DNA of 64,000 bases from assembly GCF_019429565.1 (NCBI RefSeq), contig NZ_JAHXSA010000001.1:186001-250000 (forward strand). The letters run 5' to 3'. The DNA is from Schaalia sp. ORNL0103 (lineage in GTDB: Bacteria > Actinomycetota > Actinomycetes > Actinomycetales > Actinomycetaceae). Positions 1 through 64,000 of the stretch are shown here, one piece after another. Every line of letters starts with the position of its first letter. The first letter of the stretch is position 1. The notes under the pieces are model-generated. The model was not told where the DNA came from and ran no database searches. It saw nothing but the letters and a program-made list of their open reading frames with translations. Position numbers and translations under genes: made by a program.

Positions 1-2
1 CT

Positions 3-1181
3 GAATACCTGAGCGCCCAAGCCTCCCAGATCGCCCAGGGGTTCCAGGACTACGCCCGCGAGCAGATCGAGGCGGGCGGCACGACGGACTTCGCGACCCT
101 GGCCTCGGCGTACTTCTCTCAGCCCGAGGTGCTCGAGCAGCTGCGAGCTGCCGTCTCCTCGGACAAGGTTGTCGACTCCGACAAGCTCGCCGCGAACCTG
201 ACGAAGGCCCTCGGGGACGACCCGGCCCTGGCCCAGATCGGCACCGACGTCTCCACTCAGGTCATGAACGCGATCTCCGCGCAGATCGCCGCCCAGCTGG
301 GTCGTACTCTTACCCAGGGCGTGAGCGCCGTCATCGGCCAGGTCATGCAGGAAGCCATGACGAACGCGATGACCTCGATGATGACGCAGCTGTCGAGCGC
401 GATCGGCGACCAGATCGGCGCGACCATGGAGCAGTTCGCCACCAACATGTCCAGCGCTTTCTCCATGGATCCGCAGGCCTTCGCCGAGGCCTTCAAGTCC
501 AACGTGGACGAGAAGTCCCTCGCGGCCCTCATGGCGACCATGTTCTCCACGAACGTGCCGACCCTGGAGACGAACCTGAGGAACCTGGGATGGGCGGATA
601 TCGCCTCCCCGTCGAACATTTCGATCTACCCCAAGTCCTTCGCGGACAAGGACAAGGTGAAGGCCGCCCTGGACGCCTACAACGCCGACAATAAGGCGGC
701 GGGGGCGACCGACAAGGTCATCACCTACTCAGACGTCATGGGCACGCTCATGAGCTCGGTGACCAAGATCGTCGACATCATCTCCTGGCTGCTCATCGCC
801 TTCGTCTCGATCTCGCTGGTGGTCTCCTCGATCATGATTTCGATCATCACCTACATTTCGGTGCTCGAGCGCCGTAAAGAGATCGGTATCCTGCGCTCGA
901 TCGGTGCCTCGAAGGGCGACGTGTCCCGCGTGTTTAACGCCGAGACCGTCATCGAAGGCCTGCTGGCCGGCCTCATGGGCGTGGGCGTGACCTACGGTTT
1001 GTGTGCGGTCGCCAACGGCATCGCTCACTCCTCCTTCAACGTGGACAATATTGCCCAGCTGTCGCCCGTGACAGCGCTCGTCCTGATCGGCGTCTCCGTC
1101 GGCCTGACCGTCATCGCGGGCATCATCCCGGCCTCGCGCGCCTCGCGCCAGGACCCGGTCGAAGCCCTACGCTCCGAGTGA
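3..1181 (+). CDS. FtsX/MacB-type ABC transporter permease, C-terminal part (5' end outside window)
   Basis: The reading frame is open from base 3, so this is the last 392 codons of a larger protein. The first ~240 residues are a soluble, helix-rich extracytoplasmic region with many Ala, Gln, Met and Thr. A hydrophobic helix (about 745-860 nt) follows, then the motif ERRKEIGILRSIGASKGDV, the hallmark of the cytoplasmic loop of FtsX/MacB permeases, then two more membrane helices and the typical ending PASRASRQDPVEALRSE. The family forms permeases coupled to a LolD/MacB-like ATPase and works in export or envelope remodelling rather than uptake. The partner ATPase must lie upstream or be fused. 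A hairpin follows the stop directly. The family is certain; the substrate is unknown. Confidence 0.9.
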   Translation, partial: EYLSAQASQIAQGFQDYAREQIEAGGTTDFATLASAYFSQPEVLEQLRAAVSSDKVVDSDKLAANLTKALGDDPALAQIGTDVSTQVMNAISAQIAAQLGRTLTQGVSAVIGQVMQEAMTNAMTSMMTQLSSAIGDQIGATMEQFATNMSSAFSMDPQAFAEAFKSNVDEKSLAALMATMFSTNVPTLETNLRNLGWADIASPSNISIYPKSFADKDKVKAALDAYNADNKAAGATDKVITYSDVMGTLMSSVTKIVDIISWLLIAFVSISLVVSSIMISIITYISVLERRKEIGILRSIGASKGDVSRVFNAETVIEGLLAGLMGVGVTYGLCAVANGIAHSSFNVDNIAQLSPVTALVLIGVSVGLTVIAGIIPASRASRQDPVEALRSE

Positions 1182-1187
1182 GCCGCG

Positions 1188-1215
1188 CGGCCTCGTCCCC
1201 TGTGGGACGAGGCCG
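1188..1215 (+). terminator. Hairpin after the FtsX-type permease
   Basis: A 12-bp perfect stem (CGGCCTCGTCCC / GGGACGAGGCCG) with a CTGT loop begins 6 nt after the stop codon. There is no U-tract, which is common for actinobacterial terminators. It contains the GACGAGGCC word seen in several other terminators of this window. Confidence 0.7.
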
Positions 1216-1294
1216 TGGCGCGTCCACGGGGCGCGCGCGGCTGCGCTAACCTGGACGTAACGCTTGTTTGAGTAGCCACGAGGAAAGAGGAATC

Positions 1295-1879
1295 ATGCCC
1301 ACTCCCGAGAAGCTTGCCACCGACGCGACCGTCGCCATCATGCTGGCCGACGGCTTCGAAGAGGTCGAGGCCCTGGCCGTCGCCGACGTCCTGTACCGCG
1401 CCGGCGTGCGCTCCGACCTGATCTCCGTGACCGACGCCCGCCACGTGACCAGCTCGCACGGCATCCGCGTCGTCGCCGACCTCATGCTCGAGGACGTGGA
1501 CCTGTCCACCTACACCGTCCTCTTCCTGCCCGGCGGCATGCCCGGCACCCTGGGCCTGAAGGGTACGCCCGCGATCCAGGCCGAGGTGCTGCGCCGCTCC
1601 GACGCCGCCCAGCCCATCGCAGCGATTTGCGCGGCCCCCTCGATCCTGTCCGAGCTGGGCGTCCTCGACGGTCGCCACGCGACCGCGAACCCCGCGTTCG
1701 TCAAGGCCATCGCCGAGGGCGGCGCGATCGTCCACGAGAACCCGGTCGTCGTCGATGAACAGATCATCACGAGCCGCGGCGCGGGCACCTCCCTGGAGCT
1801 CGGCCTCGAGATCGTCCGTCTCCTCCTCGGCGACGACGCCGTCGAAGAGGTCGCCCGCGGCGTCGTGCTCGCCCGCTGA
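1295..1879 (+). CDS. DJ-1/PfpI family protein
   Basis: 194 aa. The ATG at 1295 follows GAGGAAAGAGG at a good distance; the in-frame start upstream at 1268 lacks such a site. The protein is one DJ-1/ThiJ/PfpI domain. The N-terminal strand ends in DGFEEVEA, supplying the conserved Glu; the glycine-rich PGGMPGT loop is present; the nucleophile elbow reads AAICAAPS, with the Cys at about residue 110. Members act as deglycases/glyoxalases, chaperones or redox sensors, and sequence alone does not choose between them. It is followed after 40 nt by tatD on the same strand and may be co-transcribed with it. Confidence 0.88.
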   Translation: MPTPEKLATDATVAIMLADGFEEVEALAVADVLYRAGVRSDLISVTDARHVTSSHGIRVVADLMLEDVDLSTYTVLFLPGGMPGTLGLKGTPAIQAEVLRRSDAAQPIAAICAAPSILSELGVLDGRHATANPAFVKAIAEGGAIVHENPVVVDEQIITSRGAGTSLELGLEIVRLLLGDDAVEEVARGVVLAR

Positions 1880-1919
1880 CGCGCCCCGCTTCGCGCCCCC
1901 GAAAGGATCCTCCCTCCGC

Positions 1920-2831
1920 ATGAGCCCGCGTAAGCCTCGTCCCTGGCCCGACGCGCCCGCGCCCCTGGCGGCGCCCGTGGTGGACAACCACACCCACCTG
2001 CCCACCCACGTCGGCGAGATCCCCCGGCGCGAGGGCGTGGCGCTCAGCCTCGAGGAGCAGCTGGAGCGTGCCCGCGAGGTGGGCGTCACCCGGATGATCT
2101 CGAGCGCTTGCGAGCTGCCCGACTTCGATCCGATGATCGAGCTGGCGCGCGCTCACGAGGGCGTGCGCGTCGCGATCGCGATCCACCCCAACGACGCGGC
2201 GCTGCACGCGGGCTGTGCGGAGCCCTCGCCCGACGGTCTGGTCCCCGTCGTGCGCGACTACCACGTGCCCCTCGACGAGGCCCTGGCCGCCGTCGAGGCT
2301 CGGCTGGGCGATCCGATGGTCGTCGCGGTGGGGGAGAGCGGCCTGGATTACTTCCGCACCGCCGACCCGGGCCGCGAGGCGCAGAAGGAATCCTTCCGCG
2401 CGCACATCGACATGGCGCAGCGCGCCGGCCTGCCCCTGCAGATCCACGACCGCGACGCCCACGAGGACACCCTCGCGATCCTCGACGAGCGCGCGAGTGC
2501 GGACCAGCGCATCGTCTTCCACTGCTACTCGGGGGACGCGGCGATGGCGCAGCACCTCGCTGAGCGCGGATGGTACGCCTCCTTCGCCGGCCCCATCACA
2601 TACCCCGCGAACTCCGACCTGCGCGCCGCGCTCGCGGTCCTGCCGCGCGAGCTCGTCCTGGTCGAGACCGACGCTCCCTACCTGACGCCCGTGCCGTGGC
2701 GCGGCTGCCCCAACGCCTCCTACGTCATGGCGCACACCGTGCGTTTCATTGCGGATCAATGGGGCGTCAGCGAGGCGGCGGCGTGCGACCAGCTCCGGGC
2801 GAACACCGAGGCGGTCTACGGCACCTGGTGA
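1920..2831 (+). CDS. tatD: TatD family metal-dependent deoxyribonuclease
   Basis: 303 aa, a usual length for TatD. The amidohydrolase metal site is visible: DNHTHL near residue 25, VGESGLDYF (metal-binding Glu), LQIHDRDAHEDT, FHCYSGD and the final ETDAPYLTPVPWRG. TatD enzymes are 3'-5' exonucleases on single-stranded DNA/RNA linked to oxidative damage repair and DNA turnover. The start has GAAAGGA upstream. It sits directly before rpfB, the standard actinobacterial order tatD-rpfB-rsmA-ispE, which supports the assignment. Confidence 0.93.
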   Translation: MSPRKPRPWPDAPAPLAAPVVDNHTHLPTHVGEIPRREGVALSLEEQLERAREVGVTRMISSACELPDFDPMIELARAHEGVRVAIAIHPNDAALHAGCAEPSPDGLVPVVRDYHVPLDEALAAVEARLGDPMVVAVGESGLDYFRTADPGREAQKESFRAHIDMAQRAGLPLQIHDRDAHEDTLAILDERASADQRIVFHCYSGDAAMAQHLAERGWYASFAGPITYPANSDLRAALAVLPRELVLVETDAPYLTPVPWRGCPNASYVMAHTVRFIADQWGVSEAAACDQLRANTEAVYGTW

Positions 2832-2930
2832 GGGTTTCTCTCCTGTGATGAGCGCGGGTTATCGGGCCTCGCACGACCTTCCCGCGCGCGTTCTCTGACT
2901 GGTGAATTGCGTCAAAGTGGTCGCGCGACG

Positions 2931-2946
2931 GTAACAAATTGGTTAC
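2931..2946. promoter_or_regulatory. Inverted repeat upstream of rpfB
   Basis: GTAAC-AAATTG-GTTAC lies about 105 nt before the rpfB start in a 219-nt intergenic region. A TACGGT hexamer overlapping its right arm could be a -10 box, but I see no convincing -35. It may be an operator or part of the promoter of the resuscitation-factor gene. I looked for the c-di-AMP riboswitch known upstream of some actinobacterial rpf genes and did not find its conserved core. Confidence 0.3.
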
Positions 2947-3050
2947 GGTGGGAGTGTCAGTCCGAATTGGCTTGCCCGTCTGATGCGCCCGCAGTCCGCG
3001 GGGATGCGTCGGCGCGGCCCCGAAACGGAACCTACAAAGTCTGGAGACAC

Positions 3051-4211
3051 GTGAGCTTTCAGCCCTCTCGTACAACCGTCATTTCCGTCGCAGCCGCGAC
3101 GGCCCTTGTCGTGGCCGGCACCGCGGCCACTGCCATCGGCACCTCCTATCGCCACGTCACCGTCGAAGTTGACGGCGTGACCCGCGATGTCTCAGGCTTC
3201 TTCACGACCGCAGGCGATGCTCTGCACAGCGCGGGCGTGACCGTCGGCGACCACGACCTCGTCGCCCCCGCCTCCAACCAGACCGTCGCGAGCGGTGACA
3301 CCGTCGTCGTGCGCACCGCGACCGAGTACGACGTGACGGTCGACGGCAACCAGACCACGGCGTGGTCCACTGCCTCGTCGATTTCCGGCGTGCTCTCTGC
3401 CCTGCCGGCCTCCGCCGCGTCTATGGCGGCCGACCGCTCCTACACCCGCGCCGAGATGCCCGTCGCCGAGGCCGGCCAGACCGTCCATGTCGTCGCCGAC
3501 GGCACCACGACGGACGTCGTCGTCTCCTCCGACGAGGGCACGACCGCGATCCTCGAGAAGGCTGGCGTCAGCGCCGGTCCGATCGACCGCGTGACCATGG
3601 AGCACAACGGCGGCGAGGCCACCCTGCGCGTCGCGCGCGTCGTGCGCGGCAACGTTTCCTCCACGACCGAGATCCCGTACGAGACCGAAGAGCGTGAGGA
3701 CGCCGAAGCCGAAGAGGGTACCGAGAAGACCGTGCAGGAAGGCGCTGCCGGCTCCGAGGTGACCGAGACCTACCAGGAGACCATCGACGGCAACGTCACC
3801 GTCTCCGCCGTCCTGTCCACGACCCGCACCGAGCCCACCAAGCGCATCGTCTCCAAGGGCACGAAGGCGAAGAAGGCCGCGGATGCGTCGTCCAGCTCGT
3901 CCTCCTCGTCTGATTCTTCGGGTTCCTCCTCGTCCGGTTCGTCTGCCTCCGCTCCCGCCGCCGTCTCCGGCGACGACGCTTCGATCTGGGCGGCCATCGC
4001 CCAGTGCGAGTCCGGCGGCAACCCGTCGATCAACACGGGCAACGGCTACTACGGCATGTACCAGTTCTCTCTGCCGACGTGGCGTTCCGTGGGTGGCTCC
4101 GGCCTGCCCTCCGACGCCTCCGTGGAGGAGCAGACCATGCGTGCGCGTATGCTCCAGCAGCGCTCCGGTTGGGGCCAGTGGGGCTGCGCCTACAGGCTGG
4201 GTCTCGTCTGA
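3051..4211 (+). CDS. rpfB: Resuscitation-promoting factor RpfB-like muralytic enzyme
   Basis: 386 aa from the GTG at 3051, chosen because CTGGAG lies just before it and it gives a clean signal/anchor segment (residues ~8-30). Three DUF348 repeats follow (HVTVEVDG, EYDVTVDG, TVHVVADG), then a G5 domain ending TKRIVSKGTK, a Ser-rich linker (~285-305) and the C-terminal lysozyme-like Rpf domain. The catalytic Glu is E320 in AQCESGGNPS, followed by GMYQFSLPTWRSVGG and the closing Cys of WGQWGCAYR. Rpf proteins cleave peptidoglycan glycan strands during regrowth and division and are exported. The domain order is that of mycobacterial RpfB, and the tatD/rsmA/ispE neighbourhood matches. Confidence 0.93.
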   Translation: MSFQPSRTTVISVAAATALVVAGTAATAIGTSYRHVTVEVDGVTRDVSGFFTTAGDALHSAGVTVGDHDLVAPASNQTVASGDTVVVRTATEYDVTVDGNQTTAWSTASSISGVLSALPASAASMAADRSYTRAEMPVAEAGQTVHVVADGTTTDVVVSSDEGTTAILEKAGVSAGPIDRVTMEHNGGEATLRVARVVRGNVSSTTEIPYETEEREDAEAEEGTEKTVQEGAAGSEVTETYQETIDGNVTVSAVLSTTRTEPTKRIVSKGTKAKKAADASSSSSSSSDSSGSSSSGSSASAPAAVSGDDASIWAAIAQCESGGNPSINTGNGYYGMYQFSLPTWRSVGGSGLPSDASVEEQTMRARMLQQRSGWGQWGCAYRLGLV

Positions 4212-4220
4212 CGTGACATT

Positions 4221-4258
4221 GCACGCGGGCGCGGCCAGAGTCTGGCGCGCCCGCGTGC
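4221..4258 (+). terminator. Hairpin after rpfB
   Basis: A strong GC-rich stem-loop of about 17 bp with one bulged base begins 9 nt after the rpfB stop: left arm GCACGCGGGCGCGGCCAGA, right arm reading TCTGG...CCGCGTGC. No U-run. It separates rpfB from its paralogue. Confidence 0.6.
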
Positions 4259-4307
4259 GTGCACGTTAAGCTGACCGGCAGTATCGATAGCGAGTAACTG
4301 GAGAATC

Positions 4308-5747
4308 GTGAACCACCACCTGAGCACCTCCCTGAGTGCGTCCGCCGCAAGCGCCCTGCACGTCCTGGGCGCCCACGTGCGTTCCTTCGCGCCTTCCCCG
4401 CGCATCGTCCTTGGCGTCGCCGCCCTCGCCTCGGCGGGGGTCCTCGGTGTCGCCGGCGTCGGTGTCGCCTCCTCGCATACGTCCGTCATGCTCGAGGTCA
4501 ACGGCGTCTCGCGCCCCGTGACCTCCTGGGGTAACACCGTCGGCGACGCGCTGCATGCCGCGGGCGTGAGCGTTGGCAGCAACGACCTCGTGCAGCCCGG
4601 CACCGGCGAGGCCGTGCGCGACGGCGACACGATCGTCGTGCGTACCTCCAAGCCGTACACGGTGACCGTCGACGGCCAGACCCGCACCCTGTGGACCACG
4701 GCCTCGTCGGCTGATGCGATCCTCGCGGACGCCGCCCCGCTGGGGTCGGCCGTCAGCCTTGCCGCAGACCGATCCTCGTCGCGTGACGAGCTCACCCCGC
4801 TCGTGTCGCGCGCTCGCAACGTCGTCGTCACGGTGGATGGCACGACTCGTGAGGTCGCCGCACGTCCCGGACAGGACGCCCGCGCGATCCTCGAGGCCTC
4901 CGGCGTCTCCGTGCACCCCCTCGACCGCGTGAACGTCACGACGGGTGAGGCCGGCGAGCTGTCGATCAACGTCAGCCGCGTCACCCGCGGTGAGGCCACC
5001 GAGACCGTCGAGATCCCCTTCAGCGAGACGACGACGACCAGCTCTGACCTCTTCGTCGGCGAGTCCCAGGTGACGACGGCCGGCGTCAACGGCGCGACCA
5101 CGTGGACCGTGTGGCAGGAGAAGAAGGGCGACGAGGTCCTGACCTCCGTGCCGATCACCGAGCACTCCACGTCCCAGCCCGTCACCCAGGTGCGCAGTGA
5201 GGGGACGAAGGAGGCCACCCCGGCCGCCCTTGTCGCCGCCGGCATCGACCCGAAGGCCACCCTCGAGGAGAAGGTCGAGGCGGACGGCACGACCTCGGTG
5301 CGCTACCGCGCGAAGCTCGGCACGATCTCCACGAAGGAAGAGATCGCCGCGATCGCAGCCGACACGAAGAACACTGACTCCGCCACCGCTGCCGCAGCCG
5401 CCGCTGCCGCTGCCGCTGCGGGCGCTGTCCCGACCACCTACTCCGGCGAGGACCCGCGTTCGCTGGCCAAGCCCCTCGTCGCAGCCCAGGGCTGGGGCGA
5501 CAGCGAGTACCAGTGCCTGATCCTCCTGTGGAACCGCGAGTCGCAGTGGAACCCCTACGCTGAGAACGCCTCGTCGGGTGCGTACGGCATCCCGCAGGCG
5601 CTGCCGGGCTCCAAGATGGCCTCGGCGGGCGCTGACTGGCGCACCAACCCGATCACCCAGATCAACTGGGGCATCGGCTACATCAAGGGCCGCTACGGCA
5701 CGCCCTGCTCCGCCTGGGCGCACTCCAACGCCGTGGGCTGGTACTAA
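4308..5747 (+). CDS. Secreted G5/DUF348 protein with lytic-transglycosylase-like C-terminus (RpfB paralogue)
   Basis: 479 aa; GTG start after CTGGAGAA. The architecture is like RpfB: a membrane/signal segment (~25-60), three DUF348 repeats (SVMLEVNG, PYTVTVDG, NVVVTVDG) and a G5-type region. A Thr/Ala-rich linker with a run of eleven Ala follows. The ending differs from Rpf: YQCLILLWNRESQWNP, then SGAYGIPQALPGSKM and NWGIGYIKGRYGTPCSAW. This is the lysozyme-like domain found at the C-terminus of aggregation-promoting factors, with the Glu of RES as probable catalytic residue. A cell-wall role next to RpfB is inferred, most simply as a hydrolase with a different cleavage context. Confidence 0.85.
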   Translation: MNHHLSTSLSASAASALHVLGAHVRSFAPSPRIVLGVAALASAGVLGVAGVGVASSHTSVMLEVNGVSRPVTSWGNTVGDALHAAGVSVGSNDLVQPGTGEAVRDGDTIVVRTSKPYTVTVDGQTRTLWTTASSADAILADAAPLGSAVSLAADRSSSRDELTPLVSRARNVVVTVDGTTREVAARPGQDARAILEASGVSVHPLDRVNVTTGEAGELSINVSRVTRGEATETVEIPFSETTTTSSDLFVGESQVTTAGVNGATTWTVWQEKKGDEVLTSVPITEHSTSQPVTQVRSEGTKEATPAALVAAGIDPKATLEEKVEADGTTSVRYRAKLGTISTKEEIAAIAADTKNTDSATAAAAAAAAAAAGAVPTTYSGEDPRSLAKPLVAAQGWGDSEYQCLILLWNRESQWNPYAENASSGAYGIPQALPGSKMASAGADWRTNPITQINWGIGYIKGRYGTPCSAWAHSNAVGWY

Positions 5748-5764
5748 GCCTGAGAGCTTGTGAG

Positions 5765-5805
5765 GGCCGGGCCTGACAACGAAGGTTGTCGGGCCCGGCC
5801 TTTTT
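5765..5805 (+). terminator. Strong rho-independent terminator
   Basis: A 16-bp stem (arms 5765-5780 and 5785-5800, one G-T wobble) with a GAAG tetraloop is followed directly by TTTTT. It is the clearest canonical terminator in the window and closes the RpfB-paralogue gene. Confidence 0.93.
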
Positions 5806-5884
5806 GTCGGTGCGCGGGTGGGCTCGTGCTGGTGTGGTGGTTGTGCTTGTGGGCGCGCTGGTGTGGTGGCTCTCGGAGCGAGCT

Positions 5885-6036
5885 CATCCGGATAGGTAAC
5901 GAACATCCGGATAGGTAACGAACATCCGGATAGGTAACGAACATCTGGATAGGTAATGAACATCCGGATAGCTTATTAACCTATCCGGATGTGGCTAACC
6001 TATCCGGAAGCGCGCAACCTATCCGGATGCGCACCC
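5885..6036. repeat. Array A1: eight contiguous 19-bp units, 5 direct then 3 inverted
   Basis: Five direct units start at 5885, 5904, 5923, 5942 and 5961; the first three are identical (CATCCGGATAGGTAACGAA). Three inverted units start at 5980, 5999 and 6018 (first: CCTATCCGGATGTGGCTAA). Every unit is exactly 19 bp, a 13-bp core with palindromic ATCCGGAT plus a 6-bp variable tail, with no gap at the switch of orientation. The central units form an 11-bp inverted repeat around CTTATTAAC. Non-coding. The spacing and dyad suggest a multi-copy protein-binding site, but no function is known to me. Confidence 0.85.
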
Positions 6037-6213
6037 TGGCCTGGCTTGGCGCGGTACTGGGGCCTCATACGTCGCCCTGGCTTGGCGCGGTGCCCTGACC
6101 TGGTCGGATTCGATGCCTGGGCTGAGCTTGGCTCGGCGCCCGGTCCTGGCTTTGTGGGTTGGGTGGACTGTGGGGTGCGCATCTCGGCGCGTGCGTAGGT
6201 GGATGGGCGTGAG

Positions 6214-6346
6214 TATCCGGATAGGTAACGAACATCTGGATAGGTTATGAGCATCCGGATAGCTTATTAACCTATCCGGATGTGGCTAACCTATCCGGAA
6301 GCGTGCAACCTATCCGGATGCGCGTAACCTATCCGCGTGGTGTCGG
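6214..6346. repeat. Array A2: seven contiguous 19-bp units, 3 direct then 4 inverted
   Basis: Direct units start at 6214, 6233 and 6252; inverted units at 6271, 6290, 6309 and 6328. The unit family is that of A1. The central ~50 bp (6252-6301) is nearly identical to 5961-6010 of A1, so the dyad core was duplicated while the number of flanking units differs. The 177 bp between A1 and A2 hold no gene; they contain GC-rich imperfect repeats of CCTGGCTTGGCGCGGT. A2 ends about 80 nt before the DUF4230 gene. Confidence 0.85.
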
Positions 6347-6427
6347 GGTTGTGGCACCTTGACACTTACCCTACAATTCCCGTGAAGGTTACCTAATATT
6401 CATCGCGGTTGTATCAGTGAGGTCAGC

Positions 6428-7081
6428 ATGGGTTTTCCACCGTTTGCTAAGTGGGCTGCGTCGTTGGTGATCGCAGGTGCAGGATTCGCCGGTGGCATGA
6501 AGGCTGCCCCGGTATTCGGCATCGGGTCCGGGGACCAGGGCGCGGAACCAGTCGTTACCGTTGACACGACCCTTGTGAAAAACTCTTTCGCTGACATTGG
6601 TGAACTTGCCACTGAGTCCTACAACTTCACCCAGGTGGGGAAATACTCTGAGGAGGGAACCAAGGTGTTCGGCATGGAAGTGCCGGGTACGAGCTCCCAT
6701 TACCTCATTACCTATTCCGGAGAGGTGAAGGCCGGAGTGGCCGATGTGAGCCAGATTCAGGTTGAGGTTGACGAGGCGGGTCACGTTGTGACGGTGACTG
6801 TGCCTGCCGTCGAAATTCTCTCCGCGTCCATCGACCCTGCCTCGGTCGAGACCTACGACCAGTCTTTCTCCATCGTTAACCAGATCGAGGTCGGAGAGGT
6901 CACCACTTTCCTGGCGGATCGGGAAGCCGCCGCAGCAGACGAGGCCGTCTCCAAGGGCCTGCTGGACAAGGCGCAGGGGCGTTTGGAAGACATTGTGAAG
7001 AAGCAGGTCAACGCCGTTCTCGGCGAGCAGGCCAGCAAGTACGAGGTGCGCGTCGTCCTGCCGCCCGCCCCCGCCCCATGA
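6428..7081 (+). CDS. DUF4230 domain membrane-anchored protein
   Basis: 217 aa. An N-terminal hydrophobic segment (residues ~8-30) is followed by a DUF4230 domain, recognised from [22 protein letters not shown], a strand-rich middle ([30 protein letters not shown]), and a helical C-terminal region (~155-205) with EEVVTTF-like spacing. The family is widespread in Firmicutes and Actinobacteria, faces outside the membrane, and has no assigned activity. It stands alone between the 19-bp arrays and rsmA. The ATG has no strong ribosome binding site. Codon use is slightly less GC-biased than that of its neighbours. Confidence 0.75.
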
Positions 7082-7132
7082 CGCTCCGAGCCTCACAGTG
7101 TCCCCAGCCCCGGCCTCGTGGGTGGCGTGCAC

Positions 7133-7146
7133 TAGACTTGCCAGCG
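7133..7146 (+). promoter_or_regulatory. -10 box for a leaderless rsmA mRNA
   Basis: TAGACT at 7133-7138 is followed after 7 nt by GTG at 7146, with no ribosome binding site in between. This geometry puts the transcription start on the start codon. It supports the GTG at 7146 as the rsmA start over the in-frame start at 7098. Confidence 0.5.
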
Positions 7147-8135
7147 TGAGCCGATCCTCCAGCCCCCGCAACCAGCGCGACACGCGCAGCCGCCTCGACA
7201 CGACCCTGCCCGAGGGCGCCGTCCCCTCCGAGACGGGCCTGCTCGGCCCCCTCGAAGTCAAGGCCATCTCCGAGGCGCTCGGTATTCGCCCCACAAAGGT
7301 GCTCGGCCAGAACTTCGTGCACGACGCGGGCACGGTGCGCAAGATCGTCGCAGCCGGTGGCGTCGAAGAGGGCGACGAGGTTGTCGAGGTCGGCCCCGGC
7401 CTCGGCTCCCTGACGCTCGCACTCCTGGAAGTCGGCGCGCGCGTGCGCGCCGTCGAGATCGACCCGCCCCTGGCCGCCGCGCTGCCCGAGACGGTGCGCG
7501 CCCGCATGAGCGAGGCCGCAGACCGCTTCCACGTCGTCACCATGGATGCCACGGAAATCAGCGGCGTCGATGACTTCGGCGTGGACTGGCCCGCCCCCAC
7601 CAAGCTCGTCGCGAACCTGCCGTACAACGTGGCCGTGCCGGTTCTGCTCAACATGCTCGAGGCCTTCCCCTCCATCCAGGGCGTCGTCGTCATGGTCCAG
7701 GCCGAGGTCGCGGACCGCCTGGCCGCCGGCCCCGGATCGCGCACCTACGGCGTGCCCTCCGTGAAGGCCTCCTGGTACGGCTCGGTCGAGCGCGCCGGCA
7801 CGATCGGCCGCTCCGTGTTCTGGCCCGTGCCCGGCGTGGATAGCGCGCTCGTGCGCCTGACGCGCCTGGAGGCTCCGCGCGGCGACGACGAGCTGCGCCG
7901 CGCCACCTTCGAGGTCACCGACGTGGCGTTCGGCCAGCGCCGCAAGACCCTGCGTGCGGCCCTCAAGAACTGGGCGGGTGGCCCCGAGGCCTCCGAGGCC
8001 CTCCTGTCGGCCGCCGGCATCGACCCGACGCGCCGCGGCGAGACCCTCTCGATCGACGAGTTCGTCGAGCTGGGACGCGCCGTCATCGAGGCCCGCGCCA
8101 ACGGTACCCTCGCGGCGTCGACCGCGGCCCGCTGA
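7146..8135 (+). CDS. rsmA: 16S rRNA (adenine1518-N6/adenine1519-N6)-dimethyltransferase
   Basis: 329 aa from GTG 7146. It dimethylates two adjacent adenosines in helix 45 of 16S rRNA using S-adenosylmethionine. Signature segments: LGQNFVHD (family N-terminus), [12 protein letters not shown] (SAM motif I), [10 protein letters not shown] (motif II), [13 protein letters not shown] (motif IV, NLPY) and [14 protein letters not shown]. An N-terminal extension of ~45 residues precedes the family start, common in actinobacteria. It lies 39 nt before ispE, the classical rsmA-ispE pair. Loss of this activity gives kasugamycin resistance in other bacteria. Confidence 0.95.
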
Positions 8136-8174
8136 GGGCCACCGGTCAGATAAGCGGTAGGAAGAAGGAACGCC

Positions 8175-9149
8175 ATGCGTGAAGTGCGCGCCAGTGCGCC
8201 CGGAAAAGTCAACCTGACTCTGCGCGTCGGCGCGCCCACGCCCGACGGCTACCACCCCCTCGTCACGGTCTTCGAGGCCTTGAATCTGCGCGAAACCGTC
8301 ACCGTGCGCACCTCGAAGGCGCCCGGCGTGCGCGTGGAGACGATCGCGTACCTGCCCGACGGCAGCGTTGACGAGGCCACGACCCGCGCCATGGCGGACG
8401 TGGACCCGGCCACCCACCTGGCTGTGCGCGCCGCGCGTGTCCTCCAGCGCCTCGCCGCCGCGGGCCCCTGGGCGTCCACCGCCGCGGGCCTGAGCATCCG
8501 CGTCGACAAGCGCGTCCCCGTCGCCGGCGGCATGGCCGGCGGGTCCGCCGACGCGGCCGCCGCACTGGTGGCCTGCAACGAGCTGTGGGAGCTGGGTCTG
8601 GGCGACGAGCAGCTGCAGGCGATCGGCCGCTCGCTGGGCGCCGACGTCCCCGCCTGCCTGGCCGGAGGCATCGCGCTGGGAACCGGGCGCGGCGACCACA
8701 TGAGCGTCCTGCGCGAAGGGGACGAGGAGGGCCAGCACCACTGGGTCATGCTCCTGTCCCGCGAGGGCCTGTCCACCCCCGAGGTGTTCCGCGAGTTCGA
8801 TCGAGTCGACGCGACGGGCGCACCCGCCCTCGCCGAACCCACGCCCGAGGAGGTTGCTGCTCTGTGCGGGGAACCCGAGGAACTGCGTCACGGCCTCGTC
8901 AATGACCTGCAGGCGCCCGCCCTGCGCCTGCGCGCCGAGCTGGCCGAGACCATCGGTGCCGCGAAGGACGCGGGAGCACTGGCCGTCACGCTGTCCGGGT
9001 CCGGCCCGACCGTCGCGGCCCTCGCGCGCGACGCCGAGCACGCCCAAGCCCTCGCAGCCACCCTCAGCGGCGCGCCCACGGTCGCGCGCGCAATCCCCAC
9101 CCACGGGCCCGCCTGCGGCGCCCGCATCGAATCGACGGAGGCCATCTGA
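8175..9149 (+). CDS. ispE: 4-diphosphocytidyl-2-C-methyl-D-erythritol kinase
   Basis: 324 aa. A GHMP kinase of the MEP isoprenoid pathway that phosphorylates CDP-ME at the 2-position. Conserved parts are APGKVNLTLRVG with GYHPLVTVFEAL at the N-terminus, the ATP loop VPVAGGMAGGSADAAAALV (~117-135), LGADVPACLAGG, and the C-terminal GHMP motif VTLSGSGPTVAAL. The start is preceded by GAAGGAA. The stop codon overlaps the start of the ABC-F gene (TGATG), so the two are translationally coupled. Confidence 0.95.
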   Translation: MREVRASAPGKVNLTLRVGAPTPDGYHPLVTVFEALNLRETVTVRTSKAPGVRVETIAYLPDGSVDEATTRAMADVDPATHLAVRAARVLQRLAAAGPWASTAAGLSIRVDKRVPVAGGMAGGSADAAAALVACNELWELGLGDEQLQAIGRSLGADVPACLAGGIALGTGRGDHMSVLREGDEEGQHHWVMLLSREGLSTPEVFREFDRVDATGAPALAEPTPEEVAALCGEPEELRHGLVNDLQAPALRLRAELAETIGAAKDAGALAVTLSGSGPTVAALARDAEHAQALAATLSGAPTVARAIPTHGPACGARIESTEAI

Positions 9150-11083
9150 TGGCGCACCTGCTCGGAACCCAAAACGTCGGAGCCCTCGCTGGCTCCCGTA
9201 AGCTCCTCGAAGGGGTCACGGTCGGCCTCGACGACGGCAGCCGCGTCGGTATCCTTGGCCCCAACGGCGCGGGAAAGTCTACGCTCCTGCGCATCGTCGC
9301 CGGCACGCAGGATCCCGACGGGGGAGTGGTGACCCGCCGCGACGGCGTGCGCGTCGCTGTCCTCACCCAGGCGGACACTCTCGACCCCGAGGACACCGTC
9401 ATCCAGGCCGTTCACCCCGGCATGGAGGAGTACGAGTGGGCGTCCGACCCGGCCGTGCGCGACATCCACGCCGGACTCCTCGCCGACATCAACCCCGCCG
9501 CCCTCGTCGGCACGCTGTCGGGCGGTCAGCGCCGCCGCGTTGCGCTCGCCGGAGTCCTCGCGGCCACCGCCGACATCGTGTGCCTGGACGAGCCCACCAA
9601 CCACCTCGACGTCGAGGGCGTGGCCTGGCTGGCCGCGCACCTGAACGCCCGCTTCGCCCGCCCCGGCGCGTCCGGCGCGCTCCTGGCCGTCACCCACGAC
9701 CGCTGGTTCCTCGACGCCGTGTGCGAGCACATCTGGGAGGTCGTCCCCGGCGTCGATCCGGGCGGTGACCGCCCGCAGATCGCCGGGCATGTCGAAATCT
9801 ACGACGGCTCCTACGCTGCCTACACGCTGGCCCGCGCTGAGCGCATGCGCCAGGCGGACGTGGCCGCCGCCAAGCGCGCCAACCTGCTCACCAAGGAGCT
9901 CGCGTGGCTGCGCCGCGGCGCTCCTGCCCGCACGTCGAAGCCGAAGTTTCACATCGCCGCCGCCGAGGCCCTCATCGCCGACGTGCCGCCGCCGCGCGAC
10001 ACCGTCGAGCTGGTGAAGATGGCGACCGCGCGCCTCGGCAAGGACGTCATCGACCTCGAGGACGTCTCCGTGTCCTTCACGCGCCCCGACGGCTCGCGCC
10101 TGGACATCCTCGAGGGTGTCACCTGGCGCCTGGCCCCCGCCGAGCGCGTCGGCATCGTCGGCGTCAACGGCGCCGGCAAGACGACGATCCTGAACCTCCT
10201 GCGCGGCGACCTCGAGCCCACCTTGGGGCGCGTCAAGCGCGGGAAGACCGTCCAGGTTGCCACCCTCTCCCAGGACACGCACGAGCTCGACGCCCTGGCC
10301 GACATGCGCGTCGTCGAGGCCGTCGCCGACGTCGCCCAGACTGTCGTCGTGGACGGCAAGGAGGTCAGCGCCTCGCAGATGACGGAGCGCATGGGCTTCA
10401 CGCGCGCCCGCGCCTACACGCGCATCAGCGAGATCTCGGGCGGCGAGCGCCGACGCCTCCAGCTCATGCGCCTGCTCATGAGCCAGCCGAACGTGCTGCT
10501 CCTCGATGAGCCCACGAACGACCTCGATACCGACACCCTGGCCTCGATGGAGGACCTGCTCGACACCTTCCCGGGCACCCTCGTCGTCGTCTCCCACGAC
10601 CGCTACCTCCTCGAGCGCGTCACCGACCACCAGGTCGCCCTCCTCGGCGACGGCCAGGTCCGCGCCCTGCCTGGCGGCGTCGAGCAGTACCTGCAGATGC
10701 GCGCGTCCGGCGACCTCGGGGCGTTTGATTCGTCCTCTCGCGCCGACGAGGCCGGCTCCGCCTCCCGCTCCACCGCGCCCTCCGCGGACGCCTCCTCGGG
10801 CGAGGACAGTGCGGGGCAGGGGAGCGCTCGCGGCGGCGTGAGTGACGCTGCGGCGCGGCGCGCGGCCAAGAAGGAAGTGGCCCGCATCGAACGCAAGCTG
10901 GAGCGCCTGCGGGCCGAGGCCTCGTCCCTGGAGGCGAAGCTGGAGAAACTGTCGATCCAGGTGGCGACGGATCCCTCGGCGGTGTCCGAGCTGACGAAGG
11001 TCTCGGCGGCCCACCAGGACGTCCTGGCCGAGATGGACGAGCTGGAGGAGGCCTGGCTCGAGGCCGCTGATTTGCTGGAGTAA
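9149..11083 (+). CDS. ABC-F family ATPase (ribosome-associated type)
   Basis: 644 aa with two ABC ATPase domains and no membrane segments. Domain 1: Walker A GPNGAGKST at 37-45, signature LSGGQRRR, Walker B IVCLDEPTNHLD. An interdomain linker with EIYDGSYAAYTLARAERM is typical of ABC-F. Domain 2: GVNGAGKTT, ISGGERRRLQ, VLLLDEPTNDLD and the switch SHDRYLLERV. A charged tail with predicted coiled coil (~575-640) ends the protein, as in Uup-type members. ABC-F proteins act on the ribosome as translation factors or in antibiotic protection; which applies here cannot be told. It overlaps ispE by one base. Confidence 0.92.
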   Translation: MAHLLGTQNVGALAGSRKLLEGVTVGLDDGSRVGILGPNGAGKSTLLRIVAGTQDPDGGVVTRRDGVRVAVLTQADTLDPEDTVIQAVHPGMEEYEWASDPAVRDIHAGLLADINPAALVGTLSGGQRRRVALAGVLAATADIVCLDEPTNHLDVEGVAWLAAHLNARFARPGASGALLAVTHDRWFLDAVCEHIWEVVPGVDPGGDRPQIAGHVEIYDGSYAAYTLARAERMRQADVAAAKRANLLTKELAWLRRGAPARTSKPKFHIAAAEALIADVPPPRDTVELVKMATARLGKDVIDLEDVSVSFTRPDGSRLDILEGVTWRLAPAERVGIVGVNGAGKTTILNLLRGDLEPTLGRVKRGKTVQVATLSQDTHELDALADMRVVEAVADVAQTVVVDGKEVSASQMTERMGFTRARAYTRISEISGGERRRLQLMRLLMSQPNVLLLDEPTNDLDTDTLASMEDLLDTFPGTLVVVSHDRYLLERVTDHQVALLGDGQVRALPGGVEQYLQMRASGDLGAFDSSSRADEAGSASRSTAPSADASSGEDSAGQGSARGGVSDAAARRAAKKEVARIERKLERLRAEASSLEAKLEKLSIQVATDPSAVSELTKVSAAHQDVLAEMDELEEAWLEAADLLE

Positions 11084-11248
11084 ACCGTGTTGTGAGTGGA
11101 CCTGGTTTCGGGCTCGTTATTGGCGTGCAAACGAAGGCTGGGCAGCTGGGCGGGGCGACTCAATTGCAAGTTTTCGATGAAAATAATAGGGCTGTTCCGG
11201 TTAGTAAATTGCTTGGTGAGGGTATCTTAAGGGGAAAGGGTAAGCCTG

Positions 11249-11767
11249 TTGGAATTCATGGATGAATATGCAACAGTAATGAATCGATACGTGAAGATTG
11301 AAGTTCGCAATAGATTCAAGGAGGGGGGTGCTGATCTGTCGCTCAACTTTGGGAGTGGCGATGGGTGGCTGCTATGGCGGGAGGATGGCCAGTACTGCTT
11401 CGATGAGAAAGAGCGGGGAAAAGTTAGGGCAGGTGGACTGTTTAATTCACAGTCAATTGAGTTGACGCAAATTGTTATGGTGAATTGTATGGTGCCCTAC
11501 TTGCGTCATGCGCTGGGTTTTTCAAGTTTGTCTGTTCCTAGTACAATTGACGAGCTGCCAGTGGGGTGGTCGGTATCTAAAAATGCATCTGCTTGTTATA
11601 AGAGTATGAGAGGTCCGACGGGTGAGTTGCTTGAATTTGTGACTTGGAATCCGGCTCATTGTGTTCCATTCGCTTGGCTCCATGGTGTGTCTCCGTCTGA
11701 GCTGCTGCACGCGTACATGCTTCCCGACGGTGGCCCATTGCTTCGGCGATGGCTTGGGCGTCCGTAG
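11249..11767 (+). CDS. Immunity-like protein, copy 1 of 3 (possibly Imm61 family)
   Basis: 172 aa. TTG start at 11249 after GGGGAAAGGG; this aligns EFMDEYATVMNR with AFLDEYAAVMNR of the next two genes. It shares the family frame with them: LLWREDGQYCFDEKERGKV, a conserved LPxGW turn, ELLEFV, PSELLHAYMLPDGGPLLRRWLGRP at the C-terminus. No signal peptide or membrane helix. It resembles Imm61-type immunity proteins of polymorphic toxin systems, a call I make from memory and cannot verify. It is clearly less GC-rich than its neighbours and the most divergent of the three, which suggests separate acquisition. The preceding 165 bp hold no gene. Confidence 0.6.
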   Translation: MEFMDEYATVMNRYVKIEVRNRFKEGGADLSLNFGSGDGWLLWREDGQYCFDEKERGKVRAGGLFNSQSIELTQIVMVNCMVPYLRHALGFSSLSVPSTIDELPVGWSVSKNASACYKSMRGPTGELLEFVTWNPAHCVPFAWLHGVSPSELLHAYMLPDGGPLLRRWLGRP

Positions 11768-11813
11768 GTTCGATGATGGGCTAAGTGGCGATGGTGAGAT
11801 AAGGAGCAGGGTA

Positions 11814-12401
11814 GTGGTGAACGCATTGGGACGAATCTTCGGTTGGAGGGCCTCCGAGGATAGGAATGATCCGATGGCCTTCCTGGACGAGTACGCGGCG
11901 GTCATGAACCGGCATACCGGGCTGAGGGTGTACAACGGCTTCAAACTGGGACGCACGGGTCTGTCGATCGATACGGGGTTCGGATCGGGAATGCTCCTGT
12001 GGCTGGAGGACGGGCAATACTGCTTCGATGAGGAGGAGCGTGGAAAGGTGGTAAAGGGTGGCATTATCGCGTCGGCGTCGGTCGAGTTGACGCAGAAGGT
12101 GATGGTCAACTACACGGTCTCGATCTTGCGCCATAGTTTGGGGCTCCCGGCGTTGGGTGTTCCGACAAAAGTTGAGGAGCTCCCGGAGGGGTGGTCTTTG
12201 CATAAGGAGGCGGCTGCTCGTTACGACCGGCTGGATGGCCCTCATGGTGAGCGTCTTGATTTCGAGGCGGGAGCTCCGTCCTACTGTGTGGCCCTCGCCT
12301 GGCTCTACGACGTCACTCCCTCCGAGCTGCTCAATGCGTACATGATTCCCGACGGCGGGCCTCTGCTTCGTCGCTGGCTCGGGCGCCCGTATCTGCGCTG
12401 A
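11814..12401 (+). CDS. Immunity-like protein, copy 2 of 3 (possibly Imm61 family)
   Basis: 195 aa. GTG at 11814 preceded by AAGGAG seven bases upstream; longer in-frame starts inside copy 1 have no such site. After a short extra N-terminus (VVNALGRIFGW) it runs AFLDEYAAVMNRHTGLRVYNGF, GFGSGMLLWLEDGQYCFDEE, VELTQKVMVNYTVSILRHSLGLPALGVPT and ends in LLRRWLGRPYLR. It is very close to copy 3 through the first ~100 residues, with the divergence concentrated after GVPTKVEELP. Probably cytosolic. No toxin gene is adjacent, so it may be an orphan immunity gene against toxins of neighbouring cells. Confidence 0.65.
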   Translation: MVNALGRIFGWRASEDRNDPMAFLDEYAAVMNRHTGLRVYNGFKLGRTGLSIDTGFGSGMLLWLEDGQYCFDEEERGKVVKGGIIASASVELTQKVMVNYTVSILRHSLGLPALGVPTKVEELPEGWSLHKEAAARYDRLDGPHGERLDFEAGAPSYCVALAWLYDVTPSELLNAYMIPDGGPLLRRWLGRPYLR

Positions 12402-12463
12402 GGGCGATTGTTTCAGGGGCCGTCGTTGTTAGCTGGCGAGCTCCTGGGGAGGGGGAGAATGCA

Positions 12464-13051
12464 ATGCTGAATGCTTTCAGTTGCTTTTTTGGCAGGATGG
12501 GCTCGGGGAAGAAAGAAGACCCGATGGCCTTCCTGGACGAGTATGCGGCGGTCATGAACCGGCATACCGGGCTGAAGGTGTACAACGGCTTTAAGCTGGG
12601 ACGCACCGGCCTGTCGATCGATGCGGGGTTCGGATCGGGAATGCTCCTGTGGTTGGAGGACGGACAATACTGCTTCGACGAGGAAGAGCGAGGGAAGGTG
12701 AGAAAATGTGGTTTTTTCAGTTCGCCCTCGGTCGAGTTGACGCAGAAGGTGATGGTCAACTACACGGTCTCGCTCTTGCGTCATAGTTTGGGACTTCCTG
12801 TGTTGGGCGTTCCAACCAAAGCTGACGAACTCCCGTCGGGTTGGGTGCTTCAAGAAACTCCCACGTGGAGTTATGTTGCTCTTGATGGGCCTCACGGCGA
12901 GCATTTGGAATTTGTGGCCTCTGGGGCGCGCTACTGTGTGGCCCTCGCCTGGCTTTACGACATGACTCCCTCCGAGCTGCTCAATGCGTACATGATTCCC
13001 GACGGTGGGCCATTGCTTCGTCAGTGGCTTGGGCGCCCCTATCTGAGGTGA
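12464..13051 (+). CDS. Immunity-like protein, copy 3 of 3 (possibly Imm61 family)
   Basis: 195 aa. ATG at 12464 with GGGAGGGGG upstream. Nearly identical to copy 2 in the segment from PMAFLDEYAAVMNRH to DGQYCFDEEERGKV, then different in two blocks: RKCGFFSSPS against VKGGIIASAS, and the region after ELPSGWVLQE. The C-terminal ELLNAYMIPDGGPLLR segment is again conserved. The alternation of conserved and variable blocks looks like diversification after tandem duplication, as in immunity gene arrays. Confidence 0.65.
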   Translation: MLNAFSCFFGRMGSGKKEDPMAFLDEYAAVMNRHTGLKVYNGFKLGRTGLSIDAGFGSGMLLWLEDGQYCFDEEERGKVRKCGFFSSPSVELTQKVMVNYTVSLLRHSLGLPVLGVPTKADELPSGWVLQETPTWSYVALDGPHGEHLEFVASGARYCVALAWLYDMTPSELLNAYMIPDGGPLLRQWLGRPYLR

Positions 13052-13231
13052 TAGCAAGCGTGCCAGGCGCAGGGTCGTTGGAGCGTCATGCCTGCAGCTA
13101 CCGCCTTCGGCGTAGCTGCAACCCAGGTCTCGGTACCTTATCTTCAATCTCTGCCACGCTATCGGAATCTCAGATTTATAATTACAGTGCAAATATTGGC
13201 CTGTGGTGTTTTCCCTGATATTGCACGGTTC

Positions 13232-13375
13232 TTGACTGGGAAAATTTCCAAGCAACTCTTTGACAGTGGTCAGATTCCGCTACTATGTGCCCGTGTTCGT
13301 CCCAACAAGTGGAACCTAGGAGCGAAGCGGCGCTTCGAGCGCCCTTCAGGGCATGAAAAGAGGCTTGAGAGTCAG
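13232..13375 (+). promoter_or_regulatory. Promoter and structured leader of the GH87 gene
   Basis: The 324 bp between copy 3 and the GH87 gene contain no gene. TTGACA at 13260-13265 with CTATGT 17 bp downstream is a plausible promoter, and TTGACT occurs again at 13232. The ~80-nt leader that follows can form small hairpins (GAAGCGGCGCTTC and GCCCTTCAGGGC). A further imperfect hairpin sits at 13091-13117 and may end transcription from the immunity genes. Confidence 0.4.
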
Positions 13376-15388
13376 ATGAAACGCGGACCATTTATCGCCG
13401 GAGCGGGCCTGCTCGGCGTCATCGCGCTGGTGCCCGCACTGGTCCCCAGTGCGGTCGCGGCTGACGACCAGTACGGCGCGACCGTCCCCTACACGCGATA
13501 CGAGGCCGAGGAGGCGAGCCGCTCTGACGGGACGACGCTTGAGCGCTCCGACGACCTCGAATCGACGGCTATCGAGGCCTCGGGCCAATCCTACGTGGCG
13601 CTGAAGGATCAGGATTCCTCCCTGGATTTCACTGCGACGTCCGCGGCCAACGCCCTCGACCTGCGCTTCACCCTGCCCGATCACAAGTCGGGTCAGGTGC
13701 AGGTCTACATTAATAACGATCTTGCTGCGACCCTCACCCTGTCTTCCGAGACCGCCTGGCAGTACGTCTATAAGGAGAGTGTCTACGACGAGCCGACCCT
13801 GGCCCCTGGTACTGCACACAAGCGTTTCCGCTTTGATGAGGTGCACACGCTGCTCCACGGTCAGATCCAAAAGGGTGACCATGTGCGCATCGTCAAGGTT
13901 GATCAGAACGATACTGAGTACGGCATCGATTTCATCGAGCTCGAGCAGGCTGCACCGGCCATCGAGCGCCCCGAAGGTGCCGTGAGTATCGCCGACTACA
14001 ACAATGCGAAGCCCGGCGATGGTGTTGCTGACGATGCGGCCCTCGTTGCGGCGATGGATGCGGCGGCGAACACCTCCTCCAAGGTGGTCTACGTTCCCGC
14101 AGGAAACTGGGAATTCTCCCGCAAGATCGGCATCGATCACCCCGGTCTGACCTTCCAGGGTGCGGGCATGTGGTACACCAACATCTTCTTCACCTCCGAT
14201 CAGATGAAGGGTGGCGGCATCGTCTTCAATCCCGGCGCGAGCAATGAGACGTTGACCGACTTCTACATGTCCTCGAACCTGAAGTCTCGCTTCGGTGAAG
14301 GAGCTCAGTACAAGGGCTTTGCCGGCGCGGCTGGTGGCAACACCCGAGTCTCCAACGTGTGGGTCGAGCACTTCGAGTGCGGCTTCTGGATGGGCGACTA
14401 TCGCGAGCATAAGTTCATGACGTACACCGACGGCATGGTGATCGAGAACTCCCGCATTCGCAACAACTTCGCCGACGGTGTTAACTTCGTGCAGGGCACC
14501 AAGAACTCCACGGTCCGCAACTCCTCCGTGCGTGGCAATGGTGACGATAGCCTCGCCTCCTGGGCGAGCAACGATCTGCGTTCACAAAGCAATTCCGAAG
14601 CTTCGAAGTTCAACTCGTTCATTGGTAACACCATCGAGCTGGGATGGCGAGCAGGCGGTATCGGACTGTTCGGCGGCGAGGGGCACGTCGTCAAGGACAA
14701 CCTCATTGTCAATAACTTCTCCGGAGCGGGCATCCGTATCAGCACCGTCTTCAAAGGCCGCAACTTCACGTACAACCACGCGGGCATGACGATCACCCAT
14801 AACAAGCTCGTCCGCACGGGTACGACCGATGACTTCTATGGCAAGAAGCGTGGCGCGATTGACTTTGAAGAAGACCTGGAGGTGGGGCAGGTTCTCAACG
14901 TCTCCGTGACGGATAACCTCATCGTGCGCCCCTACGCCGAAGAGATCAGTTCGAACTTCGGCCTCGATTCTGAGACTCTGAGGAAGCAGGGCCTCACGCT
15001 GCGCGATAACAAGCGTGACGACGAGGCCATGGATACCGCGCAGGCGAAGGTTGTTAACTACGTGCTGGTGGGGGATCAGGTCGTGCGCACCGTCCCGGAG
15101 ACGGAGAACTACAGCCTCTACTGGTACCAGCGCGACGAGCGCGGCGCTCACGGCATGATCAACCGCTACTGGGTCTCCAAGGCGGACGGCGTGGCCATCA
15201 CGCCCGACATGGAGTACTCCGTCGAGGGTGGCAAGCGCGTCTATAACGTGACGCTCGCTGACCTGCCCCAGTACTTGCCGACGTCGACTGACTTCTCCGG
15301 CTCCTACGGCTACGTCGCCGATCTGGAGCGCTCGCAGCCCGCAGATGACGGCACGACGATCGTGATCCGTTTCTGGTCCGCGAAGTGA
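13376..15388 (+). CDS. Secreted GH87-type alpha-1,3-glucanase (mutanase/mycodextranase) with N-terminal carbohydrate-binding domain
   Basis: 670 aa. A signal peptide (KRGPFIAGAGLLGVIALVPALVPSAVA, cut after Ala) is followed by a beta-sandwich domain starting YTRYEAEEAS, typical of CBM6/CBM35 modules (~40-190), then a right-handed beta-helix. The helix carries NNFADGVNF (D367) and RGNGDDSLA (D390, D391). Three Asp with this 23-residue spacing are the catalytic set reported for GH87 alpha-1,3-glucanases. A short C-terminal module (~540-670) ends in FWSAK. The expected substrate is alpha-1,3-linked glucan, such as the mutan made by oral streptococci. There is no sorting signal, so it is probably released. 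The family call is strong; the exact linkage specificity is inferred. Confidence 0.8.
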   Translation: MKRGPFIAGAGLLGVIALVPALVPSAVAADDQYGATVPYTRYEAEEASRSDGTTLERSDDLESTAIEASGQSYVALKDQDSSLDFTATSAANALDLRFTLPDHKSGQVQVYINNDLAATLTLSSETAWQYVYKESVYDEPTLAPGTAHKRFRFDEVHTLLHGQIQKGDHVRIVKVDQNDTEYGIDFIELEQAAPAIERPEGAVSIADYNNAKPGDGVADDAALVAAMDAAANTSSKVVYVPAGNWEFSRKIGIDHPGLTFQGAGMWYTNIFFTSDQMKGGGIVFNPGASNETLTDFYMSSNLKSRFGEGAQYKGFAGAAGGNTRVSNVWVEHFECGFWMGDYREHKFMTYTDGMVIENSRIRNNFADGVNFVQGTKNSTVRNSSVRGNGDDSLASWASNDLRSQSNSEASKFNSFIGNTIELGWRAGGIGLFGGEGHVVKDNLIVNNFSGAGIRISTVFKGRNFTYNHAGMTITHNKLVRTGTTDDFYGKKRGAIDFEEDLEVGQVLNVSVTDNLIVRPYAEEISSNFGLDSETLRKQGLTLRDNKRDDEAMDTAQAKVVNYVLVGDQVVRTVPETENYSLYWYQRDERGAHGMINRYWVSKADGVAITPDMEYSVEGGKRVYNVTLADLPQYLPTSTDFSGSYGYVADLERSQPADDGTTIVIRFWSAK

Positions 15389-15418
15389 TCGCTTCCTGAC
15401 TGACGTCTCCGTTCCACA

Positions 15419-15452
15419 ATCGCCCGTGCTACCCCTCGGTGGCGCGGGCGAT
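15419..15452 (+). terminator. Hairpin after the GH87 gene
   Basis: A 15-bp stem with two G-T wobbles (ATCGCCCGTGCTACC pairing with GGTGGCGCGGGCGAT) starts 30 nt after the stop. No U-tract follows. Confidence 0.6.
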
Positions 15453-15516
15453 CGTGTGCGTGAGAGCCGATCAGGGTAGGTGTGCCACACCCGCGCAGCG
15501 CAGGCTCACCTATCCG

Positions 15517-15554
15517 AATTACGCAAAACAAATGCCGCATTTATTTGCGTAATT
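15517..15554. promoter_or_regulatory. AT-rich nested inverted repeat upstream of the DUF1540 gene
   Basis: AATTACGCAAA (15517-15527) and TTTGCGTAATT (15544-15554) form a perfect 11-bp inverted repeat, with an inner AAATG/CATTT pair around CCG. It stands out in this GC-rich genome. The ~350-bp region before the DUF1540 gene holds no other gene. The text just left of it (CACCTATCCGAATT) resembles one decayed half-unit of the 19-bp arrays at 5.9 kb. It could be an operator or a terminator. Confidence 0.4.
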
Positions 15555-15682
15555 AGTGATGGTGTGAATGCGAAAATAGCTCCCGAACGGCGCGCGAACA
15601 CCCTTGGAATTGCAACGAAAACTCGCCACGTTTTGGATATGTTGCGAAAAGGCGTATCACTGGAGTCAACAGCGCGGCCAAC

Positions 15683-15696
15683 CCGGTCGCGACCGG
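15683..15696. promoter_or_regulatory. Perfect 14-bp palindrome before the DUF1540 gene
   Basis: CCGGTCGCGACCGG lies 44 nt before the start codon, with a second small palindrome GGCCCC-AC-GGGGCC at 15706-15719. The first could be an operator; the second could fold in the leader next to the ribosome binding site AAAAGGA. Confidence 0.3.
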
Positions 15697-15739
15697 CTAC
15701 AAAGAGGCCCCACGGGGCCACGTTGAAAAGGACACTCCA

Positions 15740-16015
15740 ATGGCAGATATGCCCCGCATCCTCGACTGCTCCGTCACCGACTGCTCCTACAACAAGGAGA
15801 AGAACTGCGGAGCCGCCGCTATCACCGTCGGCTACTCGACCTCCTGCACGACCTTCATCCCGCTGACCGTCAAGGGCGGCCTTGGCAAGGCTGAGACCTT
15901 CGTCGGCGCCTGCCAGAAGGCCGACTGCGCCCACAACAACGCCCTCGAGTGCACCGCCGCCTCCATCTCGGTCGGCGCGGGCACCGCGGACTGCCTCTCC
16001 TACGAGGCACGCTGA
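15740..16015 (+). CDS. Small cysteine-rich DUF1540 protein
   Basis: 91 aa made of two related halves. Each has a Cys pattern typical of DUF1540: LDCSVTDCSYNKEKNCGAAAITVG with a later SCTTF, and GACQKADCAHNNALECTAASISVG with a later DCLSY. The eight Cys could bind metal ions. The function is not known. It has no signal peptide and sits alone between a regulatory-looking 350-bp region and a bidirectional terminator. AAAAGGA precedes the ATG. Confidence 0.85.
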   Translation: MADMPRILDCSVTDCSYNKEKNCGAAAITVGYSTSCTTFIPLTVKGGLGKAETFVGACQKADCAHNNALECTAASISVGAGTADCLSYEAR

Positions 16016-16028
16016 GTCTCACTCATTA

Positions 16029-16065
16029 ACGAGGCCGTGGCTGGGAATACCCGCCACGGCCTCGT
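16029..16065. terminator. Bidirectional terminator between DUF1540 and tetR genes
   Basis: A 13-bp perfect stem (ACGAGGCCGTGGC / GCCACGGCCTCGT) with an 11-nt loop lies between the two convergent stops. Another member of the ACGAGGCC terminator group. Confidence 0.8.
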
Positions 16066-16086
16066 CGTATGTTGTGAACGATAAAC

Positions 16087-16719
16087 TCAGCGTCCCTCGC
16101 CCGAGCGCACCCGCAGCGTGGGGTGGGGGCGCAGGCCGCGCTGGCCGTTCCAGATGAGATTGACGACGTGGGCGGCGACCTCATCCTTCTTCATGCGGCG
16201 GTCGTCCAGCCACCACTGGCCGACCTGCGCGATGAGGCCGACGAGCATCTGCGCGTACAGGGGAGACCAGGTGGCGTCGAAGTCCGAGCGCTTGAACTGC
16301 TCGGCGATGATGTGTTCGACGCTGGTCGCCACGTCGCCCATGACCGAGGAGAAGGAACCCGCCGTGCGGTCCGAGGGGGCGTCGCGTACGAGCACGCGGA
16401 AGCCGTCCGTGTTGCGCTCGATGTAGTCGAGCAGGCCCAGGGTCGCGTTCTCCAGGATGAGGCGCGGGCGCTCGGAGGACTCTAGGGAGGACTGGAGGGA
16501 GGAGATCAGCGCCTGCACCTCGCGGTCGACGATGACCGCGTACAGGCCCTCCTTGCCTCCGAAATGCTCGTAGACCACGGGCTTGGAGACCTTCGCCCGG
16601 GCGGCGATCTCCTCGACGCTGGTCGCGCCGAAGCCCTTTTCGGCGAACAGGGAACGTCCCACGGCCACCAGCTGCTCGCGGCGCGCGAAGCCGCTCATTC
16701 GTGTCCTCTTCTCAGCCAT
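16087..16719 (-). CDS. TetR family transcriptional regulator
   Basis: 210 aa. The N-terminal helix-turn-helix is clear: RREQLVAVGRSLFAEKGFGATSVEEIAARAKVSKPVVYEHFGGKEGLYAVIVDRE (residues ~12-65). The remaining ~145 residues form the helical ligand/dimer domain with the mycobacterial-type stretch LYAQMLVGLIAQVGQWWLDD. Most TetR proteins are repressors of nearby genes, but no divergently transcribed target is next to it: the following gene is tRNA-Gln. The ligand is unknown. The ATG has AAGAGGA upstream. Confidence 0.9.
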   Translation of the reverse strand: MAEKRTRMSGFARREQLVAVGRSLFAEKGFGATSVEEIAARAKVSKPVVYEHFGGKEGLYAVIVDREVQALISSLQSSLESSERPRLILENATLGLLDYIERNTDGFRVLVRDAPSDRTAGSFSSVMGDVATSVEHIIAEQFKRSDFDATWSPLYAQMLVGLIAQVGQWWLDDRRMKKDEVAAHVVNLIWNGQRGLRPHPTLRVRSGEGR

Positions 16720-16830
16720 GCCCCCAGTATCACACGAGACATGGGTCGGCCTACGCGTAGACCAAGCAGCGGGCGCGGGGTCGCGTTTGAAAGCGCGCGC
16801 GGGGTGCAGGTATCATCACAGTGGACGCAT

Positions 16831-16901
16831 TCCGCCTTGGTGTAACGGCAGCACAGAGGTTTTTGGTGCCTTTAGTCTAGGTTCGAATCCTAGGGGCGGA
16901 G
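16831..16901 (+). tRNA. tRNA-Gln (anticodon TTG)
   Basis: A complete cloverleaf can be drawn: acceptor TCCGCCT / GGGCGGA, D-arm with AACGGCA loop, anticodon stem GAGGT / GCCTT around loop TTTTGGT (anticodon TTG), T-arm CTAGG-TTCGAAT-CCTAG and discriminator G. CCA is not encoded. It sits between the accessory block and glmU. I found no copy of its 3' end elsewhere in the window that would mark an integration site. Confidence 0.93.
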
Positions 16902-16941
16902 CGACCGGTCCCGTTGGGACCGCAGATCCCCGAGGAGGAAC

Positions 16942-17991
16942 ATGTCTCGCCCCGCCGCCGTCATCGTCCTGGCCGCAGGCCAGGGAACGCGCATGAAATC
17001 TGCCCTCCCCAAGGTCGTTCACCCCCTGTCTGGCCTGTCCATGATCGGACACGCCCTGCGTGCCGCCCACGGCCTCGACCCCGAGCACCTGGTCGCCGTC
17101 GTCCGTCATCAGCGCGAGGTCGTCGCCGCAGAAATCGAGCGCGTGCTGCCCAGCGCCATCATCGCTGACCAGGACGAGATTCCCGGCACCGGTCGCGCCG
17201 TCCAGTGCGGCCTCGAAGCCCTCGATAAGGCCGTCGAGCCCGTCTCCGGCACCATCGTCGTCACCTACGGCGACGTCCCCCTCCTGTCCACGGACACCCT
17301 GGCCGAGCTGGTCGCCACCCACGAGGGTGCGGGCCACGCCGTCACCGTCCTGACTTCGCGCGTTGAGGATCCCACCGGCTACGGACGCATCATCCGCGAC
17401 GCCTCGGGCACGGTCACCGCGATCGTTGAGCAGCGCGACGCCACCCCCGAACAGGCCGCGATTAACGAGATCAACGCGGGCATCTACGCCTTCGATGCGG
17501 ACTTCCTGCGCACCTCCCTGGCTTCCCTGGGTACCGACAACGATCAGGGCGAGGTCTACCTGACCGACGTCCTCGCAGCTGCGGCCCCTGCCGGGCGTAC
17601 CGCGGGCGCCCTCGAGCTCACCGACCACTGGCAGAGCGCGGGCGCGAACGACCGCGTCCAGCTGGCCGAACTCGGCGCCGAGATGAACCGCCGCATCTGC
17701 GAGGCACACATGCGCGCCGGCGTGACGATCGTCGACCCGGCCTCCACCTGGATCGACGTCGACGTGACCGTTGGCGCCGACACCACCATCTACCCCGGCA
17801 CCTGCCTGCGGGGGACGACCACCGTTGGGACCGGCTGTGAAATCGGTCCTAGCGCCACGCTGATTGATGCGGAAATTGGGGACCGCAGTGTGGTTCCCAC
17901 CGCGTGGATCGGTCAGGGCTGCGTCGCAGCCGATACGATGGTCACGCCATATAGCACCATCGGCACATTGATCGCGGCGCCTCGCGCCTGA
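16942..17991 (+). CDS. glmU: GlmU-type UDP-GlcNAc pyrophosphorylase lacking the acetyltransferase active site
   Basis: 349 aa instead of the usual ~450-490. The N-terminal uridyltransferase domain is complete: LAAGQGTRMKSALPKVVHPL, DQDEIPGTGRAVQCGL, TYGDVPLLS, GYGRIIRD and NEINAGIYAFD. The linker helix and the first turns of the left-handed beta-helix follow (YPGTCLRGTTTVGTGCEIGPSATL), but the protein ends at STIGTLIAAPRA. This is before the region holding the catalytic His and acetyl-CoA contacts in other GlmU proteins. Only 24 nt separate the stop from prs, leaving no room for a frameshifted remainder. It should form UDP-GlcNAc from GlcNAc-1-P and UTP; GlcN-1-P acetylation must come from elsewhere. 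Confidence 0.88.
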   Translation: MSRPAAVIVLAAGQGTRMKSALPKVVHPLSGLSMIGHALRAAHGLDPEHLVAVVRHQREVVAAEIERVLPSAIIADQDEIPGTGRAVQCGLEALDKAVEPVSGTIVVTYGDVPLLSTDTLAELVATHEGAGHAVTVLTSRVEDPTGYGRIIRDASGTVTAIVEQRDATPEQAAINEINAGIYAFDADFLRTSLASLGTDNDQGEVYLTDVLAAAAPAGRTAGALELTDHWQSAGANDRVQLAELGAEMNRRICEAHMRAGVTIVDPASTWIDVDVTVGADTTIYPGTCLRGTTTVGTGCEIGPSATLIDAEIGDRSVVPTAWIGQGCVAADTMVTPYSTIGTLIAAPRA

Positions 17992-18015
17992 TCCAACACA
18001 AGGAGAGACAACCGC

Positions 18016-18987
18016 ATGAGCGGACTGGTGACCACCGGAGAGAAGAACCTCGTCCTCGTTTCTGGACGAGCTCACATGGACCTGGCTCACGCCGTGGGCG
18101 AGGAAATCGGATGTGGGGTTTCGCCGGTGACGGCCTACGACTTCGCCTCCGGCGAGATTTACGTGCGCTTCAACGAGTCCGTTCGCGGCGCCGATGTGTT
18201 CGTCCTGCAGTCCATCGAGGGCGACATCAACAAGTGGATCATGGAGCAGCTCATCATGATTGATGCTGCCAAGCGCGCCTCCGCGAAGCGCATCACCGTG
18301 GTCGCTCCCTTCTACCCCTACTCGCGTCAGGACAAGAAGCACCAGGGGCGCGAGCCCATCTCCGCTCGCCTCATGGCTGACCTGTACCGCACCGCCGGTG
18401 CCGACCGCATCATGAGTGTCGACCTGCACGCCTCGCAGGAGCAGGGCTTCTTCGACGGCCCGGTCGACCACCTCTTCGCCATGCCGGTCCTCGTGGACTA
18501 CGTGCGTGGCCGCGTTGACCTGGCCAACACCGCCGTCGTCTCTCCCGACGCGGGCCGCATCCGCGTCGCTGAGAAGTGGTCGAAGAAGCTGGGCGGCGCG
18601 CCCCTGGCCTTCGTCCACAAGACCCGCGACACCACCCGCCCGAACGTCGCCGTCGCGAACCGCGTCGTCGGTGAGGTCGCCGGCAAGGAATGTGTCCTGG
18701 TGGACGACATGATCGACACCGCCGGCACGATCACCGAGGCGATCAACGTCCTCAACAATGCCGGTGCCAAGAAGGTCATCGTCGTCGCCACCCACGGCAT
18801 CCTCTCCGACCCCGCCGCGAAGCGTCTCTCCGAGTCCGGCGCCGCCGAGGTTGTCGTCACCGACACGCTGCCGATCCCCGCTGAGAAGCGCTTCGAGCAG
18901 CTCACCGTCCTGTCCATCGCGCCGCTCCTGGCTCGCGCGATCCAGGAGGTCTTCGAAGACGGTTCGGTCACATCGCTCTTTAACTGA
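18016..18987 (+). CDS. prs: Ribose-phosphate pyrophosphokinase
   Basis: 323 aa. It makes PRPP from ribose-5-phosphate and ATP for nucleotide, His and Trp synthesis. Signature parts: FNESVRGADVFVLQS, the flexible ATP loop FYPYSRQDKKHQGREPIS, VDLHASQEQGFFDGPVDHL, and the PRPP-binding loop CVLVDDMIDTAGTI. Length and motifs are those of class I enzymes. AAGGAGAG precedes the ATG. It follows glmU by 24 nt, the common actinobacterial glmU-prs pair, and a hairpin separates it from rplY. Confidence 0.96.
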   Translation: MSGLVTTGEKNLVLVSGRAHMDLAHAVGEEIGCGVSPVTAYDFASGEIYVRFNESVRGADVFVLQSIEGDINKWIMEQLIMIDAAKRASAKRITVVAPFYPYSRQDKKHQGREPISARLMADLYRTAGADRIMSVDLHASQEQGFFDGPVDHLFAMPVLVDYVRGRVDLANTAVVSPDAGRIRVAEKWSKKLGGAPLAFVHKTRDTTRPNVAVANRVVGEVAGKECVLVDDMIDTAGTITEAINVLNNAGAKKVIVVATHGILSDPAAKRLSESGAAEVVVTDTLPIPAEKRFEQLTVLSIAPLLARAIQEVFEDGSVTSLFN

Positions 18988-19003
18988 GCGCCTCCCGCTT
19001 CAC

Positions 19004-19055
19004 ATCCGCCCTCGCCGTGAGGTAACCTATTGGGGTTGCTCCGGCGAGGGCGGAT
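19004..19055 (+). terminator. Hairpin between prs and rplY
   Basis: A 14-bp perfect stem (ATCCGCCCTCGCCG / CGGCGAGGGCGGAT) with a 24-nt loop lies 17 nt after the prs stop. No U-run. The long loop contains GGTAACCTATTGG, so part of the element may also serve the rplY promoter. Confidence 0.55.
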
Positions 19056-19154
19056 CCGTATCCGCCGTTATCGACAGGGCCTGAATCGAAATGCCACGCG
19101 TTTCCTTCGCTCTGCCGACACCGACGCCGGACCTGAGAAACGAAGGAAAGACAC

Positions 19155-19763
19155 ATGAGCGACAACCCCGTCCTGCTTGCTGAAGAGCGTTCCGAGTTCG
19201 GTAAGGGCGCTGCCCGCCGCGCCCGCCGCGCCGGCAAGGTCCCCACGGTCCTCTACGGCCACGGCGCCGAGCCCCGTCACCTGGACGTTCCCGGCCACGA
19301 CCTCTTCCTCATCGTTCGCGGCACCAAGAACGCGCTCGTTGAGCTGAAGATCGAGGGCAAGACCCAGCTGGCCCTCGTCAAGGACGTTCAGGTTCACCCC
19401 GTGCGCCGTGACATCCTGCACGCCGACTTCCTGGCCGTCAAGGCCGGCGAGAAGGTCGACGTTGAGGTCCCCGTCGTCGTTGTCGGCGAGGCTGCCCCCG
19501 GCACCGTTCACTCGCTCGAGGAGTTCACCATCCTGGTGAAGGCCGCCGCCACCTCCATCCCCGAGAACCTCGAGGTTTCCATCGAGGGTCTCGAGGCCGG
19601 TTCCGCCGTGCACGTCTCCGACCTGAAGCTGCCCGCCGGCGTTGAGGTCGAGCTCGATCCCGAGACGGTCATCGTTGCTGTTCAGGAAGCCGCCGCTGAA
19701 GAGGCTGAGGAAGCCGCCGAAGAGGCCGCCGAAGAGGCCGCCGCCGAGGGCGACGCCGAGTGA
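19155..19763 (+). CDS. rplY: Ribosomal protein L25 (general stress protein Ctc form)
   Basis: 202 aa. The N-terminal L25 domain (about 1-95: SEFGKGAARRARRAGKVPTVLYGHG, KDVQVHPVRRDILHADFL) binds 5S rRNA, and a C-terminal TL5/Ctc domain follows. An acidic Ala/Glu tail (EEAEEAAEEAAEEAAAEGD) ends the protein, as in many high-GC species. AAGGAAAG precedes the ATG. In many actinobacteria pth follows this gene; here it does not. Confidence 0.95.
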   Translation: MSDNPVLLAEERSEFGKGAARRARRAGKVPTVLYGHGAEPRHLDVPGHDLFLIVRGTKNALVELKIEGKTQLALVKDVQVHPVRRDILHADFLAVKAGEKVDVEVPVVVVGEAAPGTVHSLEEFTILVKAAATSIPENLEVSIEGLEAGSAVHVSDLKLPAGVEVELDPETVIVAVQEAAAEEAEEAAEEAAEEAAAEGDAE

Positions 19764-19786
19764 CACTCGCGTAGCACACGCTTTCC

Positions 19787-19820
19787 ACGAGGGGGCGAGG
19801 CTGATGCCTCGCCCCCTCGT
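19787..19820 (+). terminator. Terminator after rplY
   Basis: A 15-bp perfect stem (ACGAGGGGGCGAGGC / GCCTCGCCCCCTCGT) with TGAT loop, 24 nt after the stop. Strong hairpin, no U-tract. Confidence 0.8.
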
Positions 19821-19841
19821 CGTATCTGCGATACTTGGGGC

Positions 19842-20960
19842 ATGAGTGACCTTCACGTGATCATCCCTGCCGGTGGCGCCGGCACCCGCCTGTGGCCGCT
19901 GTCGCGCCGCCGCCGCCCCAAGTTCCTCCTTGACCTGGCGGGCACGGGCCGCACCCTCTTGCAGGGCACGGTGGACCGCCTGGAGGAGTCGGCCTCGTCG
20001 GTGAGTATCGTGACCGGCCAGGCGCACCGCGAAGGCGTGCTGGCCCAGCTGCCCGAGTTTGCTGCCTCGGAGAGCCGTACGCTCCTCATCGAGCCGTCGG
20101 GCCGCGATTCCATGGCCGCGATCGGTCTCGCCGCCTACGTCGTGCGTGAGCGTTTTGGGGATGACGCGATTGTCGGTTCTTTCGCGGCCGACCATCTGAT
20201 TGCCCGCCTCGAGCTGCTGCGTGCTGCCGTCGAGACCGCGATTGGCGCCGCCCGCGAGGGCTACGTTGTGACGATCGGCCTGACGCCCACCGAGGCCTCG
20301 ACCGCCTACGGGTACATCGCGCCCGGGGCCGTGCTCTCCGACGGCTCCGGGGACCCTGCCGCACACACGGCCGCCCGACGGGTCGCCGAGTTCGTGGAGA
20401 AGCCGGATGCCGACACGGCAGCCCGCTACGTGTCGCAGGGCTACCTGTGGAACGCGGGCATGTTTATCGTGTCGGCGGGCGTGCTCGCCTCTCACCTGGC
20501 CCGCCTGCTGCCCGACATGCACGCGCGCCTGGAGACCATTGCGCGCGCGTGGGGCACCCCCGAGTTTGACGAGGTGCTGGGGGAGAACTGGCCGCACCTG
20601 ACGAAGATCGCCATCGACCACGCGATCGCCGAGCCCGTCGCCGCCGACGGAGGAGTGGCCGTCGTTCCCGCCGACGCCGAGCTGGGTTGGACGGACCTGG
20701 GCGACTTCGAGGCCCTGACCGGCATCGTCGCGCAGGCGGGCCACCTGGGCGAGGCGCTGCGCGTCGAATCCGACGGCGCGGCAGTCTTCGGTTCCCTCGC
20801 GCAGGATGGCGAGGGCCCCCTCGTCGCCCTCGTGGGCGTGCCCGACGTGGCCGTTGCGCTGACCCCCGACGCGATCCTCGTGACGCGTCGCGACCGTGCG
20901 CAGTCGGTGAAGGCCGTCGTCGACCAGCTCGCGGACCGGGGGCGCTCCGACCTGCTCTGA
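19842..20960 (+). CDS. manC: Mannose-1-phosphate guanylyltransferase
   Basis: 372 aa. A sugar-nucleotide pyrophosphorylase: IIPAGGAGTRLWPLSRRRRPKFLLDL is the nucleotide-binding signature, FAADHLI the metal-binding region, GYGYIAPG-type loop TAYGYIAPG, VAEFVEKPDADTA and LWNAGMFIVSA the sugar-binding parts. The product GDP-mannose feeds mannosylated glycans and lipids. It lacks the C-terminal isomerase domain of bifunctional forms. GATACT at 19830-19835 lies 6 nt before the ATG without a ribosome binding site, so the mRNA may be leaderless. A phosphohexomutase-like gene lies 1.4 kb downstream on the other strand. Confidence 0.88.
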   Translation: MSDLHVIIPAGGAGTRLWPLSRRRRPKFLLDLAGTGRTLLQGTVDRLEESASSVSIVTGQAHREGVLAQLPEFAASESRTLLIEPSGRDSMAAIGLAAYVVRERFGDDAIVGSFAADHLIARLELLRAAVETAIGAAREGYVVTIGLTPTEASTAYGYIAPGAVLSDGSGDPAAHTAARRVAEFVEKPDADTAARYVSQGYLWNAGMFIVSAGVLASHLARLLPDMHARLETIARAWGTPEFDEVLGENWPHLTKIAIDHAIAEPVAADGGVAVVPADAELGWTDLGDFEALTGIVAQAGHLGEALRVESDGAAVFGSLAQDGEGPLVALVGVPDVAVALTPDAILVTRRDRAQSVKAVVDQLADRGRSDLL

Positions 20961-21120
20961 CGCGTCACCGACACGCTGCCCTGCGCGGCCCCCAGAAGGC
21001 GGCCTCGGCCTCGCCGCGCCCTGTTCGCTCTCGGGTGAGGTGCGCCGCCCCGCCCGCCGCGCAGGGGTGCGAGGCTGGTAGCGTGATGGGCAGCAGAAGC
21101 CCCGACGAAAGGCATCACAC

Positions 21121-22302
21121 GTGAACAAGCGGACCATCGCCGCCCTCGCAACCACTGCGACCGCGGCCTCTTTGGCCCTTGGAGCTTGCTCGACCACGCC
21201 CGCCGCCACCCCCGCAGCCTCCGCGAAGGTGTGCGCAGCCATCTCCGGAGCCCACGGCGACGCCGCCACGGACCCCGTCGCGACCGCCCTCGCGGGCGCC
21301 GCGAACGACGCCTCTGTCGCCTTCGAGGCGGCCAGCGGGCAGGAGGCCCCGGCCTCGCTCGTGACTTCCGGCTGCACGCTGATCGTGGGCACGGACTCGA
21401 CTATGGCCGCCTCGATCTCCGAGGCCGCGCGCTCCAACCCGAAGGTCCGCTTCGCCCTCGTAGGCGCCTCCTTCGTCGACTCAAAGGGTGCCGCGACCTC
21501 CCTGAAGAACGGCTCGGTCGTCGACGTCGACGCCTCGCAGGCCGCCTACCTGGCCGGCTATGCCTCCGCGGGCATGACGACCACGGGTACGCTCGCCGTC
21601 GTCGGCGGAGAGCGCGACAACGTCACCAGCTCGCAGATGTCCGCGTTCTCCCAGGGCGTGGATGCGTACAATCTGGCCAACGGCACGTCGATCACCGTGC
21701 TCGGCTGGAACCCCGTCACGAGCGACGGCACGTACGCGGGCAGCGCCGACGAGGTGCGTACGGCGACCGCCGACGTGATCTCTCAGGGCGCCGACATCAT
21801 CGCCCCCTTTGCCGGTGAGGCCAACGAGGGTGCTGCGCGCGCCGTCACCGAGGCCGCCAACCCGACCGTGCGCCTCGTGTGGTCGGGCCTGACGAAGAAC
21901 GACCTGAAGGGCCTGACCCGCGACGAGGCCCAGTCGGCTGAGACCGCGCCGATGTCCGGCCAGTCCGGCGCGCCGGTGTCGCAGCAGGTGGACACGCAGT
22001 CCTTCGCGGACGCGTTCAGCTACATCCAGATCTCCGACGAGGTTCGCTCTGCCATTGGCGCTCCCGTGCTGACGGGCGTCGTCGTGGATTACAAGGCCGC
22101 GATGGAGACGCTCATCGCTCAGGCCCCCGCGGGCGAGAAGGCCACCGTCGTCCCGGTGTCCCTGGCCTCGGGCGGCGTGATCCTCACCGGCTTCGGCTCC
22201 TACACGCCGATGCTGTCCTCCGAGCTCAAGCTGGGCCTGTCCGACATGGCCGGCCAGATCGAGACGGGCGGCATGATCATCTCCACGCCCTTCGACGTGT
22301 GA
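21121..22302 (+). CDS. BMP-family ABC transporter substrate-binding lipoprotein
   Basis: 393 aa. GTG start after GAAAGG. A lipoprotein signal ends in LALGAC (lipidated Cys23), followed by a Thr/Ala/Pro spacer. The mature part has the features of basic membrane protein (BMP/PnrA) receptors: VRFALVGASFVDSK, DASQAAYLAGYASAGMTTTGTLAVVGG, SAFSQGVDAYNLANG and ADIIAPFAGEANEGAARAV. These receptors usually bind nucleosides. No permease or ATPase genes are next to it, so it is either an orphan receptor or served by a transporter elsewhere. Confidence 0.85.
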   Translation: MNKRTIAALATTATAASLALGACSTTPAATPAASAKVCAAISGAHGDAATDPVATALAGAANDASVAFEAASGQEAPASLVTSGCTLIVGTDSTMAASISEAARSNPKVRFALVGASFVDSKGAATSLKNGSVVDVDASQAAYLAGYASAGMTTTGTLAVVGGERDNVTSSQMSAFSQGVDAYNLANGTSITVLGWNPVTSDGTYAGSADEVRTATADVISQGADIIAPFAGEANEGAARAVTEAANPTVRLVWSGLTKNDLKGLTRDEAQSAETAPMSGQSGAPVSQQVDTQSFADAFSYIQISDEVRSAIGAPVLTGVVVDYKAAMETLIAQAPAGEKATVVPVSLASGGVILTGFGSYTPMLSSELKLGLSDMAGQIETGGMIISTPFDV

Positions 22303-22319
22303 GCTGACTGCGCAGACGA

Positions 22320-22351
22320 TTGTGCCCCGGGGACGCGTCCCCGGGGCACAA
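22320..22351. terminator. Perfect 32-bp palindromic terminator between convergent genes
   Basis: The 32 bases are a perfect palindrome centred on ACGCGT, with arms TTGTGCCCCGGGGAC. It sits 17 nt after the BMP gene and 11 nt from the stop of the opposite gene, so it can end both transcripts. Confidence 0.85.
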
Positions 22352-22362
22352 CTCTTGAGGTC

Positions 22363-23136
22363 TCAGGCTCCCAGCACTGCCAGCGCCGCGCCCGCGCACA
22401 GGGCATCCGCGTCGAGTACGAAGGCTGGGTCCACGCAGTACAGGCCCGGGCCGGTGGGCGCGCCGGGAGAGGTGCTCAGCGCGCTCGCCAGCGCGGCGCG
22501 GACCTGCTCCTCGGGCAGCGAGGCGCTCAGGGTGCGCCCGTCCGTGGAAACGCTCAGGGAGAGCGCAGCGCCCTCCTCGACGACCGGCACGCCCAGGTGG
22601 TCCAGCAGGGTCGCTAGCAGCCCCGAGGCCTCGTCGATCGACACGGAGGCCACGTGTGTGCCGGAAGGCTCCAGAGAAGCGATACGAGAGGCGCAGCGGT
22701 CCACGTACGCGCCGATCATTCCGTCGCCCACCGACTCCCAGCCTCCCTGCGAACGGGGGAGGGACGAGCCGTCCCCGCACGCGGCCACGGCCTCGTCGAT
22801 GAGGGCCAGCTCAGCCTCGGGGGTCAGAGCGCCCTCGCGCGAGCGGTCGATTGCGCGCCCACCCAGGTAGACGAGGGCCTCACCCGACGCGCGCACGTAC
22901 ACGGCGCCGTCCGCCATGACCATGCGCACCGAAAATGCCGTCAGGGGAGCGGGGAGCGCACGCGGCATGAGCAGCGCGTGCCCGCCAGACGCTTCGATGA
23001 TCGCAGCACCGTCGCGCGCCGCATCCTGATTCTCAGGGGTTTCGTAGCCGATGATCAGGCGGAAACGGCCCCCGGTTCGCGCGGACAGGAAAGAAGCGAT
23101 ACCCGCAAACAGCAACGGGCTTGCACAGCGTGTCAT
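22363..23136 (-). CDS. Shrunken phosphohexomutase (phosphomannomutase-like) protein, probably inactive
   Basis: 257 aa. The first ~110 residues resemble the N-terminal domain of actinobacterial phosphomannomutases: RLIIGYETPENQDAARDGAAIIEASGGHALLMPRALPAPLTAFSVR, then VYVRASGEALVYLGG where active enzymes have a TASHNPP loop with the phosphoserine followed by KVYLG. The HNP part of that loop is missing. The rest of the protein is far too short for the sugar- and metal-binding domains (the family is ~500 aa). It may be a pseudo-enzyme or an old gene remnant kept in frame. It lies beside a mannose-1-phosphate guanylyltransferase, so a link to that pathway is possible but unproven. Confidence 0.6.
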   Translation of the reverse strand: MTRCASPLLFAGIASFLSARTGGRFRLIIGYETPENQDAARDGAAIIEASGGHALLMPRALPAPLTAFSVRMVMADGAVYVRASGEALVYLGGRAIDRSREGALTPEAELALIDEAVAACGDGSSLPRSQGGWESVGDGMIGAYVDRCASRIASLEPSGTHVASVSIDEASGLLATLLDHLGVPVVEEGAALSLSVSTDGRTLSASLPEEQVRAALASALSTSPGAPTGPGLYCVDPAFVLDADALCAGAALAVLGA

Positions 23137-23275
23137 GTGCTGAGGGTAACACCTTGGGTGGTTCGCGCAAAAACGGGTATCAGGAACGAGGCCGGGGCGC
23201 GCTCCCGGGAAACGGTGGAGGGACGCAGGTGGGGGAGTGCGCCGCTATCCTGGAGGCATCCACGAAGGAGGAATC

Positions 23276-24457
23276 ATGCAGCTGACGAACCTGACGGACC
23301 CGGTCGAGCTCACGCGCCAGATGATCGACATTCCCTCGGTGTCGGGAGATGAAGGGCCCCTGGCTGACGCCGTTGAGGTGGCCCTGCGTGGCGCCGGGTT
23401 CGGATCGGTCCCGTCCCTGGAGATCCTGCGTGACGGTGACGCCGTGTGTGCACGGACCCGTCTCGGCCTCGACCAGCGTGTGGTTCTCGCCGGGCACCTT
23501 GACACCGTCCCCATCGCCGACAACGTTCCCGGTCGCTTCGAGGAGCGCGACGGGGCCTCGGTCCTGTGGGGTCGCGGGTCGGTCGACATGCTCGGTGGGT
23601 GCGCGGCGGCGCTCGCGCTCGCGTGTGAGGTTGGCGCTGTCCTCCGTTCCGGCGACGAGGACGCGCTGAGTGCCGACGTCACCTGGATCTTCTACGACCA
23701 CGAGGAGGTTGCCTCCCAGCTGAACGGCCTGGGGCGCGTCCAGCGCAACCACCCCGAGTGGCTCGCCGGTAACCTGGCGCTGCTGGGCGAGCCGACCGCC
23801 GCCCACGTGGAAGGCGGCTGCAATGGAACCTTGCGCGTCATCGCGCACTTCCCGGGGCGCGCCTCGCACTCGGCGCGCGCGTGGATGGGCGTCAACGCGA
23901 TTCACGCGATGGCTCCCGTTATCGAGCGTATCGCCGCCTACGGAAACCCCCTCGTCACCGTCGATGGCCTCGAATTCCGCGAATCCCTCTCGGTCGTACG
24001 CGTCGAGGGTGGTATCGCCAACAATGTGATCCCCGAGTCTGCGTCGATGACCGTCAACTACCGCTTCGCTCCCTCCACGCGCGCGGACGATGCCCTGGAG
24101 TGGGTGCGCGGGCTCTTCGAGGGCACGGGTGCCACGATCGACGTCGATGACCTGTGCGAGGGGGCCAGGCCGGGAGCGGACTCTGACGTCGCCCAGCGCT
24201 TCCTGTCCGTCGCCCGTCAGGTCGCGGCCTCGCGGGGCGAGGAGCTGCGGCTGAGCGCGAAGGTAGGCTGGACCGACGTCGCGCGCTTCACTCAGGTCGG
24301 CGTGCCCGCCATGAACTTCGGGCCGGGCGACCCGCTGCTGGCGCACACGCGCGACGAACATACCCCCGTATCCGATATCGTGAAGGTGCACGACACGCTG
24401 CGCGCGTTCGTGCTCGCGCAGCCGGCACCGACGCCGGCACCACACAGGGAGGCATGA
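23276..24457 (+). CDS. dapE: Succinyl-diaminopimelate desuccinylase
   Basis: 393 aa. ATG 23276 with GAAGGAGG upstream. M20 metallopeptidase fold: VLAGHLDTVPIADN (metal-binding His and catalytic Asp), WGRGSVDMLGGCAA (bridging Asp), FYDHEEVASQLNG (catalytic Glu pair), LLGEPTAAHVEGGCNG and RDEHTPVSDI near the end (metal-binding His). It removes succinate from N-succinyl-LL-DAP in lysine and peptidoglycan precursor synthesis. The stop overlaps the start of the LOG gene (ATGA), so the two are coupled. Confidence 0.92.
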   Translation: MQLTNLTDPVELTRQMIDIPSVSGDEGPLADAVEVALRGAGFGSVPSLEILRDGDAVCARTRLGLDQRVVLAGHLDTVPIADNVPGRFEERDGASVLWGRGSVDMLGGCAAALALACEVGAVLRSGDEDALSADVTWIFYDHEEVASQLNGLGRVQRNHPEWLAGNLALLGEPTAAHVEGGCNGTLRVIAHFPGRASHSARAWMGVNAIHAMAPVIERIAAYGNPLVTVDGLEFRESLSVVRVEGGIANNVIPESASMTVNYRFAPSTRADDALEWVRGLFEGTGATIDVDDLCEGARPGADSDVAQRFLSVARQVAASRGEELRLSAKVGWTDVARFTQVGVPAMNFGPGDPLLAHTRDEHTPVSDIVKVHDTLRAFVLAQPAPTPAPHREA

Positions 24458-25185
24458 CCATGACCAAGCCGACGCACACCTACCGCCGCGGATCCGTCGT
24501 CCTGCGAGGCGACCAGATCCCGCGCATGACCTCGGACGCATCGCTGCTCCAGTCCGACCAGAGCGCTGATTGGAAGCACGAGGACCCGTGGCGGGTCCTG
24601 CGCATCCAGTCCGAGTTCGTCGAGGGCTTCGAGGCCCTCGCGGAGGTCGGCCCCGCCATCTCGGTGTTCGGTTCCGCTCGCACCCGCCCCGAGGATCCCC
24701 TCTACGAGTGCGCCCAGCGCATCGGCGAGCTCCTCGTGGATCGCGGCTACGCGGTCATCACGGGCGGCGGCCCCGGCATGATGGAGGCAGCGAACCGCGG
24801 CGCATGGAAGGCCGGTGGCACGTCGATCGGCCTGGGGATCGAGCTGCCCCACGAGCAGGGTATGAACCAGTGGGTGAACCTGGGCGTCAACTTCCGCTAC
24901 TTCTTCGCCCGTAAGACCATGTTCGTCAAGTACTCGCAGGGCTTCATCGTGATGCCCGGGGGTTTTGGGACCATGGATGAGCTCTTCGAGTCCGCGACCC
25001 TCGTGCAGACGGGGAAGATCCGTTCCTTCCCGGTGGTCCTCGTGGGGACCGACTACTGGTCGGGCCTGGTCGATTGGATCCGTTCCGCGATGGTCGACGC
25101 TGGGATGATCTCGCCCGGTGACGTGGACCTGCTCCGCGTCGTCGATGACCCGGAGGAGGCCGTGCGTCTAGCGACGGGTGCCTAG
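24454..25185 (+). CDS. LOG family protein (cytokinin riboside 5'-monophosphate phosphoribohydrolase-like)
   Basis: 243 aa. The Rossmann-like LOG/lysine decarboxylase-like domain is plain: ISVFGSARTRPEDPLY, AVITGGGPGMMEAANRGAWKAGG, and the hallmark PGGFGTMDELFE. Characterised homologues hydrolyse AMP-type nucleotides at the N-glycosidic bond, not lysine. It overlaps dapE by 4 bases; dapE-LOG is a conserved actinobacterial pair. Confidence 0.9.
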   Translation: MTMTKPTHTYRRGSVVLRGDQIPRMTSDASLLQSDQSADWKHEDPWRVLRIQSEFVEGFEALAEVGPAISVFGSARTRPEDPLYECAQRIGELLVDRGYAVITGGGPGMMEAANRGAWKAGGTSIGLGIELPHEQGMNQWVNLGVNFRYFFARKTMFVKYSQGFIVMPGGFGTMDELFESATLVQTGKIRSFPVVLVGTDYWSGLVDWIRSAMVDAGMISPGDVDLLRVVDDPEEAVRLATGA

Positions 25186-25377
25186 TAGTTTCGCACCCTT
25201 TATGCGGGTGCTATGTTCTGTCAAACTCCACTTATTACGGGCCTAATTAATCGATCGGCTTATTTTTCTTTGATTACTCTTTGCGATCTGTTAAGGAAAA
25301 ATGGCGCTTATCCGGTAAAATGGGTATGTTACCCCGCCTGAGGAGGCGCGGGCATAACTCTGAGAAGGAGTACTCTC

Positions 25378-25542
25378 ATGGCAGCAATGAAGCCTCGCAC
25401 GGGGGATGGACCCCTCGAAGTCAGCGCCGAAGGGCGCGGTATCGTCATGCGAATTCCCACCGAAGGGGGCGGGCGGCTCGTCATTGAGCTGAACGCGCAG
25501 GAGGCGGCGGAACTCGCCGAAGCTCTCGGAGCGGCCATCTGA
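25378..25542 (+). CDS. DUF3117 small protein
   Basis: 54 aa, preceded by GAGAAGGAG. The sequence AAMKPRTGDGPLEVSAEGRG and the C-terminal RLVIELNAQEAAELAEALGA match DUF3117, a short conserved actinobacterial protein of unknown role (mycobacterial homologue Rv1211). The 192 bp upstream are AT-rich with several A/T runs and should hold its promoter; they also contain a CGCCT-GA-GGAGGCG hairpin in the presumed leader. A strong terminator follows at once. Confidence 0.9.
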   Translation: MAAMKPRTGDGPLEVSAEGRGIVMRIPTEGGGRLVIELNAQEAAELAEALGAAI

Positions 25543-25554
25543 CAGATAGAGACG

Positions 25555-25588
25555 AAGCGGCGGAACAGGATCTCCTGTTCCGCCGCTT
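25555..25588. terminator. Terminator between DUF3117 and the methyltransferase gene
   Basis: Two 16-bp arms, AAGCGGCGGAACAGGA and TCCTGTTCCGCCGCTT, separated by 2 nt, lie between convergent stops. It should work for both genes. Confidence 0.85.
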
Positions 25589-25606
25589 GTCTATGAATGG
25601 GGGCGC

Positions 25607-26236
25607 TCATCGCTTCACGGCAACCGCCAGGCCGTCACCGACGGGCAGCAGCGCGGGCACGAACTCATCGGAGTCGCGCAGGTAGTTGACCACCTCGCGG
25701 GCGACCACGGTGTGCGCGTCGCGACGCGCGGGGTCAGCGACCTGGTCGCGCCACAGGGCGTGCACGAAAGCGATCGTTCCGCCGGGGCGCAGGATACGCA
25801 CCGCGTGATCGAGATACTGAGGGGTTTCCTCCAGGTCGCCGTCCAGGACGACCATGTCGTAGCCGCGTGCTGCCATGCGCGGCAGCACGTCAAGGGCGCG
25901 CCCGGCGATGAGGCGCGTGCGATGCGAGGATAGGCCCGCGGCGGCGAAGTTGCGGCGCGCGTGGCCCAGCAGCTCAGACTCGGAGTCGATCGTCGTGAGG
26001 ACGCCGTCGGCGGCCATGCCGTCCAACAGCCACAGGCCGGACACACCCGCGCCCGTGCCCACTTCCAGGACCGCGCGGGCGCCGGAGACAGCCGCCAGCA
26101 TACGCAGGGCGGCACCGGTGCCAGCGGACACGGGAGAAGCGCCCATTTCGGTAGCGACGGCACGTGCGGCGGTCAGCGCGTCGCTTTCCGCCACGTAGTC
26201 CTCGGTGTACACCCACGTCTGGGCCTTGTCCGCCAT
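25607..26236 (-). CDS. SAM-dependent O-methyltransferase
   Basis: 209 aa from the ATG at 26236, which matches the family N-terminus (TWVYTEDYVAESDALTAARAVATEMGASPVSAGTGAALRML). SAM motif I is AVLEVGTGAGVSGLWLLDGM, followed by LTTIDSESELLGHARRNF, and DMVVLDGDLEETPQYLDHA is the metal/substrate region of the class I caffeoyl-CoA OMT-like family. The substrate is unknown. The homologous mycobacterial gene (Rv1220c) is in the same neighbourhood, between DUF3117 and mrp. Confidence 0.88.
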   Translation of the reverse strand: MADKAQTWVYTEDYVAESDALTAARAVATEMGASPVSAGTGAALRMLAAVSGARAVLEVGTGAGVSGLWLLDGMAADGVLTTIDSESELLGHARRNFAAAGLSSHRTRLIAGRALDVLPRMAARGYDMVVLDGDLEETPQYLDHAVRILRPGGTIAFVHALWRDQVADPARRDAHTVVAREVVNYLRDSDEFVPALLPVGDGLAVAVKR

Positions 26237-26384
26237 CGCCGTATCCTCACTCGTGTTTGATCGCCTGGGTGAGGTACGCCTGTGCGTTGATGCCTCCCCA
26301 GGCATCAGGGTACAGGCGAGGATGCGCAAGGGCGCGCTGGCGCTCCGAAAATACGCGAAAACCTCACCTGATGAGCATGCGAAA

Positions 26385-26416
26385 CCCCGGCCTCGTCGAT
26401 GGGGACGAGGCCGGGG
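26385..26416 (-). terminator. Terminator after mrp
   Basis: A 13-bp perfect stem (CCCCGGCCTCGTC / GACGAGGCCGGGG) with a 6-nt loop begins 16 nt past the mrp stop. A member of the recurring ACGAGGCCGGGG terminator group. The region from here to the methyltransferase start also contains the hairpin GATGCCT-CCCC-AGGCATC at 26289-26306. Confidence 0.8.
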
Positions 26417-26431
26417 CGAAGCCGTGTGGGC

Positions 26432-27562
26432 TCAGTGCTGGATGGGGGAGACCCCAAGGGGGCGGCCCGCCAGGCCGCGGTTTACCGACGAGAGCTGCTT
26501 GGCGAGGGCCGTGAGCTCCTCCGCTGCCGGACCCGAAGCGACGGCGACGGGCTCGCCGCGGTCGCCGCCCTCGCGCAGCGCGATGTCGAGGGGCACCTGG
26601 GCCAGCAGCGGCACGGAGTAGCCCAGCTGCGCGGTCAGGCGCTGCGAGACGGACTCGCCGCCGCCCGCGCCGAAGATCTCCAGGCGCGAGCCGTCGGGCT
26701 GGGGCAGGAAGGACATGTTTTCGACGACGCCGATGACCTTCTGGTTCGTCTGCGAGGCGATGGAACCGGCGCGCTCGGCAACCTCGGCGGCCGCGACCTG
26801 CGGGGTCGTCACGACGAGGATCTCCGAGTTGGGCAGCAGCTGCGCGATCGAGATCGCGACGTCGCCCGTGCCCGGAGGCATGTCGATGAGCAGGACGTCC
26901 AGGTCGCCCCAGAACACGTCCGCGAGGAACTGCTGGAGGGCGCGGTGGAGCATGGGGCCGCGCCAGATGACGGCCTGGCCGTCGGGTACGAACATGCCGA
27001 TCGAGATGACCTTGACACCGCCGGCACCCACGGGCGGGATCATCATGCCGTCGATGACCTGCGGGTCGTGGTCCACGCCGAGCATGCGCGGGATCGAGAA
27101 GCCGTAGATGTCCGCGTCCATGACGCCGACCTTGAGGCCCTGCGCGGCCAGCGCGGCGGCCAGGTTCGCGGTCATGGAGGACTTGCCGACGCCGCCCTTA
27201 CCGGAGGTGACGGCGATGACGCGCGTGAGGGAGTCGGGGTGGGCGAAGGGAATTTCGCGCTCGGGGCGACCGCCGTTGAGCTTCTCGCGCAGAGCCTTCT
27301 TCTGGGCCTCGTCCATGACGCCCATCTCGACGGAGACGTTTTCGACGCCGTCGATGGCGCTCACGCGCTCGGTGACGTCCTTGGTGATCTGGGTGCGCAG
27401 GGGGCATCCGGCGGTGGTGAGCAGGACCTTGACGGCGACGGAGGAGCCGTCGATCGTGACCATGTCGGGGGTCACCATGTTGAGGTCGGTGATGGGGCGG
27501 CGGATCTCGGGGTCGATGACCTGGCCGAGAGCCTCCATGACGGAATCAAGTGTGACTGGCAT
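26432..27562 (-). CDS. mrp: Mrp/NBP35-type iron-sulfur cluster carrier ATPase
   Basis: 376 aa. The N-terminal MIP18-like domain (VMEALGQVIDPEIRRPITDL, with LTTAGCPLR) is followed by the P-loop domain: deviant Walker A SGKGGVGKSS, MDADIYGFS, DVLLIDMPPGTGD and the long VIGVVENMSF strand. The family carries Fe-S clusters to target proteins. I do not see the C-terminal CxxC of many homologues; in its place is FLPQPDGSRLEIF. The ATG 27562 matches the family start; an in-frame ATG at 27592 is possible. The start lies 11 nt after the DUF1003 stop, so they share an operon. Confidence 0.92.
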   Translation of the reverse strand: MPVTLDSVMEALGQVIDPEIRRPITDLNMVTPDMVTIDGSSVAVKVLLTTAGCPLRTQITKDVTERVSAIDGVENVSVEMGVMDEAQKKALREKLNGGRPEREIPFAHPDSLTRVIAVTSGKGGVGKSSMTANLAAALAAQGLKVGVMDADIYGFSIPRMLGVDHDPQVIDGMMIPPVGAGGVKVISIGMFVPDGQAVIWRGPMLHRALQQFLADVFWGDLDVLLIDMPPGTGDVAISIAQLLPNSEILVVTTPQVAAAEVAERAGSIASQTNQKVIGVVENMSFLPQPDGSRLEIFGAGGGESVSQRLTAQLGYSVPLLAQVPLDIALREGGDRGEPVAVASGPAAEELTALAKQLSSVNRGLAGRPLGVSPIQH

Positions 27563-27572
27563 GGACTCCACT

Positions 27573-28148
27573 CTACTGGCCGGTGTGCCCATCTTCTAGG
27601 GGACGAAAGGCACCGTTGGCCTCGGGCTCAGCCTCCGCCTCGTTCGACGAGGCGTTGGCCGCGTCCGCGGCGATCTCCGCACGCAGGTCCTCCAGCATGT
27701 CGCGCAGCTCAGAGCGCACGAAGTCGCGGGTGGCGACGTCCTGGAGGGCCAGGCGCAGGCCTGCGATCTCGCGGGCGAGGTACTCGGTGTCGGCGAGGTT
27801 ACGCTCCGCGCGAAGACGGTCCTGCTCGGCCACGACGCGGTCGCGGGCGTCCTGGCGGTTCTGCGCGAGCATAATCAGCGGGGCCGAGTATGAGGCCTGG
27901 GTCGAGAACGCGAGGTTCAGGAGGATGAAGGGGTAGGGGTCCCAGGCGGCTTCCTCGCTGATGCCGGCGAGCATCAGGTTCGCGCCGATCCACGCGATGA
28001 CGAAGATCGTCATGTAGAGGACGAAGCGGGGCGAGCCCATGAAACGGGCGGTGGCCTCGGCGAAGCGGCCGAAGCCGTCGCCGCCGCCTGACGAGCGGCG
28101 GAAGAACCACCGACGCTTGTCGATCGGGTTATCCAGGCGATCAGCCAT
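27573..28148 (-). CDS. DUF1003 membrane protein
   Basis: 191 aa. Two transmembrane helices (about 42-62 and 72-95: VLYMTIFVIAWIGANLML and PFILLNLAFSTQASYSAPLIMLAQNRQ) carry the DUF1003 signature FSTQASYSAPLIMLAQNRQ. A coiled-coil region (~95-150) and an Ala/Glu-rich tail follow. The function is unknown. It overlaps the MgtE-like gene upstream by 8 bases, suggesting that the two work together at the membrane. Confidence 0.88.
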   Translation of the reverse strand: MADRLDNPIDKRRWFFRRSSGGGDGFGRFAEATARFMGSPRFVLYMTIFVIAWIGANLMLAGISEEAAWDPYPFILLNLAFSTQASYSAPLIMLAQNRQDARDRVVAEQDRLRAERNLADTEYLAREIAGLRLALQDVATRDFVRSELRDMLEDLRAEIAADAANASSNEAEAEPEANGAFRPLEDGHTGQ

Positions 28149-29445
28149 CGATGCTCCTTGCCATCATGCGGTCGGTCACGTCGTCGTCGAAGTCTCGCCA
28201 GTCCTCGGGCAACAGCTCGTCGAGGACGTCGTCGACCGAGACGGCGCCGTGTAAGTGCCCGTCCTCGTCGACGACGGGCAGGACCGTCAGGTTGTAGGTT
28301 GCCAGCAGACGCGTCACTGTCGCGATGTGCGCGTTGGGGTCCACGGACTCGATGTCGCGGTCCAGGATCGTGCCGAGCAGAGTCTGCGGGGGCTCGCGCA
28401 GCGCGCGCTGGATGTGCACCATGCCCAGGTACTGGCCGGTCGGGGTCTCCTGGGGTGGGCGTGCGATGAAGGCGACGGTCGCGATCGAGGCCGGGATGTC
28501 CTCGCGTCGTACGGCAGCCAACATCTGGGCGACGGTCGCGTTGGGGCCGAAAATGACGGGCTCGGTGGTCATGAGCGAACCGGCGGTCGACTCGTCGTAG
28601 GTCATGAGTCGACGCACGTCCTCGGCCTCTTCGGGCTCCATGAGGGCCAGCAGGGACTGGGCCTGCGCGTCGGGCAGCTCGGCGACGAGGTCGGCCGCGT
28701 CGTCGGGCTGCATGACGTCCAGAACGTCGGCGGCTCGGGCGGCTTCCAGCGCGGAGACGATCGCGATACGGTCGTCGTTACCCAGCTCCTCGAGCACGTC
28801 GGCGAGGCGCGCATCCGTCAGCTGCATGGCGACCGCCATCTTGCGGTCCTGGGGGAGCGTGTGCATGAAGTCCGCCAGGTCCGCGGGGCGCATGTCCTCC
28901 GTGTACTGCACGAGCGCGGTCGCCGCCTGGTTCGAGTCGGTCTTGAGCAGGCCGGAGACCTCGGACACGTCCACGGTGAGGGTCTCGCCACTGCGCGTGA
29001 AACCGAGGGAGGACGTGCGCACGCGCTGGACGTGCAACGTGGAGATCACCCAGTCCTTGGGGCGGCGCTGGCGCATCGCGACATCGAGGATGCGCACCTG
29101 GCCCGAGCCGTCGTTCATGGTGACGACGCGATCGAAGAGCTCGGAGAGCACGAGCGTCTCGATGGGACGCTGCGTGAAGGAACGGATGTTGAGCAGGCCC
29201 GTCGTGATGACGGAACCGGACTCGATGGCGGTGACGCGAGTGAGAGGCAGGAAGACACGCTTACGCGGGCCGACCTCGACGACGAAGCCGATGACGTTGG
29301 CTTCGGATTTCAGCCGAAAGATGACAACGACATCGTGAATCTTGCCGACCTGGTCGCCCAAAGGGTCGAAAACACTGGTGCCAGCGAGCTTTCCGATGTA
29401 GACGCGCCGACTCTTGGTGCCTAGTTCAATAGATGCAATGCTCAC
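28141..29445 (-). CDS. MgtE N-domain/CBS-domain protein without transporter helices
   Basis: 434 aa, GTG start. An N-terminal PRC-barrel-like region (YIGKLAGTSVFDPLGDQVGKIHDV) is followed by a second one, a superhelical MgtE intracellular N-domain (~195-300, with repeats such as DMRPADLADFMHTLP and MQPDDAADLVAELP), and two CBS domains (~300-420). The membrane channel domain of MgtE is absent. In MgtE the N and CBS domains sense Mg2+, so this may be a sensor partner of a separate membrane protein, perhaps the overlapping DUF1003 gene. That link is inferred from gene order. Confidence 0.85.
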   Translation of the reverse strand: MSIASIELGTKSRRVYIGKLAGTSVFDPLGDQVGKIHDVVVIFRLKSEANVIGFVVEVGPRKRVFLPLTRVTAIESGSVITTGLLNIRSFTQRPIETLVLSELFDRVVTMNDGSGQVRILDVAMRQRRPKDWVISTLHVQRVRTSSLGFTRSGETLTVDVSEVSGLLKTDSNQAATALVQYTEDMRPADLADFMHTLPQDRKMAVAMQLTDARLADVLEELGNDDRIAIVSALEAARAADVLDVMQPDDAADLVAELPDAQAQSLLALMEPEEAEDVRRLMTYDESTAGSLMTTEPVIFGPNATVAQMLAAVRREDIPASIATVAFIARPPQETPTGQYLGMVHIQRALREPPQTLLGTILDRDIESVDPNAHIATVTRLLATYNLTVLPVVDEDGHLHGAVSVDDVLDELLPEDWRDFDDDVTDRMMARSIDG

Positions 29446-29546
29446 TCTTCCATCTTAGGCTGGTGACCACAGATGCGTACTGATGAGCCGGTCGCCGCAT
29501 GAACAATGCGTTCCATGCCACCGAGGCCGGGGACGAAGGAGAAGAA

Positions 29547-30287
29547 ATGGCTGTCGTGATGGACCCGCAGATGCCCACGGGCACCGAGGTCGCCTCGTAC
29601 GAGACCTACGCGCAGGCCCGCGCCGGTGTCGACTTCCTATCGGATGCCGGCTTCGACGTTTCCGCGATCACGATTGTTGGCTCCGACCTGCACCTCGTCG
29701 AGCGCGTCAAAGGACGCCTGACGATCGCCCGCGCCTCGCTCTCGGGTGCGTCCAGCGGTGGCCTGTGGGGAGCCCTGGGTGGCATGCTCATGTCCGCCGG
29801 GCAAAACGCGGGCGGAACGGGTTCATGGGTCGTCGGTGGCATCATCGTCGGCGCCCTGATTGGCATGGCTCTATCCGCTCTGTCCTTCATCATTCGCGGA
29901 CGCAGCCGCGACCTCGTGTCCTCCCAGCAGGTTGTCGCGCAGCGCTACGCGGTCCTGGCCTCGGCGGACATCGATCGCGCCTATCAGATCCTGCAGCGCA
30001 CCCCCGGCAATCGCGCGCGCGTCGTGCGCCCGCGCACGGAGCAGGCGCGCCCGAAGAAGGATTCCGTTGGTTTCTTCCCCGACGGCCGCCCCCGCTTCGG
30101 CGCGGCGACCAAGGACGGGGAGGTGCCCGGTGGTCGCGAGACACCCGAGGCCACGTCCCCCCAGGCCCACGCCCCCGTGAGCGCGCCCGAGGCCTTGGCC
30201 CCTGCAACGAACAGCCCCGAGAGCGCGGCGTCCGCACATGAGGACGCCCCGGCCTCGTCCCCCGAAAAGGACCAGACCGAGGCGTAA
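29547..30287 (+). CDS. General stress protein 17M-like membrane protein
   Basis: 246 aa from ATG 29547 after AAGGAGAAG. The N-terminal domain VASYETYAQARAGVDFLSDAGFDVSAITIVGSDLHLVERVKG is the general stress protein 17M-like fold. A Gly/Ala-rich hydrophobic hairpin follows (GGLWGALGGMLMS and VVGGIIVGALIGMALSALSFI), then a Pro/Ala/Glu-rich low-complexity tail. A stress role is inferred from the family. It is divergent from the MgtE-like operon and converges with pepP, leaving only 20 nt between stops. Confidence 0.82.
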   Translation: MAVVMDPQMPTGTEVASYETYAQARAGVDFLSDAGFDVSAITIVGSDLHLVERVKGRLTIARASLSGASSGGLWGALGGMLMSAGQNAGGTGSWVVGGIIVGALIGMALSALSFIIRGRSRDLVSSQQVVAQRYAVLASADIDRAYQILQRTPGNRARVVRPRTEQARPKKDSVGFFPDGRPRFGAATKDGEVPGGRETPEATSPQAHAPVSAPEALAPATNSPESAASAHEDAPASSPEKDQTEA

Positions 30288-30307
30288 CCTCAGCGTCTTC
30301 GCGTGGC

Positions 30308-31816
30308 TCAGCGGGACTGAACGCTCGCGATCCACTCCTCGACGTCGGCGATCGTGCGCGGGATGTCCTCGGAGATGCGTGTGACGGTGCCGTCGGCGTT
30401 CACCACGACGTCGTCCTCGATGCGCACGCCGATGCCCCGGTATTCCTCGGGGATCAGCAGGTCGTCGGCGCGGAAGTACAGGCCCGGTTCGATCGTGAAG
30501 ACCATGCCCGGCTCGAGCAGCGCGCCCTGGTAGAGCTCCGCGCGCGCCTTCGCGCAGTCGTGCACGTCCAGGCCCAGGTGGTGGCTGGTGCCGTGCGGCA
30601 TCCAGCGACGGTGCTGCTGGCCCTCGGGTGCCAGGGACTCTTCCGGGGTGACGGGCAGAATGCCCCACTCGTACAGGCGGGCGGCGATGACCTTCATGGC
30701 GGCGTCATGAACGTCCTTGAAGCGGCAGCCCGGCTCATTGGCGCGGGCCAGGGCGGCCTCGCAGGCGTCGAGGACCGCCTGGTAGACGCGCGCCTGGACC
30801 TCGGTGAAGCGGCCGTTGACGGGCAGCGTGCGCGTGATGTCGGCCGTGTAGAGGGAGTCGACCTCGACGCCCGCGTCGACGAGCACAAGGTCGCCCTCGC
30901 GCACCTCGCCGTCGTTGTCGATCCAGTGCAGGGTGTTCGCGTGGTTGCCCGAGGCCGCGATGGTCTCGTATCCCTCGCCGTTGCCCTCTTCTCGGGCGAC
31001 CGCTCGGAATGCGCCCTCGATGACGCGCTCGCCGCGACGGTGGCCGACGGCGCGCGGCAGGACGCGGATGATGTCCTCGAAGCCAGCCTTGGTGACCTCG
31101 ACCGCGCGGATCATTTCCTCAAGCTCGAAGGCGTCCTTGGTCAGGCGGATCTCGGAGAGGTGTTCCTCGAGGGCCTCGTCCTCCTTGCGCGTATCCTCTC
31201 CCGCGGGCAGCCCAGCCTGGGCGCGCACCTCGTTGACCATCGCCTCGACGTTTGCATCCACGCCGCGCACGATGCGCAGCTGAACGGTCCCGGCGTCCTT
31301 TGCCAGCACGTCGCGCAGCGTGTCGATGTGGCGGGTCTCCAGGCCGGTCTGCGCGCTCAGCTCCTCGAGCGAGGGGCGCGCGCCCACCCAGAATTCGCCG
31401 TAGCGGGCGTCCGCGTAAAACTCCTTGGAGGAACGCGAGGCGCGGGGCTTGAAGAAGAGCAGGGGAGTGTGGGTGCCGTCCTCGTTCGGCTCCAGCACCA
31501 GGACGGTGTCCGGCTCCTTCTCGCCGCCCAGGCCCGACAGGTGCGCGAAGGCGGAATGCGCGCGGAAACGATAGTCGCAGTCGTTGGAGCGGACCTTGTA
31601 GGGGCCCGCAGGCACGACGAGACGCTCACCCGGGAAGGGGGTACCGGCCTTCAGGGTGCGGTCGTGCAGGAAGTCGGCGACGCGCTCGCGCTCGGGCAGT
31701 TCGGAGGGACGAGGCCCCCAACCGGAGCCGATGAAATCGCGGAATGCGGAGGACTGGGGCTGACGGGAGCGGGTTTCGCCGCGATCGGCCATGGACTGGG
31801 ACGCTTCTTCACTCAT
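30308..31816 (-). CDS. pepP: Xaa-Pro aminopeptidase
   Basis: 502 aa. N-terminal AMP_N-like domain (~20-175), then the M24 pita-bread catalytic domain: VLVDAGVEVDSLYTADITRTLPVNG (two metal-binding Asp), HGTSHHLGLDVHD (His), VFTIEPGLYF (Glu) and GVRIEDDVVV (Glu). It removes N-terminal residues next to proline. TAGAAT lies 7 nt before the ATG at 31816, with no ribosome binding site, so a leaderless mRNA is likely and this ATG is preferred over the GTG two codons upstream. Confidence 0.92.
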   Translation of the reverse strand: MSEEASQSMADRGETRSRQPQSSAFRDFIGSGWGPRPSELPERERVADFLHDRTLKAGTPFPGERLVVPAGPYKVRSNDCDYRFRAHSAFAHLSGLGGEKEPDTVLVLEPNEDGTHTPLLFFKPRASRSSKEFYADARYGEFWVGARPSLEELSAQTGLETRHIDTLRDVLAKDAGTVQLRIVRGVDANVEAMVNEVRAQAGLPAGEDTRKEDEALEEHLSEIRLTKDAFELEEMIRAVEVTKAGFEDIIRVLPRAVGHRRGERVIEGAFRAVAREEGNGEGYETIAASGNHANTLHWIDNDGEVREGDLVLVDAGVEVDSLYTADITRTLPVNGRFTEVQARVYQAVLDACEAALARANEPGCRFKDVHDAAMKVIAARLYEWGILPVTPEESLAPEGQQHRRWMPHGTSHHLGLDVHDCAKARAELYQGALLEPGMVFTIEPGLYFRADDLLIPEEYRGIGVRIEDDVVVNADGTVTRISEDIPRTIADVEEWIASVQSR

Positions 31817-31871
31817 GGTCACTATTCTACGGCTTCTCGGCCCCTCGGGCGGGTTCGATGGTCATGACAAA

Positions 31872-31922
31872 CCCCGGCCTCGTCTCCCTGTGGCGCGCGC
31901 TGCGCCGGGAACGAGGCCGGGG
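31872..31922 (-). terminator. Terminator after the asparaginase gene
   Basis: A 12-bp perfect stem (CCCCGGCCTCGT / ACGAGGCCGGGG) encloses a 27-nt loop that can form a smaller GCGCGC hairpin. It lies 20 nt past the asparaginase stop. Member of the recurring terminator group. Confidence 0.75.
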
Positions 31923-31942
31923 CCGTGTCGGGTGGAAGAGGC

Positions 31943-32941
31943 TCAGTCCTGGAGGGTGAGCTCTCCCGCGATGGACAGGTCCATCCACCGCTTGAAGTCC
32001 GCGCCGCGCTTGCCCTGCGAGAGCAGGAAGACAGTCTTGGCGTAGAGGGCCTCGAGCGTCATGTCATGCGCACCGATTGCGCCGAGGCGCGCCAGCGCGT
32101 TGCCGGCCTCGTAGTGGCCGAGCATGACCTCGGACTGGTAGCACTGGGAGGCGACGATGATCGGCACCTCGGCCTGCGCGAGCTCGGCCAGGACGTCCAC
32201 GAGACCCGGCTCGGAGGCCGGGATATTCCCCACGCCGAAGGTGCGCAGGATGACCGCGTCCGGGTGAGGCGTCGTCATGGCGCGCAGTCGCGCGGCGCTC
32301 ATGCCGGGCACCACGTCGATGACGGCGACATCCTGGCGCTTGTACGGGCTGGGATCCTGCCAGCCGGTGCCTGCGCTCGGAGCGCCGTACCAGCGCCACG
32401 GGGCGCCCGTGCGTGCCATGGGGGACACGGAGGGCGACTCGAATCCGCGGAATGCCCACGACGAGGTCTTGGTGGCGCGGTTGCCGGCCAGGAGTTTGTG
32501 CCCGAAGAACAGCATGACGCCTCGGGCGCGGTGCGAAATCGCGGCGCGCAGGGCGCCCGTGACGTTCGCGGACGCGTCCGAGCCGACGACGCCAAGCGGG
32601 TACTGAGACCCGGTCAGAACGACCGGCTTACCCATGCTTGCCAGCGCGTAGGACAGGGCCGCGGCCGAGTAGGCCATCGTGTCCGTGCCGTGCAGGACCA
32701 GGAAGGCATCGGCCTCGTCCGCGTGCGCGTTGATGTCGTCGATGATGGCCTGCCAGTCCTCGGGGGTAGCCTCCGAGGAGTCGATGAGCGGGTCCAGCGT
32801 CGACATCGTGATGTTCGAGGCCAGCTCGATGCCCTCCAGCTGGGAGCCGAACCAGCCCTGCAGGTCAGCGCCGGGACGCAGACCCTCGGGGGAGTCGACC
32901 ATGCCGATGGTGCCACCGGCATACGTGACGTGAAGACGCAC
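31943..32941 (-). CDS. ansA: Type I L-asparaginase
   Basis: 332 aa, GTG start with AAAGGA upstream. Both catalytic threonine motifs are present: VTYAGGTIGM near the start and VLHGTDTMAYSAAAL at ~85-100, with GSQYPLG following. No signal peptide, so it is cytoplasmic. It converts asparagine to aspartate and ammonia. It lies 13 nt downstream of an amino-acid permease on the same strand, an arrangement that suggests uptake followed by deamidation. Confidence 0.93.
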   Translation of the reverse strand: MRLHVTYAGGTIGMVDSPEGLRPGADLQGWFGSQLEGIELASNITMSTLDPLIDSSEATPEDWQAIIDDINAHADEADAFLVLHGTDTMAYSAAALSYALASMGKPVVLTGSQYPLGVVGSDASANVTGALRAAISHRARGVMLFFGHKLLAGNRATKTSSWAFRGFESPSVSPMARTGAPWRWYGAPSAGTGWQDPSPYKRQDVAVIDVVPGMSAARLRAMTTPHPDAVILRTFGVGNIPASEPGLVDVLAELAQAEVPIIVASQCYQSEVMLGHYEAGNALARLGAIGAHDMTLEALYAKTVFLLSQGKRGADFKRWMDLSIAGELTLQD

Positions 32942-32954
32942 TGTTCGTCCTTTC

Positions 32955-34415
32955 TCAGTCGCCCGCCACCAGGGTTTCCTCGCCCTGCAGCGAGGCGGCG
33001 GCCTCGTCGGTCAGGTTCCCGACGCGTCCGCGCACGTAGTACCAGCCGGCGACCATGAGGACGATGACCACGGCGAAGAGGGCGAGGGTCCAACGGCCCG
33101 ACTCGGAGGTCACGTTCGAGGCCACGACGACCGTGAAGAAGAGCAGTGCCAGGTAGTTGGTGTAGGGGGCGCCGGGCATGCGGAACTCGGGGCGCTGTTC
33201 CTCGCCGCGCTTGACCTTGCGCAGGAACGCCAGGTGCGAGATGAGGATCATCGCCCAGGTGCCGGCGATACCGATGCCCGCCAGGTCCATGACGATGTTG
33301 AAGGCGTTCTCCGGAACGAAGGCGTTGAGCAGGACGCCGAGCAGGCCGAGCGATGCCGTGACGACGATGCCGCCGTAGGGGACGTGGTTCTTGTTGAGGC
33401 GAGCCGCGAAGCGCGGGCCCTCGCCCACGAGCGCCATCGAGCGCAGCGTGCGGCCGGTCGCGTACAGGCCGGCGTTGAGAGAGGACAGGGCGGCGGTCAG
33501 GACGACGACCTGCATGATGTCGCCCGCGTGGGGCACGCCGAGGCCGGAGAAGAACGTCGTGAACGGGGACTCATTCGACGAGTAGGCGGTGTAGGGCAGC
33601 GCCAGGGCGAAGAGAACGACGGAGCCGACGTAGAAGAAGAAGATGCGGATGACCATCGAGTTGATGGCCTTGGGCAGGATCTTCGCGGCGTCCTTGGCCT
33701 CGCCGGCCGCGACGCCCACCATCTCGGTGCCGCCGAAGGCGAAGACGACGCCGAGGGTGAGGGCGAAGACAGGCGCCAGGCCCTCGGGGAACCAGCCGCC
33801 GGACTCGGAGATGTTGTGGACACCCGCGGTGTACTCGCCGACCGAGGACTGCGTGAGGATCGCCCAGATAGCGACGCCCATGAAGATGAGGATCGTCGCG
33901 ACCTTGATCATCGCGAACCAGAACTCCGCCTCACCGAAGGCCTTCACGCTCATCATGTTGAGGACGAAGACGAGACCCAGAGCGATGAGGGCGATGACCC
34001 ACTGAGGGACCACCTTGAACATGTTCCAGTAATGCATGTAGACGGCGACCGCGGTGATGTCGGCCATGACCGTAACCGCCCAGTCCAGGAAGAAGAACCA
34101 GCCGGTGATGAATGCGCCCTTTTCACCCAGGAACTCGCGGGCGTAGGAGACGAACGCGCCCGAGGAGGGGCGGCGCACCGCCAGCTCGCCGAGGGCGCGG
34201 ACCATCAGGAACGCGAAGACGCCACACACTGCGTAGGCGAAGGCCAGAGCGGGGCCGCCCAGCGCCAGACGGCCACCCGCACCCAGGAACAGGCCGGTGC
34301 CGATCGAACCGCCGATGGCGATCATCTGGATGTGTCGGTTTTTCAGAGCCTTGTTGTACCCGGCATCTCCCGCGTCAGTCGCGGTGGACACCTGGGTCTG
34401 ATCCTTGTCAGACAC
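32955..34415 (-). CDS. Amino-acid permease, probably for asparagine
   Basis: 486 aa, APC superfamily (AAT type) with about 12 membrane helices. The family start KNRHIQMIAIGGSIGTGLFLGAG is clear, and GALAELAVRRPSSGAFVSYARE-like text follows helix 2. GTG at 34415 is chosen because GGAG lies 7 nt upstream; the TTG further up has no site. The substrate is not readable from the sequence, but the next gene, 13 nt downstream, is L-asparaginase, so asparagine is the best guess. The 238 bp between this start and the divergent PHP gene hold both promoters and no other gene. Confidence 0.85.
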   Translation of the reverse strand: MSDKDQTQVSTATDAGDAGYNKALKNRHIQMIAIGGSIGTGLFLGAGGRLALGGPALAFAYAVCGVFAFLMVRALGELAVRRPSSGAFVSYAREFLGEKGAFITGWFFFLDWAVTVMADITAVAVYMHYWNMFKVVPQWVIALIALGLVFVLNMMSVKAFGEAEFWFAMIKVATILIFMGVAIWAILTQSSVGEYTAGVHNISESGGWFPEGLAPVFALTLGVVFAFGGTEMVGVAAGEAKDAAKILPKAINSMVIRIFFFYVGSVVLFALALPYTAYSSNESPFTTFFSGLGVPHAGDIMQVVVLTAALSSLNAGLYATGRTLRSMALVGEGPRFAARLNKNHVPYGGIVVTASLGLLGVLLNAFVPENAFNIVMDLAGIGIAGTWAMILISHLAFLRKVKRGEEQRPEFRMPGAPYTNYLALLFFTVVVASNVTSESGRWTLALFAVVIVLMVAGWYYVRGRVGNLTDEAAASLQGEETLVAGD

Positions 34416-34653
34416 GCGTGTACTCCAATCGGTGTTGAGGGAGGCCAAATGGCCGTGTACTGCCAGTTTCCTACAGTCGACAGCCCGTCGCCGCAGGTGA
34501 GCGGTTAACCAAAAAGGGTGAAGGTGAGATGGGAGAACGTGCAGACGATAAGGTCAAAATCAAGCAAATACAGGCTCTTTGGTGAGACGTGCGGCGTTCG
34601 CGGGTGGTGTTCGCCCGCGCGGTTGTGTGATGGGATTAATGGGGTAGTCTCAA

Positions 34654-35502
34654 ATGGTGAAGCGAATTGACCCCCACACTCATAGCGCGTATTCAGACGG
34701 GACGGATACGCCCGCGCAGCTCCTGGCTATCGCCGCGCAGGCCGGGCTCGACGCCATCGCGCTGACGGACCACGACACGACGGCCGGATGGGACGAGGCC
34801 GTGGCCGCCGTCGCGGACACCGGCGTGAGCCTCATCCGGGGCGCCGAGATGTCGTGCTCCTCCTCGGGGTTCACCGTGCACCTCCTGGCCTACCTTTTCG
34901 ACCCGGCTAACCCCAGCCTCGTCGATAATTTCCGACGCACGCGCGAGGACCGCGAGACGCGCGCCGCGCGCATGGTCGAGAACCTGTCGGCTGACTACCC
35001 GATTACGTTGGACGACGTGCTCGCCTTCGCGCCCGAGGGCGGCCCCGTGGGGCGCCCGCACATCGCCGACGCGCTCGTCGCCGCCGGTGCCTTCCCCGAC
35101 CGTAGCGCCGCTTTCGTCGAGGCCCTGCATCCGTCGGGTCCCTACTACGTGCACCATTGGGCGCCCGACCCGGTCGAGGCCGTGCGCTGCGTGCGGCAGG
35201 CCGGGGGAGTGCCGGTCCTGGCCCACCCCCGCGCTCGCAAGCGCCAGCGCCTGCTGCCCGAGGCCGTCATCGCCGACATGGCGGCGGCCGGCCTCTTCGG
35301 CATCGAGCGCGACCACCGCGACCACGCGCCCGAGGACCGTGCCGACGTCGAGCGCATCGCCAGCGAGTTGGGCCTGGCGATGTTCGGCTCCTCCGACTAC
35401 CACGGGACGGGCAAGCCGAACCGTATCGGCGAAAACACGACGGACCCGCAGGTGATCGCCGAGGTCATCGCGCAGGGCGCCATCGAGGTGATCGAGCCGT
35501 GA
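34654..35502 (+). CDS. PHP-domain phosphoesterase (YciV/RNase AM-like)
   Basis: 282 aa. PHP metal-binding motifs: DPHTHSAYSDGT, ALTDHDTTAGW, GAEMSCS, VGRPHIADAL, PVLAHPRAR and SSDYHGTGK. Homologues of this type hydrolyse 3',5'-bisphosphonucleotides or trim RNA 5' ends. TAGTCT ends 3 nt before the ATG; a leaderless start would fit the next codon, GTG at 34657, better. The stop overlaps the marC start (GTGA), so the genes are coupled. Confidence 0.88.
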   Translation: MVKRIDPHTHSAYSDGTDTPAQLLAIAAQAGLDAIALTDHDTTAGWDEAVAAVADTGVSLIRGAEMSCSSSGFTVHLLAYLFDPANPSLVDNFRRTREDRETRAARMVENLSADYPITLDDVLAFAPEGGPVGRPHIADALVAAGAFPDRSAAFVEALHPSGPYYVHHWAPDPVEAVRCVRQAGGVPVLAHPRARKRQRLLPEAVIADMAAAGLFGIERDHRDHAPEDRADVERIASELGLAMFGSSDYHGTGKPNRIGENTTDPQVIAEVIAQGAIEVIEP

Positions 35503-36128
35503 GCCTCTTCGACGTCACCCTCTTCGCGACCGCCTTCGCGACACTGACGGTCATTATGGACCCCATTGGGACCGTGCCCGTCTTCCTGGGGCTCACCGCC
35601 CGTTACTCCCAGCCCAAGCAGCGGCGCGCCGCCATCCAGGCCACCTCCGTGTCCTTCGGCGTCATCTTGACCTTCGCGATCCTGGGCGGGCAGATCCTGC
35701 GCCTCCTGCATATTTCGATGGAGGCCCTCCAGCTCTCCGGCGGCGTCCTGCTCTTCCTCGTCGCCATGGAACTCCTCATGGGCACGGACTCGTCCTCACC
35801 GGACACGGGGGACGAGGGCGTCAACGTTGCGCTCGTCCCGCTGGGGACGCCGCTGCTCGCCGGCCCCGGCTCGATCGTCGCCGTCATGGTGGCCGTCGGA
35901 CAGGCCGGAACGAACGTGGGATCGTGGATCGCTGTCATCGTCGCCGTCGTGCTCGCACACATCGTCATGTGGCTGACCATGCGCTTCTCGCTGATGCTCT
36001 CCAGGGCGCTTGGCCCCGGCGGCATCATGCTGCTGACAAAGATCTCCGGTCTGCTGCTGGCCGCCATTGCGACGCAGCTCATCATGGAGGGAATCTTCCA
36101 GTTCATTGCGACCGCCAAGCTGTCCTGA
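35499..36128 (+). CDS. MarC family inner membrane protein
   Basis: 209 aa from GTG 35499, overlapping the PHP gene by 4 bases. Six hydrophobic segments and family motifs DPIGTVPVFLGLT, GVLLFLVAMELLMG, VPLGTPLLAGPGSI and KISGLLLAAIATQLIMEGI identify MarC/UPF0056. The role is unknown: multidrug resistance was suggested for E. coli MarC and later not supported. It is the end of a two-gene unit; the next ~200 bp are AT-richer and lead to a surface-protein gene. Confidence 0.9.
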   Translation: MSLFDVTLFATAFATLTVIMDPIGTVPVFLGLTARYSQPKQRRAAIQATSVSFGVILTFAILGGQILRLLHISMEALQLSGGVLLFLVAMELLMGTDSSSPDTGDEGVNVALVPLGTPLLAGPGSIVAVMVAVGQAGTNVGSWIAVIVAVVLAHIVMWLTMRFSLMLSRALGPGGIMLLTKISGLLLAAIATQLIMEGIFQFIATAKLS

Positions 36129-36328
36129 CCTGGTTGTTCTCGCGCGCGGCGGAGCCGAACAAAGCCCCGCGAAAAAGTGGGGTGCGACTCGCCGATGCGT
36201 GATTTTCGAGAATCTGTGCGTAATGGTCAGGAAATGTTGTAGGGTGGGCGAGAACGCCGTGACGCGCACGGCCCGCACTGGTCAGGGTCACGCATTCATC
36301 CCTCACCACAATTGTTCCAGGAGAAACA

Positions 36329-36889
36329 ATGAAGAAGACGACCTCTTCCCTGTTCGCCGCCACCGCGGCACTCGGTCTGATCGCCGCTTCGGCCGGCGTT
36401 GCTTTCGCCGCCGAGACCCCCGTCACCGAGCAGCCCTCGACCCCGGCCACCGAGGCCCCGGCCACCGAGCAGCCCTCGACCCCGGCCACCGAGGATCCGG
36501 CCCCCGAGCAGCCCTCGACCCCGGCCACCGAGGATCCGGCCCCCGAGCAGCCCTCCACCGAGGACCCGACTCCCGAGCAGCCCGCTACCGAGGATCCGGC
36601 CCCCGCCGTCGACCCGGCCCCCGCCGCCGATCAGGGTGGCGCTGGCGCTGCCTCCGGCCCCGTCGGCACCACCGGCGTGACCACCCGCGGCCAGATCTCC
36701 ACCGGCAACGGCCCGGCCCCCGTCTCCGCTCGTGGCGGCATCCGCAATACGAACGCTCCGGCCGGCACCCCCGCCGCCTCGAACCCGACGCTGGCCAACA
36801 CCGGCTCCGTCGCTTCGATCGCCGCTGGCGCTGGCGTTATCGCGCTGGCCGGTGGCGTGACCCTGGTGGTTGCTCGCAAGCGCCACTGA
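36329..36889 (+). CDS. Small LAxTG-anchored surface protein with Pro/Thr/Glu repeats
   Basis: 186 aa. Signal peptide KKTTSSLFAATAALGLIAASAGVAFA, then a repeat region (~30-95) built from EQPSTPATEDPAP-type units: three of 13 residues and two of 10. A Gly/Ala/Thr linker follows, then a sorting signal LANTG (L155-G159), a hydrophobic helix and the basic tail ARKRH. LAxTG is the motif recognised by class E sortases in high-GC Gram-positives. The protein is probably a stalk or spacer on the wall. The near-identical 39-bp DNA repeats should vary in number between strains. CAGGAGAAAC precedes the ATG. Confidence 0.82.
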   Translation: MKKTTSSLFAATAALGLIAASAGVAFAAETPVTEQPSTPATEAPATEQPSTPATEDPAPEQPSTPATEDPAPEQPSTEDPTPEQPATEDPAPAVDPAPAADQGGAGAASGPVGTTGVTTRGQISTGNGPAPVSARGGIRNTNAPAGTPAASNPTLANTGSVASIAAGAGVIALAGGVTLVVARKRH

Positions 36890-36909
36890 GGCATCTTTGC
36901 CTGGCAAGC

Positions 36910-36946
36910 AACGCGGGCCCGCTCGATTCGAGCGGGCCCGCGTTTT
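36910..36946 (+). terminator. Terminator after the small LAxTG protein
   Basis: Two 17-bp arms, AACGCGGGCCCGCTCGA and TCGAGCGGGCCCGCGTT, one base apart and followed by TT, 20 nt after the stop. Confidence 0.9.
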
Positions 36947-37111
36947 GTCTAGTTTGCGCAGATCGCGCGATAGTTGTGCACGAACGTGCAGTTAGAAACC
37001 GCGAATTTGCACCGAAAAATCACCGTTTCGCCTTGAAATGATGCGTGCATCACATGCACAATGGAACTACCGAAAGTCACCATGAATTGAGCCCTCATGA
37101 TGAACCGGTGA

Positions 37112-37207
37112 TGGGAAGTGGCACCACTCATCAAGAGCGGTGCCACTTTCCTGTTGATGCGTCCCTGCGGAGCGTGCCCCCCGCAGGGACGCGCCCTGCG
37201 GGGGGCA
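37112..37207 (-). terminator. Cluster of three hairpins after the large LAxTG protein
   Basis: Reading from the gene outward: arms TGCCCCCCGCAGGG (37175-37188) and CCCTGCGGGGGGCA (37194-37207), an alternative pairing of GCGTCCCTGCGG with CCGCAGGGACGC, and AAGTGGCACC / GGTGCCACTT (37113-37146). The first two compete for the same bases. The first hairpin starts 6 nt past the stop. The region between here and 36946 holds no gene. Confidence 0.7.
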
Positions 37208-37212
37208 ATCCG

Positions 37213-38712
37213 TCAGTGCTGGCGACGGCGCAGAGCCAGAGCTCCCAGGCCTGCCAGTCCAGCCATGATGGCCGCACCGGCCAGCATCGGGGTGTCAGCA
37301 CCCGTGCGAGCGAGGTTGCCGCTCGGGGTTGCGGACGGAGCGGGAGCGGGGGTCGTCGGCTCGGGCGTCGGGGAATCCGACGGCGCCGGCGTGGTCGGCA
37401 CCTCGGTGGGAACCGTGCACTCGCTGTCCGTGCCGGTCAGCCAGTTGTGCAGGACGATCGGGGCCAGGACCGGGGAGCCCTCGAGGGTCTCGCCGGTCAG
37501 GATGCCGTTGATGTTGAAGGAGAAGCCGGAGTTGGCCGGCATGTGCTTGATCGTGACGGTGATGGTCTTGCCGTCCTCGCTGACCTTGATATCGCCCAGG
37601 CCCTCGACAGTGTTCTTGAAGCCGTTACCCTGGAGCGCGCCGGCACCGGGGTTGGAGATCGTGTTGATCGTGGAGGCGTCGAACTTCAGGCCCTGGACGG
37701 CCTTGATCGTCAGCGTCGCGTTGGTGAGGTCCTTGTGGGTGGCGCCGTAGAGGCGCAGGGTGCGCGAGTCGCCGACCTTCGGATCGGTACCGGTGGCAAC
37801 GAACCAGCCATCAGCGTTGGCCTCGCCCCACTTGGGCTCCTCAGAACCCCAGGAGCCCGCGTACTTGTTGCGCTCGTTGATGTCGCGCGAGTAGGGGCTC
37901 CACACGGTGCGGTCCACGGTCGTGACCTGGCACTTGGCGAGCTCGGGGGTCTCGGGGGTGGGCAGGTCTCCGCACACCTGGCCGTCGGCCGGGAACTGGG
38001 CGCCGACCAGGTTGGCGGACGCGGTCGAGGACTCGGCGCCCTCGGGGAAGGTGCCCGTGAACTGGAAGACAGTGCCGGTGTTGGCGTCGAGGCCCTTGTT
38101 CAGCGTGATGGTCCAAATGTTCTTGGCAGCGTCGGTCAGGGTGGCGGTGAAGTCGCCGTCATTCCACGTGTACTCGGCTTCACGCGGGCCCCAGGCCTGC
38201 ATGTATGCGTTGAGGCCCGCGCGGGTCTCGATCTTGCCGATGAAGGTGGTGTCGGCCATGTCGTCGGGCAGGTCGACGGTGATCGTCGTGCCGGCGGCCA
38301 GCTTGTTCTTCGTGGCCACGGGGAAGCGCCAGTTCTGCATGGAACCGGCGATCCAGTGGTTGGCCTCGAACATGCCCGGAGCAGTGTAGGTCTCGGTGTT
38401 GAAGTTCGTCGAGATCTTCGATTTGTAGCCGTTGTTCGAGCCGGTGGCGACCTTGTTGACGGTGCCGTCGGAGTTACGGGTGATGTCGGCAGGGTTCACC
38501 AGCTCGGGGTGGTGGGCCAGGATGTCCGTGTCGAGGATCGCCGCGGCGGTCCAGTCGGCGCGGCACGCGGTGGACTTGTCGCCGTTGGCGGTGCCGGGAC
38601 CCGTGGGCTGGTTCTCGTCGGAGGGCGAGGCCATGGCGGGGCCTGCGATCAGGGCGGTCGCGAGCGTGGCGCTCAGAGCGGTTGCGATGGTCAACTTATG
38701 CATCGGTTTCAT
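37213..38712 (-). CDS. Large LAxTG-anchored surface protein
   Basis: 499 aa. ATG with GAGGAACACG upstream. Signal peptide (about 1-28, ending AGPAMA), then ~400 residues of predicted beta-rich ectodomain without a family I recognise. It carries several TxTxxLPDDM and FTGTFPEG-like strands typical of bacterial adhesin beta-sandwiches, and Cys residues at about 50, 253 and 262. A Pro/Thr/Ser wall-spanning stretch (PTTPAPSDSPTPEPTTPAP) precedes the sorting signal LARTG (from L467), a membrane helix and RRRQH. Anchoring by a class E sortase and a role in adhesion are inferred. No sortase gene lies nearby. Confidence 0.8.
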   Translation of the reverse strand: MKPMHKLTIATALSATLATALIAGPAMASPSDENQPTGPGTANGDKSTACRADWTAAAILDTDILAHHPELVNPADITRNSDGTVNKVATGSNNGYKSKISTNFNTETYTAPGMFEANHWIAGSMQNWRFPVATKNKLAAGTTITVDLPDDMADTTFIGKIETRAGLNAYMQAWGPREAEYTWNDGDFTATLTDAAKNIWTITLNKGLDANTGTVFQFTGTFPEGAESSTASANLVGAQFPADGQVCGDLPTPETPELAKCQVTTVDRTVWSPYSRDINERNKYAGSWGSEEPKWGEANADGWFVATGTDPKVGDSRTLRLYGATHKDLTNATLTIKAVQGLKFDASTINTISNPGAGALQGNGFKNTVEGLGDIKVSEDGKTITVTIKHMPANSGFSFNINGILTGETLEGSPVLAPIVLHNWLTGTDSECTVPTEVPTTPAPSDSPTPEPTTPAPAPSATPSGNLARTGADTPMLAGAAIMAGLAGLGALALRRRQH

Positions 38713-38833
38713 CGTGTTCCTCGTGTTGAAGGTGATTCAGTCTCAAGAATACTGGCCGCGTGGGCTATTGTTGGCCCGGTCAGTATTGGTTACATGAGAA
38801 CCTTAATCCATGAACACTGACCGTGTCTCGCGT

Positions 38834-38865
38834 TTGCGAAAAAACATTGAGGGAATTTTTCGCAA
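38834..38865. promoter_or_regulatory. Inverted repeat in the divergent region before glgP
   Basis: TTGCGAAAAA (38834-38843) and TTTTTCGCAA (38856-38865) form a 10-bp perfect inverted repeat with a 12-nt gap, inside the ~390-bp non-coding region between the divergent surface-protein and glgP genes. It may be an operator or a weak terminator. No other structure is evident in this region apart from GC-rich short repeats just before glgP. Confidence 0.35.
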
Positions 38866-39103
38866 CTTGCTGCAGGTGGGGATTGGTTGCCGTTTGTAAA
38901 GGCGCGACTATCTGGGTCTTTAGTCGTGGGCTGGAATTGACAGGTGGATTCCGTCACGTGGCTGGGGGTGGGGTTTCTCCCAGTGCTGTGTCAGAACAGG
39001 GAATTGGGCCACACACTCGCTACCCTCTAGAGGTGAAGCCAGCCCCGACCCGGGGCGCTCGCCCCCGCGGCGGGCACGGCGCAGTTACACAAAAGGAAAT
39101 CGT

Positions 39104-41470
39104 ATGACGCTGGATCTGACGCAGTCGCTGCCCTCTCATGTGCGCGCGACCTCTGGACGCCCCGTTGAAGATTCGACCCTGATGGAAGTGTGGCAGGGGC
39201 TCTCCGCCGCAATCGTCGATCAGATCGCCGATAACTGGGCCGCCACCACGGAGCGTTACGCCAAGGGCCGTCAGGAACACTACTTCTCCGCCGAGTTCCT
39301 CATGGGCCGAGCCCTGCTCAACAACCTGTCGAACCTTGGCCTCGTCGAGAAGGCTCGTGAAGCCCTCGCCGCCTACGGCCTTGACCTCGGTCAGGTCCTC
39401 GAAGAGGAGCCGGACGCTGCCCTCGGTAACGGTGGTCTCGGCCGCCTCGCCGCCTGCTTCCTGGACTCCTGCGCCACCCTCGACCTGCCTGTGCGCGGCT
39501 ACGGCATCCTGTACCGCTACGGTCTGTTCAAGCAGCTCTTCGACAACGGCTTCCAGACCGAGCATCCGGACCCGTGGATGGAGGAGGGCTACCCCTTCGT
39601 TACCCGCCGCGAAGAGCGCTCCCGCATCGTCTCCTACGCGGACCTGACCGTGCGCGCCGTCCCCTACGACATCGCGATCACCGGCTACGGCACCAAGAAC
39701 GTGGGCACCCTGCGCCTGTGGAAGGCCGAGCCCATCGAGGAATTCGACTACGACGCCTTCAACTCCCAGCGCTTCACCGACGCCATCGTCGACCGTGAGC
39801 GCACCATGGACATCTCCCGTGTCCTGTACCCCAACGACACCACGTTCGAGGGCAAGGTCCTGCGCGTGCGCCAGCAGTACTTCTTCTGCTCCGCCTCCCT
39901 GCAGGAAATCGTCGCCAACTACGTGCGTCACCACGGCACCGACCTGACCGGCTTCGCCGAGTACAACGCCGTCCAGCTCAACGACACCCACCCGGTCCTC
40001 GCCATCCCCGAGCTCATGCGCATCCTCATGGACGAGCATGGCCTCGGCTGGGAAGAGGCCTGGAAGGTCGTCTCCAAGACCTTCGCCTACACGAACCACA
40101 CGGTTCTGGCCGAGGCCCTCGAGACCTGGGATATCCACATCTTCGATCGCCTGTTCCCGCGCATCGCCGAAATCGTGCGCGAGATCGACCGTCGCTTCCG
40201 CATCGACATGGCCGAGCGCGGCCTCGACCAGGGCACCATCGACTACATGGCCCCCGTCGCCGGCAACACCGTGCGCATGGCCTGGATCGCCTGCTACGCG
40301 TCCTACTCCATCAACGGCGTCGCCGCCCTCCACACGGAGATCATCAAGCGCGACACCCTCAAGGAGTGGTACGCCATCTGGCCCGAGCGCTTCAACAACA
40401 AGACCAACGGCGTGACCCCGCGCCGCTGGCTCAAGCAGTGCAACCCCCGCCTGGCAGCCCTCCTCGACGAGGTCACCGGCTCCGACGCGTGGGTCCGCGA
40501 CCTCACCGAGCTGTCCAAGTTCACCGAGGCCGGTACCGACAAGGTGCTCGAGCGCCTGGCCGAGATCAAGCACGCCAACAAGGTCGACTTCGCCGCGTGG
40601 GTCAAGGCGCGCGAGGGCGTCGAGATCGATCCCGACGCGATCTTCGACGTTCAGATCAAGCGTCTGCACGAGTACAAGCGCCAGCTGCTCAACGCCTTCT
40701 ACGTCCTGGACCTGTACTTCCGTATGAAGGACGATCCGACGCTGGACACCCCCAACCGCGTGTTCATCTTCGGTGCCAAGGCTGCCCCCGGCTACATCCG
40801 CGCCAAGGCCATCATCAAGCTCATCAACGCCATCGCGGAGCTGGTGAACAACGACGAGGACATCAACGGCCGTATCAAGGTCGTCTTCGTCCACAACTAC
40901 AACGTCTCGCCCGCCGAGCACATCATCCCCGCCGCCGACGTCTCCGAGCAGATCTCGATGGCCGGCAAGGAGGCCTCGGGCACGTCCAACATGAAGTTCA
41001 TGATGAACGGCGCCCTCACCCTGGGCACCCTCGACGGCGCGAACGTCGAGATTCTCGAGGCCGTGGGCGACGAGAACGCTTACATCTTCGGCGCGACCGA
41101 CGATGAGCTGCCTGAGCTGCGTCGCCACTACGACCCCCGTTGGCACTACGAGAACGTCCCCGGCCTCAAGCGCGTCATCGACGCCCTGACCGACGGTACG
41201 CTCGACGACTCCAACTCCGGCTGGTTCCACGACATCCGCCACTCGATCCTCGAGGGCGGCTACGACCCGGCCGACGTGTACTACGTCCTGGGCGACTTCG
41301 CCGCATACCGCGAGACCAAGGATCGTATGGCCGCCGACTATCGCGACCAGAAGGCCTGGAACAGCCGCGTGTGGGCGAACATCTCCCGCTCCGGCCGTTT
41401 CTCCTCGGACCGCACGATCTCCGACTATGCTCGCGAGGTCTGGCACATCGAGGGTGAGCCGATCGACTGA
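39104..41470 (+). CDS. glgP: Glycogen phosphorylase
   Basis: 788 aa, GT35 family, full length. It releases glucose-1-phosphate from glycogen or maltodextrin. Visible marks: EHYFSAEFLMGRALLNNL, LGNGGLGRLAACFLDS, NAVQLNDTHPVLAIPELMR, NNKTNGVTPRRWL, QIKRLHEYKRQLLN and the pyridoxal-phosphate site EASGTSNMKFMMNGALT, where the binding Lys is K631. AAAAGGAAA precedes the ATG. It is a single-gene unit ended by a strong hairpin, and indicates glycogen storage in this organism. Confidence 0.97.
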   Translation: MTLDLTQSLPSHVRATSGRPVEDSTLMEVWQGLSAAIVDQIADNWAATTERYAKGRQEHYFSAEFLMGRALLNNLSNLGLVEKAREALAAYGLDLGQVLEEEPDAALGNGGLGRLAACFLDSCATLDLPVRGYGILYRYGLFKQLFDNGFQTEHPDPWMEEGYPFVTRREERSRIVSYADLTVRAVPYDIAITGYGTKNVGTLRLWKAEPIEEFDYDAFNSQRFTDAIVDRERTMDISRVLYPNDTTFEGKVLRVRQQYFFCSASLQEIVANYVRHHGTDLTGFAEYNAVQLNDTHPVLAIPELMRILMDEHGLGWEEAWKVVSKTFAYTNHTVLAEALETWDIHIFDRLFPRIAEIVREIDRRFRIDMAERGLDQGTIDYMAPVAGNTVRMAWIACYASYSINGVAALHTEIIKRDTLKEWYAIWPERFNNKTNGVTPRRWLKQCNPRLAALLDEVTGSDAWVRDLTELSKFTEAGTDKVLERLAEIKHANKVDFAAWVKAREGVEIDPDAIFDVQIKRLHEYKRQLLNAFYVLDLYFRMKDDPTLDTPNRVFIFGAKAAPGYIRAKAIIKLINAIAELVNNDEDINGRIKVVFVHNYNVSPAEHIIPAADVSEQISMAGKEASGTSNMKFMMNGALTLGTLDGANVEILEAVGDENAYIFGATDDELPELRRHYDPRWHYENVPGLKRVIDALTDGTLDDSNSGWFHDIRHSILEGGYDPADVYYVLGDFAAYRETKDRMAADYRDQKAWNSRVWANISRSGRFSSDRTISDYAREVWHIEGEPID

Positions 41471-41485
41471 CGCATTCGCGCAGGG

Positions 41486-41515
41486 GAGGCCCGGAACCGC
41501 ATGGTTCCGGGCCTC
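41486..41515 (+). terminator. Terminator after glgP
   Basis: A 13-bp perfect stem (GAGGCCCGGAACC / GGTTCCGGGCCTC) with GCAT loop followed by TCTTGTT, 15 nt after the stop. Confidence 0.9.
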
Positions 41516-41560
41516 TCTTGTTGTGTGAAGACGTGTGGTTGTATCGGCATGTGGTCCAAC

Positions 41561-41618
41561 TGTATTAGTGGGTTGACACAGTTAGGCACCTGTGTCATTG
41601 TATTAGTGTATTAATACA
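41561..41618 (+). promoter_or_regulatory. Promoter and operators of the YtrA-type operon
   Basis: TTGACA at 41573-41578 is a consensus -35; a weak CATTGT or TATTAG downstream could be the -10. TGTATTAGTG occurs twice, at 41561-41570 and 41599-41608, flanking the promoter, and overlaps the perfect 12-bp palindrome TGTATTAATACA at 41607-41618. These are good operator half-sites for the GntR/YtrA regulator encoded just downstream, so autorepression is likely. Confidence 0.65.
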
Positions 41619-41640
41619 GCAAGACAGGAGGGACGCGTCG

Positions 41641-42003
41641 ATGCGCATCGATGACACCCGCCCCATCTGGATCCAGCTGGCCGACAACTTCCGCGCCCGT
41701 ATCACCGACGGCACGTGGAAGCCCGGCCAGAAGATCCCCTCCGTCCGCGACCTCGCCATCGAGGCCGGCACCAACCCCAACACCGTCCAGCGAGCCCTCG
41801 CCGCCCTCGACGACGAAGGACTCACCGTCCCCAAGCGGACGGCCGGACGATACGTCGCCACCGACGACACGGCGCTCCACGCCCTCCGCCAAGAGGATGC
41901 ACGCACTGCGGCCGACGCATTCATCCGCGCCTGCCGAGCCCTTGGCGTTGACAGCGACGGTGCTCACGGCCTCGTCGATGAACGCTGGAACGCGGACCTG
42001 TAA
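41641..42003 (+). CDS. GntR family regulator, YtrA subfamily
   Basis: 120 aa with AGGAGGGA upstream. A winged helix-turn-helix (PIWIQLADNFRARITDGTWKPGQKIPSVRDLAIEAGTNPNTVQRALAALDDEGL) is followed by only ~45 residues of helix, the short architecture of YtrA regulators, which usually repress an adjacent ABC exporter gene set and respond to cell-envelope stress. The next two genes are such a transporter, 18 nt downstream. Confidence 0.92.
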   Translation: MRIDDTRPIWIQLADNFRARITDGTWKPGQKIPSVRDLAIEAGTNPNTVQRALAALDDEGLTVPKRTAGRYVATDDTALHALRQEDARTAADAFIRACRALGVDSDGAHGLVDERWNADL

Positions 42004-42021
42004 ACCAGGAGGACAACTCTC

Positions 42022-42750
42022 ATGACCACCCAACCCACAGGCGTGAGTGCGGCCGGCCCCGGCCTCGTCGAGGTCACCGGCCTGACGAAGAGCTACCGCT
42101 CGACCCCCGCCCTGCGCGACTACAACCTGAGCCTCGAGTCTGGCCACATCGTCGGCCTCATGGGCCCCAACGGTTGCGGTAAGACCACGCTGCTCAAGAT
42201 CCTCGCCGGAGTCCTCTCCGACTACGAGGGCACCGTGACCATCGACGGGCATGCGCCCGGCGTCGCCACCAAAGCGATCGTCTCCTACCTGCCCGACGCC
42301 GACTTCCTGAACACCGACTGGACCGCTGCGGACGCCATCCGCGTCTACTCCACGTTCTTCGCCGACTTCGACGCCGACAAGGCCGCCTCGATGGTCGACT
42401 TCTTCGGACTGCCCACCGACCGCCGCCTCAGCGAGATGAGCAAGGGCATGGGGGAGAAGCTTCAGATCAGCCTCATCATGTCCCGGCGCGCCCGCGTGTA
42501 CCTGCTCGACGAACCCATTAGCGGCGTCGATCCCGCGACGCGCGACGTCATCCTCGACGGCATCCTGCGCGAATTTGACCCCGCCTCGCTGCTCATCATG
42601 TCCACCCACCTCATCTCCGACATCGAGCACTTCGTCGACTACGCGATCTTCATGAAGGACGGACAGGTCCTCCTACAGGGAGACGCCGACGACCTGCGGG
42701 CCACCCACGGCGATTCCCTCGACGCCATCTTCCGGAAGGAGTACCGCTGA
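42022..42750 (+). CDS. ABC transporter ATP-binding protein
   Basis: 242 aa. Walker A GPNGCGKTT (~48-56), Q-loop region around SYLPDADFL, signature MSKGMGEKLQIS in place of LSGGQ (usual for the YtrB-like group), Walker B VYLLDEPISGVD and switch His in STHLISD. It powers the permease encoded next, whose start overlaps its stop by one base. AGGAGGACA precedes the ATG. Confidence 0.92.
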   Translation: MTTQPTGVSAAGPGLVEVTGLTKSYRSTPALRDYNLSLESGHIVGLMGPNGCGKTTLLKILAGVLSDYEGTVTIDGHAPGVATKAIVSYLPDADFLNTDWTAADAIRVYSTFFADFDADKAASMVDFFGLPTDRRLSEMSKGMGEKLQISLIMSRRARVYLLDEPISGVDPATRDVILDGILREFDPASLLIMSTHLISDIEHFVDYAIFMKDGQVLLQGDADDLRATHGDSLDAIFRKEYR

Positions 42751-43562
42751 TGTTCACCAAACTACTTGCCTACGAAATCCGGTCGCGCGCCGTCGCGGAC
42801 GGGCGTTCCTTCGGGGCGTTTATCGTCACCATTGCCGTCGCGTCGGGAATCGTCGCCGCGGGGCTGCCGGGGATCAGTGGCTCCACCGCTGTTCTCGCCT
42901 ACGCCCTGTGTGCGCTCACGCCGGTCGCCTGCGCGATCGCGGCCCTGGCCGACTACTGGAAGACCCTCTACGGGCAGCGCGGATACTTCACGATGAGCCT
43001 GCCGATCTCCGGAAAGGTCATCTTCTGGGCGAAGAACACCCGCATCATGATCGAGTGCCTCCTGGCCCTCGTGCTGGCCGTCGGCGGAATCCTCGCCGTC
43101 GCGTCGGCCGCCGCGTGGAGCGATGGCATCAGCCTCGCCGAGTACACGGCCGGACCGCGTTCCGTCGTGGCCGGAATCCCCACCTTCACCGTGGCCCTCA
43201 TGATTGTCGTTCAGGTCATCCTGTCGATGTCCTGGGTTGTGCAGGCCTGCGCCGCCATGACGATCGGCGCTGAAGGACGATTCAACCATCTTGGCTTCGG
43301 CGCGCCCATCATCGGCTTCGTCCTGCTGTACATCGTGAACCAGGTGCTTTCCACGGTTGGCACGTTCTTCCTTCCGCTGTCCGTTACAACCGACGGACAC
43401 TTCTCCACCGAGATCATGTGGACCTCGTACCGCGCGACGATGGGAACCGAGGGCCAGCCGAACGTCATCGGCATCGGCTCCTATGTCCTCGTGCCCCTGT
43501 TCGCCCTGATCCTGGGCCTGTGGGCCTCTCGCTCGATCGAGAAGCACACGTCCCTGCGCTGA
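42750..43562 (+). CDS. ABC transporter permease (ABC-2-like)
   Basis: 270 aa with six predicted membrane helices and a cytoplasmic N-terminus (FTKLLAYEIRSR). GQRGYFTMSLPISGKVIFWAKN is the segment typical of the permeases paired with YtrA regulators. It should form a dimeric exporter with the preceding ATPase. The substrate is unknown; envelope-active peptides are known inducers for related systems. It ends the operon, with a 13-bp hairpin downstream. Confidence 0.85.
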   Translation: MFTKLLAYEIRSRAVADGRSFGAFIVTIAVASGIVAAGLPGISGSTAVLAYALCALTPVACAIAALADYWKTLYGQRGYFTMSLPISGKVIFWAKNTRIMIECLLALVLAVGGILAVASAAAWSDGISLAEYTAGPRSVVAGIPTFTVALMIVVQVILSMSWVVQACAAMTIGAEGRFNHLGFGAPIIGFVLLYIVNQVLSTVGTFFLPLSVTTDGHFSTEIMWTSYRATMGTEGQPNVIGIGSYVLVPLFALILGLWASRSIEKHTSLR

Positions 43563-43583
43563 GCGCATGACCCGCTGAGCGCC

Positions 43584-43628
43584 AGTCGGCGGTGGGATAG
43601 GATTTTGGTATCCGACCCACCGCCGACT
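43584..43628 (+). terminator. Terminator after the YtrA-type transporter operon
   Basis: A 13-bp perfect outer stem (AGTCGGCGGTGGG / CCCACCGCCGACT) with an inner GGAT/ATCC pair, 22 nt after the permease stop and close to the start of the next gene. Confidence 0.75.
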
Positions 43629-43647
43629 CGTTGTGTGAGGAGCGCAG

Positions 43648-44637
43648 ATGACCGCCGAGGGACCCCGTTTTGGGGCCACACCCCAGAACCCCGACCTGCT
43701 GCGGTGGATCGGCATTCAGGTCCTCCTTCTCATCATCGCCTGGGTGATCGGCATGGTCGTGCGGCGCCTCCTGGCCTCGCGCATGACGATGTCCACGGCC
43801 TCGGCGACCCTCACCGGCCTGGGTGGCCTGTGGGGCGGCCTCCTGGTCGCAGGCTGGATCTTCTCCTCCTCCGACATGTGGCGCCCCGCGATGCTCGGTG
43901 TGGCCGCAGCGGTGGCTCTCGTCGTGGTCGTCATCGTCTCCCTGATCGTCGCCTACCTGCACCCGCGCCCCGGCCTCGAACCCATCGTCGAGGTCGCCAA
44001 GCGCGGCGAATCCGACTCCCTCGAATTCAAGTCGAGCGCCCGCTGGAACATGCGCGCCGGCAAGCGCGACGACGCCATGGAGACCATTATCGCGAAGACG
44101 GTTGCCGCGTTCATGAACTCCGGCGGCGGCACCCTCCTCATCGGCGTGGATGACGATGGTCGCCTCATCGGGCTGGGCCCCGACTACGCGACCCTCAAGA
44201 CACCGGACGCCGACCGCTTCGAGCTGTGGATCCGTGACCTGTGGGGCCAGCGCCTGGGGACCAACGCGGCCGCGCTGCCCCTCCTCGACTTCGCCGAGGC
44301 CTCGGACCCCCAGGAGGGCTACGGGCCCCAGGAGGTGTGCCGGGTGACGATCCCGCCGTCCACGCGCCCCGTGTACCTGAAGGGCCCCAAGGGCAAGGGT
44401 GAGGCCGAGCTGTGGGTGCGCGTCGGCAACTCGACGAGGCGCCTCGAGGTCGCCGACGCCGTGCAGTACGTGGCCACGCGCTGGCCCGAATCTGTGCGCG
44501 TTTCGCCGCTGACCCGCGCGCGTCTGTTCTTCACGCTTCGTCGCCACCGCGACACGCCCACCCGCTTGCCGCGCGTCGTCGAGCGCGTCCTCACGGAGCG
44601 CGCGAAGCACGGTGGTGGGGCATCTGAGGGGGAGTAG
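43648..44637 (+). CDS. Membrane-anchored AlbA_2 (Schlafen-type) domain protein
   Basis: 329 aa. Three hydrophobic helices in the first ~105 residues (IGIQVLLLIIAWVIGMVV, ATLTGLGGLWGGLLVAGWIF, MLGVAAAVALVVVVIVSLIVAYL) anchor a cytoplasmic AlbA_2 domain: ESDSLEFKSSARWN, then IAKTVAAFMNSGGGTLLIGVDDDGRLIGLGPD. AlbA_2 is found in DNA-binding proteins and in Schlafen nucleases, whose acidic residues correspond to Glu of ESDSLEFK. The C-terminal ~100 residues are basic. A membrane-tethered nucleic-acid binding or cleaving role is inferred. It stands alone, beside the accessory ankyrin/IS region. Confidence 0.8.
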   Translation: MTAEGPRFGATPQNPDLLRWIGIQVLLLIIAWVIGMVVRRLLASRMTMSTASATLTGLGGLWGGLLVAGWIFSSSDMWRPAMLGVAAAVALVVVVIVSLIVAYLHPRPGLEPIVEVAKRGESDSLEFKSSARWNMRAGKRDDAMETIIAKTVAAFMNSGGGTLLIGVDDDGRLIGLGPDYATLKTPDADRFELWIRDLWGQRLGTNAAALPLLDFAEASDPQEGYGPQEVCRVTIPPSTRPVYLKGPKGKGEAELWVRVGNSTRRLEVADAVQYVATRWPESVRVSPLTRARLFFTLRRHRDTPTRLPRVVERVLTERAKHGGGASEGE

Positions 44638-44679
44638 GCGCGCGGTTAGACTGGCCCCAGGAACTCAGAGAGGAGAGTT

Positions 44680-45777
44680 GTGGGTGTGAGCCTGCGCAAG
44701 ACCCTGCCCGCGGACATCGAGCAGATCATCGCATCCGGGGACGTCGAGGCCGTGGCGCGCGCGGTCGCGCGCTGCGAGGTTGGCGCGTACCTGCGGGGCT
44801 CCGCCTATGAGTCGCGGCTCATGCACTTCCCGGCCTCCGAGGAGATCACGGACTTCCTGCTCGCGCGGGGCGAGGACATCAACTCGCGCGATCGGTATCA
44901 GCGCACTCCGATTCACGCGCGCGTGCGGTCGCGATGCCTCGATCAGATCCCGCTGTTGATCGCTCGTGGAGGCGACATCAACGCCCGCGATACATCCGAC
45001 CAGACGGCGCTGTTCGACGTCGTCGAGCGTTTTCCCGTTGCCGACGTGTCGCGGATGATGTCGTGGGGCGCGGATCCGCTGGTTGTCGCTGATTCGCGGG
45101 TCTATGGGAAGGCGACGCTAGTCGAGAACGTCGTGTCCTGGCACAACTTCCTGGACGCCCCACGCGCGCTCGCGGTGATTCGGTTGCTTCTGTCCGTTGG
45201 GGCACCCGTCGGCGAGCGTGTGCCGACCGCGCTGCGGGCCATGGACCGGATGCGCTGCACGTTCATCATGCACGGGCTGCCGGAGACGGTGTCTCAAACG
45301 GTATTCGACGAGGCCTCGGCCGCGTTGTCGGAGTTGTGCGCCCTGTTCGCGGTGGAGCAGCGCGAGGCTCAGCGCGCGCCTGCCGTGGGGGAGCGGCTGG
45401 AGCTGGATCCGTCCGTGCCAGCTCTCCGCCAGCACGGGGAATTATGGGATCTTCTCGTGCCCGACAGCGGCCAGTGTCAGACGCTGCAAGGCGAGGTCAT
45501 TCGCATTGCGGGGCGTGTCGGCTACGAGGTCTATGACAACGGCGGCATCAACTGGGATCGTTCTTTTGGGGCGCTGCTGGACCAGTATCTCAGTGTCGTG
45601 CGCTCAGGCCTGCCGATGCCGCCTGCCTCCGTGGCTCGGGCCGAGGCTGCCGTCGCCTCCCTCAAGTCTCGTTCGATGTCCCACCAGGCCGTCGATGACA
45701 TCACGGAGCTGGCGGTGGCGTGGGTGTGCTTGAATCCGGTTCTTGTGGAGGCGGATTTGCCCGACGTGGGGCGGTAA
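44680..45777 (+). CDS. Ankyrin-repeat protein
   Basis: 365 aa. GTG at 44680 (or 44686, at better distance from AGGAG). About three ankyrin repeats occupy residues ~45-175, best seen in ITDFLLARGEDINSRDRYQRTPIHARV, IPLLIARGGDINARDTSDQTALFDVV and MMSWGADPLVVADS. The second half has no family I recognise. It is cytosolic by sequence. Bacterial ankyrin proteins often serve as immunity proteins of toxin systems; no toxin is adjacent, so this is only a possibility. Confidence 0.8.
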   Translation: MGVSLRKTLPADIEQIIASGDVEAVARAVARCEVGAYLRGSAYESRLMHFPASEEITDFLLARGEDINSRDRYQRTPIHARVRSRCLDQIPLLIARGGDINARDTSDQTALFDVVERFPVADVSRMMSWGADPLVVADSRVYGKATLVENVVSWHNFLDAPRALAVIRLLLSVGAPVGERVPTALRAMDRMRCTFIMHGLPETVSQTVFDEASAALSELCALFAVEQREAQRAPAVGERLELDPSVPALRQHGELWDLLVPDSGQCQTLQGEVIRIAGRVGYEVYDNGGINWDRSFGALLDQYLSVVRSGLPMPPASVARAEAAVASLKSRSMSHQAVDDITELAVAWVCLNPVLVEADLPDVGR

Positions 45778-45815
45778 GCAACGGGGCGGGCTTCAGAGTG
45801 TAAAGTGCGCCGCAG

Positions 45816-45838
45816 TACACTGTGAGCATGGGTAAACG
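45816..45838 (+). promoter_or_regulatory. Promoter and first codons of the IS-split membrane-protein gene
   Basis: TACACT at 45816-45821 lies 6 nt before ATG at 45828, the geometry of a leaderless start. The codons ATG GGT AAA CG run to 45838, where the ISL3 element begins. Joined to 47296 they continue in frame as CGA ATT CTT GGG TGG. Confidence 0.7.
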
Positions 45839-45861
45839 GGCTCTTCCGAGTTGAGTGTGGG
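45839..45861 (+). repeat. ISL3 left terminal inverted repeat
   Basis: Begins GGCTCTTCCGAGTTGAG and matches the reverse complement of 47265-47287 except for one base. The 90 bp between it and the transposase start hold no gene. Confidence 0.9.
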
Positions 45862-45952
45862 TGACCGGGTCTTGGTCGGGGGTTGCGGGTAGAGGTCGAG
45901 GTCCTTGATGATGAGCGGACTTCTACCCCCGCTGTCGTCAAGGACCTCGACA

Positions 45953-47281
45953 ATGTCTCACCCTACCTGCTGCTGCTCTGCGTCGCTTGATCGTTGTGAT
46001 CGGTGTGATCTGCTCGTCGGTTTGGAGGGCTTCCATCTGGTTGCTGTCGCTCGACGTGAGTGTGGTCTGGTGCTCGACATAGAGTCCTGTGATCGCTGTG
46101 CTGGATGCCCTGGGTGTGGGGTGATCGCTCAAGGCCACGGGCGCGTGGTGGTGGAGGTGATCGACGCGCCCTGGGCCGGGGTCCCGGTGCGGATCCGGTG
46201 GTTTAAGCGGCGCTGGATATGCCGCGAAACCACCTGCCAGACGGTGACATTCCTGGAGCATGACGAGCGGGTGTGTGCACACCGGGCGCGTCTGGGCGCC
46301 CGGGCGATCCGCTGGGCGATCCGACAGTTGCGCTTCGAGGGAGCCAGCATTGCAGGATTGGCTCGCCAGTTAGGAACCACGTGGAATACCGTGTGGTCCC
46401 ATATCAAGCCGTGTCTGCAAGCCGCATCTGATGACCCTGCCCGTTTCGCAGGGGTGCAGGTATTGGGAGTTGACGAGCACGTGTGGCACCACCAGGACCG
46501 ACGCCGACGGGGCCCCCGTGAGCTCACTGGCATCGTGGACCTGACGCGCGGGGAGGATCATCCCACGGCCCGCTTGTTGGATCTGGTCCCGGGAAGGTCT
46601 GGCACCGTGTACAAGAACTGGCTAGAAGAGCGCGGCGAACAGTTTCGCTCCGGTATCCAGATCGCAACACTGGATCCCTTCCAGGGATATAAGAACGCCA
46701 TTGATGACCAGCTCCAAGACGCAACCAGCGTGCTGGACGCCTTTCATATCGTCAAGCTCGCTGGCGACGCCCTTGATGAGGTGCGTCGTCGCGTCCAGCA
46801 AGACACGACCGGTCACCGCGGACGCAAGGGCGATCCCCTCTATCAGATCCGCAATCTTTTGCGCGCCTCGCGCCATAGGCTCACCCCACGTCAACAAGAA
46901 CGCCTCCGTGAGGCCTTCACGGCAGATGAGGCGCATATCAGTGTCGAAGTCGCCTACCACTGTGCCCAGCACGTGCGAGATGTCTTCCACCAAGCCACAC
47001 CCGCCCAAGGCCGACGCCTGGCCGCTCATCTCATCGAGCGCCTACCAACGTGTCCCATCCCCGAAATCGCTCGCCTGGGCCGGACCCTACGCAAGTGGAA
47101 GGACGCCTTCTTGGCCTACTTCGACACCGGCGGAGCCAGCAACGGCCCCACCGAAGCCATCAACGGAATCATCGAGCTGGGCAGACGCACCGCCAGAGGC
47201 TACCGCAACCCCACCAACTACAGACTCCGAATGCTCCTCATCGCAGGAGGCCTAGACGCCTCCGCCCACACTCAACTCTGA
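45953..47281 (+). CDS. ISL3 family transposase
   Basis: 442 aa. An N-terminal zinc-finger-like region has paired Cys (CDRCDLL, CDRCAGCPGCG), followed by a helix-turn-helix (AIRQLRFEGASIAGLARQLGTTWNTVWSHIKP). The catalytic DDE domain shows VLGVDEHVWHH, IATLDPFQGYKNAI, VLDAFHIVKLAGDALDEVRRR and NGPTEAINGIIELGRRTARGYRNPTNYRLR. All parts of the family are present without a frameshift. The ATG at 45953 is preferred over an in-frame ATG at 45905 because it matches family length. The stop lies inside the right terminal repeat. Confidence 0.93.
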   Translation: MSHPTCCCSASLDRCDRCDLLVGLEGFHLVAVARRECGLVLDIESCDRCAGCPGCGVIAQGHGRVVVEVIDAPWAGVPVRIRWFKRRWICRETTCQTVTFLEHDERVCAHRARLGARAIRWAIRQLRFEGASIAGLARQLGTTWNTVWSHIKPCLQAASDDPARFAGVQVLGVDEHVWHHQDRRRRGPRELTGIVDLTRGEDHPTARLLDLVPGRSGTVYKNWLEERGEQFRSGIQIATLDPFQGYKNAIDDQLQDATSVLDAFHIVKLAGDALDEVRRRVQQDTTGHRGRKGDPLYQIRNLLRASRHRLTPRQQERLREAFTADEAHISVEVAYHCAQHVRDVFHQATPAQGRRLAAHLIERLPTCPIPEIARLGRTLRKWKDAFLAYFDTGGASNGPTEAINGIIELGRRTARGYRNPTNYRLRMLLIAGGLDASAHTQL

Positions 47282-47287
47282 AGAGCC
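47265..47287 (-). repeat. ISL3 right terminal inverted repeat
   Basis: Reads CCCACACTCAACTCTGAAG on the plus strand and contains the last codons and stop of the transposase gene. Directly followed by the second copy of GGTAAACG. Confidence 0.9.
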
Positions 47288-47295
47288 GGTAAACG

Positions 47296-48283
47296 AATTC
47301 TTGGGTGGCAGCGACAAAGACCCGTTGTAGTCGCGTATCGTGCGCTCTGCATTTTTTTGCTGATCGTTATTGTGGGTTGTCTTGCGAGAACTGTAGTTGA
47401 TTTAGCGGATGGCGTGTATCGGACAGCCTTGATTATGCATGTGGTCTCCGTTGCGTCTGTGGTGTTCTTTGCTCGGCGAGGGGTGTTGCATGCAGGAGAG
47501 TCGAGGCGACGAATCATAGTGCTGGAGCAGTTGCTTCTGTTTACCGTTTTCGCATTTGTATTTCTAGCAGTATTTGAAACTATCGACAACGATACTATGG
47601 CCTTCTTTGTCGGATCTCTTGGAGGAGGTGTAGTGTCGGGTTATGAACCATTTTTTACCTGGGCGCTTTTTCATGTGGGAGCTGGGTTTTTGCTGGTATT
47701 GACTTCGTATGACGAACGCCGAACAGAAATGAAAACCACTGTCGGTGGAGTTTTGGTTATCATGGGTATATTGATGCCTAAAGTGCTCGAATCATATTCT
47801 TTGCTTCGAGCTCACTGCTATACCGATGGTTGTTTGCCTGAGGAATCAAGTTGGATCATACTTTTTGAAATAGCTGTCGCGTACGCTGCTTCTCTATCAA
47901 TGATGTTTGTGTTTGGCTTGTTTGTGCCATCCGTTGGGAGCTATCTTCAGAACTTTGCAGAGTTAGCTGGCGACGACGAATTGGAGTGTTCTAGTGCTGC
48001 TACTACAGACTCTCAAGCGTTAGTTTCTGCTAGCGAGGTGGTGTCCTCTTCTGGTAATCAGAGTGACCGAGTTGAACTGTCTTCAGTGTTGTCGTCGGTG
48101 GTCACTGGTATGTCTCAAGAGTCTGCTGATAGCATGGCTGTCCCTGTGCAGTCTGAGGACGGACTGGTGAGCGCACGCGGTTCGGGTGGTGCTGTGTCCA
48201 AACAGCTGATGAGTGCTGCGGTCAGTGGCCTTGTCGCTGGCGTGTGTTTCTCGGTTGTGAGTCGTCTCTTTGGTCGTCGTTGA
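47296..48283 (+). pseudogene. Multi-pass membrane protein gene split by the ISL3 element
   Basis: Removing the element and one GGTAAACG copy restores an uninterrupted gene from ATG 45828: MGKRILGWQRQRPVVVAYRA, then FLLIVIVGCLARTVVDLADG and onward to 48283 (about 332 aa). It encodes six or so membrane helices and a Ser/Val-rich cytosolic tail ending VCFSVVSRLFGRR. I do not recognise a family. GC content is much lower than that of its neighbours, so it is probably acquired. Translation could restart at TTG 47357, losing ~22 residues and part of the first helix, but the native promoter is 1.45 kb away beyond the IS. Confidence 0.8.
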
Positions 48284-48354
48284 ACTGCGTTGCCTCACGT
48301 TTCGACTGGAGAGTCGTGGCATATCTCCACACTGATACTTGTTGCTAAGTGGTG

Positions 48355-48450
48355 TTACACCACTTAGCGGGGTGTTACACCAGCTCGGAGGTGGTGTAAT
48401 GCTCCCTAACTCGTGTAATGCTCCTTAACTGGTGCAGGGCTGTCTGCTGT
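48355..48450. repeat. Array B1: mirrored 19-20-bp units (GTGTAATGC type)
   Basis: Inverted units with TTACAC at 48355 and 48375 face direct units at 48394, 48413 and 48432 (GTGTAATGCTCCCTAACTC, GTGTAATGCTCCTTAACTG, GTGCAGGGC...). The direct arm has an exact 19-bp step. This opens a ~1-kb non-coding region (48284-49342) that contains four arrays and no gene. Confidence 0.7.
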
Positions 48451-48520
48451 GGCTTGGTTGGATGCTTGTTGGAGCTGTTATGGAGCAGCATTTTCCGCGA
48501 CGGGGCTTGTTGGCCAGTGG

Positions 48521-48620
48521 CATTGCACTAGTTAGCGCAGCATTGCACTGCTTAGTAGCTAGTGCAATGCCCTCCTATCTAGTGCATTGCTGCTGTATCT
48601 GGTGCAGCGCTGCGCGGCCT
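48521..48620. repeat. Array B2: five 20-bp units, 2 inverted then 3 direct
   Basis: Units start at 48521 and 48541 (CATTGCACTAGTTAGCGCAG, inverted) and at 48561, 48581 and 48601 (AGTGCAATGCCCTCCTATCT, AGTGCATTGCTGCTGTATCT, GGTGCAGCGC...). The step is exactly 20 bp. Same word family as B1 (GTG[C/T]AATGC). A diverged copy is at 51254-51333. Confidence 0.75.
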
Positions 48621-48691
48621 GGGCCTATTGGATACCCGCATGTGTAGTGTCAGCGAGGCAACCTGCGTGCAAGCTTGATGTCGATGAGGCG

Positions 48692-48785
48692 GTGCACCCG
48701 ATCCGTAGGCATTGCACCCCTTCTGATCGGGTGCATCGCGACGGATCGGGTGTATCGCGACGTAACGGGTGCAGCGCCTCTTGCG
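48692..48785. repeat. Array C1: mirrored 19-bp units (GGGTGCATCGCGAC type)
   Basis: Inverted units with TGCACCC at 48694 and 48714, then the centre CTTCTGATC, then direct units at 48729, 48748 and 48767 (GGGTGCATCGCGACGGATC, GGGTGTATCGCGACGTAAC, GGGTGCAGCGCCTCTTGCG), an exact 19-bp step. Confidence 0.8.
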
Positions 48786-48888
48786 CGGAATCGGTACGAG
48801 TATTTCGAGGCCGTGTGGCTGCGTCTGATCCTGCCGGTTGTGGTGTGTCGGGAGGGAGTGCCCGCGGTTGTGCTTGTTGTGGGAGGCG

Positions 48889-49001
48889 GTGCACCCGATC
48901 CGTAGGCATTACACCCCTTCTGATCGGGTGCATCGTGACGTAACGGGTGTAGCGCGACGTAACGGGTGCACGGCGACGTAAGGGGTGCACCGCTGCCTGT
49001 T
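48889..49001. repeat. Array C2: mirrored 19-bp units (GGGTGCATCG type)
   Basis: Same design as C1: inverted part, centre CTTCTGATC at 48918, then direct units at 48926, 48945, 48964 and 48983 with a 19-bp step. An 88-bp stretch (48864-48951) recurs at 51064-51151 with two differences. The rest of the region up to the malic enzyme gene (49002-49342) shows no further array. Confidence 0.8.
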
Positions 49002-49342
49002 GTAGCCGGGATGGTGGGCCGTTGAAGAGTGAACGGGAGCGCCTTGCCGTCTGGGGCTCGTGGGCGATGAGGTGCGACACCCCATCGGGAGCAGGATCAC
49101 CAGACACCGTGGCCTTGCTGCGCGTTGATTATCCAGCCGCAGGTGTGATCGCCGGGGGAAGCAAGCACAGCCATGTAGCACGTGAATTCCTGCGTGGAAC
49201 AACGCAATCGAACCGTGCGCCCCCGCCAACTTCATGAGGCCGCGTATTCCTGGGAGCCCGCTGAGAGAATGCCAAACGATAGACGGGGACAGCGGCGTGC
49301 AACTGGTTTACGCTGAAAACAGCTACCAGAAAGGAGCCGCTG

Positions 49343-50992
49343 ATGCCAGCAAAACCGCAGATCATTGCCGATCCTCAGACCAACCGTGGGACCGCCTTCA
49401 CCCTCGACGAGCGCAAGCGCTTGGGGCTGATGGGGCGTCTTCCCGCAGCTGTCGAAACGCTCGAACAACAGGCCGCACGCGCCTACAAGCAGGTGTGTCG
49501 ACTCGACGACGACCTCGACAAGTACATCTACCTCGAACAGCTGCACGACCGCAATGAGACGCTGTACTACAAGGTCATCATCGACCACATCGCCGAACTC
49601 CTACCCGTCATCTACGATCCGACGATCGGCGAGGCCATCAAGAAATGGTCCGCAGACTACCGCCGCTCGCGCGCCATCTACCTCTCCGTCGATCGAGTCG
49701 AGGATGTGCGGCCCACGTTTGAAGGCCTCGGCCTCGGCCCCGATGACGTCGACCTTCTGGTCGTCTCCGACGCCGAACAGATCCTCGGCATCGGCGACTG
49801 GGGTGTGAACGGCACCGACATCTCCGTCGGCAAGCTCGCCGTCTACACAGCCGCAGCCGGTATTGACCCGTCGCGCGTCATCGCGGTCAACCTCGACGTC
49901 GGCACCGACAACGAGGAGCTGCTCAACGACCCCGATTACCTCGGCAACCGCCATGGTCGTGTGCGCGGAGAACGCTACGACGCCCTCGTCAATGAGTACT
50001 TGAGCGTCACATCCGAGCTGTACCCCCGCGCACTCCTGCATTTCGAAGACTTCGGCGCCTCAAACGCGCGCCGCATCCTCGTCAACAACCGGGACAAGTA
50101 CCGCATCTTCAACGACGACATGCAGGGCACCGGAGCGATCGTCATCTCCGCTGTCATTGCGGGCATGAAGACCAACGGCACGACCTTCGCGGACCAGCGC
50201 CTCCTTGTCTACGGCGCGGGCACCGCGGGAACTGGCATGGCCGATCAGATCCATGCGGGCATGGTGCGCGCTGGACTGACGCCCGAGCAGGCGAAGGACC
50301 GCATCTGGCTGATCGACCGCGCCGGACTGGTGACCGATGACATGGACGGGCTGCCCGATTATCAGGCGGCCTACGCGCGCAGCGCCTCCGAGGTCGCCGA
50401 CTGGGAGCGCAAGGACGGTGCGATCGGCCTGCTGGAGACCGTTCGCCGCGTCCACCCGACGATCCTGATTGGAACGTCGACGGATCACGGCGCCTTCACG
50501 CAGGATGTCATCGAGTCTTTGAGCGAGGGGTGCGAGCGGCCCATCGTCCTGCCCCTGTCGAATCCGACGGAGAAGATCGAGGCTATGCCGCAGGACGTCA
50601 TCGCCTGGTCTAAGGGGCGTGCGCTGGTGGCCACGGGCATTCCGATCCTGCCCTTCGACTACGAGGGGACAACCTTCCACATCGGGCAGGGAAACAACTC
50701 GTTGCTGTACCCGGGCCTGGGGCTTGGAACGATCGTGTCCGGTGCCCCTCGCGTGACCGATGCGATGATTCTGGCCGCCGCCGAGGCCGTGGCCAGTCAG
50801 GTGACATCGCACGAGCTGGGTGCGTCCCTACTGCCGCCGGTGGACCACTTGCGCGCGTCGTCGGCGACTGTCGCGGTCGCCGTCGTCCGTCAGGCTATCG
50901 CAGATGGCCAGTGCGACATGGATCCGGGTGACGTCGTCGAGGCCGTTCGCCGCGCCATGTGGCAGCCGGTCTACCAGGACCTGGAGAGCTGA
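49343..50992 (+). CDS. NAD-dependent malic enzyme
   Basis: 549 aa, the long (MaeA-like) form, with AAAGGAG before the ATG. It converts malate to pyruvate and CO2. Features: GTAFTLDERKRLGLMGRLP, ETLYYKVIIDHIAELLPVIYDPTIG, the substrate region YPRALLHFEDFGASNARRIL, RIFNDDMQGTGAI, and the dinucleotide loop LLVYGAGTAGTGMADQI. LSNPTEKIEAMPQDVIAWSKGRALVATG is the usual C-terminal conserved block. The gene is flanked on both sides by related non-coding array regions, which could recombine and delete or duplicate it. Confidence 0.94.
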   Translation: MPAKPQIIADPQTNRGTAFTLDERKRLGLMGRLPAAVETLEQQAARAYKQVCRLDDDLDKYIYLEQLHDRNETLYYKVIIDHIAELLPVIYDPTIGEAIKKWSADYRRSRAIYLSVDRVEDVRPTFEGLGLGPDDVDLLVVSDAEQILGIGDWGVNGTDISVGKLAVYTAAAGIDPSRVIAVNLDVGTDNEELLNDPDYLGNRHGRVRGERYDALVNEYLSVTSELYPRALLHFEDFGASNARRILVNNRDKYRIFNDDMQGTGAIVISAVIAGMKTNGTTFADQRLLVYGAGTAGTGMADQIHAGMVRAGLTPEQAKDRIWLIDRAGLVTDDMDGLPDYQAAYARSASEVADWERKDGAIGLLETVRRVHPTILIGTSTDHGAFTQDVIESLSEGCERPIVLPLSNPTEKIEAMPQDVIAWSKGRALVATGIPILPFDYEGTTFHIGQGNNSLLYPGLGLGTIVSGAPRVTDAMILAAAEAVASQVTSHELGASLLPPVDHLRASSATVAVAVVRQAIADGQCDMDPGDVVEAVRRAMWQPVYQDLES

Positions 50993-51088
50993 ATTGTGAG
51001 AGCAGGGTCGCGCCGGTTGCCGAGGGGCAGCCGGCGCGGCTTCTTGCGAGACGGAACGTTTTCGCGGTTGTGCTTGTTGTGGGAGGCG

Positions 51089-51182
51089 GTGCACCCGATC
51101 CGTAGGCATTGCACCCCTTCTGATCGGGTGCATCGCGACGTAACGGGTGTATCGCGACGGAATGGGTGCAGGGCTGTCTGCT
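51089..51182. repeat. Array C3: mirrored 19-bp units (GGGTGCATCGCGAC type)
   Basis: Inverted part, centre CTTCTGATC at 51118, direct units at 51126, 51145 and 51164 (GGGTGCATCGCGACGTAAC, GGGTGTATCGCGACGGAAT, GGGTGCAGGGCTGTCTGCT). It begins about 100 bp after the malic enzyme stop. The left part duplicates C2. Confidence 0.8.
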
Positions 51183-51253
51183 GTGGCTCGGCTGGAGGCT
51201 CGTTGGAGCTGTTATGGAGCGCATTTACCGCGACAGAGCTTGTTGCCGAGGGG

Positions 51254-51333
51254 TATTGCACTACTTAGCGCAGCGTTGCACTGGATAGTTGGCAGTGCAA
51301 TGCTCTCCTATCTAGTGCATTGCTGCGTGAGCC
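51254..51333. repeat. Array B3: four 20-bp units, 2 inverted then 2 direct
   Basis: Units start at 51254, 51274 (TATTGCACTACTTAGCGCAG, inverted), 51294 and 51314 (AGTGCAATGCTCTCCTATCT, direct). Diverged copy of B2. Confidence 0.7.
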
Positions 51334-51393
51334 AGGCCTGTTGGATGCTGGTATGTGCAGTGTCAGCGAGGAAACCCGCGCGCAAGCTTGTTA

Positions 51394-51497
51394 CCGATGA
51401 GGTGTTGCACCCGATCGGGAAGATTCAACCCCTTCTGATCGGGTTGAATCTTCCCGAACGGGTTGAATGTTCCCGATCAGGTTGAATCTTGCCGCGC
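51394..51497. repeat. Array D: mirrored 19-bp units (GGGTTGAATCTTCCC type)
   Basis: Inverted units end in ACCC at 51412 and 51431, the centre CTTCTGATC is the same as in C1-C3, and direct units start at 51441, 51460 and 51479 (GGGTTGAATCTTCCCGAAC, GGGTTGAATGTTCCCGATC, AGGTTGAATCTTGCCGCGC). The outermost left unit still reads TGCACCC as in family C, so the array is a mosaic. Confidence 0.8.
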
Positions 51498-51515
51498 CCT
51501 GAGGCCCCAAACAGG

Positions 51516-51549
51516 GGAGGGGCCCAAGCCTTGCGGCTCGGACCCCTCC
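51516..51549 (-). terminator. Terminator after the RNA helicase gene
   Basis: A 15-bp stem with two mismatches (GGAGGGGCCCAAGCC against GGCTCGGACCCCTCC) and TTGC loop, about 30 nt past the stop of the minus-strand helicase gene. Confidence 0.65.
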
Positions 51550-51580
51550 TCACGTCACATCAACGCAGCGCGCTATCGCC

Positions 51581-53347
51581 TCACTCGCCACCCTTGCGGC
51601 GGCGGATGCGCTTGCGGGCGCGGGGCGCGCCCTCAGATGCCTCACCCGCATGCTGCGAGTGCTCGCCGCGGCCACGGCCACGCGTGCCGCGGTCGGAGCG
51701 GCCGCCCTTGCCGGCGTTCAGCGTGCGATCGCCGTCCTGGGAGCCGCGACGTGACCCGCGCGAACGCGACGCGTCGGAGGAAGAAGCCGAACCACCACGC
51801 GATGAACGACCGCGGCCACCACGCGAGCCACCACGCGAGCCACCGGAACCCGAACGCGAGCCGCCACGGCCTCGTCCCTCGGAGCGGGGAGAGGAGCCGC
51901 CCAGGTCTTCGAGGACCTCGGCGTCCAGGCCCGCGCGCGTGCGCTTGGCGCGCGGCAGGCGGCCGGTCGTGCCTTCCGGGATATCCAGGTCGGTGAACAG
52001 GTGGGGGGAGGTGTGGTAGGTCTCGAGCGGATCCGGCACACCCAGGCCCAGGGCCTTGGAGATCAGCGACCAGCGCGGCGTGTCGTCCCAGTCGACGAAG
52101 GTGACGGCCGTGCCCGAGTTGCCCGCGCGGCCCGTGCGGCCGATGCGGTGGATGTAGATCTTCTCGTCTTCGGGGCACTGGTAGTTGATGACGTGCGTGA
52201 CGTCGTCGACGTCGATGCCTCGCGCGGCGACGTCGGTGGCGACCAGGACGTCGACCTTGCCGTTACGGAAGGCGCGCAGAGCCTGCTCACGGGCGCCCTG
52301 GCCCAGATCGCCGTGCAGCGAGCCGACCGCGAAGCCGCGGGCGGTCAGGTCCTCGCCCAGGCGGGCGGCGGTGCGCTTGGTGCGGCAGAAGATGACGGTG
52401 CGGCCGCGACCCTCCGCCTGGAGGATGCGGGCGACGACCTCGACCTTGTTCATGGCGTGAACGCGGTAGATGACCTGCTTGACCGTGTTGACGGTCTGGT
52501 TCTGGTCGTCGGGATCCTGCGCGCGGATGTGGGTCGGCTGGACCATGAAGCGGCGGGCCAGGGCCACGACGGGGCCGGGCATGGTCGCGGAGAACAGCAT
52601 GGTGTGGCGGTTCTCGGGGACTCGGCTGAGCAGCGTCTCGACGTCGGGCAGGAAGCCCAGGTCGAGCATCTCGTCGGCCTCGTCGAGGACGACGGTTTCG
52701 ACGCCGGACAGGTGCAGGTGGCCCTTGCGCAGCAGGTCGATGAGGCGGCCGGGCGTGCCCACGACGATGTCGGCGCCACGCTCGAGAGCCTCGATCTGGG
52801 GCTCGAAGGCGACGCCGCCGTAGATTTCGACGATGCGGGTCGACAGGTACTTGGCAGCCTCGCGCAGATCCTGGGCGACCTGCTTGGTGAGCTCGCGGGT
52901 CGGCAGGATGATGAGTGCCTGCGGCTTGTTCGGGTTGAGCAGGTCCTCGTAGCCCTCTTCGTCGGGCGCGATGACGTCCTCGAGGACGGGGATGCCGAAG
53001 CCGAGGGTCTTGCCGGTGCCGGTCTTGGCCTGGCCGATGATGTCGTGGCGGTCCAGCGCGGGGCCAAGCGTCAGGGCCTGGATCGGGAAGGGGTGCGTGA
53101 TGCCCTTGTCTTCGAGGGCGTCGACGATGGGGTCGGTGACGCCGAAGTCCGCGAAGGACTTCTTGTCGAGATCCTCGCCCTTGCCGGTGATGTCCGGGGT
53201 GGCATCTTCGACCTCGGGGGCTGCGGGCTTGATGTTGCCGAGGCGGACGACGCCTGCGGAGTATTCGACGGACGAGGCCGGGGCGGCCTTCTCGGTGGTG
53301 TCAACGTCGGTGGTGGGCACAGTTGCCTCAGTGCTCGTGTTGGTCAC
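51581..53347 (-). CDS. DEAD-box ATP-dependent RNA helicase
   Basis: 588 aa, GTG start. Helicase core (~65-440): Q motif FADFGVTDPIVDALEDKGITHPFPIQ, Walker A AKTGTGKT, PTRELTKQ, TPGRLIDLL, DEAD as VLDEADEMLD, SATMPG, VIFCRTKR, VATDVAARGIDVDDV and HRIGRTGRAG. The last ~100 residues are Arg/Gly/Ser-rich (SRGGSRGGRGRSSRGG) and end RARKRIRRRKGGE, a usual RNA-binding tail. Likely roles are ribosome assembly and RNA decay. The region upstream (53348-53600) holds no gene. Confidence 0.94.
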   Translation of the reverse strand: MTNTSTEATVPTTDVDTTEKAAPASSVEYSAGVVRLGNIKPAAPEVEDATPDITGKGEDLDKKSFADFGVTDPIVDALEDKGITHPFPIQALTLGPALDRHDIIGQAKTGTGKTLGFGIPVLEDVIAPDEEGYEDLLNPNKPQALIILPTRELTKQVAQDLREAAKYLSTRIVEIYGGVAFEPQIEALERGADIVVGTPGRLIDLLRKGHLHLSGVETVVLDEADEMLDLGFLPDVETLLSRVPENRHTMLFSATMPGPVVALARRFMVQPTHIRAQDPDDQNQTVNTVKQVIYRVHAMNKVEVVARILQAEGRGRTVIFCRTKRTAARLGEDLTARGFAVGSLHGDLGQGAREQALRAFRNGKVDVLVATDVAARGIDVDDVTHVINYQCPEDEKIYIHRIGRTGRAGNSGTAVTFVDWDDTPRWSLISKALGLGVPDPLETYHTSPHLFTDLDIPEGTTGRLPRAKRTRAGLDAEVLEDLGGSSPRSEGRGRGGSRSGSGGSRGGSRGGRGRSSRGGSASSSDASRSRGSRRGSQDGDRTLNAGKGGRSDRGTRGRGRGEHSQHAGEASEGAPRARKRIRRRKGGE

Positions 53348-53600
53348 GATCTACCTTGTCTCCCGGGCTTTTCCGGGGTTGGGGTCGGTGCCGATCGCGC
53401 ATTATCTGGCGCGGGGAAACTCGTCCGCGCGTAGGTGTTATGTCTCAAGAATGCGACCGGTCTTCCGGTGGTCACCTTTCAGTGTAATGGTGTGTGACGA
53501 GTTCGCGGGGGAGGGGCTGGTCACAGAGACAGGCACTAATCGGGAAGAACAGGGTCCCATGCGGCGGGCCGTGGAGCTTGTCAGGCACTATGCTGGAGTC

Positions 53601-54230
53601 ATGGCACACGAGTTTGATTCCGTCCCCGCCGACGACGCCGAAGTCCTTGGTATTCTCGCCTATTCGTCGCTCGCGTTCATGACGCGCCTGGCGAAGGACG
53701 GCGAGCAGGCCCCCACGTTCGAGGCTCACGTGGAGCATGCGCGCATGGCGGCGCGTTGCTTCAAGCTCTACCAGCAGCTGGAGGTGTGGAGTGAGCACCG
53801 CGGCTTTGACCTGCTGGCTGCTGGTGATGCGTTCTCGGGCGCGTACGATGACCTGGATGCGCGCACGCGTCCCACGACGTTCGCGGAGCGGGCTGTCAAG
53901 ACGTTCATTACCCGCGGCATGCTGGGTGACATGCTGATCCGCGTCGCGCAGGTGCACGGCCTGTTCGAGGGGATCGAGGACGTGTGGCCCTTTGAGCAGG
54001 GGCACTGGGTGCGCGCGCACCTGGGCCCGCAGATCGAGGCTGATGAGCAGCTGTCGGCGCGCCTGTCCCTGTGGGGTCGCCGCGTGGCGGGTGAGGCTCT
54101 CGGCCTCGTGCGCGCGACGCTGTTCACCTACCCGTCGCTGGCTGCTTCCCCGGAGAACGTCGACGAGATCACGGAGTACGTGATCAAGCGCCACGGGGAG
54201 CGCATGAAGGACATTCACCTGAAGGCCTGA
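53601..54230 (+). CDS. MiaE-like ferritin-fold protein with altered metal-site region
   Basis: 209 aa. ATG 53601; TATGCT lies 6 nt before it, so the mRNA may be leaderless. The pattern AEVLGILAYSSLAFMTRLAKDGEQAP, TRPTTFAERAVKTFITRGMLGDM, LGPQIEADEQLSARLSLWGRRVAGEALG fits the actinobacterial MiaE-like (tRNA-hydroxylase-like) ferritin family. Where I expect a helix with metal-binding Glu and His (EFxHF type), this protein reads ARMAARCFKLYQQLEVW, so the iron site may be lost. A catalytic role is therefore doubtful. Confidence 0.65.
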   Translation: MAHEFDSVPADDAEVLGILAYSSLAFMTRLAKDGEQAPTFEAHVEHARMAARCFKLYQQLEVWSEHRGFDLLAAGDAFSGAYDDLDARTRPTTFAERAVKTFITRGMLGDMLIRVAQVHGLFEGIEDVWPFEQGHWVRAHLGPQIEADEQLSARLSLWGRRVAGEALGLVRATLFTYPSLAASPENVDEITEYVIKRHGERMKDIHLKA

Positions 54231-54244
54231 GGCCGCAGGTATAG

Positions 54245-54299
54245 ACGAGGCCGGGGTTCCTCGGGCGGTATGGTGTCCGCTCGGGTTCCCCGGCCTCGT
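54245..54299. terminator. Bidirectional terminator between the MiaE-like and DUF3107 genes
   Basis: ACGAGGCCGGGG (54245-54256) pairs with CCCCGGCCTCGT (54288-54299), with T bases after it, between two convergent stops. Member of the recurring terminator group. Confidence 0.8.
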
Positions 54300-54314
54300 T
54301 TGTCTGGGCGCGAA

Positions 54315-54542
54315 TCAGTGGATCGCGAAGCCGACGCGGCGCTCGGTCTTGGCGGCGATCTGCACGTATGCGAGGGCGTGGGCGGGCACGAGGGTGCGCT
54401 GGCCCTTGGTGTCGGTGAGGTCGAGGACGCCGTGGGCGGAGGCAAGGGCCTCGTTGACCTTGGCCATGAGCTCGTTTTCGCTCATGTCGACGTCGAGGCC
54501 GAGCTGGCGCGTGTTGTCACGGATGCCGATGAAGATCTCCAT
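54315..54542 (-). CDS. DUF3107 small protein
   Basis: 75 aa, start ATG at 54542 with AAGGAG six bases upstream. EIFIGIRDNTRQLGLDVDMS at the N-terminus and the C-terminal LVPAHALAYVQIAAKTERRVGF match DUF3107, a short actinobacterial protein of unknown function often found next to helicase genes. It diverges from the AdnA-like gene, 78 bp away. Confidence 0.88.
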   Translation of the reverse strand: MEIFIGIRDNTRQLGLDVDMSENELMAKVNEALASAHGVLDLTDTKGQRTLVPAHALAYVQIAAKTERRVGFAIH

Positions 54543-54620
54543 GGTGACTCCTTGCTGGTAAATATCGTCATGGCCATCATATGTGCCGCAGATGCGGGTG
54601 GGGTCTGCGAGTATTGCGTT

Positions 54621-57600
54621 ATGAGCGAAATTCAGGTCAGGTTGCGCAGCCGCAGCGCCGATTGGTGGCGTCTGCCGGAGCTGAACGCGCGCCAGCGCGC
54701 GGTCGTGGACGCGGCGCGCTCGGGCGACGTGATTGCGCGCGGCGCGCCGTCGTCGGGACGGAGTACGTGTGCCCTGGCCGTGTTCGAGCAGGCGGCCTCC
54801 CAGGGTCGCTCCGCGCTGATTCTCGCTCCCGATCGCACGCGCGCCGACGTGCTGACCCCGCGCGCGCAGGCGCTTGGCCCGGACGCGGTGCGCCCGGTGC
54901 GCACCCCTGCGTCCTTCGCCTATCAGGTGGTGGCCACGTGGCGCACCCAGCGCGACGTGCCGTTGGAGGGGGTCGAGCTGGTGACGGGCGCGGCCCAGGA
55001 CCAGATGCTCGCCGAGGCCCTGGAGTCCGTGGAGGCACCGTGGCCCGAGGACATCGGACCGCAGATGCGTGCGATGCCGGCCTTCCGCGCGGAGTTGCGC
55101 AACTTGGTGGCCCGCGCGGGCGAGGCCGGGATGGACGCGTCCTCCCTGTCCGAGGCCGGGGCTCGGTTCGGCCGTCCGGAGTGGCAGGGTGCGGGTGCGA
55201 TCATTGCTGCGCTGGAGGAAGGACCCGAGCGTTCGCCGGAGTATCCGCGCACCCTGCGCGTGGACCTGTCTCGGATCCAGGTGCTCGCGGCCGATCTGAT
55301 CGACGCGTGGGAGCAGGACGCGCCGAAGCACGGCGTGCAGGCGCCGTCCCCGGTTCCGGATGTCGTAATCGTCGATGACCTGCAGGATTGCACGCCTTCG
55401 ACGCTGAGGCTGCTGACCGCCTGCCGCGACGCGGGTGCTCGGATCGTTGCGTTTTCGGATTCCGACGTGGCCGTGGCTGGGTATCGCGGCGGCGAACCGC
55501 ACCTGGACCGCCGGCTCGCATCCGCCCTGGGCGTTGAGATCGCGGAGCTCGGCCAGGTCTACGACATGTCCCGCGCCGTGCGGGAGCTGGCACGCCAGGC
55601 ATGCACGCGCATCGCACAGTCCGGATCACCCGCCCGGCGCGAGGCCGGCGTCTCGGACGATGCCCCCCAGGGACGTCTGTTCACGCACCTGGGTTCCACG
55701 CCCTCGCAGATGGGGGCCCTCATCGCGCGAGCCCTCAGGTCCCACCATCTGCACGACGGCATCGACTTTGCGGATCAGGTCGTTATTGTGCGCAGCTCCT
55801 CGATGGTCGCCGAAACCACCCGATACCTGGCGCGCGGCGGCGTCCCCGTCGCGGGTGGCGGCCGGGCCTTCGATTTCGCGACGCAGCCGACGACGCGCCT
55901 GCTCCTGGACCTGGTGACCATGCCGACGGGGGCGAGCGACACGGACGGGGCCGTGCGCCGCGAGCTCGCCGAGCGCCTCCTGCCCTCGCCCCTCGTGCGC
56001 GCCGACGCCCTCGCCATCCACCGTCTCCTACGCCGCCTGAACGCCGCGCGCGCCCAGGCCGCCGAGGAAGCGGGCGACGAGGCCGTGCTGATCCCGTTGA
56101 CGGCTGCCGACCTCGTCAGTGACCCGCAGACGTGGAGGCAGTTCATCGAACAGGCCGAGCAGGCGGGCGGCAAGCGCGCCCGTGCCGGAGCAATGCTCGC
56201 GCGTCCGCTTGAGACGGCCGCGCGCCTGTGGGAGCTGGGGATGAGCGGCAGCGCGCGCCCCCAGGAACGCCTGTGGTCCCTCTGGGAGGCATCCGGGGTG
56301 GCCGGTGAGTGGCGCTCTCGGGCCATCGCATCGGACGAGTCGTCGGGCTGGTACGACGATCAGCTGGACGCTGTCGTGGCGCTCCTGCGCGTCGCCGACG
56401 TGTGGGAGCAGCGCAACCCCGCAGGTTCCGCCGTGGGCTTCGCATCGGAGCTGCTGGCCGGTTCGGTCCCCATCGACACGATTTCGCGCGTGGGCGTGCG
56501 TCCGGGCGGTGTCGAGGTCCTCACGCCCGCGCAGGCGATGGGTCGCCACTGGCAGGTCGTCGTCCTCGCGGGCCTGCAGGACGGAGCCTGGCCGAACCTG
56601 CGCCTGCGTGACCGGATCCTGCGCGCTGATCTCCTTGCGGACGTGGGGGCGGGCCGTATCGCCGTGGGCGAGGACGGGCGCGAGGAGCTCATCGACTCGA
56701 CGCGCTCGGCCCGGCGCGCGGTGCTGGACGACGAGTATCGCCTCTTCGTCGCGGCCGTGACGCGCTCGCGCAGCATCGTGCACGCCGGCGCGGTGCGCTC
56801 GGAGGATGCGGCGCCCTCGGTGTTTTTCGACCTGGTGGCGCGCTTGGCGGGCACCCATCGAGAGAACGACATCGTCCCGGTGGATCCGGTCGAGGCGCCG
56901 CTGTCCCTGTCCGGGCATATCGCGGACCTGCGGGCGCGCGCGGCCAACTCCGACGAGCCGGCTGACGCCCAGCTCGCCGCCACCCTCCTGGCTCTCATGG
57001 CGCGCGAGGGGATCGCTTCCGCGCAGCCGCACCGGTGGCTGGGTGCGGGCGGCACGCCGACCAGCGCGCAGGACTACCGCGGGCAGATCGTCCTGTCCCC
57101 GTCGCAATTCGAACGCGCGCTGGCATGCCCGCTGCGGTGGTTCCTCACGACGATCGGAGCCGACGCGCCCTCGAACGCGGCTGCCAGCCTCGGCACGCTC
57201 GTCCACGCGGTCGCCGAGGAGCATCCGCACGGCACCCCCGAGGAGCTGACCGAGGCGCTGGAGGCGCGCATCGAGGAGCTGGGCTACAACCTGGACACGT
57301 GGGCGGGGCGCGTCGCCGACCGTCACGCGCGCGAGATCGTGAACAACCTGGCCTCCTACGTCGTCGGCGTGCCCGGTGACGTTGCGGTTGAGCAGACGGT
57401 GTCGGCCGAGGTCGAGGGCGTGACCATCCGAGGCCGGATGGACCGACTCGAGCAGGTGGACGAGGGCGTGCGCGTGACTGACCTGAAGACCGGTAAGAGC
57501 GGTTACACGAAGGCCAACGTCCTGGAGAACCCGCAGCTGGCCGCCTATCAGATGGCCCTGCTCGCCTCGGGCGAAAAGGTCGCGGGGGCTCGCATCACGC

Positions 57601-57806
57601 TGCTGGGCGGTTCCAAGCCGCAGATCTACGATCAGCCTGCGCTCCAGGGCGAGGAGCTGGAGCGGTGGCGCGAGTCGGTGCGCGAGGTGGCACTCAGCGC
57701 CCGTGGCCCGTACTTCGAGGCGAGGCCCTCTGCGGAGGCTTGCCGATACTGCTCCTTCGACCGGCTGTGCCCTGCGCGCGAGCGCGGCCGCAAGGTGGTG
57801 GAGTGA
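54621..57806 (+). CDS. adnA: AdnA-like helicase-nuclease subunit with degenerate ATPase site
   Basis: 1,061 aa. A UvrD-like motor whose Walker A reads GAPSSGRST, with Arg47 in place of the catalytic Lys. Motif II is IVDDLQDC rather than DExQD, and motif VI is VAAVTRSRS. The C-terminal PD-(D/E)XK nuclease is complete: SLGTLVHAVAEE, IRGRMDRLEQVDEGVRVTDLKTGKSGY and NPQLAAYQMAL. Four Cys (LACPLRWF and CRYCSFDRLCPAR) form the Fe-S cluster site of this nuclease class. The protein pairs with the next gene. In mycobacterial AdnAB the AdnA motor also contributes little, which fits the lost Lys. Confidence 0.88.
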   Translation: MSEIQVRLRSRSADWWRLPELNARQRAVVDAARSGDVIARGAPSSGRSTCALAVFEQAASQGRSALILAPDRTRADVLTPRAQALGPDAVRPVRTPASFAYQVVATWRTQRDVPLEGVELVTGAAQDQMLAEALESVEAPWPEDIGPQMRAMPAFRAELRNLVARAGEAGMDASSLSEAGARFGRPEWQGAGAIIAALEEGPERSPEYPRTLRVDLSRIQVLAADLIDAWEQDAPKHGVQAPSPVPDVVIVDDLQDCTPSTLRLLTACRDAGARIVAFSDSDVAVAGYRGGEPHLDRRLASALGVEIAELGQVYDMSRAVRELARQACTRIAQSGSPARREAGVSDDAPQGRLFTHLGSTPSQMGALIARALRSHHLHDGIDFADQVVIVRSSSMVAETTRYLARGGVPVAGGGRAFDFATQPTTRLLLDLVTMPTGASDTDGAVRRELAERLLPSPLVRADALAIHRLLRRLNAARAQAAEEAGDEAVLIPLTAADLVSDPQTWRQFIEQAEQAGGKRARAGAMLARPLETAARLWELGMSGSARPQERLWSLWEASGVAGEWRSRAIASDESSGWYDDQLDAVVALLRVADVWEQRNPAGSAVGFASELLAGSVPIDTISRVGVRPGGVEVLTPAQAMGRHWQVVVLAGLQDGAWPNLRLRDRILRADLLADVGAGRIAVGEDGREELIDSTRSARRAVLDDEYRLFVAAVTRSRSIVHAGAVRSEDAAPSVFFDLVARLAGTHRENDIVPVDPVEAPLSLSGHIADLRARAANSDEPADAQLAATLLALMAREGIASAQPHRWLGAGGTPTSAQDYRGQIVLSPSQFERALACPLRWFLTTIGADAPSNAAASLGTLVHAVAEEHPHGTPEELTEALEARIEELGYNLDTWAGRVADRHAREIVNNLASYVVGVPGDVAVEQTVSAEVEGVTIRGRMDRLEQVDEGVRVTDLKTGKSGYTKANVLENPQLAAYQMALLASGEKVAGARITLLGGSKPQIYDQPALQGEELERWRESVREVALSARGPYFEARPSAEACRYCSFDRLCPARERGRKVVE

Positions 57807-57825
57807 CGTGGGAAAGGACAGCGCA

Positions 57826-60800
57826 ATGGCTCTGAGTGCCCTGCAGATTCAGGCGATCGTCGACGCGACGAAGACACCGACGCCCGAGCAGGTGCGCGTC
57901 ATCGAGGCCCCGCGTCGCCCACTCCTCGTCGTGGCGGGCGCGGGGTCGGGTAAGACCGAGACCATGTCGATGCGTGTGCTGTGGCTCCTCGCCAATCACC
58001 CCGACTTGAGCCCGTCCTCGATCCTGGGCCTCACCTTCACGCGCAAGGCGGCGGGCGAGCTGGGGGAGCGCCTGCGCGAACGCATCCGGCTGCTCTCGCG
58101 CGAGATGCCGCAGCTGCGCGAGCGCCTCGACGAGGACCCCGTATCCCTCACCTACAACTCCTTCGCCGAACGCATCGTGTCCGAGCACGGGATGCGCATC
58201 GGCATCGACCCCGATTTCTCGATGCTCTCCGAGGCCGGGGCTCTGGATCTCATGCTGCAGATCGTCGAGGCGTGGCCCACCGACCTCGACGAGGATCTCA
58301 CACCCCTGGGCGCAGTCGGCCAGATCCTGCACCTGGCTGGGGAGGTCGCCGAGCACGGGTACACGGTGGAGAGCGCCCGCGAGGCCCTCGTCGACTTTGG
58401 GCGCGAGCTCGAACAGGTGGGCGAGACGAATGACGACGCGCGGCGCCTGCTGCGCGCGAACCGGCGCCGCATCGCCTTCCTTGACCCCATCGCGGAGTAT
58501 CAGAAGCGCAAGCGCGACATGGGTGTGCTGGACTTTTCCGACCAGCTCGTCCTGGCCACGCGCATTGTCCGCGAGGCCCCGGCGGTTCGCGAGTCGCTGC
58601 GCGAAGAGTTCCGCGCGGTCCTCCTCGACGAGTTCCAGGACACGTCCGTCATCCAGATGGACCTGCTGTCCATGCTGTTTGGCGACCACGCTGTCACCGC
58701 GGTGGGCGACCCGAATCAGGCTATTTACGGGTGGAGGGGGGCCTCGGCCTCGTCGCTGGAGTCCTTCCTGGATCGATTCCAGACGGGGGAGGCGCAGGAG
58801 AGCCAGACGCTTACCCTGTCCACGGCTTGGCGCAACGACCAGACGATCCTGGACGCGGCGAATCGCGTGGCCGCGCCCCTGCGCGAGGTCGCCGCGTACC
58901 AGGAGGGCAAAGAGCACCTCAAGGCCCAGTCGCCCGTCCTGGTCGCACGAAATGGAGCGGGGTCCGGGCATGTCGACGTTGCGTACGCCCCTGACTACGA
59001 GGCCGCGCTGGGTACCGTCGTCGACTTCGCCCGTAGCGTGCGCTCCCAGGCGAGTGAGGGCGGCAAGCGGCGCACGGTCGCGGTGCTGTGCAGGCGCCGC
59101 AAGGATTTCGCGTACGTGGACGCTGCCCTGCGCGACGCGGGTATCCCGACGGAGATCGTGGGGCTCGGCGGTCTGCTCGACCAGCCCGCCGTGCAGGATG
59201 TGCGCGCCGCGCTGGAACTGGCCTATGACGTTGAGGCCTCCCCGTGGCTGGCGCGCCTGCTGGCGGGCATCGACCTGGGGGCCACCGACCTGATGGCGCT
59301 GGGCGACTGGTCGCGCGTCCTCGCCCGCTCGGAGGGGACGAACCCGCACCAGGCGGTCCTTTTGGATGCGGTGGATTCTCCGCCGGAGCCGGGGTGGGCG
59401 GCCGAGGGGCGGCCCGCGATCAGTGAGGAGGCGGTGCGCCGCGTGCGGCTGCTGGGCGAGCGCCTGCGGCAGGTCCGCGAGGGCGTGGGGCGCTCGGTGA
59501 CCGAGCAGGTCGAGCGGGCGATCCTCATCATGGGCACGTTGGACGATGTGATCGCAGATCCGCTGTCGATGGGCGGGCGAGCCGTGCTCGATGAGTTCAT
59601 CGCGGTGACGGCGGCCTACGAGAAGGACACGCCGGGGGCCTCCCTCGGCTCGTTCCTGGCATACCTGCGCATGGCCGACGAGCGCGAGGATGGACTCGAG
59701 GCACCCCTGGGGGAGCCGGATCCGCGCGCCGTGCAGATCATGACGGTCCACGCCTCCAAGGGCCTCGAGTGGGATTGCGTCGTCGTCTTCGGGTTGAGCG
59801 ACGGCATCTTCCCGTCGCACGACAAGCGCAAGACGGTGTCGTGGCTGGACGAGCCGCCGATCGCTACTGCCTGGTTGACGGATGCCAGCGCGTTGCCGCA
59901 CCCGCTGCGCGGGGATCGCGCGGATCTGCCGCCGTTTTTGCTGGACGTGGAGGGCGAGGCCAAGCCCTCTGCCGCGTATTCGAAGTGGGTGAAGGGGCAC
60001 TACGGGCGCGCGCTGGGTGTGCACGCGGAGCGCGAGGAGCGCCGCCTGGCGTACGTGGCGATGACGCGCGCTCGGAGCATCCAGCTCCTCGTTGGCTCGT
60101 GGATCTATCGGACGGGTTCGTCCTCGCGCCAGCCCTCCCGCTACCTGATGGAGGCGCGAGCACAGCTGTTCGGTGATGCGCCGGATCTGGTCGACGACTC
60201 GCTCGTGCGCGTGGGGGACCGCGGCGTGTGGGCCAGGGGAGATTGGCGCAGCCTGGGGGTGGAATCGGTCTCCGGGGCCGGGGTGTGCCTGATCGCGCCG
60301 GAGCCCGGCGACGAGGACATCGTCGACAGTGGGGCCGGTGCAGCGTCGGTGTCCTTCCCGGAGGAACCCGGGCCCTCGCGCCAGAGGGTCGCCGCGGCCG
60401 CGCAGGCCGTCGAGGTGCAGATCCGCGACCTGGGGCAGGATCAGGATGTGTACGAGGCATTGGCGCAGCTGGGGGAGGACCCCGCGGTGCGCGATACGGT
60501 TGCACTCATCGAGGAGTATCACCTGGGGCTTGAGACGCCGGTTGTGGAGCTGTGGGCCGAGCGGGTGCCCGCGACGTCCGTGTCGGCCCTCCTGCAGGAC
60601 GCGGATGAGTTCGCACGAGATATGCGCCGACCCATGCCGGCTCGCCCTAGCTCGTTCTCCGCGCTGGGCACGGTGTTTCACGCGTGGGTGGAGCGCGAGC
60701 TTCACCTCGCGAGCGCGGATCCGGCCTCGGAGATCACCGTGGGCAACGAGGTGGGTGCGGGTGAGGATGCCGCTCTGGCCGGCGGCGACGACGCGTCGGA

Positions 60801-61254
60801 CGAGGCCCTGCTGACGGACGGTGAGCGCGAGCGCCTGGAGCGGCTGCGCGCGAACTTCCGCGCGTTTGTTGCGAACGAGCTGTCTGCCTACCGGGCCGTC
60901 GCGATCGAGGAGGCCTTCTCGGTGGAGGTGGGCGGCGTGTCCGTCCAGGGCCGCATCGACGCCGTGTTCGAGCGCGTGCGCGGCGAAGGTCCCCGATACC
61001 TGGTCGTCGACTGGAAGAGTGGACGCCCGGTGACCGCCACGACCAAGCCGGAAAAGGTCGCCTACTTCGTGACTCAGCTGCGCCTGTACCAGCGCGCGTG
61101 GGCGGCCCGCACGGGCGTGGACACCTCCCAGGTGGGGGCGATGGTCGCCTTCCTGGCGGGCCCCTCGCACCACACGCTCGAGAGCCTCGAGGCCATGCTG
61201 GGGTCGGGCGCGTCGTCCCTGGATGAGGCGCTACGGGATGTTCTTGAGAATTGA
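57826..61254 (+). CDS. adnB: AdnB-like ATP-dependent helicase-nuclease
   Basis: 1,142 aa. ATG 57826 with GGAAAGGA upstream, 19 nt after the AdnA stop. All UvrD-type motifs are intact: AGAGSGKT (K43), FTRKAAGELGERL, VLLDEFQDTS, VGDPNQAIYGWRGA, MTVHASKGLEWDCVVVFGL and LAYVAMTRARS. The C-terminal nuclease has SALGTVFHAWVE, VQGRIDAVFE, LVVDWKSGRP and TQLRLYQRAWA, without an Fe-S Cys set. With AdnA it should unwind and degrade DNA ends for recombination repair, taking the place of RecBCD or AddAB. Confidence 0.92.
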   Translation: MALSALQIQAIVDATKTPTPEQVRVIEAPRRPLLVVAGAGSGKTETMSMRVLWLLANHPDLSPSSILGLTFTRKAAGELGERLRERIRLLSREMPQLRERLDEDPVSLTYNSFAERIVSEHGMRIGIDPDFSMLSEAGALDLMLQIVEAWPTDLDEDLTPLGAVGQILHLAGEVAEHGYTVESAREALVDFGRELEQVGETNDDARRLLRANRRRIAFLDPIAEYQKRKRDMGVLDFSDQLVLATRIVREAPAVRESLREEFRAVLLDEFQDTSVIQMDLLSMLFGDHAVTAVGDPNQAIYGWRGASASSLESFLDRFQTGEAQESQTLTLSTAWRNDQTILDAANRVAAPLREVAAYQEGKEHLKAQSPVLVARNGAGSGHVDVAYAPDYEAALGTVVDFARSVRSQASEGGKRRTVAVLCRRRKDFAYVDAALRDAGIPTEIVGLGGLLDQPAVQDVRAALELAYDVEASPWLARLLAGIDLGATDLMALGDWSRVLARSEGTNPHQAVLLDAVDSPPEPGWAAEGRPAISEEAVRRVRLLGERLRQVREGVGRSVTEQVERAILIMGTLDDVIADPLSMGGRAVLDEFIAVTAAYEKDTPGASLGSFLAYLRMADEREDGLEAPLGEPDPRAVQIMTVHASKGLEWDCVVVFGLSDGIFPSHDKRKTVSWLDEPPIATAWLTDASALPHPLRGDRADLPPFLLDVEGEAKPSAAYSKWVKGHYGRALGVHAEREERRLAYVAMTRARSIQLLVGSWIYRTGSSSRQPSRYLMEARAQLFGDAPDLVDDSLVRVGDRGVWARGDWRSLGVESVSGAGVCLIAPEPGDEDIVDSGAGAASVSFPEEPGPSRQRVAAAAQAVEVQIRDLGQDQDVYEALAQLGEDPAVRDTVALIEEYHLGLETPVVELWAERVPATSVSALLQDADEFARDMRRPMPARPSSFSALGTVFHAWVERELHLASADPASEITVGNEVGAGEDAALAGGDDASDEALLTDGERERLERLRANFRAFVANELSAYRAVAIEEAFSVEVGGVSVQGRIDAVFERVRGEGPRYLVVDWKSGRPVTATTKPEKVAYFVTQLRLYQRAWAARTGVDTSQVGAMVAFLAGPSHHTLESLEAMLGSGASSLDEALRDVLEN

Positions 61255-61398
61255 AATCCCTGTTTAATCCAACTGAAGGGGTGACAGGCGGGCAAAAGTT
61301 TGTCAAAAATGGTTGAAAGGCCTCTCAGTCGGGTTGTGAAAAGTCTTCACAGGATAGTCAGACTTAATCGCCGGATGTGATGAATTTGAAAATATGGC

Positions 61399-61428
61399 TT
61401 GTGTGCCCTGTTCAGAGGCTGGTACAGT
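61399..61428 (+). promoter_or_regulatory. Promoter candidate of the sugar ABC operon
   Basis: TTGTGT (61399-61404) and TACAGT (61423-61428) with an 18-bp spacer, within the AT-richer 294-bp region between adnB and the binding-protein gene. The rest of that region (61255-61398) shows no gene or clear structure. Confidence 0.45.
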
Positions 61429-61464
61429 TGTCCTGTCAATTTCAATGACGAGAGACGGCACTTC

Positions 61465-61478
61465 CGGGAACGTTCCCG
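61465..61478. promoter_or_regulatory. LacI-type operator palindrome 1
   Basis: CGGGAACGTTCCCG, a perfect 14-bp palindrome with central CG, the usual form of LacI/GalR-family operators. It lies ~37 nt downstream of the promoter candidate and 70 nt before the binding-protein start, where a repressor would block transcription. Confidence 0.7.
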
Positions 61479-61548
61479 CCAGTCGCGTTACAGAGAGGCA
61501 ACGCGATCACTGGAACCCCCGGTGCCCCTGACAAGGAAGGAGCGCAGC

Positions 61549-62802
61549 GTGCGCCCCACTATCTCCAAGTTCCTCGCACTCGGTGCGACCGCCTCGGCCT
61601 TCGCTCTGCTCGCAGGCGCGTGCGGATCGGGTAGCACCAGCTCCAGCGGTGGTTCTGCTTCGGACCAGGTCCACCAGATGTACACCTGGGTCTCCACGGA
61701 TAACGACCGCGCCCAGTGGCAGTCCTTCGTGGACGCGGCCAAGGAGAAGGATCCCAACTTCACCCTGACCTTCGACGGCCCGGCCTTCAACGACTACTGG
61801 ACCAAGGTCAAGACCCGCATGGTCGCCTCCGATGCGCCCTGCATCCTCACGACCCAGGCAGCCCGCGCGCAGGAGCTGTCCGGCCTGCTTGAGCCTCTCG
61901 ACTCCTACATGGAAGCCGCCGGCATCAAGGCCTCCGACTACAACGCTGCGATGATGCAGGGAATGACGGTTGATGGCAAGGTTCTGGCCCTGCCCTACGA
62001 TGCTGAGCCCGACGTCCTGTACTACAACCGTGAGATGTTTGAGAAGGCCGGCCTGCAGGCCCCCTCGACCTCCTACACGACTGAGCAGTTCCTCAAGGAC
62101 GCCAAGGCGCTGACGGGGGATGGCAAGTACGGCATCGCCGTCAAGCCGCTCCTCCTGGGCAATGCCCCCGGTGACTTCGGTATCTCATTCGGCGGCCAGG
62201 TTTCTGCGGACGGCAAGAACACCCTGACGGATCCCAAGTTCGTTGAGGGCGTCCAGTTCGCCTTCGACCTGGTCCACAAGGAGCAGGTCGCGGTTGCCCC
62301 GAACGCTGCCGACAACGACGGCCCCGCGCAGACCGCCTTCACCTCCGGCACCGCCGCGATGATCGTGGACGGCCCGTGGATGTACGGCTCCTTCGAGAAG
62401 GAGCTGGGCGATAAGCTCGGTGTCGCCGTCATCCCGACCCCCACGGGTCAGCCTCGTGCGGTTATCCAGGGTTCTGGCTTCGGCATCGCGAAGTCCTGCC
62501 CGGACAAGCAGGCTGCCTTCGACGTCCTCAAGCAGCTGGTCACCCCCGAGGTCATCGGCACTGTCGCTGACAAGCAGGGCACCGTTCCCTCCGTTGAGTC
62601 CGCGATGGACAAGTGGGCTGCCAACAAGCCCGCGGATACCGCCGCGGCCGTGCAGGCTCTGCTCGACAATGGCACCCCGCTGGTGACGACCACGACGTGG
62701 AACCAGATCAACACGTCCTTCCAGCAGTACTCGCCTGAGGGCTTCCGCGGCACCAAGACCGCGCTGGATATCCTCACCGATCTGCAGAACTCCGCTGGCT
62801 GA
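61549..62802 (+). CDS. Sugar ABC transporter substrate-binding lipoprotein
   Basis: 417 aa from GTG 61549 after AAGGAAGGAG. Lipobox LAGAC (Cys25) and a Gly/Ser spacer, then a family 1 extracellular solute-binding fold: MYTWVSTDNDRAQWQSFVDAAKEKDP, DGKVLALPYDAEPDVLYYNREMFEKAGL, FTSGTAAMIVDGPWMYGSFEKELG and GFGIAKSCPDKQAAFDVLKQL. The substrate is probably an oligosaccharide or similar sugar. It heads an operon with the two permeases downstream; no ATPase is seen inside the window. Confidence 0.92.
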   Translation: MRPTISKFLALGATASAFALLAGACGSGSTSSSGGSASDQVHQMYTWVSTDNDRAQWQSFVDAAKEKDPNFTLTFDGPAFNDYWTKVKTRMVASDAPCILTTQAARAQELSGLLEPLDSYMEAAGIKASDYNAAMMQGMTVDGKVLALPYDAEPDVLYYNREMFEKAGLQAPSTSYTTEQFLKDAKALTGDGKYGIAVKPLLLGNAPGDFGISFGGQVSADGKNTLTDPKFVEGVQFAFDLVHKEQVAVAPNAADNDGPAQTAFTSGTAAMIVDGPWMYGSFEKELGDKLGVAVIPTPTGQPRAVIQGSGFGIAKSCPDKQAAFDVLKQLVTPEVIGTVADKQGTVPSVESAMDKWAANKPADTAAAVQALLDNGTPLVTTTTWNQINTSFQQYSPEGFRGTKTALDILTDLQNSAG

Positions 62803-62818
62803 TCCCAGCTCACCATGA

Positions 62819-62852
62819 ACGAGGCCGGGGCCGCTCGGTTCCCCGGCCTCGT
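62819..62852 (+). terminator. Intra-operon hairpin after the binding-protein gene
   Basis: ACGAGGCCGGGG / CCCCGGCCTCGT with a 10-nt loop followed by TTT. Same terminator sequence as at 54245 and elsewhere. Placed between binding protein and permease genes, it probably causes partial termination, giving more binding protein than permease. Confidence 0.8.
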
Positions 62853-62868
62853 TTCGTGGGTTTCTTCC

Positions 62869-62882
62869 CGTTAGCGCTAACG
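62869..62882. promoter_or_regulatory. LacI-type operator palindrome 2
   Basis: CGTTAGCGCTAACG, a perfect 14-bp palindrome 57 nt before the permease start. It differs in sequence from the operator at 61465, so a second regulator may control the permease genes. Confidence 0.65.
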
Positions 62883-62939
62883 ACGGCGTGAGCGGGACTG
62901 CACAACCCACTGACACTCGACGAAAGGTGTGCAAAGCTC

Positions 62940-63923
62940 ATGAGCGTTGACACTGTGAAACCCGGCCGCGAGGCGCCCTCGGGCGCGGCTGGCGCGGGGG
63001 AGGCGAAGGCCTCCAAGCGCGGTAAAGACTCCGCGCGCGCTGAGGGTCGGCGCGGTGATGGACTGCGCGCCCTCATCTACCTCTCGCCCGGAATGACGGG
63101 CTTCCTTGTCTTCATCGTCCTGCCCCTGATCGCGTCCCTTGTGATCTCCTTCTACGACTGGTCGATCTTCGGCGGCGGCCGCTTCATCGGAGTGGAAAAC
63201 TACCGGCGCATGCTCAGCGGCGAGGACCCGGCGTTCTGGACGGTCATGCGCAACACCGTCGTGTTCGCCGCCTGCTACACGGCGCTGAACCTGGTGATCT
63301 CGATTGGCCTGAGCTACTGGCTCCAGCGCGTTCCCGAATGGCTCAGCCGCATCCTGCGCGTCATCTCCTTCATCCCGGTCGTCACGCCGATGGTCGGTAA
63401 CGCGCTGATCTGGCGCCTCATGCTCTCCGACAACGGCGTGGTCAACTCGGCCCTGGCCGTCTTCGGTATCGAACACATCCCCTTCCTGAACCACCCGGCT
63501 CTCGCGATGGGCTCGTTGCTCATGATGAGCCTGTGGCAGGGCCTGGGCTACAACATCGTCGTGCTGACGGCTGGCCTCAACGGCCTGAACACCTCGGTGC
63601 TCGAGGCCGCGACGATCGACGGCTGCAACGGCGTCCAGCGCTTCTTCAAGGTCGTCTTCCCGATGATTTCTCCGACCGTCTTCTTCTGCACGGTCATGAC
63701 GATCATCGGCGCCTTCAAGGTCTTCGCTCAGCCCTACTTCCTGACGCTGGGCGGCCCGGGCGAGGCGACCAACACGATCGTGCTGGCCCTGTACCGCAAC
63801 GGTTTCTCTTTCGACAAGCTCGGCTACGCGTCCGCGATGGCGTGGGTGCTCTTCGTGATTGTCATGACGGTGACGGCCCTGCAGTTCGCTGGCCAGAAGA
63901 AGTGGGTGAACTACGATGCATAA
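62940..63923 (+). CDS. Sugar ABC transporter permease, MalF-like
   Basis: 327 aa. A charged, Ala/Gly-rich cytosolic N-terminus (~40 residues) precedes six membrane helices. The EAA loop reads EAATIDGCNGVQRFFKVVFPMISPT, the contact site for the ATPase. LGGPGEATNTIVLALYRNGF is typical of MalF/UgpA-like permeases. Its stop lies inside the start of the next permease gene (8-bp overlap), so the two are coupled. The ribosome binding site is weak (GAAAGG at 13 nt). Confidence 0.92.
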   Translation: MSVDTVKPGREAPSGAAGAGEAKASKRGKDSARAEGRRGDGLRALIYLSPGMTGFLVFIVLPLIASLVISFYDWSIFGGGRFIGVENYRRMLSGEDPAFWTVMRNTVVFAACYTALNLVISIGLSYWLQRVPEWLSRILRVISFIPVVTPMVGNALIWRLMLSDNGVVNSALAVFGIEHIPFLNHPALAMGSLLMMSLWQGLGYNIVVLTAGLNGLNTSVLEAATIDGCNGVQRFFKVVFPMISPTVFFCTVMTIIGAFKVFAQPYFLTLGGPGEATNTIVLALYRNGFSFDKLGYASAMAWVLFVIVMTVTALQFAGQKKWVNYDA

Positions 63924-64000
63924 CAAGCGCGTATCAACGACGATTTCGGTCGTCCTCCTGGGGCTGATCGCGGTCGCGTTCCTCTTCCCCTTCGCGTGGA
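63916..64000 (+). CDS. Sugar ABC transporter permease, second subunit (3' end outside window)
   Basis: Only the first 28 codons are present: MHNKRVSTTISVVLLGLIAV and then AFLFPFAW, a first membrane helix as in MalG/UgpE-type permeases. It overlaps the previous gene by 8 bases. The type is inferred from position and from the start of the sequence. Confidence 0.75.
   Translation, partial: MHNKRVSTTISVVLLGLIAVAFLFPFAW

What the first reader, a model, noticed from the sequence alone, without database searches (positions are those of the whole stretch)
48355..51497. A family of arrays with the same period and dyad but different unit words
Seven arrays around the malic enzyme gene use three unit types: B (GTGTAATGCTCC), C (GGGTGCATCGCGAC) and D (GGGTTGAATCTTCCC). 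All step by 19 or 20 bp and are arranged as inverted units, centre, direct units. C1, C2, C3 and D share the same centre CTTCTGATC. Aligned on the TAAC/GAAC word, B, C and D share a frame (TAAC-nnGTGnAAT), and the A arrays at 5.9 kb share the period and TAAC tail. It looks as if the architecture is fixed and the recognised word changes, as for sites read by paralogous or fast-evolving DNA-binding proteins. I know no described element of this kind.
Basis: partly seen in the sequence, partly recalled or inferred. Interest (0 to 1): 0.85.

Follow-up and report, generated by a model that had tools for sequence, protein, structure and literature searches.

The report
Repeat arrays with matching nuclease genes
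The repeats around this malic enzyme gene belong to several dispersed families of short DNA elements, and in this and related bacteria such families flank their own gene for a nuclease-like protein that has changed along with the repeat's sequence, which suggests a little-known partnership between repeats and enzymes.

Summary
Seven dyad arrays flank the malic enzyme gene, and in a 464-kb sample of the genome a 19-bp lag stands out. Ninety-six arrays of word A follow one plan: spacing 19 bp (347 of 360), 1-bp centre (89 of 93), most often three inverted plus three direct units. In 35 genomes of the genus (Schaalia group) I found a paralogous family of about 360-residue proteins with a Vsr/DUF559-like C-terminus. 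Many of the genes are flanked on both sides by their own word: A in 9 of 9 genes of the A clade; B, C, D, E, F and others in other clades. Words follow the protein tree (12 changes for 13 groups, the minimum). The N-terminal half diverges when the word changes; the nuclease half much less. In several clades the gene keeps its place but evolves faster than its neighbours. The best analogue is RAYT/REPIN: a vertically inherited enzyme with a population of non-autonomous repeats. Enzyme fold, repeat structure and flank orientation differ, so it is not a RAYT. Binding, cutting and copying are inferred. B and D are orphans in this genome.

The parts
48338..48444 (+). B1 array: end motif CTTGTTG, 2 units of period 20, centre 48387, 3 units of period 19 (GTGTAATGCTCC)
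48505..48613 (+). B2 array (TAGTGCAATGC type, period 20), centre 48555
48673..48778 (+). C1 array (GGGTGCATCGCGAC), centre 48724, CTTCTGATC
48870..48993 (+). C2 array, centre 48921, CTTCTGATC; end motif GTGCTTGTTG
49343..50992 (+). malic enzyme gene lying between C arrays; found in only 4 of 35 genomes of the genus at E<=1e-100 (one partial)
51070..51170 (+). C3 array, centre 51121, CTTCTGATC
51238..51330 (+). B3 array (period 20), centre 51288
51386..51494 (+). D array (GGGTTGAATCTTCCC), centre 51436, CTTCTGATC; end motif CTTGTTA
5884..6032 (+). A array 1 (TAACCTATCC), 5 inverted + 3 direct units, 1-bp centre
6210..6335 (+). A array 2, 3 inverted + 4 direct units

Best explanation
The arrays are non-autonomous members of dispersed repeat families. 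Reader genes sit between copies of their own array (mostly direct copies), are kept vertically at fixed loci under purifying selection, and maintain or occasionally copy the arrays, as RAYT does for REPINs. Arrays then also serve as homology for recombination, which reshuffles clusters and can bracket cargo such as the malic enzyme. SHOWN: architecture, dispersal, flanking of readers by their own word, co-divergence of word and reader, shared neighbours of readers within clades, presence/absence and rearrangement of arrays. INFERRED: binding, catalysis, copying, cargo capture. In this genome A and C readers are present outside the window; no B or D reader was found, so B and D arrays are orphans here.
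For: Fixed plan in 96 A arrays. Readers were found by protein similarity, not by their arrays; 9 of 9 A-clade genes have A arrays on both sides; C readers have C arrays on both sides in 5 of 5 genomes, B readers B in 2 of 2, the D reader of G001 D, F readers F in 2 of 2; E readers E on both sides in 6 of 6, two of them by single weak matches per side; single genes M, N, Q, S, T by eye. Word-blind flank test: 53 of 77 family genes above the 95th percentile (43.1 bits) of 109 control genes, 46 direct and 7 inverted. Tree: 13 word groups (36 labelled rows of 75), 12 changes = minimum, shuffled mean 24.8, 0 of 200 as low. N/C halves: same word (C) 70-77/75-82% identity; C vs D 54-59/76-93; C vs B 44-47/77-85. 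Invariant E221, D252, E263, D265, K269 in 28 aligned readers. A pairs are abundant (46-161) in 10 genomes, 9 of which hold the A reader; none of the other 25 does. dN/dS in 14 pairs below 0.3 except one N-half pair at 0.56. Shared neighbours within clades.
Against: No binding or cutting data. Nuclease profile matches are weak: the two readers scanned singly are below Pfam cut-offs, and 11 and 8 of 28 match at E<0.01; some members do pass the DUF559 cut-off in the genome search, among them the A reader of G021 at 21.0 against 20.6 bits. The structure model is poor (pLDDT 37). 24 of 77 family genes show no flank repeat above threshold, among them a whole clade (L227-L230) next to the A clade. 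Word K lies on one side only in L210 and L217 and was not found at L204; word O on one side only at L255. G020 keeps 86 A pairs without an A reader. Readers of B, D and K are more conserved than most of their compared neighbours. No target-site duplication or clean excision product was seen; one site without the array was examined closely. Outside the genus the association is a minority finding (10 of 24 testable in the family, 3 of 16 in the class).
Confidence: 0.7

Rival explanations
1. The readers are transcription regulators or chromosome-organising proteins and the arrays are their operators or anchor sites; flanking arrays serve autoregulation and nothing is mobile.
For: Regular multi-site dyads, purifying selection and shared neighbours of readers; arrays on both sides could autoregulate.
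Against: Arrays are rare between divergent genes: 36 convergent, 28 tandem, 7 divergent of 71, where 16, 34 and 21 are expected by intergenic length. Array number and order at one locus differ between relatives. A nuclease-like half is conserved.
Confidence: 0.2
2. The reader genes are selfish endonuclease genes (homing or restriction-like) that move between arrays; arrays are landing or att-like sites and recombination debris.
For: Gene between direct copies of its flank repeat (46 of 53); tandem gene copies in G010 with identical spacer stretches; malic enzyme with C arrays on both sides in this genome and in G023, and between a truncated C copy and a C array in G021, where G005 has one C array and G013 four and no malic enzyme.
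Against: Readers share neighbours across species in the clades compared; no relative of the A reader in the plasmid or phage collections; in the ten A genomes A pairs (46-161) far outnumber readers.
Confidence: 0.2
3. RNA elements: transcribed dyads form hairpins that end or protect transcripts.
For: Enrichment between convergent genes.
Against: Linkers of opposite arms are no more alike within an array (4.46 of 9) than between arrays (4.83), while cores are 8.98 of 10; no Rfam match in the window except a tRNA.
Confidence: 0.04
4. Decayed insertion-sequence ends or plasmid iterons.
For: 19-22-bp repeats are typical of iterons (recalled).
Against: A arrays occur as 46-161 pairs per genome in ten genomes, nearly always with a 1-bp centre. 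I did not search for rep genes or transposases beside the arrays; neighbours were only compared with each other.
Confidence: 0.03

Closest known systems
RAYT/REP(IN) systems (REP-associated tyrosine transposases; PMC2817692 and PMC8049555, passages read)
   Same: Enzyme gene flanked by two copies of its own repeat; many dispersed non-autonomous copies, also orphan ones; repeat and enzyme trees agree; enzyme vertically inherited and not observed on plasmids
   Different: Enzyme is Vsr/DUF559-like, not a Y1/HUH transposase; repeats are 19-20-bp iterated dyads, not GT(A/G)G-headed hairpin palindromes; flanking copies mostly direct, not inverted; several paralogues per genome
Vsr-like / DUF559 (PF04480) and REase_MTES_1575 (PF18741) nucleases (PMC12907096 and PMC3710099, passages read)
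   Same: C-terminal half matches these profiles weakly and keeps invariant acidic residues
   Different: The passages I read describe mismatch-repair or conflict roles and do not mention cognate repeats; here a variable N-terminal half and flanking arrays
Plasmid iterons and partition sites (recalled)
   Same: Tandem units of 19-20 bp
   Different: Dispersed dyads with exact centre; a Rep or Par gene was not looked for

Membership tests
RAYT/REP | Y1 (HUH) transposase domain in the enzyme | tested here: not met
   Pfam scan of 28 readers: only PF18741, PF04480 and RAP at E<0.01
RAYT/REP | gene flanked by two copies of the cognate repeat | tested here: met
   A clade 9 of 9; 53 of 77 family genes in the word-blind test, 24 not
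RAYT/REP | flanking repeats in inverted orientation | tested here: not met
   46 direct, 7 inverted of 53; the arrays are themselves near-dyads
RAYT/REP | repeat is a hairpin-forming palindrome with GTAG-type head | tested here: not met
   linkers of opposite arms do not match each other; unit head is TAAC/GATC-like
RAYT/REP | repeat and enzyme co-diversify | tested here: met
   12 changes for 13 word groups, minimum possible, 36 labelled rows of 75; the label of one of them (L204) rests on its relatives only
RAYT/REP | vertical inheritance, not on plasmids | tested here: met
   shared neighbours within clades, weak for K; A reader has no match in plasmids or phages
RAYT/REP | enzyme copies its repeats | not testable with these tools
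   needs an experiment
Vsr/DUF559 nuclease | significant profile match | tested here: inconclusive
   best E 4.3e-5 (PF04480) and 1.9e-4 (PF18741) among 28; two readers scanned singly are below the cut-offs; the A reader of G021 is just above that of PF04480
Vsr/DUF559 nuclease | conserved acidic active-site residues | tested here: met
   E221, D252, E263, D265, K269 invariant in 28 readers; assignment to catalysis inferred
MITE of an insertion sequence | terminal inverted repeats plus target-site duplication | tested here: inconclusive
   one site with and without the array (L187/L156): about 170 bp in place of 34 bp, no duplication seen
plasmid iteron | rep gene and origin beside the repeats | not tested
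   neighbours were only compared with each other by blastp

The most novel reading that the evidence does not exclude
A second, independent kind of domesticated repeat-nuclease partnership: Vsr-like endonucleases with a swappable N-terminal reading domain, each breeding its own population of iterated-dyad arrays; the wider DUF559-like family does the same with other dyad architectures, and the arrays act as landing sites that carry genes such as the malic enzyme between species.
Probability: 0.4. Interest if true: 0.95.

Novelty: new variant of a known kind. Interest (0 to 1): 0.85.

Why it matters
It would give the poorly understood DUF559/MTES_1575 nucleases a partner and a possible role, and show that repeat populations tied to a vertically inherited enzyme arose outside the RAYT family. 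Matched pairs of word and reader (A, B, C, D, E, F ...), with B, C and D readers sharing 76-93% identity in the nuclease half but only 42-59% in the N half, are a natural experiment for learning how a protein changes DNA specificity.

Tried and rejected
Generic DUF559 association: 30 PF04480 loci of the genus, 2 with lag-20 arrays within 1.5 kb, no excess; the link appeared only with the right subfamily and a word-blind test. RNA hairpins: disfavoured. Viral origin: no A pair in viral contigs and no confirmed reader relative there (26 pattern matches, none confirmed). Solved structures: no relative (the single row, E 0.56, is not significant). Single-sequence AlphaFold model: too poor for a fold search. 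Inverted-repeat score of flank repeats: 16 of 53 above the control's 95th percentile (100 intergenic segments), weak support. The tool's control column is void, as the pattern equals its own reversal; the control is not zero (10 in G007, 8 in G008). Searches read loci of minus-strand hits in the wrong orientation and are replaced; one search has the same fault for downstream word counts and was redone for chosen loci. In the tree I first labelled some rows from their relatives; one search then found E on both sides of all six E genes, O on one side of L255, K on one side of L210 and L217, and no K at L204. Papers (listings): DUF559 with repeats, MTES_1575 (59), RAYT/endonuclease (77, 15 of 2,250 listed), Vsr with interspersed repeats (78), REPIN/RAYT (93), DUF559 alone, 14 papers (94), Schaalia repeats (26; 95, 10 of 40 listed): nothing listed links this nuclease family with cognate repeats; only open-licence PMC papers are held.
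Full report
OBSERVATION. The window lies in a 2.35-Mb genome of 4 contigs. Its word A occurs, among named genomes, in five Schaalia/Actinomyces-type genomes, two of them filed under other genus names, and in 3 of 71 stretches from unrelated organisms that look like chance. The seven arrays are real: a detector that knows no word puts dyad centres at 48387, 48555, 48724, 48921, 51121, 51288 and 51436 with scores not reached in a 374-kb random null. Lag 19 stands out in the window and in a 464-kb sample (14 clusters, 6 of them in the window; 2 at lag 20; 5 in all at the other non-multiples of 3 from 11 to 60 apart from 38). C1-C3 and D share CTTCTGATC.

ARCHITECTURE. I chained word A (up to 2 mismatches) in the window, 20 sampled stretches and 68 of the 71 loci (3 from unrelated organisms dropped). 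Of 96 arrays, spacing is 19 bp in 347 of 360 steps, the centre gap is 1 bp in 89 of 93, and inverted units precede direct ones wherever both occur; 3+3 is the commonest form (38). Aligned on the centre (82 arrays), information sits in three units per arm and is near zero in a fourth. A unit is TAACCTATCC plus a loose RNATS and linker. At position 4 of the two central units one arm has C and the other G in 60 of 84 arrays, both C in 23, both G in 1, so the centre is asymmetric, by selection or by descent. B, C and D obey the same 1-bp centre rule, with one arm of period 20 in B and C; many B, C and D elements end in CTTGTTG or CTTGTTA on one side. Linkers of opposite arms do not match each other within an array, which speaks against hairpin RNA and for separate binding sites.

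MANY WORDS, ONE PLAN. A search for TAAC-N15/16-TAAC-N15/16-TAAC in 35 genomes of the genus found 14 with matches, in different words: CTATCC (A), GGGTGCA (C), CCCCTTGATACGCACG (E), CCTGCCCCAATGC (F) and others (the control column is not zero in several genomes).

THE READERS. One C array pair in this genome brackets a gene on contig 3, and A arrays bracket a similar gene in a relative. Searching the genus with that relative's protein gave a paralogous family, up to 6 hits per genome, in 33 of 35 genomes. For 77 of these genes I looked for arrays. All 9 members of the closest clade (60-100% identity) have A arrays on both sides. C readers in five genomes have C arrays on both sides; two B readers have B arrays; the D reader of G001 has D arrays on both sides and each of two gene fragments in G024 has a D array on the side that is present; F readers of G007 and G008 have F arrays. 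Six E readers have E matches on both sides, weak in two. By eye, five single words (M, N, Q, S, T) lie on both sides of their genes. Word O flanks one G010 copy on both sides and L255 on one; word K lies on one side of two genes and was not found at a third. A word-blind test, blastn of the left against the right 900-bp flank, put 53 of 77 family genes above 43.1 bits, the 95th percentile of 109 control genes of this genome (the controls include the C reader itself and a few genes with long duplicated flanks). In the tree of 75 proteins (two fragments dropped) 13 word groups, 36 labelled rows, need 12 changes, the minimum, against 24.8 in shuffles; 39 rows without a label are not counted.

The C half matches PF18741 (REase_MTES_1575) and PF04480 (DUF559) weakly and keeps E221, D252, E263, D265 and K269 in all 28 aligned. 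The secondary structure of a poor single-sequence model runs helix, three strands, helix, strand, as expected for this nuclease fold (weak evidence). C readers are 70-77% identical to each other in the N half and 75-82% in the C half; C and D readers 54-59 and 76-93; C and B readers 44-47 and 77-85. So the N half is the likely reading domain. dN/dS is 0.10-0.56 (N) and 0.06-0.27 (C) in 14 pairs, with synonymous sites near saturation in some. Within clades the genes share neighbours. The A reader is 60% identical between G024 and G000 where three neighbours are 84-100%; the C reader 75% between G000 and G005 where neighbours are 88-99%; E readers 58-91% where neighbours are 91-99.7%.

COUNTS. 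A pairs number 46-161 in exactly ten genomes, one each in two others and none in 23; nine of the ten have the A reader, G020 does not. B/C-type pairs occur in the same ten. The ten are probably one clade, so this is not ten independent events. In this genome, the search found five family members: the A reader (C1:333851-334900), the C reader (C3:11670-12686) and three distant ones; no B or D reader, so these arrays are orphans.

THE MALIC ENZYME LOCUS. The gene is found in 4 of 35 genomes (one partial). In this genome it lies between C2 and C3; in G023 C arrays lie on both sides, with B and D arrays, in other numbers and order; in G021 a truncated C copy lies on one side and C, B, C and D arrays on the other. 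G005 has one C array and G013 four at the same junction of neighbouring gene and helicase, without malic enzyme. The C3-B3 junction here looks like a recombinant of a C and a B element seen apart in G023 (by eye). Cargo capture by recombination between arrays fits, but loss of the gene elsewhere is not excluded.

PLACEMENT. Of 71 A arrays (of 96) with two called neighbours, 36 lie between convergent genes, 28 between tandem and 7 between divergent ones, against 16, 34 and 21 expected by intergenic length (gene calls are by a simple script). This argues against promoters.

BEYOND. In other genera of the family 10 of 24 testable readers (one of 25 too short) have direct flank repeats above 51 bits, where 234 crossed pairs reach at most 48.3; in the class 3 of 16 testable of 30, one of them inverted. 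Of the more distant DUF559-like clade of the genus, several genes are flanked by dyads of another plan (GGGGGGTTTGGCAGCATTAG ... CTAATGCTGCAATTCCCCCC around CGGCGTGTCG), again with a changed word in a relative (by eye).

VERDICT. Shown: real, repeated architecture; words tied to paralogous nuclease-like readers. Inferred: binding, cutting, copying. Works like RAYT/REPIN (PMC2817692, PMC8049555; passages read) but fails its defining enzyme fold, hairpin and inverted-flank features, so it is filed as a variant of that kind of system and not as a member.

Noticed in passing
L037 7395-7535 and 8050-8165; L031 13220-13345; L039 7666-7767; a variant with GCATGCAATTCC at L031 about 505-620: A second dispersed element of about 100-140 bp with inverted ends (GCACGTAATTC ... 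GAATTACGTGC) lies beside array clusters; whether it has a gene of its own was not looked for.
   Followed up: partly
L041 8205-8285: GGGGGTTTTGCACTAC ... GTAGTGCAAAACCCCCC with CGGCGTGTCG inside: same plan as the elements flanking the distant DUF559-like gene in L277 (word TTGCACTAC), while the related gene in this genome (L265) is flanked by word GGCAGCATTAG.
   Followed up: partly
   Followed up: no
L254 2638-5933 (G010): Two identical reader proteins encoded in tandem with identical flank stretches (628 and 203 bp at 100%), as if a unit had been duplicated by recombination.
   Followed up: no
window 36424-36605: Tandem repeats of 39 and 30 bp inside an open reading frame that would give a proline/threonine/glutamate-rich stretch.
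   Followed up: no
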